From contig JAMLIC010000002.1 in the NCBI GenBank assembly GCA_023954375.1, positions 248,001-312,000 of the forward strand: 64,000 nucleotides of DNA, given 5' to 3'. Origin of the DNA: Planctomycetota bacterium (GTDB taxonomy: Bacteria; Planctomycetota; J058). The translations under genes were made by a program, and so were the position numbers. Below are positions 1 through 64,000 of the stretch, piece by piece. The notes under the pieces were generated by a model. That model searched no databases, had not been told where the DNA came from, and saw only the letters and a list, made by a program, of their open reading frames with translations. Within the stretch, counting starts at the first letter, position 1. Each line of letters opens with the position of its first letter.

Positions 1-714
1 GCGGTAGGTCTGGACGATCGTGCCGACGAGCATGGCCCCGACCTCGACGATGAGGACCGCGCCCCACTCCGGGGCCACGAGCGCGCTGATCGCGCGCTTG
101 TTGCGCAAGGACGGCGCGGCGGCCGCCAGGGCGATCGGATGGACCGAGTGCAGGCGGCGCCCGACCCCCCGCCAGGGCGTCGCCTGACCGTCGAGCGGGA
201 AGTGGAAGCGGTGGTAGTCGGCCGGGGCGAGGCGCACGACCGCGGCCGCGCCGCCCGCATAGCGCCGGGCCAGGGCGGCGTCGCCCACGAGGTGGGCCAG
301 GGCCACCCGGCTGCCCTTCACTGCGAGCCCCGCGCCCGGCGCGACCTCGGGATAGACCAGGACCCGCCCGTCGGCGGGCGAGACGAGGTGGCTCGGGGTC
401 GGGTCGACCGGGCGGACGCCCGGCCGCAGGCGCCGCGTGAAGAACGCGTCCAGGGTCGGGTAGTCGTCGAGCGGCCGCTCCGCCTCGCTCGCGTCGATCC
501 CCAGCCGCTCGACGAACCCCCGCACCCGGCGGCGGCTCCACGGCGCCCGCTGGAGCAGCCCGTAGAGGACGCTCACCGGCGCGGCGGAGACCAGCACGCG
601 CTCGAGCAGGCGCCCGGCGGGGGGCCCGTAGAGGTAGCGGAGCTCGGCCTCGGAGAAGACCTTCTCCGGGAAGGAGGCGCCGGAGCGACGGTCCCGGATC
701 ACGACCTCGGGCAC
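1..714 (-). CDS. psd: Phosphatidylserine decarboxylase, 5' part (runs off window start)
   Basis: The frame is open for 238 codons to the window edge. It contains the family landmarks FFTRRLRPGVRP, SPADGRV, RLAPADYHRFHFP and an HSVHP...NKR stretch, in the right order. Psd converts phosphatidylserine to phosphatidylethanolamine at the inner membrane and self-cleaves at a C-terminal LGST/GGST site. That site would lie beyond base 1 and is not visible. The start is taken as GTG at 714; a second GTG at 702 gives VIRDRRSG, which resembles the usual N-terminus, so the true start may be four codons later. Nothing upstream shares its strand, so it is probably the first gene of its transcript. Confidence 0.9.
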   Translation of the reverse strand, partial: MPEVVIRDRRSGASFPEKVFSEAELRYLYGPPAGRLLERVLVSAAPVSVLYGLLQRAPWSRRRVRGFVERLGIDASEAERPLDDYPTLDAFFTRRLRPGVRPVDPTPSHLVSPADGRVLVYPEVAPGAGLAVKGSRVALAHLVGDAALARRYAGGAAAVVRLAPADYHRFHFPLDGQATPWRGVGRRLHSVHPIALAAAAPSLRNKRAISALVAPEWGAVLIVEVGAMLVGTIVQTYR

Positions 715-780
715 GTCGAGAGTATAGACACGCCCCTCGCCTGCCGATCTCGATCGGTTCCGCGCCCGAAGCCAAGCTAA

Positions 781-938
781 GGCTTTCCCCTATGGCAATA
801 GGGCGTCCGGGGTTGCGTTGTCCGGGCCGCCAGACAGTGTCTGGTTCGGCGGACACCCCTGGCGTCGTAACTGCTTCCTTCTCGATGCGCCGGATCGGGC
901 CCTCAGGTTGCACCCGATGCCCACCGAGAGGCACCCCC
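781..938 (+). promoter_or_regulatory. Leader of first PilX-like gene with 15-bp palindrome
   Basis: This intergenic stretch precedes the first PilX-like gene. A perfect palindrome CCAGACAGTGTCTGG lies at 830-844, followed by a half-site GGACACC at about 851. The leader of the paralogue at 5213 carries the same arrangement (CGGACAGTGTCCG, then AGACACC) together with shared blocks ATGGCAAT, GTAACT/GTTAACT and CCTCAGG(G)TTGCAC. Conservation between two otherwise diverged leaders suggests an operator or promoter region. A GAGAGG Shine-Dalgarno lies at about 926-931. The binding protein is unknown. Confidence 0.5.
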
Positions 939-2465
939 ATGCGAGACCACGCTTCACCGAGATCGAGCCGCCGCCGTGGCGCCGCGCTCGTGCTCGTCAT
1001 GATCTTCGGCGTCGGCGCGCTCATGCTCGTCACGACCATGCTGGCGTTGACCGACAGCAGCGCGAAGTCGGTCGGCGAGATGCACGCGCAGAAGAACCTG
1101 ACGCTCGTGCTCAAGACCGGCATGGCCACGGCGATGGAGGAGATCATCTCCAACACCGACGCGGGTGGCGATGGGGTCGGCACGATCCTCGGCGGGGACG
1201 GCAACCCCGGCGTCGCGGTCACCTCGCCGACCGGGACGCTGCTCGGGCGCTACCGGGTCACGATCGACACGACCACGTTCCCCGGCAAGCAGGTCATGCG
1301 GGTCGTCGCGGCCCACCCCGACTTCACCGACTCCCCGCGCCGGCGCCTCGCCGCCTGCGAGGTAGAGGTGTCGAAGGGTCGGCTGCGCGGCGAGGCCAAC
1401 GCGCTCAGCTTCTCGGGCGAGACCGACGACGACAACAAGTTCCAGGCCCCTGCGAACGCCAACCACCTCATCATCCGCGCGCCGGACGGCGACGTCCCGG
1501 CCGTGAACCTCAGCGACTCCGGCCTCCACTCGAGCTTCAACTCCGTCATCGCGTCGAGCGCCACGATCCTCGGCCAGGACAAGGACAACCCCGACAGCCT
1601 GGGCAGCGGCGCGAACAGCGTGACCAACGACGAGCCTGGCGTCCTCAACGAGACGACCCTGTCGGGGGTGCGCACGGGGGTGGTCCAGCAGGCCGCGCAG
1701 GTGAAGAACAGCCTCCTCACCACGACCCTCGCCACGACCCTCGGCTCGGGCGGCGCCGGCACGCTCCTGCCGACGGGGAACTACTACGTGCCGGGCCACA
1801 CCAACATCAGCGGCACCCTCACCGGCTCGGGCACGCTGGTGATCGAGGGGAACCTGACGGTCAAGAACGGCGCCAAGCTCGACTGGAACGGCACGATCAT
1901 CGTCATCGGCAGCGTCTCCAACCCGAACTCGCAGAACGCCGAGGTCAAGTTCGAGAGCGGCGGCAAGCTGGACATGGACCACGCCAACAGCCAGAGCTTC
2001 CTCTTCGTCGTGGGCCAGGACACGAAGCTCACCGCCGAGCCGGGCGCGGGCAGCCAGCGCGACGTCACCGGCGGCATCCTGCTCCTGTCGGGCCCCAACG
2101 AGGACGCCAAGTTCGAGTTCAAGTCGGGCGGCGGCAGCGACGGGTTCAACATCAACGGGATCATGGCCGCCTACGGCTCCAAGCTCTCGTTCACCGCCGC
2201 CAACGGCTACAACATGGCCCTGAACGGCTCGCTGGCCTTCGTCACCCAGGAGGCGGGCAACGGCCGCTACACCGAGTTCAAGAAGGAGAACGGCGGCACC
2301 GTCAGCCTGACCTTCAACAACACGGTCTTCTCGGACGCGCTGGACAAGCTGGGTGAGTTCCTCCCGGCCAACAGCGACGCGCTCCCGCCGAGCATGGGCG
2401 CCTACTGGGAGCGCCCGGCTCCCACGGTCCTCGCCGCGCAGAACGCCCAGCTCGGGGGGCCGTAG
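939..2465 (+). CDS. PilX-like minor pilin/secretion protein (paralogue 1)
   Basis: The N-terminus is SRRRGAALVLVMIFGVGALML, the short basic head plus hydrophobic helix typical of PilX-type type IV pilus or type II-like minor pilins. About 450 residues of low-complexity polar sequence follow, with GTLVIEGNLTV...GTIIVIG repeats suggestive of a beta-helix. ATG 939 is preferred over upstream starts because it has a GAGAGG ribosome site and begins right before the prepilin head. The stop is 3 nt before the PilV-like gene, so it heads an operon. The C-terminal third (from about SGGKLDMDH) is almost identical to the product at 5213 although the codons differ, which indicates strong protein-level constraint after duplication. 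The product is likely exported through a pilus-like machine; its exact role is unknown. Confidence 0.75.
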   Translation: MRDHASPRSSRRRGAALVLVMIFGVGALMLVTTMLALTDSSAKSVGEMHAQKNLTLVLKTGMATAMEEIISNTDAGGDGVGTILGGDGNPGVAVTSPTGTLLGRYRVTIDTTTFPGKQVMRVVAAHPDFTDSPRRRLAACEVEVSKGRLRGEANALSFSGETDDDNKFQAPANANHLIIRAPDGDVPAVNLSDSGLHSSFNSVIASSATILGQDKDNPDSLGSGANSVTNDEPGVLNETTLSGVRTGVVQQAAQVKNSLLTTTLATTLGSGGAGTLLPTGNYYVPGHTNISGTLTGSGTLVIEGNLTVKNGAKLDWNGTIIVIGSVSNPNSQNAEVKFESGGKLDMDHANSQSFLFVVGQDTKLTAEPGAGSQRDVTGGILLLSGPNEDAKFEFKSGGGSDGFNINGIMAAYGSKLSFTAANGYNMALNGSLAFVTQEAGNGRYTEFKKENGGTVSLTFNNTVFSDALDKLGEFLPANSDALPPSMGAYWERPAPTVLAAQNAQLGGP

Positions 2466-2468
2466 CCC

Positions 2469-2954
2469 GTGGCCGACCGCCGCCAGCGCCGCCGGGGAGA
2501 CGCCGGTCTGTCCCTCGTCGAGGTGATCGTCGCGGTCGCGGTGCTCGCGACCCTCCTCCTGGGCGTCTTCTCGGCCATGTCGCACGCCGTCCAGACCGAC
2601 ACCGCGGCGCGGGAGATGGACGCCGCCTCCCGGGCGATCTTCTCGGAGATCGAGCTGCTCATGGCCCGACCGGACTTCGACCAGGTGACCGGCCCGAGCG
2701 GGTTCGCGGTGCAGTACCCCACCGGGAGGACCGACGCGTCGGGGGCGCCGATCGTCGCAACGCTCTCCCCGTCGCCGACCAACCCGCATCCGGACATCGC
2801 CAGCACCACGGCGATCAACGAGGCGATCCTCCCCGGTCGCATCGACGTGGTGTCGATCAACGCGAACCTCAAGGAGATCCAGGTCGTCGTCCGCTGGCGC
2901 GCGGCCAACAACCAGGACCAGACCCTGAGCTCGGTCGCGCGGAGGGTGCGGTGA
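2469..2954 (+). CDS. PilV-like prepilin
   Basis: The product is 161 residues with a basic N-terminus, then DAGLSLVEVIVAVAVLATLLL: a class III prepilin peptidase site (cleavage after G) with the +5 Glu, followed by the N-terminal hydrophobic helix. The rest is a short globular domain, consistent with a PilV/GspI-type minor pilin. GTG start 3 nt after the PilX-like gene; the last 4 nt overlap the PilW-like gene (GTGA), so the three are translationally coupled. Together they are expected to form or prime the tip of a pseudopilus. No assembly ATPase or prepilin peptidase is in the window. Confidence 0.8.
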   Translation: MADRRQRRRGDAGLSLVEVIVAVAVLATLLLGVFSAMSHAVQTDTAAREMDAASRAIFSEIELLMARPDFDQVTGPSGFAVQYPTGRTDASGAPIVATLSPSPTNPHPDIASTTAINEAILPGRIDVVSINANLKEIQVVVRWRAANNQDQTLSSVARRVR

Positions 2955-3580
2955 GCCACCGTCGTCGTCGTCGAGCGGTCGGCGGGCGCGCCGGCCTGAC
3001 GCTGCTCGAGGTCGTGGTCGGCAGCGCGATCCTGGCCCTGCTCGCGCTGGTCGTCATGTCGGCCACGGTGCCGCTGTCCAAGGTCAGCTCCGAGGCCGCG
3101 ATCGCGCACGAGATGGACCGGACCGCGTCGCGGGTCCTGGCCGACCTCCGCCGCGAGCTCCGCCAGTCGGGCTGGCAGGGGGGCGCGGCCCAGTTCGGCC
3201 AGGACGCCATCAACGGCGAGGCGGCGGTCATCGCCGGCACGAAGAAGCTCACGTTTCGACGGCGCCTCGGCATCAACACCACCGACTGGAGCGGCGACGT
3301 CGTCTACGAGCGCGTCGCCGTCGGCAGCTACACGGGGGTCCCGGCCACCCTCTCCCCCTCCGTGAGGTACCGCCTGCGCCGCGCGCAGGGCGGGCAGGTG
3401 ACGGTGCTCGCCGAGAACGTCTACGACGTCAACTTCTCGATGACCACGGGCTCCCGGTCGATCCTGATCGAGCTGGTCCTCCTTCGTCCCAATCCTGACT
3501 GGCGGGGCGGCACCACCCCGCCGCCGCCGATCGTGCGCCGGTACCGCGAGTCGGTCCAGCTCATGAACCCCAAGACCTAG
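2951..3580 (+). CDS. PilW-like prepilin
   Basis: The product is 209 residues. After an Arg-rich head comes GRAGLTLLEVVVGSAILALLAL, a prepilin peptidase motif with the conserved +5 Glu, then a soluble domain. Its size and third position in the operon match PilW/GspJ-type minor pilins. The GTG start overlaps the PilV-like stop by 4 nt. A perfect 19-bp hairpin begins one base after the stop, marking the probable end of the operon. Confidence 0.78.
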   Translation: MSHRRRRRAVGGRAGLTLLEVVVGSAILALLALVVMSATVPLSKVSSEAAIAHEMDRTASRVLADLRRELRQSGWQGGAAQFGQDAINGEAAVIAGTKKLTFRRRLGINTTDWSGDVVYERVAVGSYTGVPATLSPSVRYRLRRAQGGQVTVLAENVYDVNFSMTTGSRSILIELVLLRPNPDWRGGTTPPPPIVRRYRESVQLMNPKT

Positions 3581-3622
3581 TCTCCTGCCCCGAAGTTCGT
3601 CCTCGAACTTCGGGGCAGGAGA
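3581..3622 (+). terminator. Perfect 19-bp hairpin after the pilin operon
   Basis: Arms 3581-3599 and 3604-3622 are perfectly complementary around a TCCT loop, immediately after the TAG of the PilW-like gene. There is no U-tract, so a factor-independent terminator is not certain. It could also be an mRNA 3'-end stabiliser or part of the hairpin cluster that follows. Confidence 0.6.
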
Positions 3623-3780
3623 CCAGGGGGCCCCACCGAAGGTGGGGGCGCCGATCCCGAGCGAGCCGGCACGCACGAACGTGCGTAAGGCGAAGCGAGG
3701 GACCGGCGGGGCCCCCCTCCGGCAGTCGACAGGTCGTGTGCCGTCCGAGACATCCGAAGGATTTCGAGGACGGCACACTG
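3623..3780 (+). ncRNA. Cluster of hairpins (possible structured RNA or REP-like DNA)
   Basis: Three further inverted repeats follow the terminator-like hairpin. They are 3631-3637/3641-3647 (7 bp, loop GAA), 3671-3676/3681-3686 (6 bp, loop GAAC) and 3736-3746/3768-3778 (11 bp, enclosing a smaller ATCC-GAA-GGAT hairpin). The C-GAA-G triloop recurs. An upstream ATG at 3642 could extend the next gene through here, but the translation is unlike a protein. Whether this is an independent RNA, a long 5' leader or a repeat cannot be decided from sequence alone. Confidence 0.35.
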
Positions 3781-3833
3781 GTCCCTCCCACCGTGACGCC
3801 TGGGCGTCCGCCCGGCGCGCAGGAGTTCGCCCC

Positions 3834-5030
3834 GTGCTGCTCGAGCTGCAGGCGCTGCTCATCCTCTCCGTCCCGATCACGACCCTCGCGGAGGCGCGCG
3901 ACGTGCTCGCCCGGGGCGAGCCGCTGACGGAGGTCCCGCCGGACGTCGCCCGCGAGGCCATCGCGGCGATCACGCCCGACCTCGTGCCGGAGGAGTTCGC
4001 CGAGCTCGTCGCCATCGGTCGCCTGGGCGAGGACCCCGACGAGCTCTGGAGGGCGCTGGTCCCGATCGTCGTCGCCCGGTCGGAGTCGTCGCGGGAGGCC
4101 GTCGTCGCCCTCGCCGGCCTCGCCACGCGCCAGCTTCGACCCGGCGAGCCGCCGCCGCCCGTCCTCCCGGCGGAGGCGCTCGAGGTCGGGCAGGCGCTGG
4201 CGCGCGAGGACGAGGAGGACCGGGTCGCCGAGGCCGCGGCGATCCTCGTCCTACCCCGGTCGACTCCGGACGACGCCGCCTGGTTGCTCGAGGCGTGGGT
4301 CGCGCAGGGGGCGGCCCGGCGTGTCACCGCGCTCCTCGGCGCGCTCCACCGAGTCAGCGACCCGGCCGCGATCGTGCGGCACCTCCTCGCCGCCGACCTG
4401 GGCGCGGACTTCGCACGGCCCCTCGCCGACGCGCTCAAGCGGCTGGCCCGGGACCCCGCGACCGCCGACGAGCTGATGGAGGCGGTCTCCTCGGGCGCGG
4501 TGGGTCCCAGGGCCGCGCACCTCAGGGCCCTCGGCGGTGTGTCGCTGGCCGACGAGGAGCGCTGGCAGCGGGCCTCGGAGCTGGTCCACGCGTTCATCTA
4601 CGCGGTCGAGGACGACGCCGCGGCCGTCCCCGCCGACGAGACCGCCGCGGCGGTGGAGGCTGGCGCGGACCTGCTCCTCCCGCGCCTCCTGCCGCTGCTG
4701 CCGCACCTCGCCCTGCACGGGCGGAGCACGGCGGTGCGCGTCGCCGCGCTGGAGGCGACGGGCCGCGTCGGCTACCGGGACGCGCCCACGATCGACCTGC
4801 TCATCGGCCTCCTCGAGGACCCGGACGGGGAGGTCGCCCGGGCGGCGTACGGCGCGCTCCTCAAGCGCTCGCGATACCGGGCCGAGCACCGCAAGGAGCA
4901 CTGGGTCCTCTGGCGCGCCGGCGTGACCCTCCCCTCCGAGCCGCCCCAGAGCGACGAGGAGCGCATGGCGGAGCAACGCCGCCTCCGCGCCGCGGCGCTC
5001 GTCGAGCCTCCCCGCACCAACAAGCGGTGA
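3834..5030 (+). CDS. HEAT-like repeat protein
   Basis: The product is 398 residues, Ala/Leu/Glu-rich and helical throughout. The last 100 residues read as HEAT/PBS-lyase-like repeats (for example STAVRVAALEATGRVG followed by LIGLLEDPDGEVARAAYGAL). No signal peptide is evident. GTG 3834 is chosen because AGGAG lies about 8 nt upstream and the longer reading from 3642 would translate a hairpin cluster. HEAT proteins are protein-binding scaffolds. The position between two pilin-type loci suggests, but does not show, a link to them. Confidence 0.6.
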   Translation: MLLELQALLILSVPITTLAEARDVLARGEPLTEVPPDVAREAIAAITPDLVPEEFAELVAIGRLGEDPDELWRALVPIVVARSESSREAVVALAGLATRQLRPGEPPPPVLPAEALEVGQALAREDEEDRVAEAAAILVLPRSTPDDAAWLLEAWVAQGAARRVTALLGALHRVSDPAAIVRHLLAADLGADFARPLADALKRLARDPATADELMEAVSSGAVGPRAAHLRALGGVSLADEERWQRASELVHAFIYAVEDDAAAVPADETAAAVEAGADLLLPRLLPLLPHLALHGRSTAVRVAALEATGRVGYRDAPTIDLLIGLLEDPDGEVARAAYGALLKRSRYRAEHRKEHWVLWRAGVTLPSEPPQSDEERMAEQRRLRAAALVEPPRTNKR

Positions 5031-5037
5031 CCCACCA

Positions 5038-5057
5038 CCCTGAGGGGCGCCTCAGGG
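5038..5057 (+). terminator. 8-bp hairpin downstream of HEAT-like gene
   Basis: CCCTGAGG and CCTCAGGG pair perfectly around GGCG, 8 nt after the stop codon. There is no T-run after the stem, so this is a terminator-like hairpin rather than a canonical intrinsic terminator. Confidence 0.5.
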
Positions 5058-5212
5058 AAAGCCCTATGTCAAGTAATGGCAATGGTTTAGGCGTACGGGT
5101 CGACGGACAGTGTCCGGTGAACCAGACACCTCCGCGGAGTTAACTCTTTCGCCCTTCGACGGGCACTCACGGCCTCAGGGTTGCACGGGCGGAGCGGTGA
5201 GGAGCTCCCCCC
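5058..5212 (+). promoter_or_regulatory. Leader of second PilX-like gene with conserved palindrome
   Basis: The 13-bp palindrome CGGACAGTGTCCG lies at 5104-5116 and a half-site AGACACC at about 5123. Both match the leader at 781-938 in order and spacing. ATGGCAAT, GTTAACT and CCTCAGGGTTGCAC are also shared. The region is less GC-rich than its surroundings. GGTGAGGAG at about 5196-5204 is the ribosome site. This is probably a common operator/promoter copied with the gene. Confidence 0.5.
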
Positions 5213-6718
5213 ATGCGAGACACCCGACCCACCCCGAGTCGCCGCCGAGGTGCCGCCCTGGTCCTCGTGATGATCTTCGGCGTCGGTGCGCTGATGCTCG
5301 TCACGACCATGCTCTCCCTGACGGACAGCAGCGCCAAGTCGGTGGGCGAGATGCACGCCCAGAAGAACCTGACCCTGGTGCTGAAGACCGGCATGGCCAC
5401 GGCCATGGCGGAGCTCCTCGACGGGACCGACCCCGGGAACGACGGTGTCGGGACGATCTCGGGGGGCAACGGCAATCCGGGCGTCGCCGTCACCTCCCCG
5501 ACGGGGACCCTGCTCGGCCGCTACCGCGTGGCGCTGGACACGACCTCCACCCCCGGCAAGACCATTATGGTCGTCTGCGCGGCGCACCCCGACTTCGCCA
5601 ACCCACGGCGCCTGGCCGCCTGCGAGGTCGAGGTCGCCACCGGCGTGTTGACGGGCAACGCGAACGCACTCAGCTTCTCCGGCGACACGGACGACGACAA
5701 CAAGTTCCAGGGGCCGGCCAACGCGAGCCACCTGCAGATCCGCGCGCCCGATGGCGACGTCCCGGCCGTGAACCTCATGGACAGCGGCCTCCACTCGAGC
5801 TTCAACTCGGTGATCACGCCGAAGGCGACGATCATCGGCCAGGACAAGGACAACCCGGAGAGCCTCGGCAGCGGCTCCGCGAGCGTGACGAACAACCCGC
5901 CGGGCGTCCTGAACGAGACCACCATGTCCGCGGTCAGGACCGGCGTCGTCCAGCTCGCGGCGCAGGTCAAGGCGAGCCCCACGCAGACGCTGAGCACGTC
6001 CCTCGGGACGCAGACGCTCGCCAACACCGGCAACTACTACATCAACGGCCACACCACCGTGAACGGCACCTTCAAGGGGTCGGGGACCCTGGTGATCGAG
6101 GGGAACCTCACCGTCAACAACGGGGCGAAGCTCGACTGGAACGGCACGATCATCGTCATCGGCAACGTCAGCAACCCGAACGGACACAACGCCGACGTCC
6201 TGCTCAAGAGCGGCGGCAAGCTGGACATGGACCACGCCAACAGCCAGAGCTTCCTGTTCGTCGTCGGCCAGGACACGAAGATCACGGCCGAGCCGGGCGC
6301 CGGCAGCCAGCGCGACATCACCGGCGGGCTCCTGCTCCTGTCGGGACCCAACGAGGACGCCAAGTTCGAGTTCAAGTCGGGCGGCGGAAGCGACGGGTTC
6401 AACATCAACGGGATCATGGCCGCCTATGGATCGAAGCTCTCCTTCACCGCCGCCAACGGCTACAACATGGCGCTCACGGGCTCGCTCGCCTTCGTGACCC
6501 AGGAGGGCGGGAACGGCCGCTACACCGAGTTCAAGAAGGAGAACGGCGGCACGGTGAGCCTCACCTTCAACGGGGGCGTGTTCAACCAGGCGCTGACCAA
6601 GCTGGGCACCTTCATGGCCGGCAACCCGAACGCCACGCCGCCGGCGTTCGGCGCCTACTGGGAGCGGCCGGCGACGACCGTGCTGCTCCACCAGAACTCG
6701 ATCCTCGGCGGCCCGTGA
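5213..6718 (+). CDS. PilX-like minor pilin/secretion protein (paralogue 2)
   Basis: The product is 501 residues and a close paralogue of the protein at 939. It has the same SRRRGAALVLVMIFGVGALML head, the same MHAQKNLTLVLKTGMA segment and a nearly identical C-terminal third (SGGKLDMDH... to ...YTEFKKENGGTVSLTFN). The middle third has diverged (LSTSLGTQTL in place of LATTLGSG). Unlike copy 1 it has no PilV/PilW genes behind it. ATG 5213 has a good GGTGAGGAG ribosome site. It may be an alternative subunit used under the same control; function is inferred only from the N-terminal helix. Confidence 0.75.
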   Translation: MRDTRPTPSRRRGAALVLVMIFGVGALMLVTTMLSLTDSSAKSVGEMHAQKNLTLVLKTGMATAMAELLDGTDPGNDGVGTISGGNGNPGVAVTSPTGTLLGRYRVALDTTSTPGKTIMVVCAAHPDFANPRRLAACEVEVATGVLTGNANALSFSGDTDDDNKFQGPANASHLQIRAPDGDVPAVNLMDSGLHSSFNSVITPKATIIGQDKDNPESLGSGSASVTNNPPGVLNETTMSAVRTGVVQLAAQVKASPTQTLSTSLGTQTLANTGNYYINGHTTVNGTFKGSGTLVIEGNLTVNNGAKLDWNGTIIVIGNVSNPNGHNADVLLKSGGKLDMDHANSQSFLFVVGQDTKITAEPGAGSQRDITGGLLLLSGPNEDAKFEFKSGGGSDGFNINGIMAAYGSKLSFTAANGYNMALTGSLAFVTQEGGNGRYTEFKKENGGTVSLTFNGGVFNQALTKLGTFMAGNPNATPPAFGAYWERPATTVLLHQNSILGGP

Positions 6719-6773
6719 CCGCCACGCGGCGGCGGCGGGATGACCGTCGTCCGCCGCGGCGCTACCCTGGGGC

Positions 6774-7832
6774 GTGCAAGTCACCGCCCTCGACCCGGCT
6801 CGGATCGCGGAGTTCCTCCGCCTCGCCCGCGACCTCCACGCGGCCGACCCCGGCTGGGTCCCTCCGCTCGACGGCCCGCTCCTGCTCGAGCTCACCGGCC
6901 GTCACGCCTTCGGCCGCTACGGGCGGCAGCGCCTCCTCCTGTGCGAAGACGGCGCCGGGCGGGCGCTCGGGCGGGTCGCCGCGGTCGTGAACCCGCGCCT
7001 GCCCGGACTCGGGCAGGTCGGGCACTTCGAGGCGGTCGACGACGACGAGGTCGCCCGCGCCCTGCTCGACGCCGCGAGCGCCTGGCTGCGGGAGCAGGGC
7101 GCCCGGGAGGTCTGGGGGCCGATGACCGGCGGGGCCCACCGGCCGCACCGCTTCATGACGGCCGGCTTCGAGCGCCCGCCGTTCCTCCTCGAGCCGCGGA
7201 ACCCCTCGAGCTACCCGCGCCTGTTCGAGCGGCAGGGCTTCCGCCGCGCGCACACGTGGCGCACGTGGGAGCTGCCGGTCGACCGGCTTGCGGCCTGGAC
7301 CGGGCGCCTGCGCCGCGGCGAGCACACGCTGGTCGCGCTCGACGCGGGTGACCCGGCCGCGACCCTCGCGCGGCTGCATCCCCTGCTCGACCGGGCCTGG
7401 GCCGGCCATCCCGGCTACGCGCCGCTCGACCCCGAGGAGCTCGCCGAGGGCTTCGCGGGCCTCCTCGCCGTCATGCCGGCGCGCCACGTCGGCGTGATCG
7501 TCGACGGCGTCGGCCGGGACGTGGGCTTCGGCTTCATGGTCCCCGACTGGATCGACGAGGTCCGGGCGCTCGACGGCGACGCCGCCGGCTGGGGGCGGTG
7601 GATCGCCGCGGGACGCCCGCTCCCGCCGCGCCTCGTCCTGCACACGTTCGCCTTCGTCCCCGAGGCCCGCGGGACCGGCGCCGCGGGCGCGCTCCTGCGC
7701 CACGCCGCCGAGCAGGCGCAGGCCGACGGCTACCGCGAGGCGATCGTCGCGCTCGTCACAGAGGAGCTCCGCGCCCTCCGCCGCCTGGGTGAGCCGACGC
7801 GCGAGTACGCCCTCTACTCGCGGCCGCTCTGA
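6774..7832 (+). CDS. GNAT-superfamily acyltransferase (YghO-like)
   Basis: The product is 352 residues. The N-terminal part has HAADPGWVPPL and GRVAAVVNPRL, the C-terminal part has RGTGAAGALLRHAAEQAQADG, a GNAT acetyl-CoA binding loop (R/Q-x-x-G-x-G/A). This is the large two-lobed GNAT-like family often annotated hypothetical; the substrate is unknown. GTG 6774 lies only 5 nt after a TACCCT -10-like hexamer at 6763-6768, so the mRNA may be leaderless. The 3' end overlaps the convergent alpha/beta hydrolase gene by 19 nt. Confidence 0.65.
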   Translation: MQVTALDPARIAEFLRLARDLHAADPGWVPPLDGPLLLELTGRHAFGRYGRQRLLLCEDGAGRALGRVAAVVNPRLPGLGQVGHFEAVDDDEVARALLDAASAWLREQGAREVWGPMTGGAHRPHRFMTAGFERPPFLLEPRNPSSYPRLFERQGFRRAHTWRTWELPVDRLAAWTGRLRRGEHTLVALDAGDPAATLARLHPLLDRAWAGHPGYAPLDPEELAEGFAGLLAVMPARHVGVIVDGVGRDVGFGFMVPDWIDEVRALDGDAAGWGRWIAAGRPLPPRLVLHTFAFVPEARGTGAAGALLRHAAEQAQADGYREAIVALVTEELRALRRLGEPTREYALYSRPL

Positions 7833-8791
7833 TCCACGAGCCGGCGCGCCGCCGCCCGCCACGCCTCGGGCCGCCGGTCGAGCAGGCTCTCGTGGCCGAG
7901 CCCCTCGAGGACCACGACCTCGGTCGGCCCTCGCATGGCCGCGGCCACGGCGCGCAGCTCGTCGGGGCGCACCCACGGGTCGTCGGCGCCGCCGAGGACG
8001 AGCGCCGGGCAGGCGACGCTCGCCGCGTACTCGACCGGCGCGTGGGCCGTCGCGTCGAAGCCGAGCTGCACGCCGCCCCAGAACAGCAGCAGCCGCGCGC
8101 CGGGCCAGGCGGGCAGGCCCATGGCGCGGAAGCGATGCCCGACCGTCGTCGTCAGCCGGTCGAACGGCGCCTCGAGCAGCAGCAGGTCGGGCTCGAGGCC
8201 GTGCAGGTGGACGGCGCGCAGGGCCGCGGCCGCGCCCATGGAGGTCCCGTGCAGGAGCAGCGGCCGCCCTGGCGCGAGCCGCCGGGCGAGCGCGACGGCG
8301 GCCTCGACGTCGAGCGCCTCGTGCACGCCGACGCTCGTGCGGTCGCCCTCCGACCCGCCGGCGCCGCGCAGGTCGACGAGGAGCGCCTCGACCCCGAGCC
8401 CGTGCAGCTCGCGCGCGACGCCCAGGAGCGACGCCTTGCTCCCGCCGTGCCCGTGCGCGAGGACGGCGACCGCCCGCGCGCCGGGCCGCGGCACGCGCCA
8501 CAGCTCGAGGCGCGTGCCGTCGGCCGCGCGCGCCGTCAGCGTCTCGAACGGCAGCCCCTCGTCCGCCGGTGTACGCAGGTTGACCGGGCGCGGCAGCGAC
8601 ACGCCCGTGACGAGCACGCGCAGGCGACCGAGGCGCGACAGCGCCTGCGGCGGCGGCGTGCGGGCGGAGGTCGGCGGGCCGAAGGTCGTGAACGCCCGCG
8701 CGTGGGCGTAGGCCAGGGCGTTGACGAAGATCCCGCCGGCCGTCAGGACGGCGGCCGCGAGGGCGAGCAGGCGGTGGCGGCGTGGGGTCAT
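7814..8791 (-). CDS. Alpha/beta hydrolase, membrane-anchored
   Basis: The product is 325 residues: an N-terminal signal/anchor helix (RLLALAAAVLTAGGIFVNALAY), then an alpha/beta hydrolase core. It shows VLAHGHGGSKAS (oxyanion region), the nucleophile elbow LHGTSMGAAAAL (G-x-S-x-G), a late Asp in GGADDPWV, and the catalytic His in LEGLGHESLL. It resembles the BAAT/dienelactone-type family with a periplasm-facing domain. The start is ATG 8791, which overlaps the lipoprotein stop by 4 nt (ATGA), so the two form an operon. Substrate unknown. Confidence 0.75.
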   Translation of the reverse strand: MTPRRHRLLALAAAVLTAGGIFVNALAYAHARAFTTFGPPTSARTPPPQALSRLGRLRVLVTGVSLPRPVNLRTPADEGLPFETLTARAADGTRLELWRVPRPGARAVAVLAHGHGGSKASLLGVARELHGLGVEALLVDLRGAGGSEGDRTSVGVHEALDVEAAVALARRLAPGRPLLLHGTSMGAAAALRAVHLHGLEPDLLLLEAPFDRLTTTVGHRFRAMGLPAWPGARLLLFWGGVQLGFDATAHAPVEYAASVACPALVLGGADDPWVRPDELRAVAAAMRGPTEVVVLEGLGHESLLDRRPEAWRAAARRLVDQSGRE

Positions 8792-9429
8792 GGGCGCAGG
8801 AGGTGGAACGGATACCACAGCGGCGCCAGGACGAGCACCGCCAGGTCGGCCGCGAGCGTCAGCGGCGTCGACGCCGCGCACAGCAGGACCCCCGCCACGT
8901 CGCGCCCCGTGACCCCCTCGGCGGCCGGCCAGGGGCGCCGGCGCGGCGGCACGTAGGCGAGGAGCTCGCGCCGGCCGTCGGCGTGGACGAGCTCGAAGGC
9001 GTCGCCCAGGAGCTCGACGCGAGCGGTCGGTCGGCCGGGCTCCAGCGCGGCCCCGGCCGGCGGCGCCGGTTCGCCGTCGTCGCTCCAGGTGGCCAGCGGC
9101 GCGCCCTCGGGCAGGGGCGCGGGGTCGGCGAGCGACACCGTCGCCTCACCTCGCCCGGCGTGCGGCCACGCCGCGCCGGGGCCGTGCGGCCGCGCGCGCT
9201 GGATCACGAGGTGGTGCCGCCGCCCCGCCCCGCAGTCGATCAGCAGGTGCACGGCGCCCCGGCCGTCGCGGACCGCCCGCTCGATCGCCAGCGGCGCCGG
9301 GGGCGCCGGCGCCGGGCCGACCAGGGTGGGCCGCAGCTCCCACAGGCGCAGGGTCACGCAGCCGCTCCCGAGCGACGCGGCACCCAGCGACGCGGTGAGG
9401 AGGACGAGGAGCAACGCGCGACGGACCAC
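8788..9429 (-). CDS. Putative lipoprotein
   Basis: The product is 213 residues. A signal peptide ends in a lipobox (SLGSGC), giving a lipid-modified Cys; the mature part is beta-rich and of no family I recognise. It ends with a hydrophobic segment (LTLAADLAVLVLAPLWYPFHLL). GTG 9429 is chosen because it directly precedes the signal peptide; the longer frame upstream is Ala/Arg-rich noise. A TACGCT hexamer lies 8 nt upstream. It is translationally coupled to the hydrolase. Confidence 0.55.
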   Translation of the reverse strand: MVRRALLLVLLTASLGAASLGSGCVTLRLWELRPTLVGPAPAPPAPLAIERAVRDGRGAVHLLIDCGAGRRHHLVIQRARPHGPGAAWPHAGRGEATVSLADPAPLPEGAPLATWSDDGEPAPPAGAALEPGRPTARVELLGDAFELVHADGRRELLAYVPPRRRPWPAAEGVTGRDVAGVLLCAASTPLTLAADLAVLVLAPLWYPFHLLRP

Positions 9430-9528
9430 ATCGCTCCAGCGTAGTGACCCCGTCACGGAGGCAGAAGGTCCTGCGGCGCAAACCGCGCCCGGGTGTCGCC
9501 TTCGACCGACCCGTCGCGCGCCCCGGCT

Positions 9529-9577
9529 GGGCAGGAGCTGCCCGCGGGTCCGCGAACCCGACGGGCAGGACCTGCCC
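9529..9577. promoter_or_regulatory. Two tandem 15-bp palindromes in a divergent intergenic region
   Basis: GGGCAGGAGCTGCCC (9529-9543) and GGGCAGGACCTGCCC (9563-9577) differ at one base and are 34 bp apart centre to centre. They sit between the divergently transcribed lipoprotein and RHS genes. The repeat of the same dyad fits a pair of operators for a dimeric regulator. Confidence 0.4.
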
Positions 9578-9649
9578 GACGCGCCGGCGCGCCGCGGGTT
9601 GCGCGCGGCGCAGCCCGTGCCTCGTCCCGCCGCGAGCGGGGAGGCGACG

Positions 9650-12600
9650 ATGAGGAGGCCACGCGCGGCGATCATCACCACGGCGGCGGCGGCGCTGATC
9701 GTCGCCGCCGGGCCGGGCAGCGGCGGGGGCGACCCGCCGCCCACGCCGCCCTCGCGCCCGGCCCCGCCGGCCGAGCGCATCGCCGCGTCGTCGGCCCCCG
9801 CGGACGGCGCCCCCGCCCCGGCCGCCACGCCCGCGGAGGGCGCCGCGGCGGCGCCGCTCCCGCCCTGCCCGCCGCGCGACGCCCTCGCCCCCGCGCACGC
9901 CGCGCCGGCCCTGGGCGTCACGCTCGACGCGGCGACCGCGCTCGACGTAGACCCGCTCACCGGCCGCGCCACGCTGCGCGAGACCGACGCCGCCCTGCCG
10001 CGCGGCCTGGGCCTCCGCCGCGCGCGCGCCATGGGCGCCGACGCGCCGGGCCTCTTCGGCCGCGGCTGGCGCAGCGAGGCGGACGCCCGCCTGCACGCCG
10101 CCCCCGGCGGCGCCCTGGTCGCGCGCCGGGTCGAGGGCCTCGTCCTCTACGCCCCGGTCGCCGAGGGGCGCTGGGCCTCCGTCGTGGGCGAGGTCGAGCT
10201 CCTCGCGGCCACCCCCGAGGGCTTCGAGGTGCGCGACCCCGCGGGGCGCCTGCATCGCTTCGACCGCGAGGGCCGGATCGTCGAGGTCCGGCCCGGGTTC
10301 CGGGTCGAGCGCGCGCCGGGCGTCGTCCGCCTCGTGGGCGACGAGGGGACGATCACGCTCACCCTCGACGCCGAGGGGCGCGCCGCGCGCGCGACCGGGC
10401 CCGAGGTCGACGTGCGCTACGCCTACGACGCCGCGGGCGAGCTCGTCGCGGTCGAGGGCACGCGCGCGGCCCGCTACGCGGTCGACGAGGACGGCTTCGT
10501 CGTCGAGGCGCGCGGCCTGCGGCTCGCGCACGACGACCTCGGCCGGGTCGCGCGGGTCGACGCGCCCGACGGCGCCCGGCTCTACGCCTTCGCCGAGGGC
10601 CTGGCGCAGGTGACCACGCCGCGCGGGAGCTGGCGCTACGCCCTCGACCGCGACGGCTGGCGCGTCGAGACCCCCTGGGGCGTCGAGCGCGCGCGCCTCG
10701 ACGCGCGCCTGCGCCTCGTCGTCGACGAGGCGCCCACGCCGGCGCTCCCGCCCGGCGTGCGCCTCGACGCGAGGGGCCTGCTCGCCACGGCCACCACGCC
10801 GGCGGGGCGGCGCTGGAGCTTCGAGCACGACGCGCGAGGCGACCTCGTCGCCGAGGTCGGCCCCGCCGGCCGCTTCGAGCTCCTCCGCGACGCGCGCGGC
10901 CGGCGCCTCGGCCGCCGCGACCCGGCCGGCGGCGACGTGATGGCGGTCCGCGACGCCCGCGGGCTGATCGAGGAGCTCGTCGCGACCGGCGAGGCCGGCC
11001 TCGCGACGCTCCGGTTCGAGCACGACGCGGCGGGCCGGCTCGTCTCGGCCGGCGGCGACGCCGACCCGGTCACCCTCCGCTGGGACGAGGCCGGACGGCT
11101 CCTCGAGCAGGCCACGCCCGGTGTGCGCCTGCGCTACGAGCACGGCCCCGGCGTCGAGCAGGTCCGCACGCCGTGGGGCCGCCTCGCGCGGGTCCGCGAC
11201 GCCGAGGGGCGCGTGGAGCGCCTCGACACGCCGGCCGGCACCTTCCGCTTCGAGCACGACGCCGACGGCCGCCGCACGGCCGTCGTCTACCCCAACGGCG
11301 TCGTCACGCGCCTCGCGCGCGACGACCAGGGCCGCCTGGCGCGGCTCGAGGCCCGCGGCCCGGCCGGGCCGGTGCTCTCGCAGGCGCACGCGCGCGGCGC
11401 CCGGGGCGAGGTCACGGCGACGACGCGCGACGGGGCCACGACGCGCTTCGAGCACGACGCGGCCGGTCGTCTGACCGGGGCGCGCGGGCCCGACCTCGAC
11501 CGCGCCTGGCGGCTCGACCCCGACGGCAACCGCCTCGCCGATCGCGACGGCGAGCGCGCGCGGGCCTGGCGCCTCGACGCGCGCGGCGCGCTCCTCGCCG
11601 CGGGCGACGAGGCCTTCACCCATGACGCCGCCGGGCGCCTCGTCCGGCGCACGGACGAGGGCGGCGAGACCCGCTACGGGTGGGACCCCTTCGGGCGCCT
11701 CGTCGAGGTCACGCGCGCCGACCGCGCCGGCGCCTACACCGTCCGCTACGCCTACGACGGCCTCGGCCGCCTCGCCACCCGCACGACCGACGCCGGGACG
11801 ACGCGATACGTGTACGAGCGCGGCCAGCGCCTGGCGGAGCTCGGCCCAGGTGACCGCGTGCGGGTGTGGGTCCACGGCCCGCGGACCGACGAGCCGCTCG
11901 CCTACATCGACGTCGTCGGGGGGGTCGTCGGCGACTGGGTCTACCTGCACGCCGACGCGCTCGGCACCGTGCTCGCCTACACCGACGAGGACGGCGCGCC
12001 CGTCGACCGCGCGGCGCTCGACCCGTTCGGCGACCTGCTCGAGGCGCCGCTCGACCCCGAGCGCCCGGTCCTCTTCGCCGGGCGCGAGGTGGACCCCGCC
12101 ACGGGCCTGGTCGATCTCCGCGCGCGCTTCTACGCGCCGGGGCTCGGCCGCTTCCTCGACCCCGACCCGGCCGGCGTGCACGGCGGGCCCGCGCCCTGGG
12201 TCTACGCCGACCACCGGCCGCTCGAGCGCCGCGACCCGCTGGGCCTCTGGCCGTGGCGCGGCGACGACGACGAGGCGCTCGGCCGCGGCCCGCGCCCGCC
12301 CGCCCTCGAGCGGGCGCAGGCGCACCTCACGCGCTGGGTCGTCGGCGGGACGCTCGAGGCGACGCGCCTCCTCGACGCCTCGGTCGAGGTCCTCGACGCC
12401 ACCCGGACGACCCTGCGCGACGCGCGGCTGCAGCTCGTGCGCAGCGGCCTCGTCGGCCCGCGCGGCCCCTACGGCTTCGAGTCGACCGTCGGCAACCTCC
12501 TGCGCGACTCCATCGCGCCCCTCGGCCTCGACGCGCTCGAGCTCCTCGAGGCGCACTGCGCGCCGGAGCACGTGTCGACGCACGTCTGCCGCGCGGTCGT

Positions 12601-12667
12601 CGCCTGGACCCTCCGCCGGCCGCACGCCTGGCCGACCCTGGAGGAGCTCCTCGCCGGGTCGGCGTGA
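9650..12667 (+). CDS. RHS/YD-repeat protein with C-terminal extension
   Basis: The product is 1005 residues. It has an N-terminal signal-like helix (AAIITTAAAALIVAAG) and a Pro/Ala-rich linker, then about 20 YD-type repeats (YAYDAAGELVAVEG, YDGLGRLATRTTDAGTTRYVYERGQ). The RHS-associated core follows (DPFGDLLEAPLD... ATGLVDLRARFYAPGLGRFLDPDP). After the core, about 150 residues form an unrelated C-terminal domain, the position where polymorphic toxins carry their variable tip. No toxin family is recognised and no obvious immunity gene follows. ATG 9650 precedes the signal helix. The protein is expected to form a beta-cage outside the cytoplasm. Confidence 0.85.
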   Translation: MRRPRAAIITTAAAALIVAAGPGSGGGDPPPTPPSRPAPPAERIAASSAPADGAPAPAATPAEGAAAAPLPPCPPRDALAPAHAAPALGVTLDAATALDVDPLTGRATLRETDAALPRGLGLRRARAMGADAPGLFGRGWRSEADARLHAAPGGALVARRVEGLVLYAPVAEGRWASVVGEVELLAATPEGFEVRDPAGRLHRFDREGRIVEVRPGFRVERAPGVVRLVGDEGTITLTLDAEGRAARATGPEVDVRYAYDAAGELVAVEGTRAARYAVDEDGFVVEARGLRLAHDDLGRVARVDAPDGARLYAFAEGLAQVTTPRGSWRYALDRDGWRVETPWGVERARLDARLRLVVDEAPTPALPPGVRLDARGLLATATTPAGRRWSFEHDARGDLVAEVGPAGRFELLRDARGRRLGRRDPAGGDVMAVRDARGLIEELVATGEAGLATLRFEHDAAGRLVSAGGDADPVTLRWDEAGRLLEQATPGVRLRYEHGPGVEQVRTPWGRLARVRDAEGRVERLDTPAGTFRFEHDADGRRTAVVYPNGVVTRLARDDQGRLARLEARGPAGPVLSQAHARGARGEVTATTRDGATTRFEHDAAGRLTGARGPDLDRAWRLDPDGNRLADRDGERARAWRLDARGALLAAGDEAFTHDAAGRLVRRTDEGGETRYGWDPFGRLVEVTRADRAGAYTVRYAYDGLGRLATRTTDAGTTRYVYERGQRLAELGPGDRVRVWVHGPRTDEPLAYIDVVGGVVGDWVYLHADALGTVLAYTDEDGAPVDRAALDPFGDLLEAPLDPERPVLFAGREVDPATGLVDLRARFYAPGLGRFLDPDPAGVHGGPAPWVYADHRPLERRDPLGLWPWRGDDDEALGRGPRPPALERAQAHLTRWVVGGTLEATRLLDASVEVLDATRTTLRDARLQLVRSGLVGPRGPYGFESTVGNLLRDSIAPLGLDALELLEAHCAPEHVSTHVCRAVVAWTLRRPHAWPTLEELLAGSA

Positions 12668-12750
12668 CGGGCCGGGTCACCCGCCGCACCCGTCACGGGT
12701 GCAACCCGCCGCGTCGCCGCGCCGTACGGGGCGTGGCCGCCCGGAGACCA

Positions 12751-12778
12751 TTGCCGCCCGCCTCCGGCCGGGTACGGT
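12751..12778 (+). promoter_or_regulatory. Sigma70-like promoter of the FHA gene
   Basis: TTGCCG (12751-12756), 16-bp spacer, TACGGT (12773-12778), then a 28-nt leader containing GTGAGGAG before ATG 12807. Confidence 0.5.
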
Positions 12779-12806
12779 GCGAGAGGGCGGGTGAGGAGCC
12801 AGGGCG

Positions 12807-13328
12807 ATGCTCCGGCCGTTGCACGCATTCCTGCAGGACGCGGCCCGGCCGCTCGAGTCGTTCTTCGAGCGGCATCCGCATCCGGTCCTGGTCGTGGCGC
12901 CCTTCGAGTCCGAGGAGGACCCACGCTTCCGCACGGTCGCGGGCGCCCCCCGCCCCGCCGCGCCCCGCGGCGCGTTCGAGGGCGCCTGGGTGGCGCCCGT
13001 CACCAAGCGACCCGGGTCGAACGTGTTCACCGCCATGGTCACGCTCGGCCGCGCGCGCAACAACGACATCGAGCTCAACGCCTCGACGGTCTCCAAGTTC
13101 CACGCCTACGTGACGCTCGAGGCCACCGGCCCCGTGCTCGTCGACGCGGGCTCGACGTTCGGCACGTTCGTCAACGGCCAGCGCCTGTCGCCGCGGCGCG
13201 AGCGCCACCTGCTGCGCAGCGGCGACGAGGTGCGCGCGGGGCAGGTGGTGATGACCTTCCTCGACCCACCCGCGTTCCTCGACCTCCTGCGGCGCGAGGG
13301 CGAGCGGCCCGAGCGCGCGGCCGGCTAG
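12807..13328 (+). CDS. FHA-domain protein
   Basis: The product is 173 residues. After about 75 residues comes a complete forkhead-associated domain: VTLGRARNNDIEL, VSKFHAYVTLE and AGSTFGTFVNGQRL carry the GR, SxxH and N-G residues that bind phosphothreonine. No enzyme domain is attached. It lies convergent to a Ser/Thr kinase gene 84 nt away, so it may read phosphorylation by that or other kinases in the cell. This link is inferred from position. Confidence 0.85.
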   Translation: MLRPLHAFLQDAARPLESFFERHPHPVLVVAPFESEEDPRFRTVAGAPRPAAPRGAFEGAWVAPVTKRPGSNVFTAMVTLGRARNNDIELNASTVSKFHAYVTLEATGPVLVDAGSTFGTFVNGQRLSPRRERHLLRSGDEVRAGQVVMTFLDPPAFLDLLRREGERPERAAG

Positions 13329-13350
13329 CGCGGCAGACGGCTGGTCACGG

Positions 13351-13414
13351 TGTTAGCCGTTAGCCGGTTAGCCGTAGCCAAAAGCCAAAGCTAAGAGCTA
13401 CAAGCTAAAAGCTA
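13351..13414. repeat. Low-GC tandem TTAGCC / AGCTAAA repeat tract
   Basis: Three TTAGCCG units are followed by AAAAGCC and then AAGCTAAGAGCTACAAGC-type units. The tract is strikingly A/T-rich against its surroundings and fills the gap between two convergent genes. Origin unknown; it could be a short interspersed repeat or a replication-slippage product. Confidence 0.6.
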
Positions 13415-16400
13415 CTCCTCCCAGCCACGGTTCACCCCCCGTCTCGGCCTAGCGCCGGCCCAGCCGCTCGACGAGGGCAACGTAGCCCGCGCGCGACGAG
13501 AGGAGGGGCAGCAGCGGGTCGCGCTGGGCGCGGCGCGCCAGGCGCCGCCGGTCGTCACCATCGGCGCCGGACAGGGCGGCGGTGAGCGCCTGGAGCGCGC
13601 CGGGGAGGCCGGGGTCGTCGAGCGCGCCGAGGGCGCGGACCTGCCGCCAGGCGGCCTCGAGCTCGCGCCGCGACCCGCGCACGAGGTCGGGCGTCGCCTC
13701 CCCGGCCACCACCCGGGCCGCCGAGAGGAGCCGGTCGCGGCCGGCGCCGGCGTCCACGCACCCGGCCTCGTGCAGCAGGGCGTCCGCGAGGAGGCCCGCC
13801 AGCGCCGCGCGCTCGCCGGGGTCGCGCGCCAGCGCGCGCCCCTCACGGGCCGCCGCCGCCACGACGCGCCACGCCCCTCGCCGGCGCCCGGCGTCGTCGG
13901 CGCTCCAGCCGACCTCGTCGGCGAGCTCCTCCTCGAGGAGGTCGCGCAGCTCCTCCTCGAGCGCGTCGCGACCGGCCCGGAAGACGGCCGCCCGCCCGAC
14001 CGCGAGCACCACCTCGCTCCAGGCGCCGTCCTCGACCCACCACGCCAGCCCCCGCGCCTGCGCGTCGCCGCGGCGCACCCCGTCGAGGAGGGCGCGCGAC
14101 GCGCTCCAGGGCGCGGCGAGGTCGTCCGCCGCGAGCAGCCCCCCGCGCGGCCCGAGCTCCTGCTCGAGCGCGCAGCGGACGACGAGGAGGAGCTCGGGGC
14201 GGCGCGCCCGCTCCTCCAGCGCCAGCCCGACCGCGGCGGTCCCGCGGCGCGCCGGGGTCGGCGCGCCGCAGCCGAGGCGAGCGCGCGGGCGCGCGGCGCC
14301 GCCCGCGTCGCCGGGTCGTGCGCCGCCCGCGCCTGCACGCGGCCGCGCCGGCGCGGGCCACGGCGTCGCCGCGCCGGGCCCGGTCGCCGCGCGCCTCGAG
14401 GCAGGAGCACCGCCTCCGCCCCCGCGCGACGCGCGCCCTCGTGCGCGGGGAGCGCCTCGAGCAGCCGGCGGAACGCCTCCTCCTCCTGCCCCACCCCCGC
14501 CGGCGCGCGACCGCTGGCGAGGAGGCCCGTGCGCAGGGCGAGCGCCAGCCGCGGCAGCCGCCCCTGCTCCTCGAGGCGCCGGGCGAGCGCCCACGGGCCG
14601 CGCGCCGACGCGCGGCCGCGCGGCTCGAAGCCGCCGTCGATGCTCGCCAGGTTGCCGTCGAGCTGCGCGGCGAGCAGGGCCTCGACGGCCGGCGTCGAAC
14701 CGCCGCCCTCCGGCCGCTCGGCCAGCGCCGCGTGGTCGCGCAGGTGGCCGTGGGCGAGGCAGCGGTCGAGCGCGTCCAGCGGCTCGACCCCAGATGCAGG
14801 GCGAGCAGCGCCGGCGCGGCGGCCGCCGGCGCCGCGCGCGCGCGCGCGCCAGCGCGCGCGCCGCGTCGTCGGCGCGCCCGAGGCGGGCCAGCGCGAGGGC
14901 CTGGAGGAGGTGCGCCGCGGACCGCGCCGGGTCGTGCGCAGCGGCCCGGGCGGCCGCGCCGCCGCCGCGCCAGGCGGCCGGCGCCGGCGCCGCGGCGGCC
15001 CCGGCCGCGAGCAGCAGGGCGCGCGCCCGCGCCGCCGGCGCCGCCTCGCCCGCGAGGGCCGCCGCCTCGTCGGCGAGCCGGACGGCGCGCGCCGGATCCC
15101 CGGCGCGCCGCGCCAGCGCGCGCACGGCGGGCCAGGTGAGGTCCGGATCGGCGGCGGCCGCCCGCGCCAGGAGCGTGGCCGCCAGAGGCACCTCGCCGGC
15201 TTCCAGACGCTCGAGCCCGGCCTCGAGCAGGAGCGGCCCGGCGTCGGGGGCCAGCGCCAGCGCGCGGTCGACGGCCGCGCGCCGCGGCGCCCCCTGGCCG
15301 GCGGCGCGCCGCAGGCGGAGGAGGGCGCGCGCGGGCGCGTCGCCGGCCAGCGCGAGGTGAGCGCGGGCGGCCGTGACGTCGCCGGCGGTCGCCAGGATGT
15401 GCAGGGCCTCCTCCGCGGCGGCGAGGCCGGGCGTCGCCGCCGCGCGCCGCACCTGCGCGGCGAGGGCCGCCTCGGCCAGGTCGACCGCGGCGCCGTCGGC
15501 GCCCTCGTCGTCGAGGAGCGCGCGGGCGAGGCGCGCCCGCGCCGCGGCCAGGGGCCCGATGAGGTCCGACGCCACGCCCGCGAGGTCGAGGACGACCTGC
15601 CGCCGGACGCCGTCGAGCGCGCCCTCGTCGGCGCCGGCGCGGACCATGCGGTCGGCCCGCTCGACCCCCGCGCGGGCCGCGAGGCCCCGCCCCGACGCCG
15701 AGCGCGCTCCCGGCCCGCGCCGCCCCGGCGGCGGCCCGGGCCGCGTCGGCCACCTCCGCCCACGCGTCGGCCAGCGCCTGCTCCTCGGCCGCGGCGCGGC
15801 GAGCGCGCCAGGCGCGCCGCGTCGACCTCGAGCGCGGCGGCCACGACCGCGGCCGCCCGCGCCCGCGCGCCGACGAGCGTCACCAGGGCGTCGCCCGGCG
15901 CCAGCGCCCGCGCCCGCTCCAGGGCGGCCTCGGCCCGCGGCAGGTCCCCCGCGACGAGCGCGGCCCGGGCCTGCCCGAGGGCCACCGCCGGCGCCGCCGG
16001 GTCCACGCGGGCCGCCACGTCGAGCCCGTCGAGCGCCGCCAGGGCGCCCGGCGCGTCGGCGCCGGCCTCGGCCGCGGCGGTCAGCGCCAGCGCCCGCCCG
16101 GCCAGGAGGCCGCCGACGAGCCCGCCCCCCTTCACCAGCAGCGCGGCCTCCGCCTCGACGAACGAGCCGGCCTCCGCGGCGAGGCCCGCGCCCTGCAGCG
16201 CGGCGAGGGCCGCGGCGTGCTCTCCGCCGCTGGCCAGCGCGCGCCCGCGCGCGAGGGCCTCGGGCGGCGCGGGCGCCCCGCTCGAGGCGCCGCGGACGAG
16301 CGCCAGCCACGCGGCGACCCGCCCGCGGTCGAGCGGGTGGATCGCGAGGCGCCCGGCCTGCACGAGCGCGTCCTCCGCCGGCTCGCCCGACGCCAGCGCC

Positions 16401-18931
16401 GCGCGCGCCCGACCGAGCGCCGCGCACAGGCGCACCTCGGCCTGGTCGGCCCCCTCCGCGAGGCGCCCCGCCTCCTCGAACTCGAGGGCGGCGTCGACCG
16501 GGTCCCCGGCGGCGAGCGCCGCCTCCGCCCGCGCCAGCGCCGCCCACCCGGCCGGCCCGGGCGCCTCACCGCGCGCCGCGACCCCCGTGAGCTCGAGCGC
16601 GAGGGCCCGGGCCCGCGCCGGCGGGGTGAGCGCCGCGAGCGCGCGCGTGACCGCCTCCCGGTCGCCCGCCCACGCGGCGATGCGCGCGAGGTGCTGCGGC
16701 GGCACGTCGGCGCCGGCGCACGCCGCCAGGGCGCGGTCGGGCTCGCCCGCGAGCAGGAGCACCCAGGGCATCACCGGGACCTCGCGCGGGGTCGCCGCGC
16801 CGAGGATGGAGCGGGCGAGCGCGACGTCGCCCCCGGAGCAGCGCGTCCTCCACCTCCGCGCCGGGCCGGCGCTCGCGGCGTCGCCGCCCGGGCGGCGCGG
16901 CGCCTCGCGCTCGCGCCGGAGGGCCTGGGTCGCCAGCGCCGCCGCGGCCAGGACGACGGCGCCCGCCGCCCCGGCCGCGAGCAGCCGCAGGAGGCCGCCG
17001 CCCCGCCGCGCGCCGCCGGCCCGCGCGGCGCGGAGGTCGCGCAGGAGCGCGGCCGCGTCGGCGGGGCGCGCGGCGGGCCGCCGCGCGAGGGCGCGCAGGA
17101 GCACGCCATCGAGCGCCTCGGGCACGTCGGGGCGCACGGCGCGGAGGGGCGGGATCGGCGCCCCCTCGAGCAGCTTCGTGTAGACCTCGACGGCGGTGCT
17201 CCCGGAGTGCGGCGTGGCCCCGGTGAGGGCCTCGTAGGCGATCGCCCCGACCGCGTAGACGTCCGTCCAGGGGCCCACCTCCCCCGCGCTGGCGTCGGCC
17301 TGCTCGGGCGCCATGTAGGCGGGCGTCCCCACGATCTCGCCGGTGAGCGTGAGCGAGCGCTGGCCGGGGGCCAGGGCCTTCACCAGGCCGAAGTCGACCA
17401 GGCGCGCCTGGCCCTCCTCGTCGAGCAGCACGTTGTCGGGCTTGACGTCGCGGTGCACGAAGCCGGCGGCGTGCGCGTGCGCGAGCCCGTCCAGGACCTG
17501 CTCGAGCGCGTCCAGCGCGCGCGCCGGGTCGAGCCCCGCCTTGAGCGCCGCGCGCAGCGAGCGCCCCTCGACGTAGTCCATGACGTAGAAGGGCCGGCCG
17601 TCGGGCAGGAGCCCGTGGCCGCGCGCCCGCACGATCGCGGGGTGGTCGCCGAGCCGCGTCATGCTGGCCAGCTCGCGGCGGAAGCGCTCGCGCGCCTCGC
17701 GGTCGGCGAGCAGGTCCGCCGCGAGGACCTTGAGCGCCAGCGGCGCGCCGCCCTGCGGGTCGCGCACGAGGTAGACCTCGCCCATGGCGCCCCTGCCCAG
17801 CCGCGAGAGGACCTGGTAGCGGTCGAGCCGCTCGGGCTCGGCCGCGGCGACGCGGCCGGTGGTCGCCGCCCGCGCGGGCTGCCCGTCACCGAAGGCGGGG
17901 TAGCGCCCCGAGGGGAAGGCGCGCGCGCCCACGCGCCCGAGCAGCCACTCCTGCGCCACGCGGTCGGTGCGCTCGGAGAGGCCGAGCCCGCGCAGGGCCG
18001 CCTCGACCTGCTCGGCCGTCGGGCGCCGGGCGGGGTCCTTGGCGAGCATGATCGCCAGGAGGTCGGCCAGCGCCGGGGGCGCGTCCGGCACGAAGTCGAG
18101 CAGGCTCGGCGCCTCCTGGCGCCGGTGCGCGGCGACGACCTCGTGCACCTGCCGCTGCGGGAACGGCGGCTGGCCGGTCATCAGCTTGAACGCCAGGCAG
18201 CCGAGGCCGTAGATGTCGCCCGCCGGCGTCCACAGGCCGTCGCCGAGCACCTCCGGCGCGAGGTACGGCAGCGTGCCCATGACGTGATCGACGGCGGTGA
18301 GGCGCACCGGGTCGTCGACGCGCAGCGCCACGCCGAAGTCGGTGAGCTTCACCTGGCCCTCGCGCGTGACCAGCACGTTGGACGGCTTCATGTCGCGGTG
18401 GAGCACGCCGATCTCGTGGGCCGCCTGCAGGGCGCGCGCGCAGCGCTCGAGCACGAAGACGGCCTCGTCCACGGAGAGCCGGTGGTCCTCGCACCGCTGG
18501 AGGAGGTTGCTCAGGTCCTGGCCCGGGACGTACTCGAGCGCCAGGTAGGCGCGGCCGGTGGGCTCGTCGACCCCCCTCGCGAGGAGGGCGACGACGTTCG
18601 GGTGCTGGAGGCGGGCGAGGATCTCGCCCTCGCGCTCGAACCGCCGCCGGGTGGCCTCGTCGTCGGCGTTCTGCAGCGACAGGACCTTGAGCGCCACCGG
18701 GCGCCCCTGGCGGTCCTCGGCCAGGAACACCTTCCCCATGCCGCCGTCGGCGAGCAGGCGGCGCACGAGGAAGGGGCCGACCAGGGTCCCGGCGGTGATC
18801 GCGCGCTCGAGGAGCGGGACCGCCTGCGTGCCGGGGTCGGGCGCCGCCTCGGGGTCGAGCGAGTTGGACAACGCGTCCGCCGGCGCGGGCAGCGCGCGCC
18901 CCGGCAGCTCGTCGTCTTCCAGCCCCTGCAC
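13412..18931 (-). CDS. Tandem two-domain Ser/Thr protein kinase with TM and frame-disrupted helical C-terminus
   Basis: GTG 18931 with GGGAG upstream begins two complete Hanks-type kinases. Kinase 1 spans about residues 50-315 (GGMGKVF, ALKVL, catalytic HRDMKPSN with D180, DFGVAL). Kinase 2 spans about 370-635 (GRGAMGEVY, HRDVKPDN with D495, DFGLVK, GTPAYMAPEQ). A transmembrane helix follows at about 645-670, then a long Ala-rich TPR-like region. One frame stays open to 13412, but from about 15,800 on the plausible protein sequence hops frames several times (about 15795, 15690, 14840, 14790, 14400) and appears to end at a TAG at 13449. Each hop falls in a G/C run or GC dinucleotide tract. The cause could be local sequence error or real decay. 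The kinase half is intact. Confidence 0.8.
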   Translation of the reverse strand: MQGLEDDELPGRALPAPADALSNSLDPEAAPDPGTQAVPLLERAITAGTLVGPFLVRRLLADGGMGKVFLAEDRQGRPVALKVLSLQNADDEATRRRFEREGEILARLQHPNVVALLARGVDEPTGRAYLALEYVPGQDLSNLLQRCEDHRLSVDEAVFVLERCARALQAAHEIGVLHRDMKPSNVLVTREGQVKLTDFGVALRVDDPVRLTAVDHVMGTLPYLAPEVLGDGLWTPAGDIYGLGCLAFKLMTGQPPFPQRQVHEVVAAHRRQEAPSLLDFVPDAPPALADLLAIMLAKDPARRPTAEQVEAALRGLGLSERTDRVAQEWLLGRVGARAFPSGRYPAFGDGQPARAATTGRVAAAEPERLDRYQVLSRLGRGAMGEVYLVRDPQGGAPLALKVLAADLLADREARERFRRELASMTRLGDHPAIVRARGHGLLPDGRPFYVMDYVEGRSLRAALKAGLDPARALDALEQVLDGLAHAHAAGFVHRDVKPDNVLLDEEGQARLVDFGLVKALAPGQRSLTLTGEIVGTPAYMAPEQADASAGEVGPWTDVYAVGAIAYEALTGATPHSGSTAVEVYTKLLEGAPIPPLRAVRPDVPEALDGVLLRALARRPAARPADAAALLRDLRAARAGGARRGGGLLRLLAAGAAGAVVLAAAALATQALRREREAPRRPGGDAASAGPARRWRTRCSGGDVALARSILGAATPREVPVMPWVLLLAGEPDRALAACAGADVPPQHLARIAAWAGDREAVTRALAALTPPARARALALELTGVAARGEAPGPAGWAALARAEAALAAGDPVDAALEFEEAGRLAEGADQAEVRLCAALGRARAALASGEPAEDALVQAGRLAIHPLDRGRVAAWLALVRGASSGAPAPPEALARGRALASGGEHAAALAALQGAGLAAEAGSFVEAEAALLVKGGGLVGGLLAGRALALTAAAEAGADAPGALAALDGLDVAARVDPAAPAVALGQARAALVAGDLPRAEAALERARALAPGDALVTLVGARARAAAVVAAALEVDAARLARSPRRGRGAGAGRRVGGGGRRGPGRRRGGAGRERARRRGGASRPARGSSGPTAWSAPAPTRARSTASGGRSSSTSRAWRRTSSGPWPRRGRASPARSSTTRAPTAPRSTWPRRPSPRRCGARRRRPASPPRRRPCTSWRPPATSRPPALTSRWPATRPRAPSSACGAPPARGRRGARPSTARWRWPPTPGRSCSRPGSSVWKPARCLWRPRSWRGRPPPIRTSPGPPCARWRGAPGIRRAPSGSPTRRRPSRARRRRRRGRAPCCSRPGPPRRRRRPPGAAAARPPGPLRTTRRGPRRTSSRPSRWPASGAPTTRRARWRARARGAGGRRAGAARPASGVEPLDALDRCLAHGHLRDHAALAERPEGGGSTPAVEALLAAQLDGNLASIDGGFEPRGRASARGPWALARRLEEQGRLPRLALALRTGLLASGRAPAGVGQEEEAFRRLLEALPAHEGARRAGAEAVLLPRGARRPGPARRRRGPRRRGRVQARAAHDPATRAAPRARALASAAARRPRRAAGPPRSGWRWRSGRAAPSSSSSSAARSSRSSGRAGGCSRRTTSPRPGARRAPSSTGCAAATRRRGGWRGGSRTAPGARWCSRSGGRPSSGPVATRSRRSCATSSRRSSPTRSAGAPTTPGAGEGRGASWRRRPVRGARWRATPASARRWRASSRTPCCTRPGAWTPAPAATGSSRRPGWWPGRRRPTSCAGRGASSRPPGGRSAPSARSTTPASPARSRRSPPPCPAPMVTTGGAWRAAPSATRCCPSSRRARATLPSSSGWAGARPRRGVNRGWEE

Positions 18932-18998
18932 CGTCGCTCCCGTCCCGACCTCGTCAGGTTGGCGCTCGTCCGGGCGGCACGCAAGCGCAACAGGGCGG

Positions 18999-19026
18999 TT
19001 GCCTCCGGCGCCGCGGGCGGTAGCGT
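18999..19026 (+). promoter_or_regulatory. Promoter of the DUF885 gene
   Basis: TTGCCT (18999-19004), 16-bp spacer, TAGCGT (19021-19026), then only 7 nt to ATG 19034. Transcription should begin at or next to the start codon, giving a leaderless mRNA. Confidence 0.55.
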
Positions 19027-19033
19027 CACTCCG

Positions 19034-20824
19034 ATGCCACGCCGCCGCCTCGCCGCCCTCGTGGCGGCGTCCCTCCTCTGCGCGCCCGCGGGCGCGCAGG
19101 AGCCGCCCATGCCCGCCACGACCCCCGACGACCGGCTCCTCGCGCTCCTCGAGGAGGACCACGACGCCCTCATGGCGCGCTACCCGACGTGGGCCAGCGT
19201 CCGCGGCGACCGGCGCTTCGACGACCGGCTCACGGACCCGTCGCCCGAGGCGGAGGCCGCCTGGCTGGCCGCCTGCGCCGCGCGCCTCGAGGCCGCGCGG
19301 GCCGTCGACCTCGAGGCGCTCGCGCCCGCCAACCGGGTGAGCGCCGAGCTCCTCCTGCACGAGCTGGAGCGGCGGCTCGCCGCCGGGCGCTTCCGCGAGT
19401 GGCTCACGCCGCTGACGCAGGTGAACGGGCCGCAGCAGTCGCTGCCGCAGCTGCCGGAGCGGCTGTCGTTCACCACGCGCGCCGACCGCGAGGCCTGGGC
19501 GGCGCGGCTCGAGGCGATCCCGGGGCACCTGGCGCAGGTCGTCGCCAACATGCGGCGCGGGCTCGAGGACGGGGTCACGCCGCCGCGGCTCGTCCTGGCG
19601 CGCGCCGCGGAGCAGTGCCGCGCCCAGGCGACGGGCGCGTCCGAGGACCACGCGCTGTTCGCCCCCTTCCGCGGGCTCGGCGCGGACGACGCGCTCCGCG
19701 CGCGCGCCGCGCGGGCGACGGCCGCGGCCATGGAGGCCTTCGGGCGGCTGGCGGCGTTCGTCGACGACGAGTACGTCCCGGCCTGCCGCGAGGCGCTGGC
19801 GGCGACCTCGCGCCCCGACGGCGAGGACTACTACGCCTACTGCCTCCAGGAGCACTCGACCCTGCCGCTCGCCGCCGAGGAGATCCACGCGATCGGCCTG
19901 CGCGAGGTGGCGCGGATCAAGGCCGAGATGCACGAGGTGATCGGGCGCGCGGGGGTCGAGCTCCCGCCGGGCCTCGAGGGCGACGCGCGCCTGCGCGCGT
20001 TCGTCGAGCGGCTGCGCGCCGACCCGCGCTCCTACTGCCGGACCGCCGACGAGCTCCTGGCCCGCTACCGCGACGTCGCCAAGCGCGTCGACCCGGAGCT
20101 GCCGCGCCTCTTCGGCCGGCTGCCGCGCAACACCTACGGCGTGCGGGCCATGCCCGACTTCATCGCGCCGTCGGCGCCCACGGCCTACTACTACTCGGGC
20201 TCGCTCGACAACGGCACGCCGGGCTGGTTCGTCGCCAACACGCACCGCCTCGACCAGCGGCCGACCTACGAGATGGTCCCGCTCACCCTGCACGAGGCCG
20301 TGCCGGGTCATCACCTTCAGATCGCGCTCGCGCAGGAGATGACCGACCTGCCGCGCTGGCGGACGCTCCTCGGCTACACGGCCTACGTCGAGGGCTGGGC
20401 CCTCTACGCCGAGCGGCTGGGGCTCGAGATGGGCCCGCCCGGCTCGCGCGGCCTCTACGCCGACCCGATCGACGACTTCGGCCGGCTGAGCTACGAGATG
20501 TGGCGCGCCCTGCGCCTCGTCGTGGACACGGGGCTGCACGCGCTCGGCTGGACGCGGCAGCGCGCCGTCGACTACATGCTCGCGAACAGCGCGCTCACGC
20601 CCGAGAACGTCGAGCGCGAGGTCGACCGCTACGTGGCCTGGCCCGGGCAGGCCGTGGCCTACAAGCTGGGCGAGCTGACGATCCGCGACCTGCGGCGCCG
20701 CGCCGAGGAGCGGCTCGGCGACCGCTTCGACCTGCGCGCGTTCCACGACGTGGTGCTGGGCGAGGGCGCCGTGCCGCTGGGCGTGCTCGAGCGGATGGTC
20801 GAGCGGTGGATCGACGGGCAGTGA
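19034..20824 (+). CDS. DUF885 family putative metallopeptidase
   Basis: The product is 596 residues with a signal peptide (RRRLAALVAASLLCAPAGAQ), so it is exported. The core is a full DUF885 protein. LTLHEAVPGHHLQ (H420-E421...H426-H427) is the zinc-binding motif, an inverted HExxH-like signature, and YVEGWALYAERLGLEMG supplies the second conserved Glu region. Other conserved stretches are GVRAMPDFIAPSAPTAYY and ANTHRLDQRPTYEM. The length is usual for the family. Homologues are thought to be periplasmic peptidases; the substrate is unknown. A 4-nt overlap couples it to the zinc-ribbon gene. Confidence 0.88.
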   Translation: MPRRRLAALVAASLLCAPAGAQEPPMPATTPDDRLLALLEEDHDALMARYPTWASVRGDRRFDDRLTDPSPEAEAAWLAACAARLEAARAVDLEALAPANRVSAELLLHELERRLAAGRFREWLTPLTQVNGPQQSLPQLPERLSFTTRADREAWAARLEAIPGHLAQVVANMRRGLEDGVTPPRLVLARAAEQCRAQATGASEDHALFAPFRGLGADDALRARAARATAAAMEAFGRLAAFVDDEYVPACREALAATSRPDGEDYYAYCLQEHSTLPLAAEEIHAIGLREVARIKAEMHEVIGRAGVELPPGLEGDARLRAFVERLRADPRSYCRTADELLARYRDVAKRVDPELPRLFGRLPRNTYGVRAMPDFIAPSAPTAYYYSGSLDNGTPGWFVANTHRLDQRPTYEMVPLTLHEAVPGHHLQIALAQEMTDLPRWRTLLGYTAYVEGWALYAERLGLEMGPPGSRGLYADPIDDFGRLSYEMWRALRLVVDTGLHALGWTRQRAVDYMLANSALTPENVEREVDRYVAWPGQAVAYKLGELTIRDLRRRAEERLGDRFDLRAFHDVVLGEGAVPLGVLERMVERWIDGQ

Positions 20825-21189
20825 CCTGCCCCTACTGCGCCGAGGCCGTCGCGGGCGACTGCCTCAAGTGCCCCCACTGCGGCGAGGGGCTGGTCGACCG
20901 CGACGACCACGTGGCGGCGCTGCGCGCGACCGCGCCCGACCCGGCGCTGGCCGCCCGCGTGGGCGAGTGGCCCGACGAGAGCCTCGTCCGCGCCCTGCGA
21001 GATCACCCCGCCGAGTACGCGCCCGAGCAGCGCCGCGCCGTTCTCGACGAGGTGCTGCGCCGCGGGCTGCCGGTGCCGGCGCGCCGGAGGCCGCAGGCGA
21101 CCGTCGTCGGCAAGCTCGTGTCGACCGGCGGCCTCGTCCTCGTGCTCTTCGTGTTCCTCAAGGTCGTCGTCCACCTGGTCCTGCGCTGA
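20821..21189 (+). CDS. Zinc-ribbon membrane protein
   Basis: The product is 122 residues. It opens with CPYCAEAV and CPHCGEGL, two CxxC pairs forming a zinc ribbon, continues with a helical middle (DESLVRALRDHPAEYAPEQ) and ends with a single transmembrane helix (GGLVLVLFVFLKVVVHLVL). GTG 20821 overlaps the DUF885 stop (GTGA). Function unknown. Confidence 0.7.
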   Translation: MTCPYCAEAVAGDCLKCPHCGEGLVDRDDHVAALRATAPDPALAARVGEWPDESLVRALRDHPAEYAPEQRRAVLDEVLRRGLPVPARRRPQATVVGKLVSTGGLVLVLFVFLKVVVHLVLR

Positions 21190-21306
21190 CACGTCGCGTC
21201 ACGCGCGTGTTTCGTCTCGACTTTCGCTCCACCGGAACCGGCTGGTTGAAAAGCTCCGTTTTCGGCATAACGGTGCGCCCGCGAGCCGGCGCAACCACTT
21301 GCCGTA

Positions 21307-21323
21307 AGGCGCAGCGCTTGCTT
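21307..21323 (+). promoter_or_regulatory. Possible sigma54-type promoter upstream of the subtilase-PHP gene
   Basis: AGGCGC-N5-TTGCTT keeps the invariant GG and GC dinucleotides with exactly 10 nt between them, close to the TGGCAC-N5-TTGCW consensus. It is 30 nt before ATG 21353. No sigma54 activator is in the window, so this is only a pattern match. Confidence 0.3.
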
Positions 21324-21352
21324 TCCCAGGGGTTTCTGGTCGGGAGGACGGC

Positions 21353-24300
21353 ATGCGCGCAGGACGGGCCCACCTCGTCGGCGTCCCTTTCATCGCGCTC
21401 GCGGTCGCCGCGGCGTGCTGGCCTGGCCGCCCCGCGGCGCCCGGCGCGAGCGTGGCGGCGCCGGCGATCGCGCGCCCGGCGCCAGCCGCGCGCGAGCGCC
21501 TGGTGGTCGCCGGCGTGGACCTGCCCCGGGTCGCGGCCGACCACGGCCTCGGCTGGTCGCGGGCCCTCCCGGCGCTCGAGGCCGCCGTGCTCGAGGCCGA
21601 CGACGCCGCCCGGGCGCTGGCCGCCCTGCGCGACGACCCGCGCGTGCGGCACGCCTCGCCGGACGTCCCGTTCGAGGTCACGGGCGACGCCTGCTGCGAG
21701 CGGCCGTCGATCGAGCTCGACGACGCGAGCTACGCGCGGGCGCGCGCGGAGGTGGCCGCGACGTTCGGCGCCCTGCGCGCCGGCGGGGCGCGCGACGTCC
21801 TCGTGGCGGTGCTCGACACGGGCGTCGACGGCGCCCATCCCGACCTGCGCGAGGCGCTCGCCGGCGGCCGCTCGTTCCTCGCCGACGACCCGGCCTGGGA
21901 TGAGGACACGGCCGGCCACGGCACGGCGATGGCATCCCTCGTGGCCGCCGTCCCGGCCGACCCCCTGCGCGGCGTCGAGGGCGTGGCGCCCGGCGCGCGG
22001 GTGCTCCCGCTCAAGGTGGCCGACCGGAGGGGGCTGGCGCGCCTGGGCGACGTCGCCGCCGCGCTCGTCTACGCGGTCGACCGCGGCGCGTCGATCGTGC
22101 TCCTGTCGCTCGGCACGCGCCAGGCGGCCCCGCTCCTCGACGACGCCCTCGCCTACGCCGAGGCGCGCGGCGTCCTGGTCGTGGCCGCCGCCGGCAACCG
22201 CAACGTGCACGTCGACCTCGAGCCCGCCGCCGACCCGCGCGTCCTCTCGGTCGGCTGCGTCGACGGCCAGGGCGACCTGGCCCTGGGCACGGCCCTGGCG
22301 CCGACGACCGACCTCCTCGCGCCGGGCGTGGCCGTCGTCGCGGCCTTGCCGCGCCGCGCGCACGCCCCGGTCACCGGGTCGAGCGTCTCGGCCGCGCGGG
22401 TCGCCGGCGCCGCGGCGCTCGTCCGCGCCGCCGCCCCCGACCTCGACCCGGCGCGCCTGCGAGCCCTGCTGCGCGCCGCGCGCGCGCCGCTGCCGCTCTT
22501 CGCCGACCACCCCGACGTGGCCCGCGCCTTCCGGGCCGGCCCGCTCGACGCGGCCGCCCTGGCCCGCGCCCTGCGCGAGCGGGCGCCCGACCTCGCGCTG
22601 GCCGACCCGCGCGTCCTGCCGGGCGCGGCGGCCCCGGGGGAGCCGGTGCTCGCGTCGGTCCGCGTGACCAACCGCGGCCTGCGGGCGAGCGGGGCGTTCG
22701 AGGTGGGCGTGTCGATCGCCGGCCGCGAGGTCGCGCGCGTCGGCCTGGACGCGCTCGGCCCCGGCGAGGAGACGGTCCTCCGGGCGAAGGTGCTCGCCCC
22801 GGGCCCGGGCGAGGTCCGCTTCGCCCTCGCCGACCGGGCCGTCGCCTGCGCGCTCGACGCCGCCGACCGCCCCGTCCGCGGCCTGGCGATCGCCCGCGCG
22901 ACGGCCCGGCCCGCCGCGGGCGGCGCGCTCGACCTGGAGGTCGAGGTCGAGGGGCGCGGGGCCGTGGCGGCGGGCGGCGCGGTCGCGGTGCGGCTCGGCG
23001 CCTTCGAGGCGCTGGCGCCCTTCGCGCCGCTCGGCGCGGGGGAGACGGCGCGCGTCGCCCTGAGCGTCCCGCCGGCCGCGGTCGCGGCGCTCCCCGACCA
23101 GGTGGCCACGGCGCGCGTGCGCCTGGTCGGAGCCCGGGGCGAGGACGGGGACGAGGTCGCCCTCGACCTCGAGCCGCCGCACCTCTCGCCGCTCCGCACG
23201 CAGTACCAGCAGGGCGGCGCGGTGAACGTGATCGCCGACGCGCCCTGGCGCCTGAACCCGGCGCGCCCCTACCTGCCGCTCCTCGTGTTCGCGGCGGAGA
23301 AGGGCGACCTCGACCCGACCACGTGGCTGCGCCTCGAGCGCACCCGCATCTTCGAGCGGTCCGCGGCCGGCCCCTCGGGCGCCGGCCAGCTCGTCTACGA
23401 GGACCGGGCGGGCGCCGCGACCACGGCCCCGGCGGGCCTCGTGATCGCGGACGAGATGGGCCAGCCGCTCCTCCAGGGCGGCGCGCCCGACGTGCGGCTC
23501 TTCGGCCACGTCGACCTGGGCCTGCCCGGCCGCTACGCGATCCTGCGCCTCCCGCGCGCGGCCCTCGGCGTCGCGCCGGTGCCGGCGGCGCCGGAGGTGC
23601 GCTTCCTCGAGGTCGACATCGAGTGGGCCCGCCGTCGCTCGTTCCTGGGGATCACGTCGGTCACGCAGCAGGGCCGCACGAGGAAGACGCTGCGCGTCCT
23701 CTTCGCCCGCAGCCCGCGCCCGCAGCTCCAGGGCGACAACGGCTACTACGACGCGCACGTGCACACGATCGCCGAGTGGACGCACACCGACGCGTTCGAC
23801 CTGCTCGCCCCGCGGAAGAACCTCGGCGGCCCGATCCCCATGGTGCTCGAGGCGTCGCTGGCCCTCGGCCTGACCGACGCCCTCGACGGCCGCGGGCGGC
23901 TGATCACGACCGACCACAACACCTTCTATTACGCGCGCGGGCCGCAGGACGACACGATCCACAACCGGCCGCCGTTCGGCCCGACGTCGCCCGCCGCCAG
24001 CGGCGGCCGCTCGGAGTGGGAGCGCATGGGCGACCTGTTCGGGCTCACGCGCGGCGAGGAGATCTGCGTCCACTCCGACGGCATGCCCGGCAACTTCTTC
24101 GGCGTGCAGCTCCCGCTCGGCTCGCACCTGCTGAAGTACCGCGCCGAGCACATCGACGGCCCGTGGCACGGCGGGAGCAGCGTGGCGCGCGGGCTCGGCG
24201 ACCCGAGCCCGGACGTGGAGCTCGACCGGGTCCTCGACCGGCTGGCGACGCAGAACCGGCAGGAGAACGCGCAGGCCGCCCTCTACGCCGCGCACCCGTT

Positions 24301-25906
24301 CAGCGGTGACCTCGGCTGGACGGACTGGCACTACGACACGGCCTTCGAGCGCGACCCGGCGCGCCGCGTGGACCTGGGGGTCCACGTCGAGCAGACCGGC
24401 TTCGTGATGAAGGGCCTGCAGCTGTGGAACGGCGACGGCGGCCGCCGGTCGCTCGACTCCTCGAAGATCGACTGGGCCGACGTGAACCCGTGGACCGACC
24501 CCGACTTCGTGCGCGGGTACCGCAACTGGGACGGCGGGCTCTACCGCGGCCTGGCCTCGTGGCACCAGGACCTGTCGGGCCTGCTCACCTACGAGCTGAG
24601 CGGGCGCCCGGGCGTGCGCTTCCCCCGCAAGGTGTTCATCGCCGGCGGCAACGACGCGCACGGCGACTTCAACATCACCGAGAGCCGCTTCGCGACGGTG
24701 ATCGACCTCCAGTCGACCTACAAGGTGAACGCGCGGGCCTACGGGCGCGTGCTGACCTACGCGATGGCCGACGGCCAGCCGGGCGCGACGCCGGCCGAGC
24801 GCGCGTTCGGGGCGTTCATCGACGGCCAGAGCGTCCTCACCGACGGGCCGCTCGTGACCTTCTCGCTCGACGCCGAGGACCGCTTCGACGCCACGCGCCT
24901 GGCCTGGGCGGACCTGGCGCCGGCGGCGCTCGACCGCGACGGCCGGATCGGCGGCGGCGGCGCGTTCGACGGGGCGGGCACGGCGCTGGTGCGGCGCGGG
25001 TCGCCGAACGTGCGCCTCCGCTACCGCTACGCGTCGACCGAGGAGTTCGGGCCGGTCACGCACCTCCCGATCTGGCGCACGAGCGAGGGCGACCCGAACC
25101 CGCTCGGGAGCAAGCCGGGGGGCGGCGCGCTGCTCGCGCCGCGCGGCGCGCTCGCCGCCGCGGGCGCCGACCAGGACCTCGAGGAGGCGCTCGACCCCGC
25201 CGAGGAGGGGCTGATCACCGCGCCGACCGTCCTGCAGGTGGGCGCCTTCACGGGCGACCCTGGGACGATGGGCGCCGACGGCGCGCGCTGCATCACGAAC
25301 CCGGTGTGGTGCGTGCCCTACGACGCCGACGTGACGATCGCGCGCACGGAGACCGACGCGGCGGGCCGCGGGTTCATCCCGCCCGGCGCGCTGCGCGTGC
25401 GCCTCGCCTTCGACATGTCGCTCACGCCCGCGCCGCTGGCGCTCGAGGTCAAGGCGCTCGACCAGGGCGGCGCGTCGAGCGACGCGAGCGCGGGCCCGAT
25501 CGACGTCCTGGCGCCGGTCGCGGGCTCGGGGTGGAGCGACCAGGGCGGGGTGAAGGACTGCGTCCACGAGGTCACGAACACGCGGCCCCTGCCGCTCGAC
25601 CTCGACCGCTACCCGGCGCCCGACCGCGTGACGTTCGTCGTCTACAGCTACGAGGCCCCGCGCGACCCGTTCGACAACGCGCTCAACCGCGTGGCGTTCA
25701 CCTTCGACGCCCCCGGCATCGGCACGGGCGGCGGGACCGGCCCGCAGGTGCAGCGCGGCGCCTCGACCGCCGCGCCGCTCAGGGCGGGGGGCCGCTCGGG
25801 CGGCGGCGGCGGGTGCGCGCTGGCGGGCCCTGCGTCGCGCGCTGACGGCGCGGCGCCGCTGCTCGTGGCCCTGCTCCTGATCGTGGCGGCGCGCCGCCGC
25901 CGCTGA
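21353..25906 (+). CDS. Exported subtilase (S8)-PHP metallohydrolase fusion with MYXO-CTERM-like tail
   Basis: The product is 1517 residues. A signal peptide is followed by a subtilisin domain with a full triad: AVLDTGVDGAHPDL (D155), GHGTAMASL (H189), an AAAGNRN oxyanion loop and TGSSVSAARVAG (S344). Residues of about 430-780 look like CARDB/beta-sandwich domains. A PHP domain follows with metal ligands YYDAHVHT (D800, H802, H804), TTDHNTF (D854, H855) and GGNDAHGDF (D1101, H1103), resembling CehA/McbA-type exported PHP hydrolases. The C-terminus is GGGGGCALAG, then a hydrophobic helix and RRRR, like the MYXO-CTERM surface-sorting signal. ATG 21353 has GGGAGG upstream. The fusion of a protease and a PHP enzyme is unusual; both sites look intact. 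Confidence 0.8.
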   Translation: MRAGRAHLVGVPFIALAVAAACWPGRPAAPGASVAAPAIARPAPAARERLVVAGVDLPRVAADHGLGWSRALPALEAAVLEADDAARALAALRDDPRVRHASPDVPFEVTGDACCERPSIELDDASYARARAEVAATFGALRAGGARDVLVAVLDTGVDGAHPDLREALAGGRSFLADDPAWDEDTAGHGTAMASLVAAVPADPLRGVEGVAPGARVLPLKVADRRGLARLGDVAAALVYAVDRGASIVLLSLGTRQAAPLLDDALAYAEARGVLVVAAAGNRNVHVDLEPAADPRVLSVGCVDGQGDLALGTALAPTTDLLAPGVAVVAALPRRAHAPVTGSSVSAARVAGAAALVRAAAPDLDPARLRALLRAARAPLPLFADHPDVARAFRAGPLDAAALARALRERAPDLALADPRVLPGAAAPGEPVLASVRVTNRGLRASGAFEVGVSIAGREVARVGLDALGPGEETVLRAKVLAPGPGEVRFALADRAVACALDAADRPVRGLAIARATARPAAGGALDLEVEVEGRGAVAAGGAVAVRLGAFEALAPFAPLGAGETARVALSVPPAAVAALPDQVATARVRLVGARGEDGDEVALDLEPPHLSPLRTQYQQGGAVNVIADAPWRLNPARPYLPLLVFAAEKGDLDPTTWLRLERTRIFERSAAGPSGAGQLVYEDRAGAATTAPAGLVIADEMGQPLLQGGAPDVRLFGHVDLGLPGRYAILRLPRAALGVAPVPAAPEVRFLEVDIEWARRRSFLGITSVTQQGRTRKTLRVLFARSPRPQLQGDNGYYDAHVHTIAEWTHTDAFDLLAPRKNLGGPIPMVLEASLALGLTDALDGRGRLITTDHNTFYYARGPQDDTIHNRPPFGPTSPAASGGRSEWERMGDLFGLTRGEEICVHSDGMPGNFFGVQLPLGSHLLKYRAEHIDGPWHGGSSVARGLGDPSPDVELDRVLDRLATQNRQENAQAALYAAHPFSGDLGWTDWHYDTAFERDPARRVDLGVHVEQTGFVMKGLQLWNGDGGRRSLDSSKIDWADVNPWTDPDFVRGYRNWDGGLYRGLASWHQDLSGLLTYELSGRPGVRFPRKVFIAGGNDAHGDFNITESRFATVIDLQSTYKVNARAYGRVLTYAMADGQPGATPAERAFGAFIDGQSVLTDGPLVTFSLDAEDRFDATRLAWADLAPAALDRDGRIGGGGAFDGAGTALVRRGSPNVRLRYRYASTEEFGPVTHLPIWRTSEGDPNPLGSKPGGGALLAPRGALAAAGADQDLEEALDPAEEGLITAPTVLQVGAFTGDPGTMGADGARCITNPVWCVPYDADVTIARTETDAAGRGFIPPGALRVRLAFDMSLTPAPLALEVKALDQGGASSDASAGPIDVLAPVAGSGWSDQGGVKDCVHEVTNTRPLPLDLDRYPAPDRVTFVVYSYEAPRDPFDNALNRVAFTFDAPGIGTGGGTGPQVQRGASTAAPLRAGGRSGGGGGCALAGPASRADGAAPLLVALLLIVAARRRR

Positions 25907-25910
25907 CGAC

Positions 25911-27019
25911 TCATCGCGGTCGAGGCGGACGGCCCGACGGACCGTCGTGCTGGACGACGCCGGGCCGGGCCAGGGCGCGGCGCTCCTCCTCCAGCCGGCG
26001 CCGCTCCTCCGCGAGCCGGCGCCGCTCCTCCTCCACGCGGCCGCGCTCCTCCTCGAGCCGGCGCCGCTCGTGCTCGACCGCGCGCAGGCGACCGGCGAAG
26101 GCGGCCGCGTCGGCCCGGGCCTGCGCCTCGTGCGCCTGGGCGCGCGCGAGCGCCTCGCCGGCGCGGGCCTCGGCCTGGCGAGCCCGCTCCTCCGCCGCGC
26201 GGGCGCGGCCTTCGGCCTCGCGGGCGGCATCGAGGCGCGCGTCGATCGTCCGCTCCGCCTCGGCGAGGCGGGCCTGGACGACGCGCGCGGCGGCCTCGCG
26301 CGCCTCGGCCTCGGCGCGGGCCGCCTCGGCCCGCCGGCGCTCGGCGAGGGCGACGTCGCGCTCGCGGGCGGCCTGGGCGACCGAGGCCGCCGCCGCCGCC
26401 TGCGCGCGCCGCAGCCGTCGGCGACGCGCGCGCGGGCGTGCGCGGGGTCGGCGAGGAGGGCCTCCCGCAGGAGCCCGTCGACGACGGCCGCGCCGTATCC
26501 CTCGCCCTCGGACCAGGCCGCCAGCCGGTAGAGCCCCTCGGCGTCGCCCGGGCGCACGGCCGCGCGCCGCTCGCGCAGCGCCGCCGCCCGGGCCGCGTCG
26601 CGGGCGCGCTGCGCCTCGGCGCGGACGCGCGCCTCGGCCTCGGCCGCGCGCCGCGCCGCCTCGGCCCGCAGCGCCTGCGCGCGCGCCGCGTGCTCCTGCG
26701 CCCGGCTCGTCATCCCCCGCTCGCGGCACCACGCCGCCAGGCGGTCGAGGTCGTCGGGGTCGTCGGCGACGACGAGCCGCCGCTCGACCTCGTACGCCTC
26801 GTCGGGCGTGAGGCGCCGCTCGATCGACGCGACGTCATCCGCGGGGACGACGACCTCGCCATAGCGCGCCCTGACGACGACGCCGCCCGCGTCGTGGCGC
26901 ACGACCTTGCCCTCGATCACGCGGCCGTCGTGGAGGCGGACGACGTCGCCGCGGGCCGGGGTGGGCAGGAGCAGGGCGACGAGGAGGAGGGGGAGGGCGG
27001 GGGGGCGGAGCGGGATCAT
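25911..27019 (-). CDS. Periplasmic coiled-coil protein, one apparent frameshift
   Basis: It starts with a signal peptide (PALPLLLVALLLPTPARG). A small beta domain follows, DVVRLHDGRVIEGKVV... GEVVVPADDVASIE, a form I associate with planctomycete-type exported proteins. The rest is Ala/Glu/Arg-rich coiled coil. The starting frame turns to poly-Arg near 26405, and the coiled coil resumes in another frame (RRAQAAAAASVAQAARERD) and runs to the stop at 25911, ending in RRRLEEERR repeats. The total length is not a multiple of three, so one base is missing or two are extra. Sequence error in a very GC-rich stretch is the simplest reading. Confidence 0.6.
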
Positions 27020-27248
27020 CTTGCACCGTTTGCCTTTGCGCGTCGCGAGGACGCGCGACGGGCCCCCGTCATTCGATCGCGCCGCGCGAGGCCAGTTACC
27101 CGCCGACCGCGCCCCGTGCCCCGAGCGCCACGTCGCGCGCGCGAAGTCCCGCGATCCGGCCTGGGGGGCCGTTTCGCGGGCGAAGCCCTTTCGGGGCGCG
27201 CCCGCGATGAGGTATCACGAGGCTCGGGGCGAGGGGGGTCGATCGAGG

Positions 27249-27506
27249 ATGGACATGAAGGATCGGGACCGCGACGTCGGCGCGATGCTCGAGGCCGTCA
27301 CGTGGTGCGAGACCCACAAGGCGAGCGTCACCTGGGTCGGCGACTACGAGCGCCTCTGCCGGGTCGAGGTCCTGGCGCCCGGCTCCCACTGGCAGGTCCT
27401 CCGCGGTCAGGGCGCGACGCTGCCCGAGGCCTACCGCGTCTGCCGCAGCCAGTTCGAGGCGGAGGCCGTCCGCCCCGCCTGGCGGCCCGCCGCCCTCCTC
27501 GTCTGA
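27249..27506 (+). CDS. Small hypothetical protein
   Basis: The product is 85 residues, MDMKDRDRDVGAMLEAV..., with a compact alpha/beta look and no signal or membrane segment. ATG 27249 is preferred because the frame upstream is Arg-rich and unlike protein. It has a weak GAGG upstream. The family is not recognised. Confidence 0.45.
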   Translation: MDMKDRDRDVGAMLEAVTWCETHKASVTWVGDYERLCRVEVLAPGSHWQVLRGQGATLPEAYRVCRSQFEAEAVRPAWRPAALLV

Positions 27507-27522
27507 CCCGCTCGCGCCGACG

Positions 27523-27670
27523 CGGCGCGACGAGCGATCGCCCCCGGGCGCGTCCGGACACCGGGGCCGGGCGGAGGGACGTTGGTTGCGGACGGATCCC
27601 GTCCGTGCCCGGCGTGGCTCCGTGGGCCCCCGTATCCCTGGCGCCGCCGGGACGATCGCTCGTCGCGCCG
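27523..27670. repeat. 148-bp element bounded by perfect 18-bp inverted repeats
   Basis: CGGCGCGACGAGCGATCG (27523-27540) recurs as its exact reverse complement at 27653-27670. Inside is a further hairpin, CGGACGG-ATC-CCGTCCG (27589-27605). It fills the space between two convergent genes. It could be a MITE-like element or a structured terminator region; target-site duplications are not evident. Confidence 0.5.
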
Positions 27671-27677
27671 TCCGCGC

Positions 27678-28487
27678 TCACGCCTCGAGGAGCCGATCGA
27701 ACGCGCCGAGCCAGGCGGCCGCCCCCGCGGCGAGGACGAGCAGGCCCGCCGCGAGCAGGACGATCGTGCGCCCCGGCGCCGGCGCCAGAGCGCCGCCCTC
27801 CGGCGCGGCGGCCTCGAGCGCACGCCGCGCCCTGCGGCCGAGCACCCACACGATCGCCAGGCCCGCGGCGCCCCCGGCGCCGAGCAGCGCCCACTCGAGG
27901 GGCGAGCGGGCGTCGATGAGGCCGGTCCGGCCGATGTGCCCCAGGTAGACGTTGACGAAGGTGCCGGGGAGCATCGCCACCCAGGTCGCGATCACGTAGG
28001 GCGCGAGCCGCACCGGCGTGACGCCGAGCGCGTAGTTGATGACGCTGTAGGGCACCACCGGCGCGAGCCGCAGCAAGGCCACCACCCTCCAGCCGCCCTC
28101 GCCGACCGCCTGCTCGAGGGCGGCGAGGCGCGGGTCGTCCCTCGCCGCGCGCTCCACCGCGTCACGGGCGACGGTGCGGGCGAGGAGGAAGGCCAGCGCC
28201 GCCGCGATCGTCGACGCGACCGAGACGATCGCCGTGCCGGCGAGCGGCCCGAAGACGGCGCCGCCGGCGAGCGTGAGCGCCGAGCCCGGGACGAGGAGGA
28301 GGACGCTCACCACGTAGACGCCGGCGAACGCGGCGATCCCCCGGGCGCCGAGGTCGTCGACCGCGTCGACGAACCGCCGGGCGTGCTCGTCGAGCGGCAG
28401 CGCCAGCCAGGCGAGCAGCGCGCCGAGGACGAACGCCCCCAGCCCGATCGCCCGCAGGGCGGTCTGATGGCGTCCGATCAGGTCCAC
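27678..28487 (-). CDS. TVP38/TMEM64 family (SNARE-associated) membrane protein
   Basis: The product is 269 residues, with about six hydrophobic segments. The family core is clear: VLLLVPGSALTLAGGAVFGPLAGT, LLRLAPVVPYSVINYALGVT and AMLPGTFVNVYLGHIG, the re-entrant loop motifs of the DedA/VTT superfamily. These inner-membrane proteins act in lipid scrambling or transport. GTG start at 28487. It runs convergent to the small gene at 27249 and lies downstream of udgX on the same strand. Confidence 0.88.
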   Translation of the reverse strand: MDLIGRHQTALRAIGLGAFVLGALLAWLALPLDEHARRFVDAVDDLGARGIAAFAGVYVVSVLLLVPGSALTLAGGAVFGPLAGTAIVSVASTIAAALAFLLARTVARDAVERAARDDPRLAALEQAVGEGGWRVVALLRLAPVVPYSVINYALGVTPVRLAPYVIATWVAMLPGTFVNVYLGHIGRTGLIDARSPLEWALLGAGGAAGLAIVWVLGRRARRALEAAAPEGGALAPAPGRTIVLLAAGLLVLAAGAAAWLGAFDRLLEA

Positions 28488-28521
28488 GCTCGATCGCCAG
28501 GCCCTCCAGCCGCCGCCCCCC

Positions 28522-29202
28522 TCACCGCCGCCCGTCCTCCTGCAGGGCCGTCGCCACGACCTGCAGGTCGGCGACCAGCCGGTCGAGCCCGCGGCGCCGC
28601 TCCGCCTCGGTCGGGGCGCGCAGGATCGCCGCCGGGTGGACCGTGGCCGTGACGAGGGCCTCGAGGCGCGAATCGACGAACTCGCCCCGGTGCCGGGTGA
28701 GGCGGAAGGCGCGGCCGAGGAGCGCCTGGGCGGCCGCGGGGCCCATGAGCACCACCACCCGGGGCCGGAGGAGCTCGAGCTCCTGCTCGAGCCACGGGAG
28801 GCAGGCGCCGACCTCCCGCGCGCTGGGCTTCGTGTGGAGGCGCCGCTTGCCCTTCGCCACCCACTTGAAGTGCTTCACGGCGTTGGTCACGTAGGCCTCG
28901 TCGCGCGAGAGGCCGGCCTCCGCCAGGGCCCGGTCGAGGAGCCGCCCGGCGGGGCCCACGAACGGCCGCCCGGCGCGGTCCTCGGCGTCGCCCGGCTGCT
29001 CGCCCACGAGGACGAGCGGCGCGTCGGGCGGGCCCTCGCCGAAGACCGTCTGCGTGCCGCGCTCCCAAAGCGGGCAGGCGCGGCAGAGGGCGGCGGCCCG
29101 CCGGAGGGCGGGGAGCGTCCGGCGCGCGGGGAAGTACTGCGCCGCCGTCGCGGCGCGCTCGGGGAGGTCGTGGCGGCGGGACACGCGGGTCGCATGGGCC
29201 AT
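28522..29202 (-). CDS. udgX: UdgX-type uracil-DNA glycosylase
   Basis: The product is 226 residues. It carries the family-4-like motif VGEQPGDAEDRAGRPFVGPAG, YVTNAVKHFKW, and the hallmark R-loop KRRLH (residues 119-123), plus a C-terminal TVHPAAIL. CRAC near residue 40 fits the Fe-S cluster ligands of this branch. UdgX excises uracil and its loop His (here H123) becomes covalently joined to the abasic site, making a suicide complex. This is established for mycobacterial UdgX; the canonical loop is KRRIH and here it is KRRLH. ATG 29202 has AGGAGGGG upstream. Confidence 0.88.
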   Translation of the reverse strand: MAHATRVSRRHDLPERAATAAQYFPARRTLPALRRAAALCRACPLWERGTQTVFGEGPPDAPLVLVGEQPGDAEDRAGRPFVGPAGRLLDRALAEAGLSRDEAYVTNAVKHFKWVAKGKRRLHTKPSAREVGACLPWLEQELELLRPRVVVLMGPAAAQALLGRAFRLTRHRGEFVDSRLEALVTATVHPAAILRAPTEAERRRGLDRLVADLQVVATALQEDGRR

Positions 29203-29439
29203 CAGGCCCCTCCTGGCCGAGGGACGGCCGCGTCCCGCGGGGCGTGTTAGGCTTCGGCTCGTGGGGCGCCGCGGGTCGTCGGTGCGAACCGGGCGCCACC
29301 GCTCGAAGCGTGATGACCCCCCGCTCCTGGTGAAGAGCGCCTGGTCGCTGGGGCTCGGACCGCGACCGTGGCCGAGGTCGTGGACCGCGCCGCGCGCGAC
29401 GACCAGCGCCACGTCGCGCTCGCCGACGTCGAGTCGCTC

Positions 29440-29600
29440 GCCTGCCGCTCGACGGCGAGACCGGCCTCTTCGAGGCGGTCCTCTTCCACGCCGCCATCGG
29501 CGGGCCACCTCACGACGCCGGGGCCCTTCCTCCTCGCCGGCCGCGTCGCCGTGGACCCCGACGACCCGCACCTCGACGTGTCTGTCGCGCCTGAGGCCCT
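29440..29600 (+). pseudogene. Remnant of a DNA polymerase III alpha (DnaE) C-terminal OB domain
   Basis: In one frame from about 29449 the translation is [16 protein letters not shown], matching the EDETGLxEAVLFP motif near the end of DnaE. After a frame change near 29505 it continues [18 protein letters not shown], matching the next strand (LLxxxGPYLVxGRV). No start codon or larger domain is present. The flanks 29203-29440 and 29600-29743 hold no gene I can support. It reads as a short, frameshifted relic. Confidence 0.4.
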
Positions 29601-29743
29601 TCCACCAGCGGCAGGGCGCCTGGGCCTGACGCCGGGGATCGCGACGGCCCCCCGGCAGGCGTCGAGGAACGCGACGCGTCATCTGCCAACCCATGCGCCG
29701 ACCGGGGTTGCCCCCTGGCACGGGGCTCGCCTGGAGGGGCGGC

Positions 29744-30319
29744 GTGACCCCCCTCAGGAGCCTCGCTTGCGCCGCCTGGATCGCCCTCGTCCTCGCCCTG
29801 GTCGCGGCGAGCGAGCGCCGCGACGCCCGCCCGGGCGACCCCGGCGCCCCCGCGGCGACCTGGCCGGCGGCCACGTCGCTCCGCCCCGACGGGACGACGC
29901 TCGTCCTGCTCGTCCACCCGCGCTGCCCGTGCACGGCCGCCAGCCTCGACGCCCTCGAGGACGTCCTGCGCGCCGCGCGCGGCCCGGTCCGCGCCTACGT
30001 CCTGGTCGTCGTGCCCGCCGGCGCGCCGGTCGGGTTCGAGGAGGCGGCCGCCCTCGACCGCGCCCGGGCGATCGGCGGCGCCGTCGCCGTCGTCGACCCC
30101 GACGCCCGCGAGGCCACACGCTTCGGCGCCCGGACCTCGGGCGCCCTCCTCGCCTACGACGCCGCCGGCCGCCTGCGCTTCGCCGGCGGGCTGACCCCCG
30201 GGCGCGGGCGGCGGGGCGACACCCCGGCGCGCGCCGCGCTCCTGTCCCTGATCGCCGACAAGACCGGCTCGGATCGCCCGACCGCCCCCGTGTTCGGCTG
30301 CCCGCTGGAGGACTCGTGA
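29744..30319 (+). CDS. RedB-like thioredoxin-fold protein
   Basis: The product is 191 residues: an N-terminal membrane anchor ([15 protein letters not shown]), then [22 protein letters not shown], a thioredoxin-like strand with [22 protein letters not shown], and a C-terminal VFGCPLE. This is the RedB-type family commonly found next to hybrid histidine kinases. GTG 29744 is chosen over ATG 29693 because GGAGGGG lies 6 nt upstream. The last 4 nt overlap the histidine kinase start, so the three-gene run to 35795 is one operon. It may sense or relay redox state; this is inferred. Confidence 0.65.
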
Positions 30320-33300
30320 CCTCGACCGCCACCGACGCCCGCGCCGCCGCGCTCCTGCGCGAGCACCAGCGCGAGGTCGCCGCCCGCGTGGACCGCATGT
30401 TCGCGGCGCTGATGGCCCTGCAGTGGGTGGCGGGGATCGTCGCCGCCCTGGTCATCACCCCCCGGACGTGGGTCGGCCCGCGCAGCGCGCCCCACCCCCA
30501 CGTGCTCGACGCGATCGTCCTCGGCGCGGCGATCGCGGCCCTGCCGATCCTCCTGGCCCTGCGCCGGCCGGGCGAGGCCTTCACCCGGCACGTGATCGCG
30601 GGCATGCAGATGCTCGCGTCGGCCCTGCTCATCCACCTGAGCGGCGGGCGGATCGAGACCCACTTCCACGTGTTCGGCTCGATCGCCTTCCTGGCCCTCT
30701 ACCGCGACTGGCGCGTGCTCGTCACGGCCACGGTCGTCATCGCCCTCGACCACGCCCTCCGCGGCCTGCTCATGCCCTGGTCCGTGTTCGGCGTCGTCCT
30801 CGAGAGCCCCTGGCGCTGGGTGGAGCACGCGGCGTGGGTCGGCTTCCTCGACGCCGTCCTCGTGCCCAGCTGCGTGCGCGGCGCGCGCGAGATGCGCGAG
30901 ATCGCGCGGCAGCGGGCCGAGCTCGAGGCGGCCCACGCGCAGGTCGAGGCCCGCGTGCAGGCCCGCACCCGCGAGCTCGAGGAGAGCGAGCAGCGGTTCC
31001 GCCAGCTCTCGGCCGAGCTCCCGACCGGCGTCTTCCAGACCGACGCGGGGGGCCGCCTGCAGGTCGTCAACCAGGTCGTCACGCGCCTGTGCGGCGCGCC
31101 GGCCGAGGCCCTCGTGGGGCGCGGCTGGGCCGACGTGGTCCACGCCGACGACCGCGCGCGGGTGGCCGGCGAGTGGCGGGCCGCGGCGGGCGACGCCGGG
31201 GCGTTCGTGAGCGAGCACCGGCTCGCGCGCCCGGGCGGCGACGTCCGCCGGGTGCAGGCCCGCGCCGTGCCGCTGGCCGGCGGCGGCTTCGTCGGCTGCG
31301 TCGAGGACGTGACCGACCGCCGCCAGGCCGAGGCCCTGCAGGCCGTCCAGCACGCGGTCGCGCGGACCGTCGCCGTCGCGGCGACGACCGAGGAGGCGCT
31401 CCCGCGCGTGCTCGAGGCGCTCGAGCGGCTCGACGGGTTCGCCCTGGCCGCCTGCTGGACGCCCGCGGGCGACCGGCTGCGCTGCGGCGAGGTCCGTCGG
31501 CGGCAGGAGCGCGCCTTCGAGGTGCTCGCGGCCGCCTCGCGGCACCTGGCGCTCCTCGAGGGCGAGGACCTCCCGGGCGCCGCGTGGGCGGCGCGGGGGC
31601 CCGTCGACGAGCTCGACCTCTCGGCCACGGCCGCGCCGCGCGCCGCCTTCGCCGGCGCGCTGGGGGTTCGCACGGGGGTCGCCGCGCCCGTCGTCGTCGC
31701 GGGCGAGGTGGTGCTCGTGCTCGAGCTCCTCACGACCGAGCGCCGGGGCGACGCGGGGCCCCTGCGCCAGCTGATCGACGGCGTGGCCGCGCAGGTGGCG
31801 GCCCTCGTCCAGCGCTGCCGCACGGCCGACGCCCTGCGCGAGAGCAAGGACGCCGCCGAGGCGGCCAACCGGGCCAAGTCGGAGTTCCTGGCCAACATGA
31901 GCCACGAGGTGCGCACGCCCATGAACGGGATCGTCGGCATGACGGCGCTGGCGCTCGACACCGAGCTCACGGCCGAGCAGCGCGAGTACCTCTCGCTCGT
32001 CCGCCAGTCGGCCGACGCGCTGCTCGTCGTGATCAACGACGTGCTCGACCTCTCGAAGGTCGAGGCGGGCAAGCTCGAGCTCGACGAGGCCGACTTCGAC
32101 GTGCGCGACGGGCTCGACGGGACGCTCAAGGCGCTCGCGGTGCGCTCGCACGTCAAGGGGGTCGAGCTCGCCTACCGCGTCGACCCGGCCGTGCCGGCCC
32201 GGCTCCACGGCGACGTCGGGCGGCTGCGGCAGGTGCTCACGAACCTGGTCGGCAACGCGATCAAGTTCACGGAGCGGGGCGAGGTCGTGGTCGAGGTCGC
32301 GCTCGGGGGGGCGGACGGTGAGCACGTCGAGCTGGCCGTGAGCGTGCGCGACACCGGGATCGGGATCCCGCCCGAGAAGCTCCAGGCGATCTTCGACCCC
32401 TTCACGCAGGCGGACGCCTCGACGACGCGCCGCTTCGGCGGGTCGGGCCTGGGGCTGTCGATCTCGCAGCGCCTGGTGCGGCTCATGGGCGGCGCGATCG
32501 AGGTCGAGAGCGCGCCCGGGCGCGGGAGCCTGTTCCGCTTCACCGCGCGCCTGCGCCGCGCCACGGCGCCGGTGCAGGAGGCGGCCCCGCCGGCGAGCCT
32601 CCGCGACCTCGAGGTGCTCGTCGTCGACGACAACGCCACGAACCGGCGCTTCCTGGACGAGGTCCTGCGCCTCCAGGGCATGCACCCGACGCTCGCCGCC
32701 GGGAGCGTGGAGGCGCTCGACCTCGCGCTGCGCGCCGAGGCCGAGGGCCGGCCCTACCGCGCGATCGTCCTCGACGTGCAGATGCCCGGCATGGACGGCT
32801 ACACCCTCGCCGAGCGGCTGCGCGTGCTGCCCGGCCACGCGTCGTCGGCGATCGTCGTCCTCTCGTCGTCCGACGCCATGGGCGAGGCGGCGCGCGCCCG
32901 GGCGCTGAAGATCTTCGCCCGGCTGCTCAAGCCGTGCCGCCCCAGCGAGCTCGTCACGACGCTCCAGCGCGCGGTCGGCGCGTCGTCGGCCACGCACAAG
33001 AAGGCGACCGCCGCGCCGGCGGAGGCGCCGCGGGCGCCGCGGCGGGCGCTCCGCGTGCTCCTGGCCGAGGACAACTTCGTCAACCAGCGGATCGTCGTCC
33101 GGTTCCTCGAGAAGCGCGGGCACGGCGTGACCGTGGTGGGCAACGGCGAGGCCGCGGTCGAGGCGGCGGCGAGCGGGGGCTACGACCTCGTGCTCATGGA
33201 CTGCCAGATGCCGGTCATGGACGGCTGGCAGGCGACCGCCGCGATCCGGGCCCGCGAGCGCGGCGGCGCCGCGGACCGCCTGCCGATCGTGGCCCTGACG

Positions 33301-33812
33301 GCGCACGCGCTCACGGGCGACGCCGAGCGCTGCTACGCGGCCGGCATGGACGGCTACGTGTCGAAGCCGATCGCGCCGGAGGCGCTCGAGGCGGCGATCG
33401 AGCGGGTGCTGGCCACCACCGGCGAGGCCCCCCCGCCGCCTGCCCTGGCGGAGGAGGACGACGCCGCGCCGCTCGACTGGGAGGCCGCGCTGACGATGAC
33501 CGGCGGCGACGCGGGGCTGGTCACGGCGATGACCGAGGCGCTCGCCGACGAGACGGCGGCCGCGCTCGCGCGCCTCGGCGCCGCGGCGGCGCAGGACGAG
33601 GTGCACGAGCGCCTCCAGGGGCTGCTCACCGGGGCCGAGAGCCTGGGCGCGCGGCGCCTGGCCGCCCGGGTGGCCGACCTCGCCCTGGCGGTGCGCGCCG
33701 GCGCCGCCACGGCGGCGGCGGGGCAGGCGGTGGCCGGCGAGGCCGAGCGCCTGCGCGCGGCCGGGGCGCCGTCGCTCGCGGCGACGGCGGTGATCACGGG
33801 GAGGGAGGGCGC

Positions 33813-33816
<4 letters not shown>
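30316..33816 (+). CDS. Hybrid sensor histidine kinase (TM-PAS-GAF-HisKA-HATPase-REC-REC-degenerate HPt)
   Basis: The product is 1166 residues. A multi-helix membrane sensor (about 25-200) contains [16 protein letters not shown]. It is followed by a coiled coil, PAS (about 225-335), GAF (about 345-490), a HisKA box [10 protein letters not shown] (H530) and an ATPase domain ([25 protein letters not shown]). REC1 follows ([11 protein letters not shown]820 in [11 protein letters not shown]), then REC2 ([11 protein letters not shown]962 in [12 protein letters not shown] in SKPI). The C-terminal 110 residues fold like an HPt, but the expected AHxLKG box reads LQGLLTG, so the phosphorylatable His is missing. 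GTG start overlaps the RedB gene and the stop overlaps the next gene (GTGA both times). Confidence 0.9.
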
Positions 33817-35795
<1,979 letters not shown>

Positions 35796-37028
35796 TCACG
35801 CCAGGCGCGTGACGCGCGTGCCGTCGCGGCGGCTCGCGATGACGGCGACCGCCTTGTCCAGGGCCACGAGCGCCAGGCGCGGCGCCGTGTGCTCGTCGGC
35901 GAGGCGGTGGCGAAAGAGCGGCTCGCCCGTGGCGAGGTCGAAGGCCAGGACGACCGCCTCGAAGCGGCGCTCGTCGGCCGTGAAGACGGCGACGACGTAG
36001 ACCACGTCGCGCGCGGCGACGACGTCGTGCACGCTGCAGCGGCCGCCGCCCACGCTCCGCCGCCAGCGCTCGGCGCCGTCGGCGCGGTCGAGGGCGACGA
36101 GGGTGAGGCCCCCGCGCTCGTGGGCGAGGACGGCCACGTCCTGCGTCAGGAGCGCCGGGCCCGAGCCCGCGTCGCGCGGGCGGACCCAGCGAGGCCGCCC
36201 GCTCGCGAGGTCGAGCTCGACGGCATGGGCCTCCGGCGCCGCCGGGCCGCTACGCGCCACGAGGAGCCCGCGATCGTCCGCGTGGAGCACGCTGCCGTTG
36301 GCCGTCCACAGCGGGTCGCCCCCCTCGAGCGGACGCGCCGTGAGCACCTGGCCGAACCGGCTGATCAAGCGCCCGCGCACCCCGCGGCCCGGCGAGGCAG
36401 GAAGGACGACCGTGTCCTCCGCCAGCGGGGCCTCGTCGAGCGCGTCGAAGACGCGCGCGGTGGCGGAGCCGCCGCCGCCGTCGCGGGTCCGGGCGACGAG
36501 GCGGTCGGCGGTCGCCGAGATGCCCCGGTCCTCGGCCCCGCGGTGCCCAAGCCGCGATCGACCGACGACTCGCCCGGTGGCGCCCTCGATCACGACGAGC
36601 TCGGGACCGCGCCCGAGCCGCCGACCGACGCACGCGACGACCGGGCCGCAGAGCGCCGCCGGCGTGGGGTGGGGGCTGCGCAGGCGGACCCGCCACCGCT
36701 CGGCGAGGTCGAGCGGCTCCAGCGCCACCACGTCGTGCCCGTCGAACAGCACCACGGCGTCCTCGAGCGCGGCCCCCAGCGCCGGCACGCCCTCGCGCGG
36801 CCAGCGGGCCTCGGCCGCGACCTCGGGGGCCCGCCGCAGCCCCGCCGGCCGGCGGTCGAGCGCGTCCCAGGCGGCGTCGTCGCCCGCGCGCGCCAGCGCG
36901 CACAGCGCCCGCCAGGCGCCGGTGCGGTCACCCGCCTGCTCGAGCGCGCGGGCGAGGGCCCAGCCCGCGCCGCGGTCGTCGGGCCGCGCGCGGGCGGCGC
37001 GCTCGAGGTCGCGCAGGCGCTCGTCCAT
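35796..37028 (-). CDS. PQQ-like beta-propeller protein with TPR-like head
   Basis: The product is 410 residues. The first 60 look helical and TPR-like (DLERAARARPDDRGAGWALARALEQAGD). The rest has propeller blades of the type VVLAFDLATGEPLFRHR, VALDRADGAERWRRS and VELDLASGRPRWV. No signal peptide is seen. ATG 37028 has a CATCCT hexamer 6 nt upstream, so a leaderless start is possible. The stop codon touches that of the gene at 33813. Role unknown; such propellers are usually binding scaffolds. Confidence 0.7.
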   Translation of the reverse strand: MDERLRDLERAARARPDDRGAGWALARALEQAGDRTGAWRALCALARAGDDAAWDALDRRPAGLRRAPEVAAEARWPREGVPALGAALEDAVVLFDGHDVVALEPLDLAERWRVRLRSPHPTPAALCGPVVACVGRRLGRGPELVVIEGATGRVVGRSRLGHRGAEDRGISATADRLVARTRDGGGGSATARVFDALDEAPLAEDTVVLPASPGRGVRGRLISRFGQVLTARPLEGGDPLWTANGSVLHADDRGLLVARSGPAAPEAHAVELDLASGRPRWVRPRDAGSGPALLTQDVAVLAHERGGLTLVALDRADGAERWRRSVGGGRCSVHDVVAARDVVYVVAVFTADERRFEAVVLAFDLATGEPLFRHRLADEHTAPRLALVALDKAVAVIASRRDGTRVTRLA

Positions 37029-37037
37029 GCGGACAGG

Positions 37038-37206
37038 ATGGCACGCGGGCAGGCGCCGGCGAAGATCGTGGCCATGAGCCGACAGGCCGCACGCGCGCTC
37101 GCCCGGCAGGACGAGGTCCTGGGGCGCCTCCTCGCCCGGCTGGGGCCGCTGGCGGTCGAGCCCGACCGCACGGAGACCCCCTTCCGCTCGCTCGTGACGG
37201 CACGAG
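37038..37206 (+). pseudogene. Truncated 5' fragment of an AlkA-type DNA glycosylase
   Basis: Reading from ATG 37074 (or in-frame ATG 37038), the product QAARALARQDEVLGRLLARLG... TPFRSLVTARV matches the N-terminus of HhH-GPD 3-methyladenine glycosylases (ALxxxDPVLGRLIxRxGP... TPFEALVRAIV). The similarity ends exactly where the inverted-repeat element at 37214 begins. The frame then runs GHRGHRGHTEDTES through the repeat. The HhH and catalytic Asp regions are absent, so this is a broken gene. Confidence 0.5.
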
Positions 37207-37213
37207 TAGAAAG

Positions 37214-37313
37214 CGGTCACCGAGGACACCGAGGACACACCGAGGACACCGAGAGCCTTGTCTTGAAGGATCTCTCGGTGTCCTCGGTGCACCCTCGGTG
37301 TCCTCGGTGACCG
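37214..37313. repeat. 42-bp imperfect inverted repeat built from CACCGAGGA units
   Basis: Arms 37214-37255 and 37272-37313 match at 39 of 42 positions around a 16-nt loop. Each arm is itself made of repeated CACCGAGGACACCGAGG-type units. The element lies between a truncated glycosylase gene and a convergent beta-propeller gene. A related element with CACGGAGG units is at 62707. It may serve as a bidirectional terminator or be a mobile repeat. Confidence 0.75.
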
Positions 37314-37344
37314 TCCTCGCTGATCACGACAGAGGAGCGTGCCG

Positions 37345-39417
37345 TCAGAAGTCCCGCGAGCCGATCCGGTGCACGACGAGCTTGCCGCTGCCCGTGACCA
37401 GCGCGTGCTCGCCGACGAGGACGACGTTGCCGCTGGCCCCGACCTGCAGGGTGCCGCTGCGCTTGCCGGTCCCGAGGTCGAACAGGGCCACCTCGTTGCC
37501 GGTCAGGGGCACGAGGACCTGCCCATCGGCCACGCAGCCGCGCCCGGCGACGGTGCGGCCGCGCACGTCGGCGCGCCAGAGGAGCTTGCCGCTGCGGGCG
37601 CCGACGCAGCGCACCTCGGCGCCGCCGCCGAGGACGACCGCGCCCTCGGCGTCGTGCTGCGAGGCGGCGACGATGAACGCCAGCATGCCCGCCGCGCCCG
37701 GGATCCGCTGGCGCGCCTCCCACAGCCGCTCGCCCGTGCGCGCGTCGAGGCCGAGGAAGGTGGGCGAGTCGAGCGGCGCGATGACGACGACGCCGGACAC
37801 GACGGTGACGGCGTTGTTCTCCCACGTGATGTCGCGCGGCTCGGGGTAGAAGCCCTTGGGCGGGCGGACCTCGATCTGCTCGTACTCCGTGACCCACAGC
37901 GGCCGCCCCGTCGACGCGTCGAGCGCCGCCGCGGCGCCGAAGGAGCTCGAGTAGTAGACGACGCCGCCGCTCACGGCCACCGGCGCGCACAGGGGCTCGG
38001 TCGAGTGCTCGCCGAACATGGTCTGCTCGACCTGCCCGCTCACCACCCACGTCGTCCACACCCGCTCGCCCGTGCGCGCGTCGAAGGCCGCCACGTGGCA
38101 GTTCACGAACCCCTCGAGCGCGAACGCCGGCGCGAACACCAGCCCCTCGACCGCGGTCGGCGGGGTGGGGAAGCTCCACCGCTCGTAAGGCGTGCCGTCG
38201 AGGGTGCGCGCGTGGTTCCAGATCCAGCGCCAGCCGGGGACGTCGAAGCCGGCCAGCTTGCGCAGGGGGATCCGCACCTTGATCGGGATCCCGCGGAACT
38301 GCTGCTCGTTGACGACGTCGTTGACGAGCGGCGCGACGAAGGTGTCGCGCGTGATCGCCCCGCCGAACTGCACCTTGGCGTTCGTGTCCGGGAAGTGCGG
38401 GCCGAGGCGCGGGATGCGCGGGCCCTGCTCGCCCGTGCGCGCGTCGAACGTGAACACCTGGTCGGCCGTGCTCAGGAACACCCGCCCCTCGTGCAGCAGG
38501 GGCAGGTGCCGCGACGGCGGGACCTGGGCCGTGGGCTGCCCCGGCATGAAGCGCTCGAAGCCGCCGGCGGCGCCCTGCGACTCGAAGGTGCGGGGCGAGA
38601 AGCGCGCCGGCCCGACGGTCGAGCGGGCGTCCGCGACCGCCCGGTTCTCGGGGTCCATCCGCACGAGGCTCAGCCCCGGGCCGGCGTCGCGCGTGCGCCC
38701 GGCCCGCCGCTCCTCCGCCTCGATCGCGCGCAGCACCAGGTCGTCGACCTTGCCCCGCTCGCCCCGGTGGAGCTCGCCCGCGAGCGCGCGGACGCGCTCG
38801 GGCTGGCCCAGGCTCACCGCGCACAGGAGCAGCTTGCGCCGCGCGCGGAGCGGGTCCGGCGCCTCGTCGGCGTGGTGGGTGAGGAGGAGCTCGAGCGTCC
38901 TCGCGGCGCGCTCGAGGTCGCCGCGCTCGAGCGCCAGGTCGGCCATCGCCTCCAGCAGCCGCGGCGCGTGGCCCGAGATCGGGTAGAGCTCGTAGACCCG
39001 CGCCAGGGCCACGAACGGGTCGGGCGCGCCGCGCGCCGCCTCGAGCGCCGAGCCGGCGCGGTAGTCGTAGCGGGCGCGGAAGACCTTCACCCCCTGCGGC
39101 GGCAGGGCCCGGAGCCCGGCGATCGCGCGCTCCGTGACGCCGACGTAGCGGCGCGGCTGCCCGCGCGCGGTCACCGGCGCCGGCGCGAGCTGGTACCCGC
39201 CGCGCGCGGCGCCGTCCTGGTCGAGGACCGTCCGGTAGAGGTCGATCGCCGCCTCGAGCTCGCCGCGCGCGACGGCCGCCTCCGCCGTGCGCAGCATGTC
39301 GGCGAGGTCGTCGGACAGCGGGTAGTGGAGCTGGTTGGCCGGCGCGCGCTCCTGGGCGGACGCGGGCGCGGCCGCCCAGTAGACGAGGGTGATGGCGGCG
39401 ACGACGCTCGCGCGCAT
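37345..39417 (-). CDS. Exported TPR/PQQ-like beta-propeller protein
   Basis: The product is 690 residues. The signal peptide is VVAAITLVYWAAAPASAQ. Residues of about 30-230 are helical and TPR-like (YRTVLDQDGAARGG, YELYPISGHAPRLLEAM). The remainder is a PQQ-binding-like propeller with repeated blades (FDARTGEQGPR, FDARTGERVWTTW, LDARTGERLWEAR). This architecture is common among secreted proteins of Planctomycetota. ATG 39417 has GGAAGGAG upstream and a TATCAT -10-like hexamer at 39451-39456 (minus strand). No substrate is evident. Divergent from pyrD. Confidence 0.8.
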   Translation of the reverse strand: MRASVVAAITLVYWAAAPASAQERAPANQLHYPLSDDLADMLRTAEAAVARGELEAAIDLYRTVLDQDGAARGGYQLAPAPVTARGQPRRYVGVTERAIAGLRALPPQGVKVFRARYDYRAGSALEAARGAPDPFVALARVYELYPISGHAPRLLEAMADLALERGDLERAARTLELLLTHHADEAPDPLRARRKLLLCAVSLGQPERVRALAGELHRGERGKVDDLVLRAIEAEERRAGRTRDAGPGLSLVRMDPENRAVADARSTVGPARFSPRTFESQGAAGGFERFMPGQPTAQVPPSRHLPLLHEGRVFLSTADQVFTFDARTGEQGPRIPRLGPHFPDTNAKVQFGGAITRDTFVAPLVNDVVNEQQFRGIPIKVRIPLRKLAGFDVPGWRWIWNHARTLDGTPYERWSFPTPPTAVEGLVFAPAFALEGFVNCHVAAFDARTGERVWTTWVVSGQVEQTMFGEHSTEPLCAPVAVSGGVVYYSSSFGAAAALDASTGRPLWVTEYEQIEVRPPKGFYPEPRDITWENNAVTVVSGVVVIAPLDSPTFLGLDARTGERLWEARQRIPGAAGMLAFIVAASQHDAEGAVVLGGGAEVRCVGARSGKLLWRADVRGRTVAGRGCVADGQVLVPLTGNEVALFDLGTGKRSGTLQVGASGNVVLVGEHALVTGSGKLVVHRIGSRDF

Positions 39418-39519
39418 GCTCGCTCCTTCCACGGGCGGGGGCACGCCGCCATGATACGGCGCGGCCGCCGCCCGTTCAGGCCCCGTCCCCCGCCGGGCCG
39501 CGCGGGTAGGATCCCCGGC

Positions 39520-40542
39520 GTGCGCGACCTCGCCTGGCCGCTCCTGCGCCCCCTCCTCTTCCGCCTCGACCCCGAGGCCGCCCACCACGCCACCCTGGCC
39601 GTGGCCCGCCGCTGCCCGCGCCTCCTGGGCGCCCTCGTGGGCGGCCGCCCGCCGGCCGGCCTCGCGCGGACGCTCCTCGGCCGCGCGGTCCCCTCGCCGA
39701 TCGGCCTGGCCGCCGGCCTCGACAAGGACGCGGTGGCGCTCCCGCTCTGGGAGCGGCTCGGGTTCGGCTTCGTCGAGGTCGGGACCGTCACCCCCCTGCC
39801 GCAGCCCGGCAACCCGCGCCCGCGGATCCACCGCCTGCCCGGCGAGCGGGCGCTGATCAACCGCATGGGCTTCCCGAGCGACGGCGCCGAGGCCGTCGCC
39901 GCGCGGCTCGAGGCCCTGCGCGCGGCGGGCCGCTGGCCGGCGATCCCCGTGGCCGTGAACCTGGGCAAGAACAAGGACACGCCCGCCGAGGACGCCCACA
40001 TCGACTACGCGCGGGCGGCGCGGCGCCTCGCGCCGCTCGCCGACTGGCTGGTCGTCAACGTCAGCTCGCCCAACACGCCCGGCCTGCGGGCGCTGCAGGC
40101 CCGCGAGCCCCTCCTGCGGATCCTCGAGGCCACGCGGGGGGCGGCCGGGGGGCGGCCGGTCCTGCTCAAGCTCTCCCCCGACCTCGAGCCCGAGGCGCTG
40201 GCCGAGGCCGTCGACCTGGCGATCGACGCCGGCGCGGCGGGGATCGTGGCCACGAACACGACGATCACCCGACCGGTCGCCCGGCCCGAGCTCCTCCCGG
40301 AGGGCGGCCTCTCGGGGGCGCCGCTCTTCCCGCTGGCGCGGGCCCGCATCGAGGCGGCGCTGGCGGCCGCCCGGGGCCGCGTCCCGGTGATCGGCGTGGG
40401 CGGGGTCGACCGCCCCGAGCGCGCGGCCGACCTCCTGGCGCTCGGCTGCGCGGCGGTGCAGGTCTACACGGGCCTGATCTACGAGGGACCCGGCCTGGTG
40501 CGCCGGCTCAACGCGCACCTCGCCCGCGCTGGGCGCGGCTGA
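39520..40542 (+). CDS. pyrD: Dihydroorotate dehydrogenase (quinone), class 2
   Basis: The product is 340 residues, the normal class 2 length. An N-terminal hydrophobic helix (LAWPLLRPLLFRL) attaches it to the membrane. FMN and active-site motifs are present: GLAAGLDKDAVA, EVGTVTPLPQPGNPRPR, NRMGFPSDG and NVSSPNTPGLR with the class 2 catalytic Ser. NTTITRP, GGLSGAPL and GVGGVD also match. It oxidises dihydroorotate to orotate with quinone in pyrimidine synthesis. GTG 39520 stands 7 nt after TAGGAT (39507-39512), so the mRNA is probably leaderless. No other pyr gene is nearby. Confidence 0.96.
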   Translation: MRDLAWPLLRPLLFRLDPEAAHHATLAVARRCPRLLGALVGGRPPAGLARTLLGRAVPSPIGLAAGLDKDAVALPLWERLGFGFVEVGTVTPLPQPGNPRPRIHRLPGERALINRMGFPSDGAEAVAARLEALRAAGRWPAIPVAVNLGKNKDTPAEDAHIDYARAARRLAPLADWLVVNVSSPNTPGLRALQAREPLLRILEATRGAAGGRPVLLKLSPDLEPEALAEAVDLAIDAGAAGIVATNTTITRPVARPELLPEGGLSGAPLFPLARARIEAALAAARGRVPVIGVGGVDRPERAADLLALGCAAVQVYTGLIYEGPGLVRRLNAHLARAGRG

Positions 40543-40660
40543 CCCGCCGGACGCGCCCGTCCCACGGCCCGGGACCCCCGCGCGCCGCCCGGCCCGGCGG
40601 CGCGTCGCCCCGGCGCGGCATGGCGCGTGCCTACGGGCGTGGTGAGCCAGGAGGACCCCC

Positions 40661-41638
40661 GTGCGCGACAGCAGCCTCGAGGACAAGGTCGTCGTCATCA
40701 CCGGCGCGTCGAGCGGGATCGGCCGGGCCGCCGCCGCCCGCTTCGCCCGCGAGGGCGCGGCCGTGGTCCTCGCCGCGCGGCGCCGCGAGGCCCTCGAGGA
40801 GGTGGCGCAGGAGGTGCGCAACCTGGGCGGGAACGCGCTCGTCGTCCCGACCGACGTGCGCGACGAGGCCGCCGTCGAGGCGCTGGCGCGCGCCGCGACC
40901 GAGCGCATGGGCGGCCTCGACTGCTGGGTGAACAACGCGGCCGTGAGCCTGTTCGGGCGCTTCGAGGAGGCGCCCCCCGACGTGTTCCGGGCCGTCCTGG
41001 AGACGAACCTGTTCGGCTACATCCACGGCGCCCGCGCGGCGATCCCCCGCTTCCGCGAGCGCGGCCGCGGCGTGCTCGTCAACGTCAGCTCCGTCGTCGG
41101 CGTGGTCCCCCAGCCCCTGACGACCGCCTACACGACGTCCAAGTTCGCGATCCGGGGCCTCACGCTCTCGCTCCGCCAGGAGCTGCGCGGCAGCGGGATC
41201 GAGGTCTGCTCGCTGCTGCCCGCGTCGATCGACACGCCGCTGTTCCAGCACGCGGCCAACTACACCGGGCGCCCCCCGCGGCCGCTCTCGCCGATCGTCG
41301 CCGTCGAGGACGTGGCCGCGGCGATCGTCGCGCTCGCGGGGCGCCCGCGCCGCGAGGTGGTCGTGGGCCGCTCGGGGCAGGTGCTGCTCCAGCTCCACCG
41401 CCTGGCCCCCGGCCTCACGGAGGCGCTCCTCGGCCGCCAGGTGTCGCGGGAGCACTTCCAGCAGGACGGCACGGCGGCCCCGACCGAGGGCAACGTGCTG
41501 GCGCCCGTGCCGCGCTGGACCGGCGCCTCGGGCGGCTGGCGCGTCTCCTCTCGTCAGCGGCGCGCGCGGCGGGCCCTGGTCGCGGCGGGCGCGGCGTTCG
41601 TGGCCTGGCGCGTGGCACGGCGCGCCCTGGCCGCCTGA
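40661..41638 (+). CDS. SDR-family oxidoreductase with C-terminal membrane helix
   Basis: The product is 325 residues: a classical short-chain dehydrogenase with cofactor loop TGASSGIGRAAA, NNAAVSLFG, catalytic Ser in VNVSSVVG and YTTSK (Tyr/Lys). After the Rossmann domain come about 70 residues ending in a basic patch and a helix (ARRALVAAGAAFVAWRVARRAL), probably anchoring it to the membrane. GTG 40661 has AGGAGG upstream. The substrate cannot be told. Transcribed alone. Confidence 0.85.
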   Translation: MRDSSLEDKVVVITGASSGIGRAAAARFAREGAAVVLAARRREALEEVAQEVRNLGGNALVVPTDVRDEAAVEALARAATERMGGLDCWVNNAAVSLFGRFEEAPPDVFRAVLETNLFGYIHGARAAIPRFRERGRGVLVNVSSVVGVVPQPLTTAYTTSKFAIRGLTLSLRQELRGSGIEVCSLLPASIDTPLFQHAANYTGRPPRPLSPIVAVEDVAAAIVALAGRPRREVVVGRSGQVLLQLHRLAPGLTEALLGRQVSREHFQQDGTAAPTEGNVLAPVPRWTGASGGWRVSSRQRRARRALVAAGAAFVAWRVARRALAA

Positions 41639-42061
41639 CCCCGCGCGGCGGCTCCGCGGGGAACCGCGCGCTCCCCAGCGCGCGCTCACGATGTGGAGAA
41701 CCGGTGGGCGCCGCGCAACCCCGCCGCACGGCGACCCCGAGGAGCCGGTCCGCGGACCCGCGTCGCCGGGGCACGCGCTCTGCTCGACGGCCTCGCGGAG
41801 TCCCCCGCGCGGGGGACCGGCCGGGCGGCGGGTGATCCGCCTCCCCCCTCCCTCCCACGGCGGCTCGTCGCGCCGCCCGGCCGTCTTCTCTCCCGGTGCG
41901 CGCCGAGCGGGGTGCCCGCTGGCGCGCGGACGGCGCCGCGCTGACCCTTCGGGACGGCGGCGTCCCCGGGCGCCGTTGACGAGCGCTTCTCCCCGCCGGC
42001 AGGGCCCTTGCGGCGACCCCACCGGGCCGGGCGCCGACGCGTCCTGGACGGAGGAGGAGCC
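41639..42061. other. 423-bp gap, no gene recognised
   Basis: Several Arg/Pro-rich frames are open here, but none has protein-like composition, a ribosome site or a family match. No strong hairpin or promoter stands out. The end holds GACGGAGGAGGAG, the ribosome site of the next gene. Confidence 0.5.
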
Positions 42062-43582
42062 ATGGCGCGCGGCCACCGCGGGCGAGGGAGCGGCATGTTC
42101 GGACGACGACGGCGAGGGCAGAGCGCGATCGCCAACTTCGACTCGATGATGGGGATGCTCCGCGCGCTCGGCCGCGTCCTCCACGGCAAGGACTTCCCGG
42201 CGCTCGGGGTCTTCTCCGACCCGCTCGCCCGCCTCGCCCACCCCCTCGTCGCCGCCGTGAACCTCGTCCCGAGGGAGGCGCGAGAGCTCATCTACATCTA
42301 CGGCGGCCTGATGGAGGCGCTGCGGCCGAGCCAGCTGGGGCAGGTCGACGCGGAGAAGGTCTCGCGGTTCGTCGCCGGGCAGTACCCGACGCGCCAGTAC
42401 CCGGCCGTGATGATCGGCTCGGCGAACGGCGCGGCCGTGCACCTGTGCGCGGCGCTGGGGATCCCGTGGCTCCCGCAGACCTACTTCATCCCGGTCCAGT
42501 GCCCGATCCACCCCGACGAGCCGATCGAGGGCTACGGGTGGGCGCGGCAGGTGGCGGGGCCGCTCCTCGAGCGCAACCCCGACCTGCAGCTCCACCACAT
42601 GTTCGACCCGAACCAGGACCGGCTCATGCTGGCGAAGATGACCTACTTCCGGGTCAAGCGCCGGCGGCTCGGGCCGACCTACGAGGCGTTCCTGCGCGAG
42701 CGCCTGCCGCGCGGCGGGACGATCTTCGTCAACGAGTGCACCCTGCGCTGGCCGGTGCGCGTCGCGGGCGAGCGGCACCTCTTCCAGTTCGGCGCCCTGG
42801 GCGGCCTCGACCCGGAGGAGTTCTTCGAGGGCGCGCCGCGCGTCGAGCGCTACCTGGAGCGCTACCGCTCGCATCGCCGCAGGTGGGTCGCGCCTGACCC
42901 CGACACGACCGCGCCCGAGTCGGAGTGGGGCTACGAGCCCAGCCTCGACGAGGACATCGAGCGGATCGCCCGCGAGCGCGGCTACCGCGTGCGCCGGCTC
43001 CGCTACGAGCACCCGGAGCGCCTCAGCCCGTTCGTGGCCGACCTCTACCGGGCGTGGTACCGGTCGCGCAGGCTCCCGGCCGACCGGCTCGTGATCGAGA
43101 GCTTCATCCTCCTCGAGCCCTACCTGGCGCTCGCGACTGGCTCGTGCCCCTTCTGGACCGTCTTCGGGGTCCAGCCGTCGGCGGAGTCGGCCCGGCAGTA
43201 CGTCGAGCGCACGGGGCCGTGGGCGGAGATCTACGCCATGCTCTTCTCGCACGGGACCGAGTCGGCGGGCACGGCGCCGATCGAGCGCTGGCGCGAGGTC
43301 CTCGCCCGGGCGACGCGGCGCGGCGAGTTCCTGGGCGTCGACCCGGAGGCCTTCCCGCGCGACTACGCGACCTTCGTGCGCTACCACACGGCGCTCCGCG
43401 CGCTGCCCGCGCGCTACCCCATGCCCGGCCCCCTGGCGCTCTCGGAGCTGGACCGGTTCATCGCCGAGCGCGGGCACGAGTACGAGGTCGTCTTCGACGC
43501 GCGGCGCGAGGCCGAGCCCCCCGCGCGGCGGCCCATGCCGAGCGGGCACCCGCCGTGGTCGCGCGAGCTCGTCGTCAGGTAG
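42062..43582 (+). CDS. Conserved-looking hypothetical protein
   Basis: The product is 506 residues, well balanced in composition, soluble, with no signal peptide. Notable stretches are AVMIGSANGAAVHLCAALGIPWLPQT (a GSxNGA turn after a hydrophobic strand), HHMFDPNQDRLM, GTIFVNECTLRWPV and FWTVFGVQPSAESA. The GSANGA turn resembles a nucleophile elbow, but a serine-hydrolase triad is not evident, so I assign no function. ATG 42062 has GGAGGAG 4 nt upstream. The next gene begins 9 nt after its stop, so they are likely co-transcribed. Confidence 0.65.
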   Translation: MARGHRGRGSGMFGRRRRGQSAIANFDSMMGMLRALGRVLHGKDFPALGVFSDPLARLAHPLVAAVNLVPREARELIYIYGGLMEALRPSQLGQVDAEKVSRFVAGQYPTRQYPAVMIGSANGAAVHLCAALGIPWLPQTYFIPVQCPIHPDEPIEGYGWARQVAGPLLERNPDLQLHHMFDPNQDRLMLAKMTYFRVKRRRLGPTYEAFLRERLPRGGTIFVNECTLRWPVRVAGERHLFQFGALGGLDPEEFFEGAPRVERYLERYRSHRRRWVAPDPDTTAPESEWGYEPSLDEDIERIARERGYRVRRLRYEHPERLSPFVADLYRAWYRSRRLPADRLVIESFILLEPYLALATGSCPFWTVFGVQPSAESARQYVERTGPWAEIYAMLFSHGTESAGTAPIERWREVLARATRRGEFLGVDPEAFPRDYATFVRYHTALRALPARYPMPGPLALSELDRFIAERGHEYEVVFDARREAEPPARRPMPSGHPPWSRELVVR

Positions 43583-43591
43583 AGGAGGCCC

Positions 43592-44326
43592 ATGATCCGC
43601 CTGGTGAGCAGGGTGAGGGCGCTGGCGGGCGCGCTCGTGCCCGGGCTCACCGGGCTCGTCGGCGCGGCCGTCGAGGCGCCCACGCGGGCGGCGACGGCGG
43701 CCGGCGTGGACGAGCTGGCGGAGGCCGCCGACGAGAGCGCGGTCGGTGAGGTGACCGAGGACGCGGCGAAGGGCGCGGTCGAGGGGGTCCTCGACGGCCT
43801 CATGCACGAGGAGGGGCGCGAGGTCCTCCGGGCGGCGGCGCGGGCCGCCGCGGACGGCGTGCTGGACGCGGCGCTGGCGCGCCTCGAGGGCGCGCGCCTC
43901 GACGGCGGGGAGGCGACGGCCGCGGCCCTGGCCGAGGCGATCACGGACGGCGTGGTCCGGGGGCTGGCGGCGCGCCGCGAGGAGCTCGCGGCGGTGGTCG
44001 CGACGCTCGGCGAGGGCTTCGGCGCGCAGTCGGCCGCCGTCGCCCGGGCGGCGACCGACGAGGTCGTGGACGTCGTCGTCGGCCGGCGCGACGAGCTCGC
44101 CGCGCTGGCGGCGCAGCTCGGCGAGGCGACGGGCGAGGGGACGTCGCGGGGCGCCCTCGCCGGGAGCCGGGGGGAGGCGCCCAGGCTGGCGCGCGACGTC
44201 GGCCGCGCCGCGGCGGCCGGGGCGACCGAGGGGCTCGGCGCCGGGCAGCTCGCCCTCCCCGTCGGCGTCGGGCTGCTCCTGGGCTGGACGGCGGCGGCGA
44301 CGCTGGGGCTGCTCCGGCGGCGCTGA
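43592..44326 (+). CDS. Ala-rich helical protein with C-terminal TM helix
   Basis: The product is 244 residues, mostly amphipathic Ala/Glu helix (DELAEAADESAVGEVTEDAA), ending in a membrane helix (LALPVGVGLLLGWTAAATLGLL) and RRR. It has no family match. ATG 43592 with GAGGAGG, 9 nt after the hypothetical gene, suggests an operon and perhaps a membrane partner for that protein. Confidence 0.55.
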   Translation: MIRLVSRVRALAGALVPGLTGLVGAAVEAPTRAATAAGVDELAEAADESAVGEVTEDAAKGAVEGVLDGLMHEEGREVLRAAARAAADGVLDAALARLEGARLDGGEATAAALAEAITDGVVRGLAARREELAAVVATLGEGFGAQSAAVARAATDEVVDVVVGRRDELAALAAQLGEATGEGTSRGALAGSRGEAPRLARDVGRAAAAGATEGLGAGQLALPVGVGLLLGWTAAATLGLLRRR

Positions 44327-44417
44327 TCGCGGCGCACGGCCGGGCGTCAGGGCGACGCGCGAGCGGCTGGCCCGGGGGCCGTCGCTCGGGCTACCCTGCC
44401 TGTGAACGGGGGTTCCC

Positions 44418-45188
44418 ATGCGCAGGCTCCTGGCGGTGACGTTGGCGTTCGCGGCGGGCGGCGCGGTGCTCGGGGTGGCGCCGCCGGCGCCGAGGCCGGC
44501 GCGGGCAGACGAGGAGGAGGACGACGATGGGCCGCCGCCCGGCCCGAGCGCGGCGCCCGACGCGCCGAAGGTCGACGACGCCGCCCTGCGCGAGCGCCTC
44601 GGCCGGGTGGTCCACGTGCCCTCGTTCGGGCTGACGGACGGCGTGATCACGCTGGCCTACCCGCTGGCCGAGCCCGTGGAGCTGCGCGCCTTCGAGGCGA
44701 GCGGCTGGGACAAGGTCGACGTGCGCAACGTGCAGGGCCAGGCGCAGAGCGGGGTGGGCATGGAGCTCGGTGCCGGCTCGCGCAACGTCGGGCGGCTGCT
44801 CCACCGCCTCGCGCTCCAGGGCGACGTCGAGATCAACGTCGAGCTGTGGATCGCGCACAACACGCCGAGCGCGGTGATCTGCTTCCTCCTCAACGACAAG
44901 GTGGGCGCGCTCTGGGGGCAGCAGCTCGTGCGTCCATCGAACATGCGCCCCTTCGGCCGCTCGGCCCCGCCCGACGTGCTGCTCTTCAAGGAGGAGCGCA
45001 TGGTCCGCTCGCGGATCGTGGTCCGCGGCGACGAGGTCGTCGTCACCTGCCAGGGGAGCGAGTCGAGCCGCCACACGTTCGACAAGGGCGAGCTGCGCTC
45101 GATCCGCTTCGGGATCATCGCCCGCAACGTGCGGTTCGTGCTCCGCGGGCTGCAGCTGCGCGGGACGGTCGACGCGTCGAAGCTGTGA
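44418..45188 (+). CDS. Exported hypothetical protein
   Basis: The product is 256 residues. A signal peptide (RRLLAVTLAFAAGGAVLGVA) and an acidic low-complexity linker (DEEEDDDG) come first. A beta-rich domain follows (GVITLAYPLAEPVELRAFEAS, NVELWIAHNTPSAVICFLLND, IVVRGDEVVVTCQG), like jelly-roll domains of secreted planctomycete proteins. ATG 44418; a TACCCT hexamer lies at 44392-44397 with a short leader containing GGGGG. Confidence 0.55.
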   Translation: MRRLLAVTLAFAAGGAVLGVAPPAPRPARADEEEDDDGPPPGPSAAPDAPKVDDAALRERLGRVVHVPSFGLTDGVITLAYPLAEPVELRAFEASGWDKVDVRNVQGQAQSGVGMELGAGSRNVGRLLHRLALQGDVEINVELWIAHNTPSAVICFLLNDKVGALWGQQLVRPSNMRPFGRSAPPDVLLFKEERMVRSRIVVRGDEVVVTCQGSESSRHTFDKGELRSIRFGIIARNVRFVLRGLQLRGTVDASKL

Positions 45189-45318
45189 CGACTCGCCAGG
45201 ACACTGGAGGTCGCGCCGACGCCGGACGGGACGACCTTCCGCATGCGCCTGCCGCGCCGGCCGCCCGACGCCGCCGCGACGACGCCCCGACGTGAGCCGG
45301 GGCGGGGTCCGGCAGGCG

Positions 45319-45873
45319 CTACCGGCGCCGGCGCGAGCCGCCGCTCAGGAGCGCGAGCAGCCCCACGAGCGCGACGCCGATCGCGAGCCCGCCCCCGACG
45401 CCGAGCGCCGCGCCCGCCCCGCCGAGGAGCATCAGCAGGCCGCCGCCCAGCCGGCCGGGGTCGGGCAGGAAGCCCACGGGCGACCTGAACCCCTCGCCGC
45501 ACCCGGGGCACACCTCGTCGGCGACGTCGGCCCGCGCCCCGCAGCGCGGGCAGGTCTGCCGCGCCTCGACCCGCCGCCGCCGCGCCGGCGCGGCGGGCTC
45601 CTCCGGGACGTCGTCCTCTGCGGCCGCCGGGTCGCGCAGGGGCACCCGGACCTCCGCCTGGCACTCCCGGCAGCGCGTCCGCTTGCCCGGCGAGGTGGTC
45701 GTCTCCTGCGTCGCGCCGCACGCCTCGCAGGTCACCTCGCGCCTCGCGTGCGCGACCGCCCGCAGGGGCACGCGCGCCTCCGCGCCGCAGCGGCGGCACG
45801 TGGTCGTCTGGCCCGGCGCGGCCGACGTCGTCACGGGCTGCGCGCAGGCGGGGCACTCGAAGGACCTGGCCAT
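45319..45873 (-). CDS. Triple zinc-ribbon membrane protein
   Basis: The product is 184 residues. There are four CxxC-type pairs (CPACAQ, CRRCG, CEACG, CREC), a linker, then CPRCG and CPGCG, three zinc ribbons in all. One or two transmembrane helices lie at the C-terminus (LGGGLLMLLGGAGAALGVGGGLAIGVALVGLLALL). ATG 45873; TATCCT lies 10 nt upstream. It is probably a structural or regulatory membrane protein; the role is unknown. Confidence 0.65.
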   Translation of the reverse strand: MARSFECPACAQPVTTSAAPGQTTTCRRCGAEARVPLRAVAHARREVTCEACGATQETTTSPGKRTRCRECQAEVRVPLRDPAAAEDDVPEEPAAPARRRRVEARQTCPRCGARADVADEVCPGCGEGFRSPVGFLPDPGRLGGGLLMLLGGAGAALGVGGGLAIGVALVGLLALLSGGSRRRR

Positions 45874-45951
45874 GGCGGCGGCGAGGATACATGGTCACCA
45901 GGTGGCCGTGTCGGCCTCGCGCCCCTCGCCTGCGCGCGGGACACTGGGCGC

Positions 45952-46611
45952 ATGGACGACCGCCTCCGGGGGCTGCGACGTCGGGTCGGCCGAGGTGAGG
46001 CCGGCGCCCGGGCCGCGCTCCTGGCCGAGCGGCTGCGGTCGGGGGACCTCGCCCCGGAGCGGGTCCGCCTGGCCGCGGCGCTCTGGGACCCGGACGCGCG
46101 GGCCGTCTCGCCGGTGCCGCAGCGCCTGCACGAGGCGACCGCGCTCGAGCCGTACGGACGCGCGGCCGTCGAGCGCGCCTGCATCGCGACCGTGCGCCTC
46201 CTCGTGCCCTGCTGGGTCGAGGCGTTCCCGGACGACGAGCGGATCCCGCTGGCCGTCCTCGCGTCGGAGCGCCTCGCGCTCATGCCGCCGGAGGCGCGGG
46301 GCTGGGAGGACGGTCTCCGGCACGTCGGCATGGCCGAGCACGACGCGGCCCGCGCGCTCGAGGCGGGCTACCAGAGCGCGCAGGCCCTCGCCGCCGTCGC
46401 CGTCGACTACACGCACGCCGGCGTGGTCCACGGGAACATGGGCGTCGAGGTCGTCGCCGGGTACGCGCTGGAGTCATTGACCGCGGGCCCGGGCCGGACG
46501 GAACCCGACGCCCGACGTCTCGTGCACGAGGCGATCGCCGCCGACCTCGTCGCGTGGGTCCTCGGCGAGGGCGATCCCCTGCGCGAGCGCGTGGAGGCTG
46601 GCGGCCGGTGA
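45952..46611 (+). CDS. Hypothetical protein, helical
   Basis: The product is 219 residues, soluble, helical (LRGLRRRVGRGEAGARAALLAERLRSGDLAPERVRLAAALWDP). I do not recognise a family. ATG 45952 lies 6 nt after a GACACT hexamer, another candidate leaderless start. The stop overlaps the S1-domain gene by 4 nt, so both are co-expressed. Confidence 0.55.
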   Translation: MDDRLRGLRRRVGRGEAGARAALLAERLRSGDLAPERVRLAAALWDPDARAVSPVPQRLHEATALEPYGRAAVERACIATVRLLVPCWVEAFPDDERIPLAVLASERLALMPPEARGWEDGLRHVGMAEHDAARALEAGYQSAQALAAVAVDYTHAGVVHGNMGVEVVAGYALESLTAGPGRTEPDARRLVHEAIAADLVAWVLGEGDPLRERVEAGGR

Positions 46612-47054
46612 CGTCCGCGGACGAGGAGACGCTGTCCCGGTGGGAGCGGCTGAAGGTCCGCTGGCCGTTCGGTCGCGAGGTCGAGGGCGTCGTCGCCCAT
46701 CACGCCGCCTTCGGCGTGTTCCTCGACCTCGGCGAGGGGCCTCGGATCTGCGGCCTGATCCTCCTGCCCGACCTGGACCTCCCCGCGCCGGTCCGGCCCG
46801 AGCAGCTCCCGCCGCCGGGCTCGCGGCTGCGGGGCCGTGTGTGCGGCTTCCGGGACGCGAACCTCCAGGTCTGGTTGACCCGCCGGCGGTTGCCGCCGCG
46901 GGCGCCGATCGCGCCCGGCGACAGGGTGTGGGCCGGCGGCCTCCGCTTCGGGACCGCCCTCGTGGTCCTGCCGGACGTGATCGTCGCGTGGATGGAGGAC
47001 ACGGGCCGGCGCGAGGTGTTCTCACGCCACGACCTCGTCCGGCGCGACGACTGA
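46608..47054 (+). CDS. S1-like RNA-binding domain protein
   Basis: The product is 148 residues. The segment GREVEGVVAHHAAFGVFLDLGEGPRICGLILLPDL is one S1/OB motif, and RLRGRVCGFRDANLQVWLT continues it. The C-terminal half is a second small beta domain. GTG 46608 overlaps the upstream stop. It likely binds nucleic acid; the partner gene gives no further clue. Confidence 0.6.
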   Translation: MTSADEETLSRWERLKVRWPFGREVEGVVAHHAAFGVFLDLGEGPRICGLILLPDLDLPAPVRPEQLPPPGSRLRGRVCGFRDANLQVWLTRRRLPPRAPIAPGDRVWAGGLRFGTALVVLPDVIVAWMEDTGRREVFSRHDLVRRDD

Positions 47055-47064
47055 GGCGCGGGCG

Positions 47065-47361
47065 CTACCGCTTGCGGCGACCCGCTCCGGACCGCTTGGT
47101 CCCTCGCGGGGTCGCCTGACCGAACACGTCGGCGAGCTTGCGGGCGCGGAGCACCTCGCGCCCCCAGCCCTCGAGCTGGCGAGCCGAGGCGCGCGCGAGC
47201 CGCTCCTGCACGTCGGCAGGAAGAGGAGCGAACTTCTCCTCCAGCTGCCCACGAAGGAGCCTGCGGGTGGTCTCGAGCCCCTGGGCGATCCCCTTGGCGG
47301 CGCCCTGATCGGTCAGCTCCTGCGCCGTGCTCATGACCACCTCGCCCGCCAGCCTGCTCAA
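47065..47361 (-). pseudogene. C-terminal remnant of an Rpn/YhgA-like nuclease
   Basis: The frame encodes 98 residues starting at TTG 47361. MSTAQELTDQGAAKGIAQGLET resembles the Gly/Glu spacer, and FAPLPADVQERLARASARQLEGWGREVL the tail (FGPLPxxVxxRIxxAxxxxLExWxxRVL), of PD-(D/E)XK Rpn family proteins. The nuclease domain is absent and no strong start exists. It directly abuts the atypical gene upstream, so deletion or recombination probably removed the 5' part. Confidence 0.5.
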
Positions 47362-48425
47362 CTCCTGCTCCCGAAGGCGCTCATCGCCCTGCCCGCCTTG
47401 TCCTCGTCCTGAGTCGGAAGGACATGCTCCAGGAGGCGCCGCTTCAACGCGTTGCTCAGGAGCGAGCGGTCCCTCTCACGCCTACTCGAGAACGTCCAGC
47501 CTCCGAAGAGCCGCGCGGCGCCCTCCAGCACCTCCTCGACTGGGTCAGAGACGGACTCGAAGGCCCGTATCAGGACGGGGGTCGGGTACCTCATGAGGAG
47601 TTGCTCGGGTTCCCCTTCATAGCTCGGGTAGCCGCTCCAAGGTCCCTTGCCGCTACCGAACCAAGCCAGGAGAGCGACGAGCCGTTCGTCCTCATCCTCG
47701 TAGGCCTTGGCCAGCGCTGCCTCGACCACGGCCAGGCTCTCTGCGTGACCTTCGTACTTCTCCTCGTGCGCGTCGGGATGGTCGAGCCCCTCTCGCTCCG
47801 CTACGAGGCCGCGCAGGCAAGTGGGCGTCGCGGCCTCCCACCGCTGTCGCGCCCTCTCGTACTCCACTTGCTCGCGACGCTGCTGCTCATCGAGCTCGAG
47901 CGGGCGGGTGACGCCCCGCTCGGCCAGCCAGCTGATGACGCTCATGCCCTCCCTCAGGATGGCGTCGTCCTTCCATGCCTCCCAGCGGATCGATCGGCCG
48001 TGGTGAAGACCGAGCAGAGCCACGACACGCCCCTCGTCGTCGAGGAACTCGAGTGCGTGGTCGCCGTGGCACATGCAGTGCCCTCCCGGCTCCTCCTCGA
48101 TCTCCAGGGCCTCCCGAAGGGAGGTAAGGTCGTCGGGGTCGCTCGTCTCCAGCACGGGGGAGGGCTCTCCATCGAGGTTCAGCAGCTTCCCACCGGCAAC
48201 GCCGACGTCGTACACCCGCGCTCGAACCGCCCGGACAAGGGCTTCTTCAAGGACCCGCTGGCTGGGCGGTGGCGCATTTGACTCGAGGTACGCCAGCGTG
48301 GTGGCGTCCACGAGCATTGTCCCGCCGTCCGGTCGTTTGATCACCGTGAACCCACCATCGTGCGGCGATGGGTCGTGCGCGCGGACGAAGCCCAACCACG
48401 AAGCGAGCTTGCGGAAGAGTTGCAC
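47358..48425 (-). CDS. Hypothetical protein of atypical composition
   Basis: The product is 355 residues. The DNA is clearly less GC-rich than the rest of the window and uses more A/T-ending codons. A central motif, GHCMCHGDHALEFLDDEGRV, is followed by LLGLHHGRSIRWEAWKDDA; I recall this block in uncharacterised proteins but know no function. The C-terminal half is helical with EDEDERLVALLAWFGSG. GTG 48425 is the only reasonable start. The composition and the tRNA nearby suggest horizontal origin. Confidence 0.6.
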   Translation of the reverse strand: MQLFRKLASWLGFVRAHDPSPHDGGFTVIKRPDGGTMLVDATTLAYLESNAPPPSQRVLEEALVRAVRARVYDVGVAGGKLLNLDGEPSPVLETSDPDDLTSLREALEIEEEPGGHCMCHGDHALEFLDDEGRVVALLGLHHGRSIRWEAWKDDAILREGMSVISWLAERGVTRPLELDEQQRREQVEYERARQRWEAATPTCLRGLVAEREGLDHPDAHEEKYEGHAESLAVVEAALAKAYEDEDERLVALLAWFGSGKGPWSGYPSYEGEPEQLLMRYPTPVLIRAFESVSDPVEEVLEGAARLFGGWTFSSRRERDRSLLSNALKRRLLEHVLPTQDEDKAGRAMSAFGSRS

Positions 48426-48828
48426 ACTGCCCTCGCCCGCATCCAGGCACGTCAGGGGACGAACGGCAAGTCGGTCGCCGCCTAGGTCACATGGGAAAGC
48501 ACCGGAGTGTGGTCGAGGCCCTCATGTGGGTAGCCCCGCCCGTCGATGTCCTGCGTGCAAGCACGAGGTCCCCAACGTCTCGGGGTGCCGGTCGCTGGCT
48601 CGCGCGCGTCTCCGCCAGCGGACCGATACGTCCGGCGCGGCTGCGCCGATACCTCCTCGCCGGTCGGTGCCCGGCGGGTCGCATCGGCGGTGCGCCGAGC
48701 ACGCGGCGGCGGTGACGTCGGGCACCTGGATCGTGTCGGGGGCGGGCCTGGGCCATGAAAGAGGCTGCGCTGAAGCCTGCAGGACCGGTGACAACCGCGC
48801 GGGGCCGTGTCACTCACCCGGAAGCGAA
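48426..48828. other. 403-bp gap between atypical gene and tRNA terminator, no gene recognised
   Basis: Short frames exist on both strands, but none looks like protein or has a ribosome site. It belongs to the compositionally distinct patch next to the tRNA. Confidence 0.5.
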
Positions 48829-48861
48829 GAAGCCCGCAAGCCGTGCTGGCTCGCGGGCTTC
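48829..48861 (-). terminator. Intrinsic terminator of the tRNA gene
   Basis: Arms 48829-48842 and 48848-48861 form a 14-bp stem with one G-U pair and a 5-nt loop. On the minus strand it is followed by a T-rich TTCGCTT. It begins 8 nt after the tRNA 3' end. Confidence 0.8.
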
Positions 48862-48868
48862 TCTCTCA

Positions 48869-48942
48869 TAGCGACGGGCGGACTTGAACCGCCGACCTAC
48901 GGCTTATGAAGCCGCCGCTCTAACCGACTGAGCTACGTCGCC
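48869..48942 (-). tRNA. tRNA-Met (CAT), elongator type
   Basis: A 74-nt cloverleaf on the minus strand: acceptor GGCGACG pairing with CGTCGCT, D-arm GCTCAGTCGGTTAGAGC, anticodon stem-loop GGCTT-CAT-AAGCC, T-arm with GGTTCAAGTCC, discriminator A. There is no encoded CCA. CAT could also be a lysidine-modified tRNA-Ile; the first pair is G-U rather than an initiator mismatch. Confidence 0.93.
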
Positions 48943-48977
48943 GAACGGGGCCGATCTTATCGCGGCGTCCGCGGCGG

Positions 48978-49415
48978 TCAACCGCTCGGGCCCCCCCGCC
49001 GGACGGAGCGGGCGAGGGCGTCGAGGACCATGGCCTCGACGACGTGGCCGGCGACGTGGGTGAGGAAGAGCGTGACCACGAGCGAGATCGGCTCGACGCC
49101 GAGGACCGCGCCGAGGGCGGCGGCGACGAACAGGAGCGCGATGCGGATCGGCCACAGGCCCATGGTGAGGCCCATGAGCGCGCCGCCCGAGCGGTCGAAG
49201 GCGAACAGGGCGCCGAAGACCCAGGTGGCCGTGATCAGGAGGCCGGTGATCCCGCCGATCGCCACGCCCATGCCGGCGGCGGGATGCGCCGTGGCGAAGA
49301 GGGCGGCGGAGACGATGCCCGCGACGCCCAGGGGGATCGCCAGGCCGAGGAGCGCCCGGCGGACGATCCGCACGCGCTCACCCGGCGGGACCTTCGGCGG
49401 CGTGACCGGGCTCAT
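48978..49415 (-). CDS. Four-helix membrane protein
   Basis: The product is 145 residues with four hydrophobic segments (ALLGLAIPLGVAGIVSAALFAT, GVAIGGITGLLITATWVFGALFAF, ALLFVAAALGAVLGV, LVVTLFLTHVAGHVVEAMVL). Size and layout resemble AtpI-like small membrane proteins, but no ATP synthase genes are nearby, so the family is not assigned. ATG 49415 is 13 nt after the selenoprotein gene, last in the lgt operon. Confidence 0.5.
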   Translation of the reverse strand: MSPVTPPKVPPGERVRIVRRALLGLAIPLGVAGIVSAALFATAHPAAGMGVAIGGITGLLITATWVFGALFAFDRSGGALMGLTMGLWPIRIALLFVAAALGAVLGVEPISLVVTLFLTHVAGHVVEAMVLDALARSVRRGGPSG

Positions 49416-49428
49416 GGCGCGCCCCCCC

Positions 49429-49776
49429 TCACCCGAGCAGCGCCCGCAAGGCGCCCTCGTCCGAGCCCACGACGGCGCGGCCGCCGCGGACCGTCACCGG
49501 GCGACGCAGGAGGTTGTTGTCCAGGAGCGCCGCCTCGAGCAGGTCCTCGCGCGACGGCGGAACGGCCTTCCACCCGCGCTCCTTGGCGACCGCGTGGCGG
49601 GTGTTGAGGACGTCCGCCGGCGACGACACGGCCGAGAGGATCTCCTCCACCTCCTCCCGCGTGAGCGGGGCCCTGGCGTAGTTGCGCTCGATCACGTCCG
49701 GGGCCAGGGTGCGCACGAGACCTCGCGCGCCACGGCAGCCCGTTCACGTGCTCTTCCAGTAGAGCTTCGTCGTCAC
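49429..49776 (-). CDS. Predicted selenoprotein, ArsC/Spx-like thioredoxin fold (UxxC)
   Basis: From GTG 49776 the frame reads VTTKLYWKST, then TGA (49744-49746), then TGCRGARGLVRTLAP and on without interruption to TGA at 49429. That gives 115 residues, the normal ArsC/Spx-like length. The TGA falls exactly where the first Cys of the redox motif CxxCR is expected, giving UTGCR. After it come the family blocks ERNYARAPLT, DVLNTRHAVAKERGWK and NNLLRRPVTVRGGRAVVG. A SECIS-like hairpin follows the TGA. The start overlaps the DUF423 stop (GTGA), which argues that translation really begins upstream of the TGA. Calling the gene from GTG 49716 would drop the active site. The protein is a likely thiol/selenol oxidoreductase; arsenate as substrate is not implied. 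Confidence 0.85.
49709..49733 (-). promoter_or_regulatory. Bacterial SECIS element
   Basis: Starting 10 nt after the in-frame UGA, the RNA folds into a 10-bp stem with one bulged G and a GGUC tetraloop closed by A-U. The apical AGGUCU is the same as in the E. coli fdhF SECIS loop, where G and U contact SelB. It begins 20 nt after the UGA, against 17 in fdhF. This is within the usual spacing for bacterial selenocysteine insertion. Confidence 0.75.
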
Positions 49777-50222
49777 GCGCGCCCCTCCGCCGGCGCCCCC
49801 ACCGGAGCCCCCCCAGGAGTGATGGCCGCCCGGCCGGCCAGCGCCAGCGCCCCCCAGCCGACCATGAACCCGAGCCCGCCGAGCGGCGTGATCATCCCGA
49901 GCGCCCGCGCGCCGGTGACGCCCATCACCACGAGGCTCCCCGTGAACAGCACGGCGCCCGCGACGAAGCCGACGCCGGCGACGGTCGCCGCGCGCGTCGG
50001 GGCCCGCGAGGCCGCCCAGGCGACCGCCAGGAGGGCGACCGCGTGGTAGGCCGCGTAGCGCACGCCGACCTCGTACCAGCCCTCGACCTTCGCCGGCGCC
50101 TCGCCGATCCGCTCCGCCACGTGGGCGAAGTGGGGCCGGAGCCCGTGGGCGCCGAACGCGCCCAGCGCCACGGCCAGCAGGCCCACCAGACAGCCGGCGA
50201 CCCACCACCCGCGCGCGCTCAC
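49773..50222 (-). CDS. DUF423 family membrane protein
   Basis: The product is 149 residues with about four transmembrane helices. Family motifs are LGAFGAHGL, YHAVALLAVAWA, GSLVVMGVTGARALGMITPLGGLGFMVGW. The role is unknown in all bacteria studied. GTG 50222 follows the lgt stop by 1 nt and its own stop overlaps the selenoprotein start. Confidence 0.88.
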   Translation of the reverse strand: MSARGWWVAGCLVGLLAVALGAFGAHGLRPHFAHVAERIGEAPAKVEGWYEVGVRYAAYHAVALLAVAWAASRAPTRAATVAGVGFVAGAVLFTGSLVVMGVTGARALGMITPLGGLGFMVGWGALALAGRAAITPGGAPVGAPAEGRA

Positions 50223-50223
50223 G

Positions 50224-51243
50224 TCAGGTGCCCTCCTGCGCCGGGCCCGCGTCGGTCCGAGGGGCCTCCGCCGCCGGGGCGTCCGGCGCGGCGGCGGCCG
50301 CAGGGGCCGCCGGGGCCGCGTCCAACTTCACAGGCCGCTCGAGCGCCAGCGGGTCCTTGCCCTCGGCGACGAGGCGATCCCACTCGCGGCGGCCGCGGAG
50401 GTAGAGGACCACGAAGGCGATGATCGCCGGCGGGAGGACGAGCGCGCTGATGAACTGGCTCGTGGACATCGTCACGCCGCCGATCGAGTAGACGCCGCGG
50501 ACGAGGTCGCCGCGGGTCATCTCCACGAGGAAGCGGCCGATCGGGTAGAGCACGAACAGGAGCGCCGCCAGCGCCCCCGGCGCGCGCATGAGGGGCTTGC
50601 GCAGGGCGATCAGGAGCCCCGCGATCGTCAGGCACTTGATCGTCATGAGCGGCTGGCTGGGGAGCAGCGGCACGCCCAGGTAGCCCGGCCCGACGAGGGC
50701 GTTCTCGTCGGTGAACGTGAGCGCGTACCAGGGGATGTGGTCCATGACCACGGGGTTGTGCAGCTCGAACCACCCCGGCCCCTTGGTGGCCAGGACCTGC
50801 TGGACCTGCTCCTCGAGCAGGATCATGCGCCCGTGGTCGTCGCCCGCCATGAGGCAGCCGATGCGGCCGATCCCCAGGCCGAGCATCGCGGCCGGCGCCA
50901 GCAGGTCGCACGTGCGCAGCACGGGGAAGCCGTAGTGGCGCATGCGCCAGATCGCCACGACGGTCGCGGCGATGAAGCCGCCGTACCAGACGAGGCCGCC
51001 CTCCCAGATGGCGAAGATCCGCCACAGGCCGCGCTCGGAGTAGAGCTCCCAGTTGTGGATGACGAACTGCAGGCGCGAGCCGATGAGCCCGGCCAGGAAG
51101 ACCTCGACCGCGAGCGAGGCCACGTCCTCGGGGTCGAGGCGCAGCCGAGGCGCGTCGCGCCGCACCCACCACAGACCCGCGAGCACGCCCAGCAGCACCA
51201 TCACGCCGAAGGTGTGGATCGGGCCGATGAGGATGGGATGCAC
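50224..51243 (-). CDS. lgt: Prolipoprotein diacylglyceryl transferase
   Basis: The product is 339 residues with seven membrane helices. Signature stretches are EGGLVWYGGFI, LGIGRIGCLMAGDDHGR (the Lgt signature region) and YPIGRFLVEMTRGD. A Pro/Ala-rich cytoplasmic tail of about 35 residues is extra. Lgt transfers diacylglyceryl from phosphatidylglycerol to the lipobox Cys. GTG 51243 (VHPILIGPIHTFG) is chosen: homologues begin MHP, and GGAGG lies upstream. The longer ATG at 51288 coincides with a TACCAT -10-like hexamer. The window's lipoproteins would be substrates. Confidence 0.93.
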   Translation of the reverse strand: MHPILIGPIHTFGVMVLLGVLAGLWWVRRDAPRLRLDPEDVASLAVEVFLAGLIGSRLQFVIHNWELYSERGLWRIFAIWEGGLVWYGGFIAATVVAIWRMRHYGFPVLRTCDLLAPAAMLGLGIGRIGCLMAGDDHGRMILLEEQVQQVLATKGPGWFELHNPVVMDHIPWYALTFTDENALVGPGYLGVPLLPSQPLMTIKCLTIAGLLIALRKPLMRAPGALAALLFVLYPIGRFLVEMTRGDLVRGVYSIGGVTMSTSQFISALVLPPAIIAFVVLYLRGRREWDRLVAEGKDPLALERPVKLDAAPAAPAAAAAPDAPAAEAPRTDAGPAQEGT

Positions 51244-51322
51244 CTGGGGAGGCCTCCGGAGCCGCGGCGCCGCCGCGAGCACCACCATGGTAACCGCGCG
51301 TCGTCGCGCGTGAGGCCAGCGC

Positions 51323-54300
51323 TCAGCCGCGCGCCTCGACCCCCGCGCCCAGGAGGCCCAGGGCGGCCAGGGCCAGGAGCGCCAGCGCGACCCCGGCCGG
51401 CGGCGGCGAGGGCGGCGCCCCGCCGCCAGCCTCCCGCACCTCCTCCTCCGTCATCCTCAGGCCGCTGACCTGCGCCCCGACCGCCTCAGTCGCCGCCTCC
51501 TGCGCCGGCGCGGCGTGCCACCCGGCCTTGTCGGCCTGCCGGCGGGCCAGGGCCTCGGCGACGGTCCGGCCCGAGGCCCGCTCGATCCGCTCGACGGCCC
51601 GGGCCAGGGCGTCGGCCGGCACGGCCTCCAGCCGCTCGGCCTCGACCCGGACGAACTCGGTCAGCTCCGGGTGGTCGCAGGTCAGGTGGTCGCACGAGAC
51701 GTCGTGGCGCTCGACGCCCTCGACGAACGCCTCGACGAGCGCCCGGCGCGTCGCGTCGTCGGGGGCCCAGCGCCCCTTGCGCACCACCTCGAGCAGGCGC
51801 GCGGCGATCGCCTGCCGCGCGTGCGGCGACTCGCGCTCGAAGAAGGCCTCGAGCCCGAGCCCGTGGCGGTCCTCGACCCACACCTCGTGCACCTCCTGCC
51901 ACTTGGCCGGGCCGACCGCCTCCGGGTAGACGACCTCCCAGCCCCACAGGTGCTCGACGCCCTTCCACACGTGGCGCGCGCCCGAGTAGCCCTCCTCCAT
52001 GACGGCGCGCATCCAGTCGGGGCTCAGGTAGCGCGAGCGCAGCTCCTGGCCCATGAAGCGCTCGAGCGTCACGTGCTCCTCGCGCCCGGGCCGGCGCAGG
52101 TCGGTCACGTAGAAGGGCGGGCTCCGCCCGCCGTCGACGCGCCGCACCCCGAGCGCGATCGACCCGCCGTAGGAGAAGTAGTCGTCGTTGTCGAGCGTGG
52201 CGTAGAGCGAGCTGGCCCGCGTGTGGACGATCGCCTCCGTGCCGCGCAGCGCGGCGCGGAACTCGGCCTCCATGGGCTCGCCCCACTGCCCGCCGCCGTA
52301 GCCGTGGCCCATGCGCCGGATCCACGTCTCGGCCACCTGCGCCTCGGTGTCCCAGCTCCCGCTCGCGCCGGCCATCGCGGCGACCTTGCTGTCGTGCTTC
52401 CCCGTCGGCTCCGCCCACACGCGCACGAGGGCCCGCGCCCGCGCCCGGTCCTCGCTCATCCCCGCGGCCACCAGGTCCGCCGTCAGCGCGGCAGCGTTCG
52501 CGGCGATCGGGTTGTCGGGCTCCGGACTCGCGGCCGCCAGGCGCACGGCCTCGTCGAACAGCTCGACGAGGACGGGGAACGTGTCGCGGTAGAGGCTCGT
52601 CGCGTGCAGCACGACGTCGACCCGCGGCCGGCCGAGCGCCTCGCGCGGCACGAGCTCGAGCCCGCGGACCCGCCCCTGGCGGTCCCGCACGCAGCGCACG
52701 CCCAGGAGCGCCAGCGCCTGCGCCTCCTGCACACCGGCGTGGCGGATCGTCTCGACGCCCCACACCTGCAGGGCGAGCCGCCGCGGCGCCTGGCCGCGCT
52801 CGGCCGTCAGCCGCTCGACGAGGCGCCCCGCCAGGTCGGCGCCGAGCGCCTCCTGCCGCGGGCCGGGGACGGTGCGCGGGTCGAAGGCGAAGAAGTCCTT
52901 GCCGGTGGGCACGGCGGCCGGGTCGCGCAGGGGGTCGTTGCCGGGCCCGGGCGCGACGAAGCCGCCGGCGAGACCGCGCGCCAGCGACCCGAGCTCGCTC
53001 GGGCCGCAGGCGACGAGGTTCGCGCGCGTCATCGAGGCGACCGCCGCGCCGTGCGCCTCCTCGATCAGCGCCACGAAGCCGTCCAGGCGCTCGCCCTCGG
53101 GCGAGCGGCCGAACGTGTGCAGGCCCAGCGGCACCGTCCGCGCGCGCGTCTCCTCGAGGTGGTCCTCGAGGGCGGCCACCCGCGCCTGCGCGTCCGCCTC
53201 GAAGGCCCCGTCCTCGCCCCGGCGCCAGCCCACGTCGCCCAGGTCCACGTCGAGGCCCCGCCGGATGACCTCGGCCTCGAGCTCGGCCAGGACCTCCGCT
53301 CGCTGGCCGTCGGGCGCGGCGCGCCACTCGATCGTCCGCTCGCGCAGGGCCGCCAGCTCCGGGGCCAGGCCGCTCGTCCCGAGGGCTGGCGTCAGGTGGT
53401 CGACGACCACGGCGGCGCCCCGGCGCTTGGCGACGATCCCCTCGCCTACGTCGTCGACGATGTAGGGGTAGAGGATCGGCAGGTGCCCGGCGAGCACCTC
53501 GCCCGGGTCGTCGCCCGAGAGCCCCGACTCCTTGCCCGAGAGCCACTCGTGCGTGCCGTGCGTCCCCAGGTGGATGACCGCGTGCGCGTCGAACGCCCTT
53601 TGCAGCCACAGGTAGGCGGCCACGTACTGGTGGTGCGGGGGCAGGTCCTGCCGCTGGTAGAGGGCCGCCAGGTCCTGCGTGCGGGCCCGGTCGGGCTGCG
53701 GCAGGAGGACGACGTTGCCGCGGCGCACGACGGGCAGGATGAGCCGCCCGTCCCTCGCCATGATCTCGGCCGCTGTCGGCGGCCCCCAGTGGTCGACGAC
53801 GGCCCGCTGGAAGGCGCGCGGCGTCGCCGCGAACCACGCCTCGTAGGTGGCGAGCGGGATGCTCACAACGTCGCCCGTCGCGAGCAGCCGGTCGAGCTCG
53901 CCCGGCGCCCAGCGGGCGACGTTGCGGCCCTTCGCGATGACCTCGTCGCCGACCGTCGCGTCGCCGTCCGTCGGGCCGACGTCGAGCCCGCGCCCGCGCA
54001 GGTCGGCCAGGATCGTGGGGATGCTGCGGATCACGTTGAGGTAGCTGGCGCCGACGTTGTGCTTGCCCGGCGGGTAGTTCCAGTAGAGGAGCGCCACGCG
54101 GCGCTCGCCCGGCGGCGTCGCGCGCAGCCGCGCCCAGGCGGCGGCGCGGTCGGCCAGCCGCTCGACGCGCTCGGGGATCGCCTCGTAGCGGCCGCGGCCG
54201 CCCGGCGCGAGCGCGGCCACGACCGTGTGCGGCGCGAGGCCCGAGAGCTCCGGCACGGCGAGCTGCCAGGCGACCTCGCCCGTGGTCAGCCCCTGCGTGG

Positions 54301-55276
54301 ACGCCCGCCACGCGTCGACGGTGCGCCCGTAGACGCGGATCGCGTTGAGGCACGGCACGCCCAGGTCGGTGAGCGCCGCCGCCGCGTCGCCATCGACGAA
54401 CTTGAGGTGCAGCGCCAGGACGGCCTCGACGCGCGGGCCGTCGTCGCCCCGCAGGAGGTCGCGCACGGCGCGGCTCCCGGGCTGGGCGAAGACGACCACC
54501 GGCCGGAGGCCCCGCGCCTCGAGGGCCCGGGCGACCGCGCGCGGGATCGTGAGCGTGTCGCGCTTGACGCGGGCCGGGAACTCGAGGACGGCGACCCGCG
54601 GCCGCGACCCGTCGTCCCCGCTCGCCGCGCGCCAGGCGTCCCACGTCTCGAGGAGGCGCGCCTCGCCCTCGCCGTCCCAGGCGACGTAGCCCTGGGCCGG
54701 CGGCGTGGTCGGCGGCGCGACCTCGACCGCGTGGCCCGCCAGGCGCAGGAGGTGGCGCAGGGCCTGCTCGAGGTCGGCGCCGCTGCCCGCGTCCCAGTAG
54801 GCGTCGAGCGCCTCGTCGCGCGCGAGCCCGAGCGCGGCGAGGCGGTCCGGCGTCAGGTCGCGGCCGGCCGGGCCGAGCGCGACCGTGCGCGGCGCCGGCG
54901 CCGCCCGCCCGCGCGCCTGCGACCAGCCCTCGAGCCACGGCGCGTGGGCCTGCGCCCACGTCGCCTCGAGCAGCTCGACCACGACCACGTCGGCCTCGGG
55001 CGCCGCGTCCGTGACCTGCGCGTCGGTCGCGCCCGCGCGCAGGGCGGCCGTCGAGGGCGCCCGCAGCGTGACCTCGATGCGCCTGGCGACCTCCGGCGCG
55101 CGAGCCGTCAGGCGGTCGAGGGCGCGCGTCCAGGGCTCGAGCGCCGGGTCCGAGACGACGAGGACCACGCGCGCGGGGCGCGCGTCGGCGGGGGCGCGCG
55201 TGGCGGCCACGCCGAGGACGGCCGCGGCGAAGGCCAGGGCGAAGGCGGGGCCGGCGAGGCGGGCGGCGGCCGGCAC
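51323..55276 (-). CDS. Exported, membrane-anchored CobN-like chelatase
   Basis: The product is 1317 residues. It resembles CobN/BchH in length and motifs (YWNYPPGKHNVGASYLNV, VIHLGTHGTHEWLSGKESGLS, HATSLYRDTFP, GHGYGGGQWGEPMEAEF). Unlike cytosolic CobN it has a signal peptide (LAGPAFALAFAAAVLGVA) and a C-terminal helix (AGVALALLALAALGLLGAG), so it should face the periplasm. It follows DUF2149 and ExbB/TolQ-like genes in one overlapping operon, the same set as HmuS-HmuU-HmuT of Bacteroidota, where HmuS acts on haem. It is therefore probably a proton-motive-force-linked tetrapyrrole (de)chelatase rather than part of cobalamin synthesis; no cob genes are nearby. GTG 55276. Confidence 0.85.
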   Translation of the reverse strand: MPAAARLAGPAFALAFAAAVLGVAATRAPADARPARVVLVVSDPALEPWTRALDRLTARAPEVARRIEVTLRAPSTAALRAGATDAQVTDAAPEADVVVVELLEATWAQAHAPWLEGWSQARGRAAPAPRTVALGPAGRDLTPDRLAALGLARDEALDAYWDAGSGADLEQALRHLLRLAGHAVEVAPPTTPPAQGYVAWDGEGEARLLETWDAWRAASGDDGSRPRVAVLEFPARVKRDTLTIPRAVARALEARGLRPVVVFAQPGSRAVRDLLRGDDGPRVEAVLALHLKFVDGDAAAALTDLGVPCLNAIRVYGRTVDAWRASTQGLTTGEVAWQLAVPELSGLAPHTVVAALAPGGRGRYEAIPERVERLADRAAAWARLRATPPGERRVALLYWNYPPGKHNVGASYLNVIRSIPTILADLRGRGLDVGPTDGDATVGDEVIAKGRNVARWAPGELDRLLATGDVVSIPLATYEAWFAATPRAFQRAVVDHWGPPTAAEIMARDGRLILPVVRRGNVVLLPQPDRARTQDLAALYQRQDLPPHHQYVAAYLWLQRAFDAHAVIHLGTHGTHEWLSGKESGLSGDDPGEVLAGHLPILYPYIVDDVGEGIVAKRRGAAVVVDHLTPALGTSGLAPELAALRERTIEWRAAPDGQRAEVLAELEAEVIRRGLDVDLGDVGWRRGEDGAFEADAQARVAALEDHLEETRARTVPLGLHTFGRSPEGERLDGFVALIEEAHGAAVASMTRANLVACGPSELGSLARGLAGGFVAPGPGNDPLRDPAAVPTGKDFFAFDPRTVPGPRQEALGADLAGRLVERLTAERGQAPRRLALQVWGVETIRHAGVQEAQALALLGVRCVRDRQGRVRGLELVPREALGRPRVDVVLHATSLYRDTFPVLVELFDEAVRLAAASPEPDNPIAANAAALTADLVAAGMSEDRARARALVRVWAEPTGKHDSKVAAMAGASGSWDTEAQVAETWIRRMGHGYGGGQWGEPMEAEFRAALRGTEAIVHTRASSLYATLDNDDYFSYGGSIALGVRRVDGGRSPPFYVTDLRRPGREEHVTLERFMGQELRSRYLSPDWMRAVMEEGYSGARHVWKGVEHLWGWEVVYPEAVGPAKWQEVHEVWVEDRHGLGLEAFFERESPHARQAIAARLLEVVRKGRWAPDDATRRALVEAFVEGVERHDVSCDHLTCDHPELTEFVRVEAERLEAVPADALARAVERIERASGRTVAEALARRQADKAGWHAAPAQEAATEAVGAQVSGLRMTEEEVREAGGGAPPSPPPAGVALALLALAALGLLGAGVEARG

Positions 55277-55280
55277 GCCC

Positions 55281-55622
55281 TCACTCGCCTTCCGGCACGT
55301 AGACGACGCTCCCGTCCGTGAGCCGGTACGCCGTCCCCAGCCGCGTCCCCTCGCCCGACCCCACGTCCTTCGTCAGCCGCCGCACGACCGTCCGCCGCCC
55401 GTCGCGCACCACGACCTCGAGCCCGTCGGGTCGCTCGGTCGTGACCGTCACGCGCGCCTGCGGGTCGAACACCCCGGCGAGGTGCATGGCGCTCACGAGC
55501 GCCACGAGGAAGCCTAGGGCGAAGACGACGCCCACGTCGAACAGGTTGGCGAGCCCCTCGAGCGGGTCGGCCTCGCGCCCGCCGCCGCCCAGCAGCCCCA
55601 GCCCCGCGCGCGGGCGCCTCAC
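55281..55622 (-). CDS. DUF2149 protein (HmuU-like)
   Basis: The product is 113 residues. A single membrane helix (DVGVVFALGFLVALVSAMHLAG) comes after GREADPLEGLANLFDV, and a short periplasmic domain ends GTAYRLTDGSVVYVPEG, the DUF2149 hallmark. The topology is like ExbD/TolR, the partner of ExbB-type channels. GTG 55622 overlaps the channel gene's stop by 4 nt; the CobN-like gene starts 4 nt after it. Confidence 0.85.
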   Translation of the reverse strand: MRRPRAGLGLLGGGGREADPLEGLANLFDVGVVFALGFLVALVSAMHLAGVFDPQARVTVTTERPDGLEVVVRDGRRTVVRRLTKDVGSGEGTRLGTAYRLTDGSVVYVPEGE

Positions 55623-56170
55623 GCGTCCAGCGCCTCGAGCGCGTGGCGCAGCTCGGCCAGGTCGAGGCGGTACCAGCGCTCCTGCGCCGTCGTCACCACC
55701 CAGGCGAGGCCGCCGGCGAACAGCCCGAGGACGGTCGTGCCGAAGGCCAGGACGAGCGCGTCCGAGAGCGCGCGCAGGTCGCCGTGGGCGAGCGCGGTGA
55801 GCCCGGGACCGAGCGGGATGAGCGTCCCGGCCAGGCCGAGCGCCGGCGCGAGCCGCGCCCACGTGCGCGCGCGGTCGATCCTCCGCGCGAGCAGGGCCTC
55901 GGTCCGGTCGAGGATCAGCCAGGGCGAGGCGGCCGGGTCGGCGCGCCGCTCGGCGCCCCAGGCGACGACGCCCCGCCGCGCGGCCATCGACGGCGGCGGC
56001 GCGGCCGGGTCGAGGAGCGCCGCGGCCTGGCCGCGCCGGCGGAGCGCCTCGACCAGGAGCTCGCCCAGGAGGAAGACCGTGTGGCCGACGGCCACGAGCA
56101 GCGCCACGACGACGGGCCACAGGAGCAGCGCCGTGAGCGCGGCGACGGTGGCCTGGAGCTGCGCCGTCAT
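55619..56170 (-). CDS. MotA/TolQ/ExbB proton-channel family protein
   Basis: The product is 183 residues with three membrane helices (LLLWPVVVALLVAVGHTVFLLGELL, LAPALGLAGTLIPLGPGLTAL, ALVLAFGTTVLGLFAGGLAWVV). The last two carry the G-x-x-G-T-L-x-P-x-G and A-F-G-T-T-V-x-G signatures of the family. With the DUF2149 protein it should form an ion-driven energising unit for the periplasmic CobN-like enzyme. ATG 56170 overlaps the kelch gene stop (ATGA). Confidence 0.88.
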   Translation of the reverse strand: MTAQLQATVAALTALLLWPVVVALLVAVGHTVFLLGELLVEALRRRGQAAALLDPAAPPPSMAARRGVVAWGAERRADPAASPWLILDRTEALLARRIDRARTWARLAPALGLAGTLIPLGPGLTALAHGDLRALSDALVLAFGTTVLGLFAGGLAWVVTTAQERWYRLDLAELRHALEALDA

Positions 56171-58011
56171 CGGACCCGCCACGCGGCCGAGGTCACGCCG
56201 CGCGTGAGGTCGAGCGGCCGCCCCTCGAGGTCCCGCAGCGCGGGGCCGAGGACCACCTCGACGCGGTCGCCGGCCGCGGCGGGAGCGGACAGGGTCACCT
56301 CGAGGCGGCGCGGCCCGACGAGCGTGGCCGTCGCGCCCGCCGCCTGGCCGTTGACGGTCGCGGTCACGGCCTGCGCCAGCGCGGCGGTCGTCGGGTCGAG
56401 CGCGCCGGAGGTGACGAAGATGAAGGTGCGGTCCGACGGGCCGATCGGCCAGCCGGCCGCCGGCGCGACCCCGATCGCGATCGTCCGCCGGTCGAGGCCG
56501 ATCGACGCCTGCGCGAGCGCCTCGAGCGAGAAGACCTCGACCGCGTCCTGCCCGCCGAGGAGCGGCCCCGAGAGGCCGCCCTCGCGCCCGCCGACCACGA
56601 CGATGCGGCCATCGCGCAGGGCGGCCACCCCGGACGAGCGTCGGCCGGTGCGCGGCGTCAGCGGCGTGAGCTCGCCCGCGCCCCCCGCCGGCCCCGGCCG
56701 GTAGAGGTCGGCCACGGGGTCCGTCCCCGACGCCCCGGGGCTGCGGCCGCCGGGGCCGATCAGGAGCGAACCATCCGGCGCCGGCACGAGCCGCGTGAAG
56801 GTGCGGCCGCGCCCCTGGAGCACCGGGCCCGGGATCGCGGTCGTCGCCGGCGGCGCCTGGCTGGTGAGGGTCACCACGCAGGTGGCGTCGGCCTGCTGCA
56901 CGAGCACCCGCCCGTCGGGGAGCGCCGCCGCCGAGGGGTGGTTCCAGTCGCTCGTGGCGCCCGCGGGCGTGACCAGGACGCCCTGCAGGCGCGTGACCGA
57001 GACGACGGGGTCCGGCTGCGCCGCGTCGAGGCGCAGGACCTCGGCGTCGGTCGTCGGGCCGGCCGCCACGCGCCCGAAGAGGAGGACGACGTCGCCCGCC
57101 GGCAGGAGCGCGGCCTGGCCGCCGAGCGAGGCGACCTGCGCCGAGGCGCTGACGGCGCTCATGTCGGCGGTCAGGACCTCGATCACCGGCTGCGGCTGGG
57201 TCTGGCCGGTGTTCGCGTAGCCGCCCACGACCAGCCACCGCCCGTCGGTCAGCGGCAGGACGGCGTGCAGGCTCGTCCGCGGGGCGACGCCGGTCAGGCG
57301 CACCGTCCAGGCGCCCGTGGCCGGGTCCCACACCTCGACGGTGGTGTGGAGCGCGGCCGCGGTCTGGCCGCCGACGACCGCCACCTGCCCGCCGGCCAGC
57401 AGCACGGCGACGTGGCCGAAGCGCGGCTCGACCAGGTCGCCCGACGGGACGGCCGCGCCGGCGCGCGGGTCGACGACGGTCGTCGTGCGCAGGGCGCCGG
57501 CGGCGCCGCCCTGGTTGCCGCCCGCGACGAGCAGGCGCCCGTCGGCCAGGCCCACCACCCCGGGGTTCGAGCCGGTTTGCGTCATGGCGACCCGCGCGGT
57601 CGTCGGCGCCGTGGACCGGGTGGCCACCACCGGCGCGGCCAGCGGCAGGTCGCGGGCCGAGCGGAGCGTCGTCGCGACCTCGAGCGTGACGGTCGCGTCG
57701 AGGGCCCACGGCGCCTGCGGCGCGAACAGCGCCGCCTCCGGCGCCGGCTGGCTGACGCTGCCCGCCTTGGCGCTCGGGGCGGCGACGCTCTCCACCGCGG
57801 CGACCGACGGCGCCACGCTCGTCGCCAGGAGCGCGACGTCGAAGACCGCCACGAGCGGGTCGGTCGGCCCGAGGACCTCGCCCGCCGCGGGGTGGAGGGC
57901 CGCGAGCGTCGGCGCGGCGGCGGCGCGCGACCGCCGCCCCGAGCCCGTGTTGCAGGCCGTCGCCGCGAGCGCGAGCGCGGCGACGACGACCAGGAGGCGG
58001 GAGGTGGGCAT
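56167..58011 (-). CDS. Kelch-repeat lipoprotein
   Basis: The product is 614 residues. The signal peptide ends in LAATAC, a lipobox. A Big-like beta domain is followed by at least six kelch-type blades (DGRLLVAGGNQGG, GGQVAVVGGQ, DGRWLVVGGYANT, DGRIVVVGGREGG) forming a propeller. The C-terminal 110 residues form another beta-sandwich. ATG 58011 has GAGGAG upstream. It is the first gene of the CobN-like operon, so it may be a surface or periplasmic binding component replacing the haem-binding lipoprotein of other hmu-like loci; this is inference. Confidence 0.75.
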   Translation of the reverse strand: MPTSRLLVVVAALALAATACNTGSGRRSRAAAAPTLAALHPAAGEVLGPTDPLVAVFDVALLATSVAPSVAAVESVAAPSAKAGSVSQPAPEAALFAPQAPWALDATVTLEVATTLRSARDLPLAAPVVATRSTAPTTARVAMTQTGSNPGVVGLADGRLLVAGGNQGGAAGALRTTTVVDPRAGAAVPSGDLVEPRFGHVAVLLAGGQVAVVGGQTAAALHTTVEVWDPATGAWTVRLTGVAPRTSLHAVLPLTDGRWLVVGGYANTGQTQPQPVIEVLTADMSAVSASAQVASLGGQAALLPAGDVVLLFGRVAAGPTTDAEVLRLDAAQPDPVVSVTRLQGVLVTPAGATSDWNHPSAAALPDGRVLVQQADATCVVTLTSQAPPATTAIPGPVLQGRGRTFTRLVPAPDGSLLIGPGGRSPGASGTDPVADLYRPGPAGGAGELTPLTPRTGRRSSGVAALRDGRIVVVGGREGGLSGPLLGGQDAVEVFSLEALAQASIGLDRRTIAIGVAPAAGWPIGPSDRTFIFVTSGALDPTTAALAQAVTATVNGQAAGATATLVGPRRLEVTLSAPAAAGDRVEVVLGPALRDLEGRPLDLTRGVTSAAWRVR

Positions 58012-58126
58012 CGGCGGCGCTCCTCGGGCCGTACTACGGACCGCAGATTCGTAACACCGGGCGCGCGCGCGCTCAACCCCCTCGTCCGGAGAGCGGGCGG
58101 TGCGACGGATCGCCGCACCCTGGCGT

Positions 58127-58155
58127 TTGAATCCAACCTGCGCGCGTCCTATCGT
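58127..58155 (+). promoter_or_regulatory. Promoter of the RND pump operon
   Basis: TTGAAT (58127-58132), 17-bp spacer, TATCGT (58150-58155), 7 nt, then GTG 58163. The best promoter match in the window; the start codon coincides with the expected transcription start. Confidence 0.65.
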
Positions 58156-58162
58156 TCGGTCC

Positions 58163-59608
58163 GTGACGCGGCGCGCTCGAATCGCCCTCGGCTCGATGGG
58201 CATCCTCCTCGCCTCCTGCATCATCAGCACGGCGATCCGCGCGATCGCCGCGCGCGAGGAGACCGTCCCCCAGACGATCGAGGTCCTCTCGCGGACCGAG
58301 CTGAGCCCCGACAAGCTCCTCGTGCGCCTCGCGCCGCCCAGGCAGGAGGCGGAGGCGCTCGCCGTCGAGTCGGTCACCCGCTACCCGTTCGGCCTGGCGG
58401 TCGTGAAGTCCGGCGGGACGGGCCGGGCGCCGCGGCCGGCCGCGCGCGCCGTGCCGGTGCGCACGGCGCGCCTGACGCCGGGGCGCGTCGACCGGAGGGT
58501 CGTGGCCTTCGGCACGGTCGAGGCGGAGCACGACGCGCGTGTGGCGCTCGAGGTGCCCGGCGTCGTCCGCCGCGTGCGCTTCGTCCTCGGCCAGCGCGTG
58601 GCCGAGGGCGACCCGCTCGTCGAGCTCGACGCGCGCGACGCGCAGCTGCGCCTGCGCCGCGCCGAGGCCGAGCTGACGCGCGCCCGGGCGGCGGCCCTGC
58701 GGGCCGAGGGCGGCGTGGCCCACCTCGACTCGCAGTGCGTGACGGCGCGCGCGTCGCTCGAGGTGCGCGCGCGCGACCTCGAGCGCTGGGCCGGCCTGGC
58801 CGCCCGCGACCTCGCCAGCCGCGACCGGGCCGACCAGGCCGACGCGCAGTGGCGCGCGGCGCTCCTCGAGGCGCAGCGGCTCGACCAGGGCGCCGACGAC
58901 GCGCGCGCCGTCGCCCGCGAGGCGGCGGCGGCGCTCGACCTCGCCCTGGCCGCGCGCGACCAGGCGCAGCTCGACCTCGACCGCTGCGTCCTCCGGGCCC
59001 CGTTCGCCGGCGTGGTCGCCGAGCGCCTCGTCCAGGAGGGGCAGTGGGGCCAGGCCGGCACGGCCGCCGCGCGCCTCGTCGCCGCCGACCGCGTGCGCGT
59101 CCGCGTCCACGTGCGCGAGGAGGAGGGGCTCGCCGTGCGCCCGGGCGCCCCGGCGCACGTCCTCCTGCCGGGCGTCTCGGCGCCGCCGCCGTATGGCGAC
59201 GCCGCCGCGCGCCTCCCCGGCCAGGGCGACGCCGCCGGCCCGTTCCCGGCGCGCGTCGAGGGCGTCGCCGCCGCGGCCGACCCCCGCGACCGGACGTTCG
59301 CCGTCGACGTCGCGGCCGAGGCCGCCGGCGGCCTCCTGCGGCCCGGCATGTTCGCGCGCGTCGTGCTCGACCTCGGCGTGATCGAGCACGCCCTGCTCGT
59401 GCCCGACGGCGCCGTCGTGGCCGAGGCCGGCGCGCACCACGTCTTCCTCGCCGACGGCGACCGGGCCCGACGCGTGGCCGTGACGCTCGGCCCGCGCCAG
59501 GGCGAGGGCCGCCTCCTCCGCGCCGGCCTCGACGGCGCGTGCGAGGTCGTCGTCGAGGGCACCGGCCTCCTCTTCGACGGCGCGCCGCTGGCCCGGCTGG
59601 GGGACTGA
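58163..59608 (+). CDS. RND efflux periplasmic adaptor (HlyD-like), probable lipoprotein
   Basis: The product is 481 residues. An N-terminal LLASC fits a lipobox. Next come a lipoyl-like half (VVAFGTVEAEHDARVALEVPGVVRRV), a long alpha-helical hairpin (LRLRRAEAELTRARAAALRAEG... DLALAARDQAQLDLD), the second lipoyl half (CVLRAPFAGVVAERLVQEGQW) and beta-barrel regions. It is somewhat long for the family. GTG 58163 is chosen because it lies 7 nt from the promoter; the frame upstream is noise. The permease gene follows directly after the stop. No TolC-like gene is adjacent. Confidence 0.85.
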   Translation: MTRRARIALGSMGILLASCIISTAIRAIAAREETVPQTIEVLSRTELSPDKLLVRLAPPRQEAEALAVESVTRYPFGLAVVKSGGTGRAPRPAARAVPVRTARLTPGRVDRRVVAFGTVEAEHDARVALEVPGVVRRVRFVLGQRVAEGDPLVELDARDAQLRLRRAEAELTRARAAALRAEGGVAHLDSQCVTARASLEVRARDLERWAGLAARDLASRDRADQADAQWRAALLEAQRLDQGADDARAVAREAAAALDLALAARDQAQLDLDRCVLRAPFAGVVAERLVQEGQWGQAGTAAARLVAADRVRVRVHVREEEGLAVRPGAPAHVLLPGVSAPPPYGDAAARLPGQGDAAGPFPARVEGVAAAADPRDRTFAVDVAAEAAGGLLRPGMFARVVLDLGVIEHALLVPDGAVVAEAGAHHVFLADGDRARRVAVTLGPRQGEGRLLRAGLDGACEVVVEGTGLLFDGAPLARLGD

Positions 59609-62600
59609 GTGATCGGCGCCCTCGTCCGGGCGGCCGTCGACAACCGCGTCGCCGTCCACCTGGCCCAGCTCCTCCTCGTCGTGGGCGGCTTCTTCGCCTA
59701 CTCCACGATGACCCGGGAGATCTTCCCCGAGTTCACGCGCGAGAAGATCCGCGTCACCGCCGTCTACCCCGGCGCCGCGCCCGAGGACGTCGAGGAGCTG
59801 GTCACGATCAAGCTCGAGGACGCCCTCGACTCGGTCGACGGGGTGGAGGAGATCGAGTCGACGACGCAGGAGGGGGTCTGCTGGGTCATAGGCAAGCTCG
59901 CCCAGGGCGCCGACATGACCCGCACGCTCCAGGAGGTCGACCGCGCCGTGGCGGCGATCCCCGACCTCCCGGCGGAGCTGCGCGACGACCCGCTCGTGCA
60001 GGAGGTGAAGACCCGCTTCCCGGTCATCACGCTCTCGATCCACGGCGACGTGAGCGAGCTGGCCCTCAAGGACCTCGTGCGCCCGATCAAGCGGCGCATG
60101 GAGGCGATCCCCGGCGTCGCCGCGGTGCAGCCCTCGGGCCTCCGCGCCCTCGAGTGGCACGTCGAGGTCTCGCCCGAGGCGGCCCTGCGCCACGGGGTGA
60201 CCCTCGAGGAGGTGGCGCGGGCGCTCCAGGCGCAGAACCGCACCGTCCCCGGCGGCACGCTCGAGCGGACCCGCGACGAGGTGCTGATCCGCACGCGCGG
60301 CGAGACGGAGACGACCGAGCAGATCGAGGCGGTCGTCGTCCGCGCGCGGCCCGACGGCTCCGCGGTGCGCGTGGGCGACATCGCCCGGGTCATGCCGGGG
60401 TTCGAGCGCGCGCTCACCTACGGGCGCTTCGACGGCAAGACGGCCCTCAACCTGACCGCCCTCAAGGAGCGCGACGGCGACATCCTCGAGATCTCGCGGC
60501 AGGTGCGCGAGCTGGCGCGCAAGCTCGAGCTCCCGGCCGGCGTCAGCGCGAGCGTCCACACCGACCTGTCGATCTACCTCAACGACCGCCTCGACATCAT
60601 GAAGACGAACGCCCTGCAGGGGTTCGTCCTCGTCCTGGCCAGCCTGTGCCTGCTCCTCCACTGGCGCATGGCCGCGATCGTGGCCCTCGGGATCCCCGCC
60701 GCCTTCCTGTTCGCCTTCTGCTGCATGGCGCTGGTCGGGATCTCGATCAACATGATGTCGCTCTTCGCGCTCATCCTGGTCCTGGGGATGCTCGTCGACG
60801 ACGCGATCGTCGTCGTCGAGAACATCCAGTCGCGGATCGAGCAGGGCGAGGCGCCGGCGCTCGCGGCCGTCAACGGGACGCGCCAGGTCGCGGTCCCGGT
60901 CTTCTGCACGGTGGCGACGACCGTCTCGGCGTTCATGCCCATGCTGCTGACGCCGGGCGAGATGGGCCAGTGGATGTGGCAGGTCCCGGTCGTCGTCGCG
61001 TTCTGCCTCATCGCCTCGCTCTTCGAGTGCTTCACGGTCATGCCCGTGCACGTGGTCGAGTTCGGCCCCTCGCACGCCGCCGACCCCGCCCGCTGGTTCG
61101 AGCGCCTCAAGGCCTTCCACCGGCGCGCCGTCGACTGGTGCCTCGAGCGCCGCTACCGCGTGCTCTCGGCGCTCGTCGGCCTCTCGATCGTGATCGTCAC
61201 CCTGGCGTCCGTGACGACCGGGTTCATCCTCTTCGACCCGTTCGAGAGCGAGACCTACTTCCTCAACTACGAGCTGCCGTCGACGGCGTCGCTCGAGGAG
61301 AGCTCCGAGCGGGCGCGCGACCTGGAGCGGATCATCCTCGACCTCCCCGACGAGGAGCGCGAGGCGTCGATCACCAACGTCGGCGTCTCGGCGATCAACG
61401 TCGACCAGGCCGACCGCGGCGGGCACCTGGGGCAGGTCGTGTTCACGCTCACGCACCCCGGCCGACGCGAGCGGGGGACCGAGGAGATCCTCGAGCACCT
61501 GCGCGCGGAGACGGGGCGGCTGCGCGGCTTCACCAAGCTCGAGTTCAAGGGCCTCCAGGCGGGCCCCGGCGGCTCGCCGATCGAGGTGTCGCTCGAGGGC
61601 GACGACTTCCCGGCCCTGCGCGAGGCGGCCGAGGAGCTGGCCGGCTGGCTGCGCGGGATCGACGGCGTGCACGACATCTTCGACGACTCGGCCCCGGGCA
61701 AGGCCGAGCTCGAGGTGGTCGTCGACCTCGAGGCGGCGGGCGCGCTGGGCCTGACCACCCAGGCCGTGGCCCAGCAGGTGCGCGACGCCTTCCAGGGGCG
61801 CGCCGCGACGAGCGTCCGACGGCTCGACGAGGACGTCGACCTCGTGGTCCGCTACCCGCTCGACGACCGCGCGCAGCGCGCCACCCTCGAGGACCTGTGG
61901 CTCGCGACGCCGACGGGCCAGCGGGTGCCGTTCCGGGCCGTGGCGACCGCGCGCGAGGGGCGCGGCCTGGCCAAGATCGTCCGCGGCGACCGGCGGCGCG
62001 CCGTGACCGTCTTCGCCGACGTCGACACGCGCCGCGCCAACGCGATCGAGGTCACCGAGCGGCTCAAGGCGTCCTTCGAGGAGCCCCTGCGCCGCGAGCG
62101 CGGCATCGACCTCCGGATCAAGGGGCAGCGGCGCGAGGCCGAGCAGTCGATGAACGGCATGCTCAAGGCCTTCCTGATCTCCGTGCTGCTCGTCTACATG
62201 ATCCTCGGCACGCAGTTCAAGTCGTTCGCCCAGCCGCTCCTGGTCATGGTCGCGATCCCGTTCGGCATCGACGGGATCCTCCTCGGGCACATGCTCCTCG
62301 GCCGCGACGTGTCGTTCATGTCGGTCATGGGCCTCGTCGCCACCTCGGGCATCGTCGTCAACGACAGCCTCGTGCTCGTGTCGCTGATCAACGAGCTGCG
62401 CCGCGGCGGGCTGTCGGCGCTCGAGGCCGCCAGCCAGGCCAGCGTGCGGCGCCTGCGGGCGATCATCCTCACCTCGGTGACGACGATCTTCGGCCTCTTC
62501 CCGCTGGCGTTCCTGGCCACCGGCCAGGCGCGCTTCCTCAGCCCCATGGCGATCTCGATCGTCTTCGGCCTGGCCTTCTCCACCGGGCTGACGCTGATCG

Positions 62601-62677
62601 TGATCCCCTGCCTCTACGTCGTGCTCGACGACGTGAAGGCGGCGCTGGGGCTGGGCGAGGCGCACGAGGCGCCTTGA
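59609..62677 (+). CDS. RND-family efflux permease (AcrB-like)
   Basis: The product is 1022 residues, the standard RND size, with twelve membrane helices and two large periplasmic loops. The proton-relay Asp pair is present in LGMLVDDAIVVVENI. Other motifs are YPGAAPEDVEELVT near the N-terminus, QAQNRTVPGGTLE, and MGLVATSGIVVNDSLVLV in the second half. It exports substrates using the proton gradient with the adaptor encoded upstream. GTG 59609 is adjacent to the adaptor stop. Substrate cannot be deduced. Confidence 0.93.
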   Translation: MIGALVRAAVDNRVAVHLAQLLLVVGGFFAYSTMTREIFPEFTREKIRVTAVYPGAAPEDVEELVTIKLEDALDSVDGVEEIESTTQEGVCWVIGKLAQGADMTRTLQEVDRAVAAIPDLPAELRDDPLVQEVKTRFPVITLSIHGDVSELALKDLVRPIKRRMEAIPGVAAVQPSGLRALEWHVEVSPEAALRHGVTLEEVARALQAQNRTVPGGTLERTRDEVLIRTRGETETTEQIEAVVVRARPDGSAVRVGDIARVMPGFERALTYGRFDGKTALNLTALKERDGDILEISRQVRELARKLELPAGVSASVHTDLSIYLNDRLDIMKTNALQGFVLVLASLCLLLHWRMAAIVALGIPAAFLFAFCCMALVGISINMMSLFALILVLGMLVDDAIVVVENIQSRIEQGEAPALAAVNGTRQVAVPVFCTVATTVSAFMPMLLTPGEMGQWMWQVPVVVAFCLIASLFECFTVMPVHVVEFGPSHAADPARWFERLKAFHRRAVDWCLERRYRVLSALVGLSIVIVTLASVTTGFILFDPFESETYFLNYELPSTASLEESSERARDLERIILDLPDEEREASITNVGVSAINVDQADRGGHLGQVVFTLTHPGRRERGTEEILEHLRAETGRLRGFTKLEFKGLQAGPGGSPIEVSLEGDDFPALREAAEELAGWLRGIDGVHDIFDDSAPGKAELEVVVDLEAAGALGLTTQAVAQQVRDAFQGRAATSVRRLDEDVDLVVRYPLDDRAQRATLEDLWLATPTGQRVPFRAVATAREGRGLAKIVRGDRRRAVTVFADVDTRRANAIEVTERLKASFEEPLRRERGIDLRIKGQRREAEQSMNGMLKAFLISVLLVYMILGTQFKSFAQPLLVMVAIPFGIDGILLGHMLLGRDVSFMSVMGLVATSGIVVNDSLVLVSLINELRRGGLSALEAASQASVRRLRAIILTSVTTIFGLFPLAFLATGQARFLSPMAISIVFGLAFSTGLTLIVIPCLYVVLDDVKAALGLGEAHEAP

Positions 62678-62706
62678 GGGCGAGAGATCGACCGCGGGGC
62701 GGACGG

Positions 62707-62761
62707 CACGGAGGCCACGGAGGGGAGCAGGGCGACCTCCGTGTCCTCCGTGGCCTCCGTG
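62707..62761. repeat. 17-bp inverted repeat of CACGGAGG units
   Basis: CACGGAGGCCACGGAGG (62707-62723) is repeated exactly, inverted, at 62745-62761 around a 21-nt loop holding one more CCTCCGTGT unit. It lies 30 nt after the RND permease stop and resembles the element at 37214 in unit design though not in exact sequence. Possibly a terminator. Confidence 0.7.
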
Positions 62762-62834
62762 GTGAGTCCCTGGTGCGTCGTCGCCGACGGCGCGCTTCGT
62801 GGGCCCGGGGACCTCATGGTAAGACGGCAGCGCG

Positions 62835-63998
62835 ATGCCGAACCGTGCGCCCGACCCCGACGAGGGGAGCGACCTCGAGGAGCTGGAGGAGGACGACGAG
62901 GGCGCCTCCCTGGCGCGCCTCCGCGAGCTGGCCCGCGCCCCGGACGCGCCCGGCGCGCGCGACGAGCTCCTCTCCGCCCTCCAGGAGCCGTCCGAGGTCT
63001 GGCGGCTCACGGCGCTCCAGGGCCTCGCCCGGCGCGAGGCGCCGGCCGACCTCGCGCCCCTGGCGGCGTCGCTCCTGGGGGCCGCGTCCGACCCGTTCCT
63101 GCAGGCCGAGGCGCGGCTCGTCCTGGCGCGCGCCGGCGAGGCCGACGTCGTCGACCTCGCCCGCCGCGCCCTCGGGCGGCGCGGGCTCCCCGAGGCCTCC
63201 CGCTGGCCGGTCCGCCCCGCCCTCGCCCGGCGCGTGGGCCTCGGCTGGCCGCTGCGCCGCCTGGGGGCGCGCGCCCTCGGCCACGCCGGGCCGGCGGACG
63301 CCTCGATCGCCCGCGCGGCGCTGCGCGGGGTCCTGACCGACCCCGACTGGGCCGTCCGGGAGGCCGCGGCCGAGGCCCTCGGCGCCCTCGGCCCGGGCGA
63401 CGAGGACCGGCGCGCCCTCGAGGCCGCCCTGCGCGACCGCCGCGGCGCCGTGCGGCGGGCCGCCGCGCGCGCCCTGGGGCGCGACCCCGGCGCCCCGATC
63501 GAGGACGCCTGGGACGCCTGGCGCGCCGGGGGGGCCGAGCCCCACTACCGCTACCTCGGCGTCGGCGGGCGCCGCGACTACCGGGAGGACCTCGTCAAGG
63601 CGACGCGCGACGGGCCGGGCGCCAACTGGGCGCCGTTCGGCGTCGACCCCGAGGCCGACGACCCGCCCGACGACGTCGACCCGGCCCACCCGCTCGTGCG
63701 CGCGCTGGCGATCCCCCGCGACGATGCGCTCACCCGCGCGCGCGACCTCATTCATCACCCCGGCGTGGCCTGGCCCGTCGACCCGGTGTGGCCCGTCTGC
63801 TGCAACGACTACGCCGTCTTCCACGGTCACGCGCTCGAGCCGCTCCTGCCCCGCGGCGAGGACCTCGAGGACTGGTTCCTCGAGGCGCTCGAGCCCGACC
63901 TGCCGTTCCCGGAGGAGGGGCTCGACGAGCTGGAGGCGGAGACTTACGCGTTCAGGTGCGGGTTCTGCGGGTGGTGGTGGACGTCGTACCGGGAGTGA
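62835..63998 (+). CDS. HEAT-repeat protein
   Basis: The product is 387 residues. An acidic head (DPDEGSDLEELEEDDEG) is followed by HEAT repeats (EVWRLTALQGLARREAP, DPDWAVREAAAEALGALG, DRRGAVRRAAARALGRD). A C-terminal domain of different character has VWPVCCNDYAVFHG and a terminal CGFCGWWWTSY, so two Cys pairs could bind metal. ATG 62835 lies 9 nt after TAAGAC. Probably cytosolic; partner unknown. Confidence 0.75.
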   Translation: MPNRAPDPDEGSDLEELEEDDEGASLARLRELARAPDAPGARDELLSALQEPSEVWRLTALQGLARREAPADLAPLAASLLGAASDPFLQAEARLVLARAGEADVVDLARRALGRRGLPEASRWPVRPALARRVGLGWPLRRLGARALGHAGPADASIARAALRGVLTDPDWAVREAAAEALGALGPGDEDRRALEAALRDRRGAVRRAAARALGRDPGAPIEDAWDAWRAGGAEPHYRYLGVGGRRDYREDLVKATRDGPGANWAPFGVDPEADDPPDDVDPAHPLVRALAIPRDDALTRARDLIHHPGVAWPVDPVWPVCCNDYAVFHGHALEPLLPRGEDLEDWFLEALEPDLPFPEEGLDELEAETYAFRCGFCGWWWTSYRE

Positions 63999-64000
63999 CG

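Follow-up and report, generated by a model that had tools for sequence, protein, structure and literature searches.

A predicted ArsC/Spx-fold selenoprotein of Planctomycetota with UGA at the conserved cysteine site and a SECIS-like hairpin downstream

The stretch of Planctomycetota DNA analyzed here (64,000 nucleotides, referred to below as the window) contains a minus-strand frame, 49776-49429, that reads VTTKLYWKST*TGCRGARGLV at its start and is interrupted once, by a TGA at codon 11 (Table 1). No other stop codon breaks the frame before its terminal TGA. Its GTG start codon overlaps the stop codon of an upstream gene of the DUF423 family, and translational coupling from the DUF423 gene to the frame is possible. 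Gene calling with translation table 11 starts at an internal GTG and yields a 95-residue protein, and it is in this form that the protein appears in the protein database (P0002). A preliminary description of the sequence had given the same frame and TGA, the same overlap of the start codon with the upstream stop, and the same loss of the redox motif from the product of the internal GTG; all of these held when we reexamined the locus.

Table 1. Positions in the window of the predicted selenoprotein gene, its signals, and its upstream neighbors
Feature	Position	Strand	Remarks
lgt	50224..51288	-	upstream of DUF423 gene
DUF423 gene	49773..50222	-	upstream; stop overlaps start of predicted selenoprotein gene
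Predicted ArsC/Spx-fold selenoprotein CDS	49429..49776	-	115 aa; GTG start; terminal TGA 49429-49431
GTG start codon of predicted selenoprotein gene	49774-49776	-	overlaps stop of DUF423 gene
In-frame TGA, predicted Sec codon 11	49744..49746	-	motif KST-U-TGCR
Cys14 codon	49735..49737	-	predicted resolving residue of UxxC
SECIS-like hairpin	49711..49730	-	arms 49723-49730 and 49711-49718; tetraloop GGUC 49719-49722; AGGUCU 49718-49723
Internal GTG	49714..49716	-	start of 95-aa product without active site (P0002)

In four genomes belonging to one family, namely, the window's own, G001 of the same genus, G003, and G004, a homolog of lgt is found a short distance upstream of the gene. Pfam LGT confirmed this assignment in the window's genome, G003, and G004, and sequence similarity supported it in G001. 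The neighbors in G178, the sole genome from the other class of carriers (see below) that was scanned with Pfam, are a fatty acid desaturase and other genes. No partner shared across the classes thus emerged, and we set the neighborhood aside as a clue to function. Two neighboring frames in the window, at 47358-48425 and 48978-49415 (both minus strand), had no Pfam match; hydrophobic stretches noted by eye suggest that the second encodes a small membrane protein.

The encoded protein matches the Pfam family ArsC (PF03960) with 33.8 bits, over the gathering threshold of 24, and its AlphaFold model has a pLDDT of 96.1. The predicted fold is that of ArsC/Spx, nearest to Spx by sequence. The more specific family models gave scores well under their cut-offs: 32 bits versus 75.05 for TIGR01617 (Spx/MgsR), 41.6 bits versus 123 for NF002459, 30.5 bits versus 106.05 for TIGR00014 (glutaredoxin arsenate reductase), and 19.9 bits versus 85 for NF041106, for which ten further proteins, scanned one by one, reached at most 45.6 bits. 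The protein thus differs from Spx/MgsR regulators in falling far below the cut-offs and in having a predicted Sec in place of the first Cys. It is also shorter than Spx, with 115 residues versus 131 to 132 in five of the six matched Spx chains.

We searched 392 Planctomycetota genomes for homologs, scoring at most 11 candidates per genome, so that weak matches may be more numerous than reported here. Matches at an E value of ≤1e-5 were found in 44 genomes. At the top are 14 places (E ≤ 1.1e-23), each from a different genome and including the window's own, with exactly one stop codon apiece; in every case this stop is a TGA at codon 11. TGC occupies that codon in the two places ranking next (E values of 4e-22 and 3e-20). 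The 14 carriers of the TGA belong to the window's own order (families f1 and f2) and to another class (f60 and f18), where the gene is present in 9 of 17 genomes. No match was found in three of the seven genomes that represent the window's family (G002, G005, and G006), in G008 and G009 of the same order, or in G010 and G011 of the same class, all in assemblies rated 67 to 90% complete. A contig scan based on one protein used strict patterns, and its 303 pattern matches yielded only three loci.

The window comes from a 10.1-Mb draft assembly in 115 contigs that is 90.23% complete and 5.93% contaminated, and in such an assembly the TGA could be an artifact of sequencing or assembly; alternatively, the gene could be decaying and the TGA could be a nonsense mutation. 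However, the proteins of the 13 further genomes with TGA at the same codon are 39 to 92% identical to that of the window across the TGA, and the rest of the frame is intact. The conservation of the TGA in other assemblies refutes error or decay as the explanation and leaves it a negligible probability.

Protein database entries bear on what the TGA replaces. The 137 homologs listed come from two overlapping sets (25 from one search and 120 of the 1,068 matches from another). Position 11 is Cys in every one of the 90 that are full length, as the preliminary description had anticipated for Cys homologs. The remaining 47, including the window's own, begin just downstream of the motif and, judged mostly from the protein entries, look as a gene caller stopped by a TGA would leave them. 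We infer that two of them, both from Planctomycetota, correspond to TGA-bearing loci: P0102 ("ArsC/Spx/MgsR family protein") to G190:C176 and P0117 ("hypothetical protein") to G004:C232. Position 14 is Cys in all 14 members of the Sec family; in the 90 full-length Cys homologs it is Cys in 72 and Ala in 18, and position 11 is therefore the invariant one. The 18 close Cys homologs with CxxA (P0012, P0052, P0055, and 15 others; for example, YWKSTCTTAR) represent a monothiol version of the family.

The short entries and the public gene calls would also be expected if UGA simply terminated translation and the functional product, of about 95 residues and without the active site, started at the internal GTG. 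Yet Lys8 and Thr10, which lie upstream of the TGA, are nearly invariant among 22 aligned members, and the 90 listed Cys forms are full length. A form starting at residue 21 would lose from the predicted fold its first strand and the greater part of its first helix. In addition, the RNA hairpin described below covaries. We therefore regard a functional internal start as very unlikely.

The mRNA downstream of the UGA is predicted to form a hairpin with a stem of 8 bp (GCGCGCGA-GGUC-UCGUGCGC), in which the sequence AGGUCU begins after a spacer of 20 nt. For comparison of the loop, we used as a query a 42-base segment that we take to be from E. coli fdhF; it matched 5,368 of 5,426 E. coli genomes and fell in annotated fdhF in three listed records. 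The window hairpin shares with the fdhF SECIS the apical AGGUCU shortly past the UGA (spacer of 20 nt here and 17 nt in fdhF), which bears out the loop identity and the position given in the preliminary description, whereas the stem sequence and the host protein are not the same. A GGUC tetraloop centered 23 nt past the UGA, on a stem of 6 to 8 bp, is present in six distinct genomes: the window's own, G001, G003, G004, G007, and G052. The proteins of the latter five are 51 to 92% identical to that of the window. Synonymous recoding yields a GGUC-type hairpin in only 0.15 to 0.7% of 2,000 shuffles per gene. The stem length of the window gene is less distinctive, being reached by 4.7% of its synonymous shuffles. 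The hairpin stretch uses the codons CGA for Arg and GGT for Gly, which account for 3.7% and 4.8% of their codon families, respectively, in six window genes.

The folding energy of the hairpin was not unusual for a sequence this rich in GC (z = -0.76; 45 of 200 shuffles fold as well), and we do not count the energy as evidence, since it is not significant by itself. The strength of the predicted hairpin lies in its loop, its position, and its covariation across relatives. In an alignment of eight genes (those of the six genomes above plus G222 and G107), four of the eight stem pairs had changes in both arms; of 500 shuffles, 1 reached this value, a frequency that is not to be read as a probability, and slid versions of the stem had 0 or 1 such pairs. 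Across the eight genes, 85.9% of the cells pair; the outermost pair is present in only three of the eight. A hairpin with a GUC loop lies about 5 nt further on in four genes of the second class (L036 to L039), but it says less because about 11% of recoded sequences form one. The stem is interrupted in L040, the loops of L041 and L042 have six bases, and L043 has no clear hairpin. Not counting two duplicates (loci L033 and L034) and the five TGA genes of the ArsC type, a GGUC or GUC hairpin of at least 5 bp is present in 10 of 14 family TGA genes versus 0 of 17 Cys genes. The proposal of a SECIS-like hairpin after the UGA thus stood, and the hairpin is conserved among the nearer relatives. One source defines a bacterial SECIS element as a stem-loop immediately after the UGA whose small apical loop contains G (PMC1088965), and the window hairpin agrees with that wording.

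The window genome encodes all four components of Sec synthesis and insertion named in the preliminary description, each above its cut-off: selA (523 bits; cut-off, 268), selB (321 bits; cut-off, 242), selD (418 bits; cut-off, 125), and a tRNA-Sec (selC) with the anticodon TCA (71.7 bits; gathering score, 47). SelB, sought in the carrier genomes at E ≤ 1e-50, is over its cut-off in 12 of the 14 TGA carriers (not in G001 or G190), and tRNA-Sec is over its cut-off in 11 (not in G190, G222, or G253). One or both are present in 13 carriers, G190 alone having neither; G001 and G190 are incomplete assemblies. SelB is over its cut-off in 47 of the 60 genomes of the phylum that were tested, including 35 of the 46 outside the 14 carriers. 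Because SelB is so widespread, its presence is necessary but discriminates little, and we treat its co-occurrence with the gene as weak evidence.

A frame that stays open across the TGA in all 14 close family members would also result if UGA were reassigned in this lineage or read by an ordinary tRNA for Trp, Cys, or Gly. The gene itself ends in TGA, however, which speaks against general reassignment of UGA, and so does its upstream neighbor. Moreover, a dedicated tRNA-Sec with a UCA anticodon is present together with SelA, SelB, and SelD, and it is invariably the conserved Cys that is replaced. These observations make reassignment or ordinary readthrough extremely unlikely.

Because the UGA occupies the conserved Cys site of its relatives and is accompanied by a conserved RNA hairpin, we consider it very likely, from the sequence comparisons, that the gene encodes an ArsC/Spx-fold selenoprotein whose UGA is read as Sec with the help of the hairpin. 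Recoding of the active-site Cys by TGA had been the central proposal of the preliminary description, and the TGA in 14 of 14 family members, the Cys in 90 of 90 listed full-length homologs, the sel genes, and the hairpin all support it. SelB carrying Sec-tRNA(Sec) is predicted to read the UGA, aided by the hairpin just downstream, and Sec would thereby be incorporated at residue 11. In the protein, Sec11, with its low pKa, would be the nucleophile, and Cys14 would provide the resolving thiol of a selenenylsulfide cycle. The protein may thus be a thiol-disulfide oxidoreductase that receives its electrons from thioredoxin, glutaredoxin, or a comparable donor, and its substrate would probably be an oxidized protein or a small thiol rather than arsenate.

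The ArsC family of TIGR00014, which includes UxxS selenoproteins of marine metagenomes, resembles the window protein in its fold, in the position of its nucleophile, and in Arg92-Pro93, and the gene might be read as a selenium-containing arsenate reductase proper. The window protein nevertheless has UxxC instead of UxxS or CxxS, scores below the cut-off of that family, and has Gly-Ser-Asp in place of the Gly-Arg-Pro found toward the C terminus. An Arg follows Gly104 in seven of seven Cys ArsC rows of our alignment and in five of five ArsC-type Sec rows, but in only 3 of the 14 members of the window family, with Ser105 in the window protein itself; we take this Arg to be equivalent to Arg107 of E. 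coli R773 ArsC. The column of Arg60 of the window protein holds Lys, Gly, or His in the seven Cys ArsC rows, and we therefore drew nothing from Arg60. The window genome also has a separate, ordinary Cys ArsC-like protein with the motif NPRCSKSR (L032; G000:C57:35895-36233), and no arsenic gene family appeared in a Pfam scan of seven neighboring frames. An arsenate reductase is thus an unlikely identity for this predicted selenoprotein. Decidedly doubtful, too, is a selenium-based redox switch of the Spx type, in which a putative Sec11-Cys14 sensor would report to RNA polymerase. If such a switch existed, Sec11-Cys14 would sense oxidants faster than the CxxC of Spx, and the protein would be a selenoprotein transcription regulator of this fold.

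ArsC-like selenoproteins were listed as early as 2006 (PMC1794560), and an "Arsenate reductase 1" with UxxS and an "Arsenate reductase 2" with UxxC (cd03032) were given in 2008 (PMC2398784). A 2026 review names the model NF041106 for a UxxC "Arsenate reductase-like protein" (PMC13188914), which, judging from the reference number, is apparently the GOS "Arsenate reductase 2" family of 2008. The titles and abstract openings listed in our literature searches named no Spx-like selenoprotein and showed no paper on the window lineage, some members of which may have been pooled in the earlier surveys, under "ArsC-like" in the one (PMC1794560) or under "Arsenate reductase 2" in the other (PMC2398784). 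UxxC ArsC-like selenoproteins have therefore been known since 2006 to 2008, and the window family is a further, unnamed Sec lineage. The preliminary description had called the gene a probable new selenoprotein; this stands with respect to a separate, unnamed Sec lineage but not with respect to the UxxC ArsC-like kind, which was already catalogued.

The NF041106 family resembles that of the window in belonging to the ArsC/Spx superfamily, in having UxxC with Sec for the first Cys, and in being frequent in Planctomycetota, where NF041106 is over its cut-off in 63 of 294 genomes and a TGA lies inside 56 of the 66 places listed. Unlike the window family, the 20 NF041106 rows in our tree lack His61, Trp69, and Arg92. 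This tree contained 61 proteins, with the active-site column masked and NF041106 represented by 20 of the 66 listed places. The 20 NF041106 rows formed their own clade (support, 100/100) on a long branch, with the window family outside. The 14 Sec rows of the window family formed a clade (89/93, or 82/91 in a second tree, in which the active-site column of the Cys rows was unmasked) at an unresolved fork with Cys homologs, and five ArsC-type Sec rows formed a third clade (99/81). A single clade of the window family and the NF041106 Sec rows was rejected with the column masked (p-AU 1e-64, a strong rejection rather than a literal number because the branch is so long). A single clade of the window family and the ArsC-type Sec rows was also rejected (p-AU 0.006, with the active-site column of the Cys rows unmasked).

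The window family thus adds an ArsC/Spx-fold Sec lineage whose place on the tree is distinct from that of the catalogued family and from that of the ArsC-type one. Since the Sec lineages are separate on the tree, this superfamily has probably seen more than one gain or loss of Sec at a single active-site position in one phylum. Of the 137 listed homologs, 47 are publicly recorded in forms that lack the active site, and a single new profile model could fill this gap in annotation. The paired Sec and Cys forms provide a clean set for asking what selenium gives the enzyme.

Two further observations concern the other Sec groups. The NF041106 members of Planctomycetota (L074 to L093) mix Sec and Cys forms inside one clade, which is a sign of repeated Sec/Cys exchange. 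The ArsC-type group (L024, L029, L049, L051, and L054), from other Planctomycetota genomes, is a second Sec group with its own clade, and its members have TGA at the Cys site, UxxC, and Gly-Arg-Pro toward the C terminus. The two members tabulated (L024 and L051) are below the TIGR00014 cut-off and not above that of NF041106. A GGUC-loop hairpin is centered 19 nt past the UGA in this group, with a stem of 7 bp in four of the five genes and 3 bp in L029.
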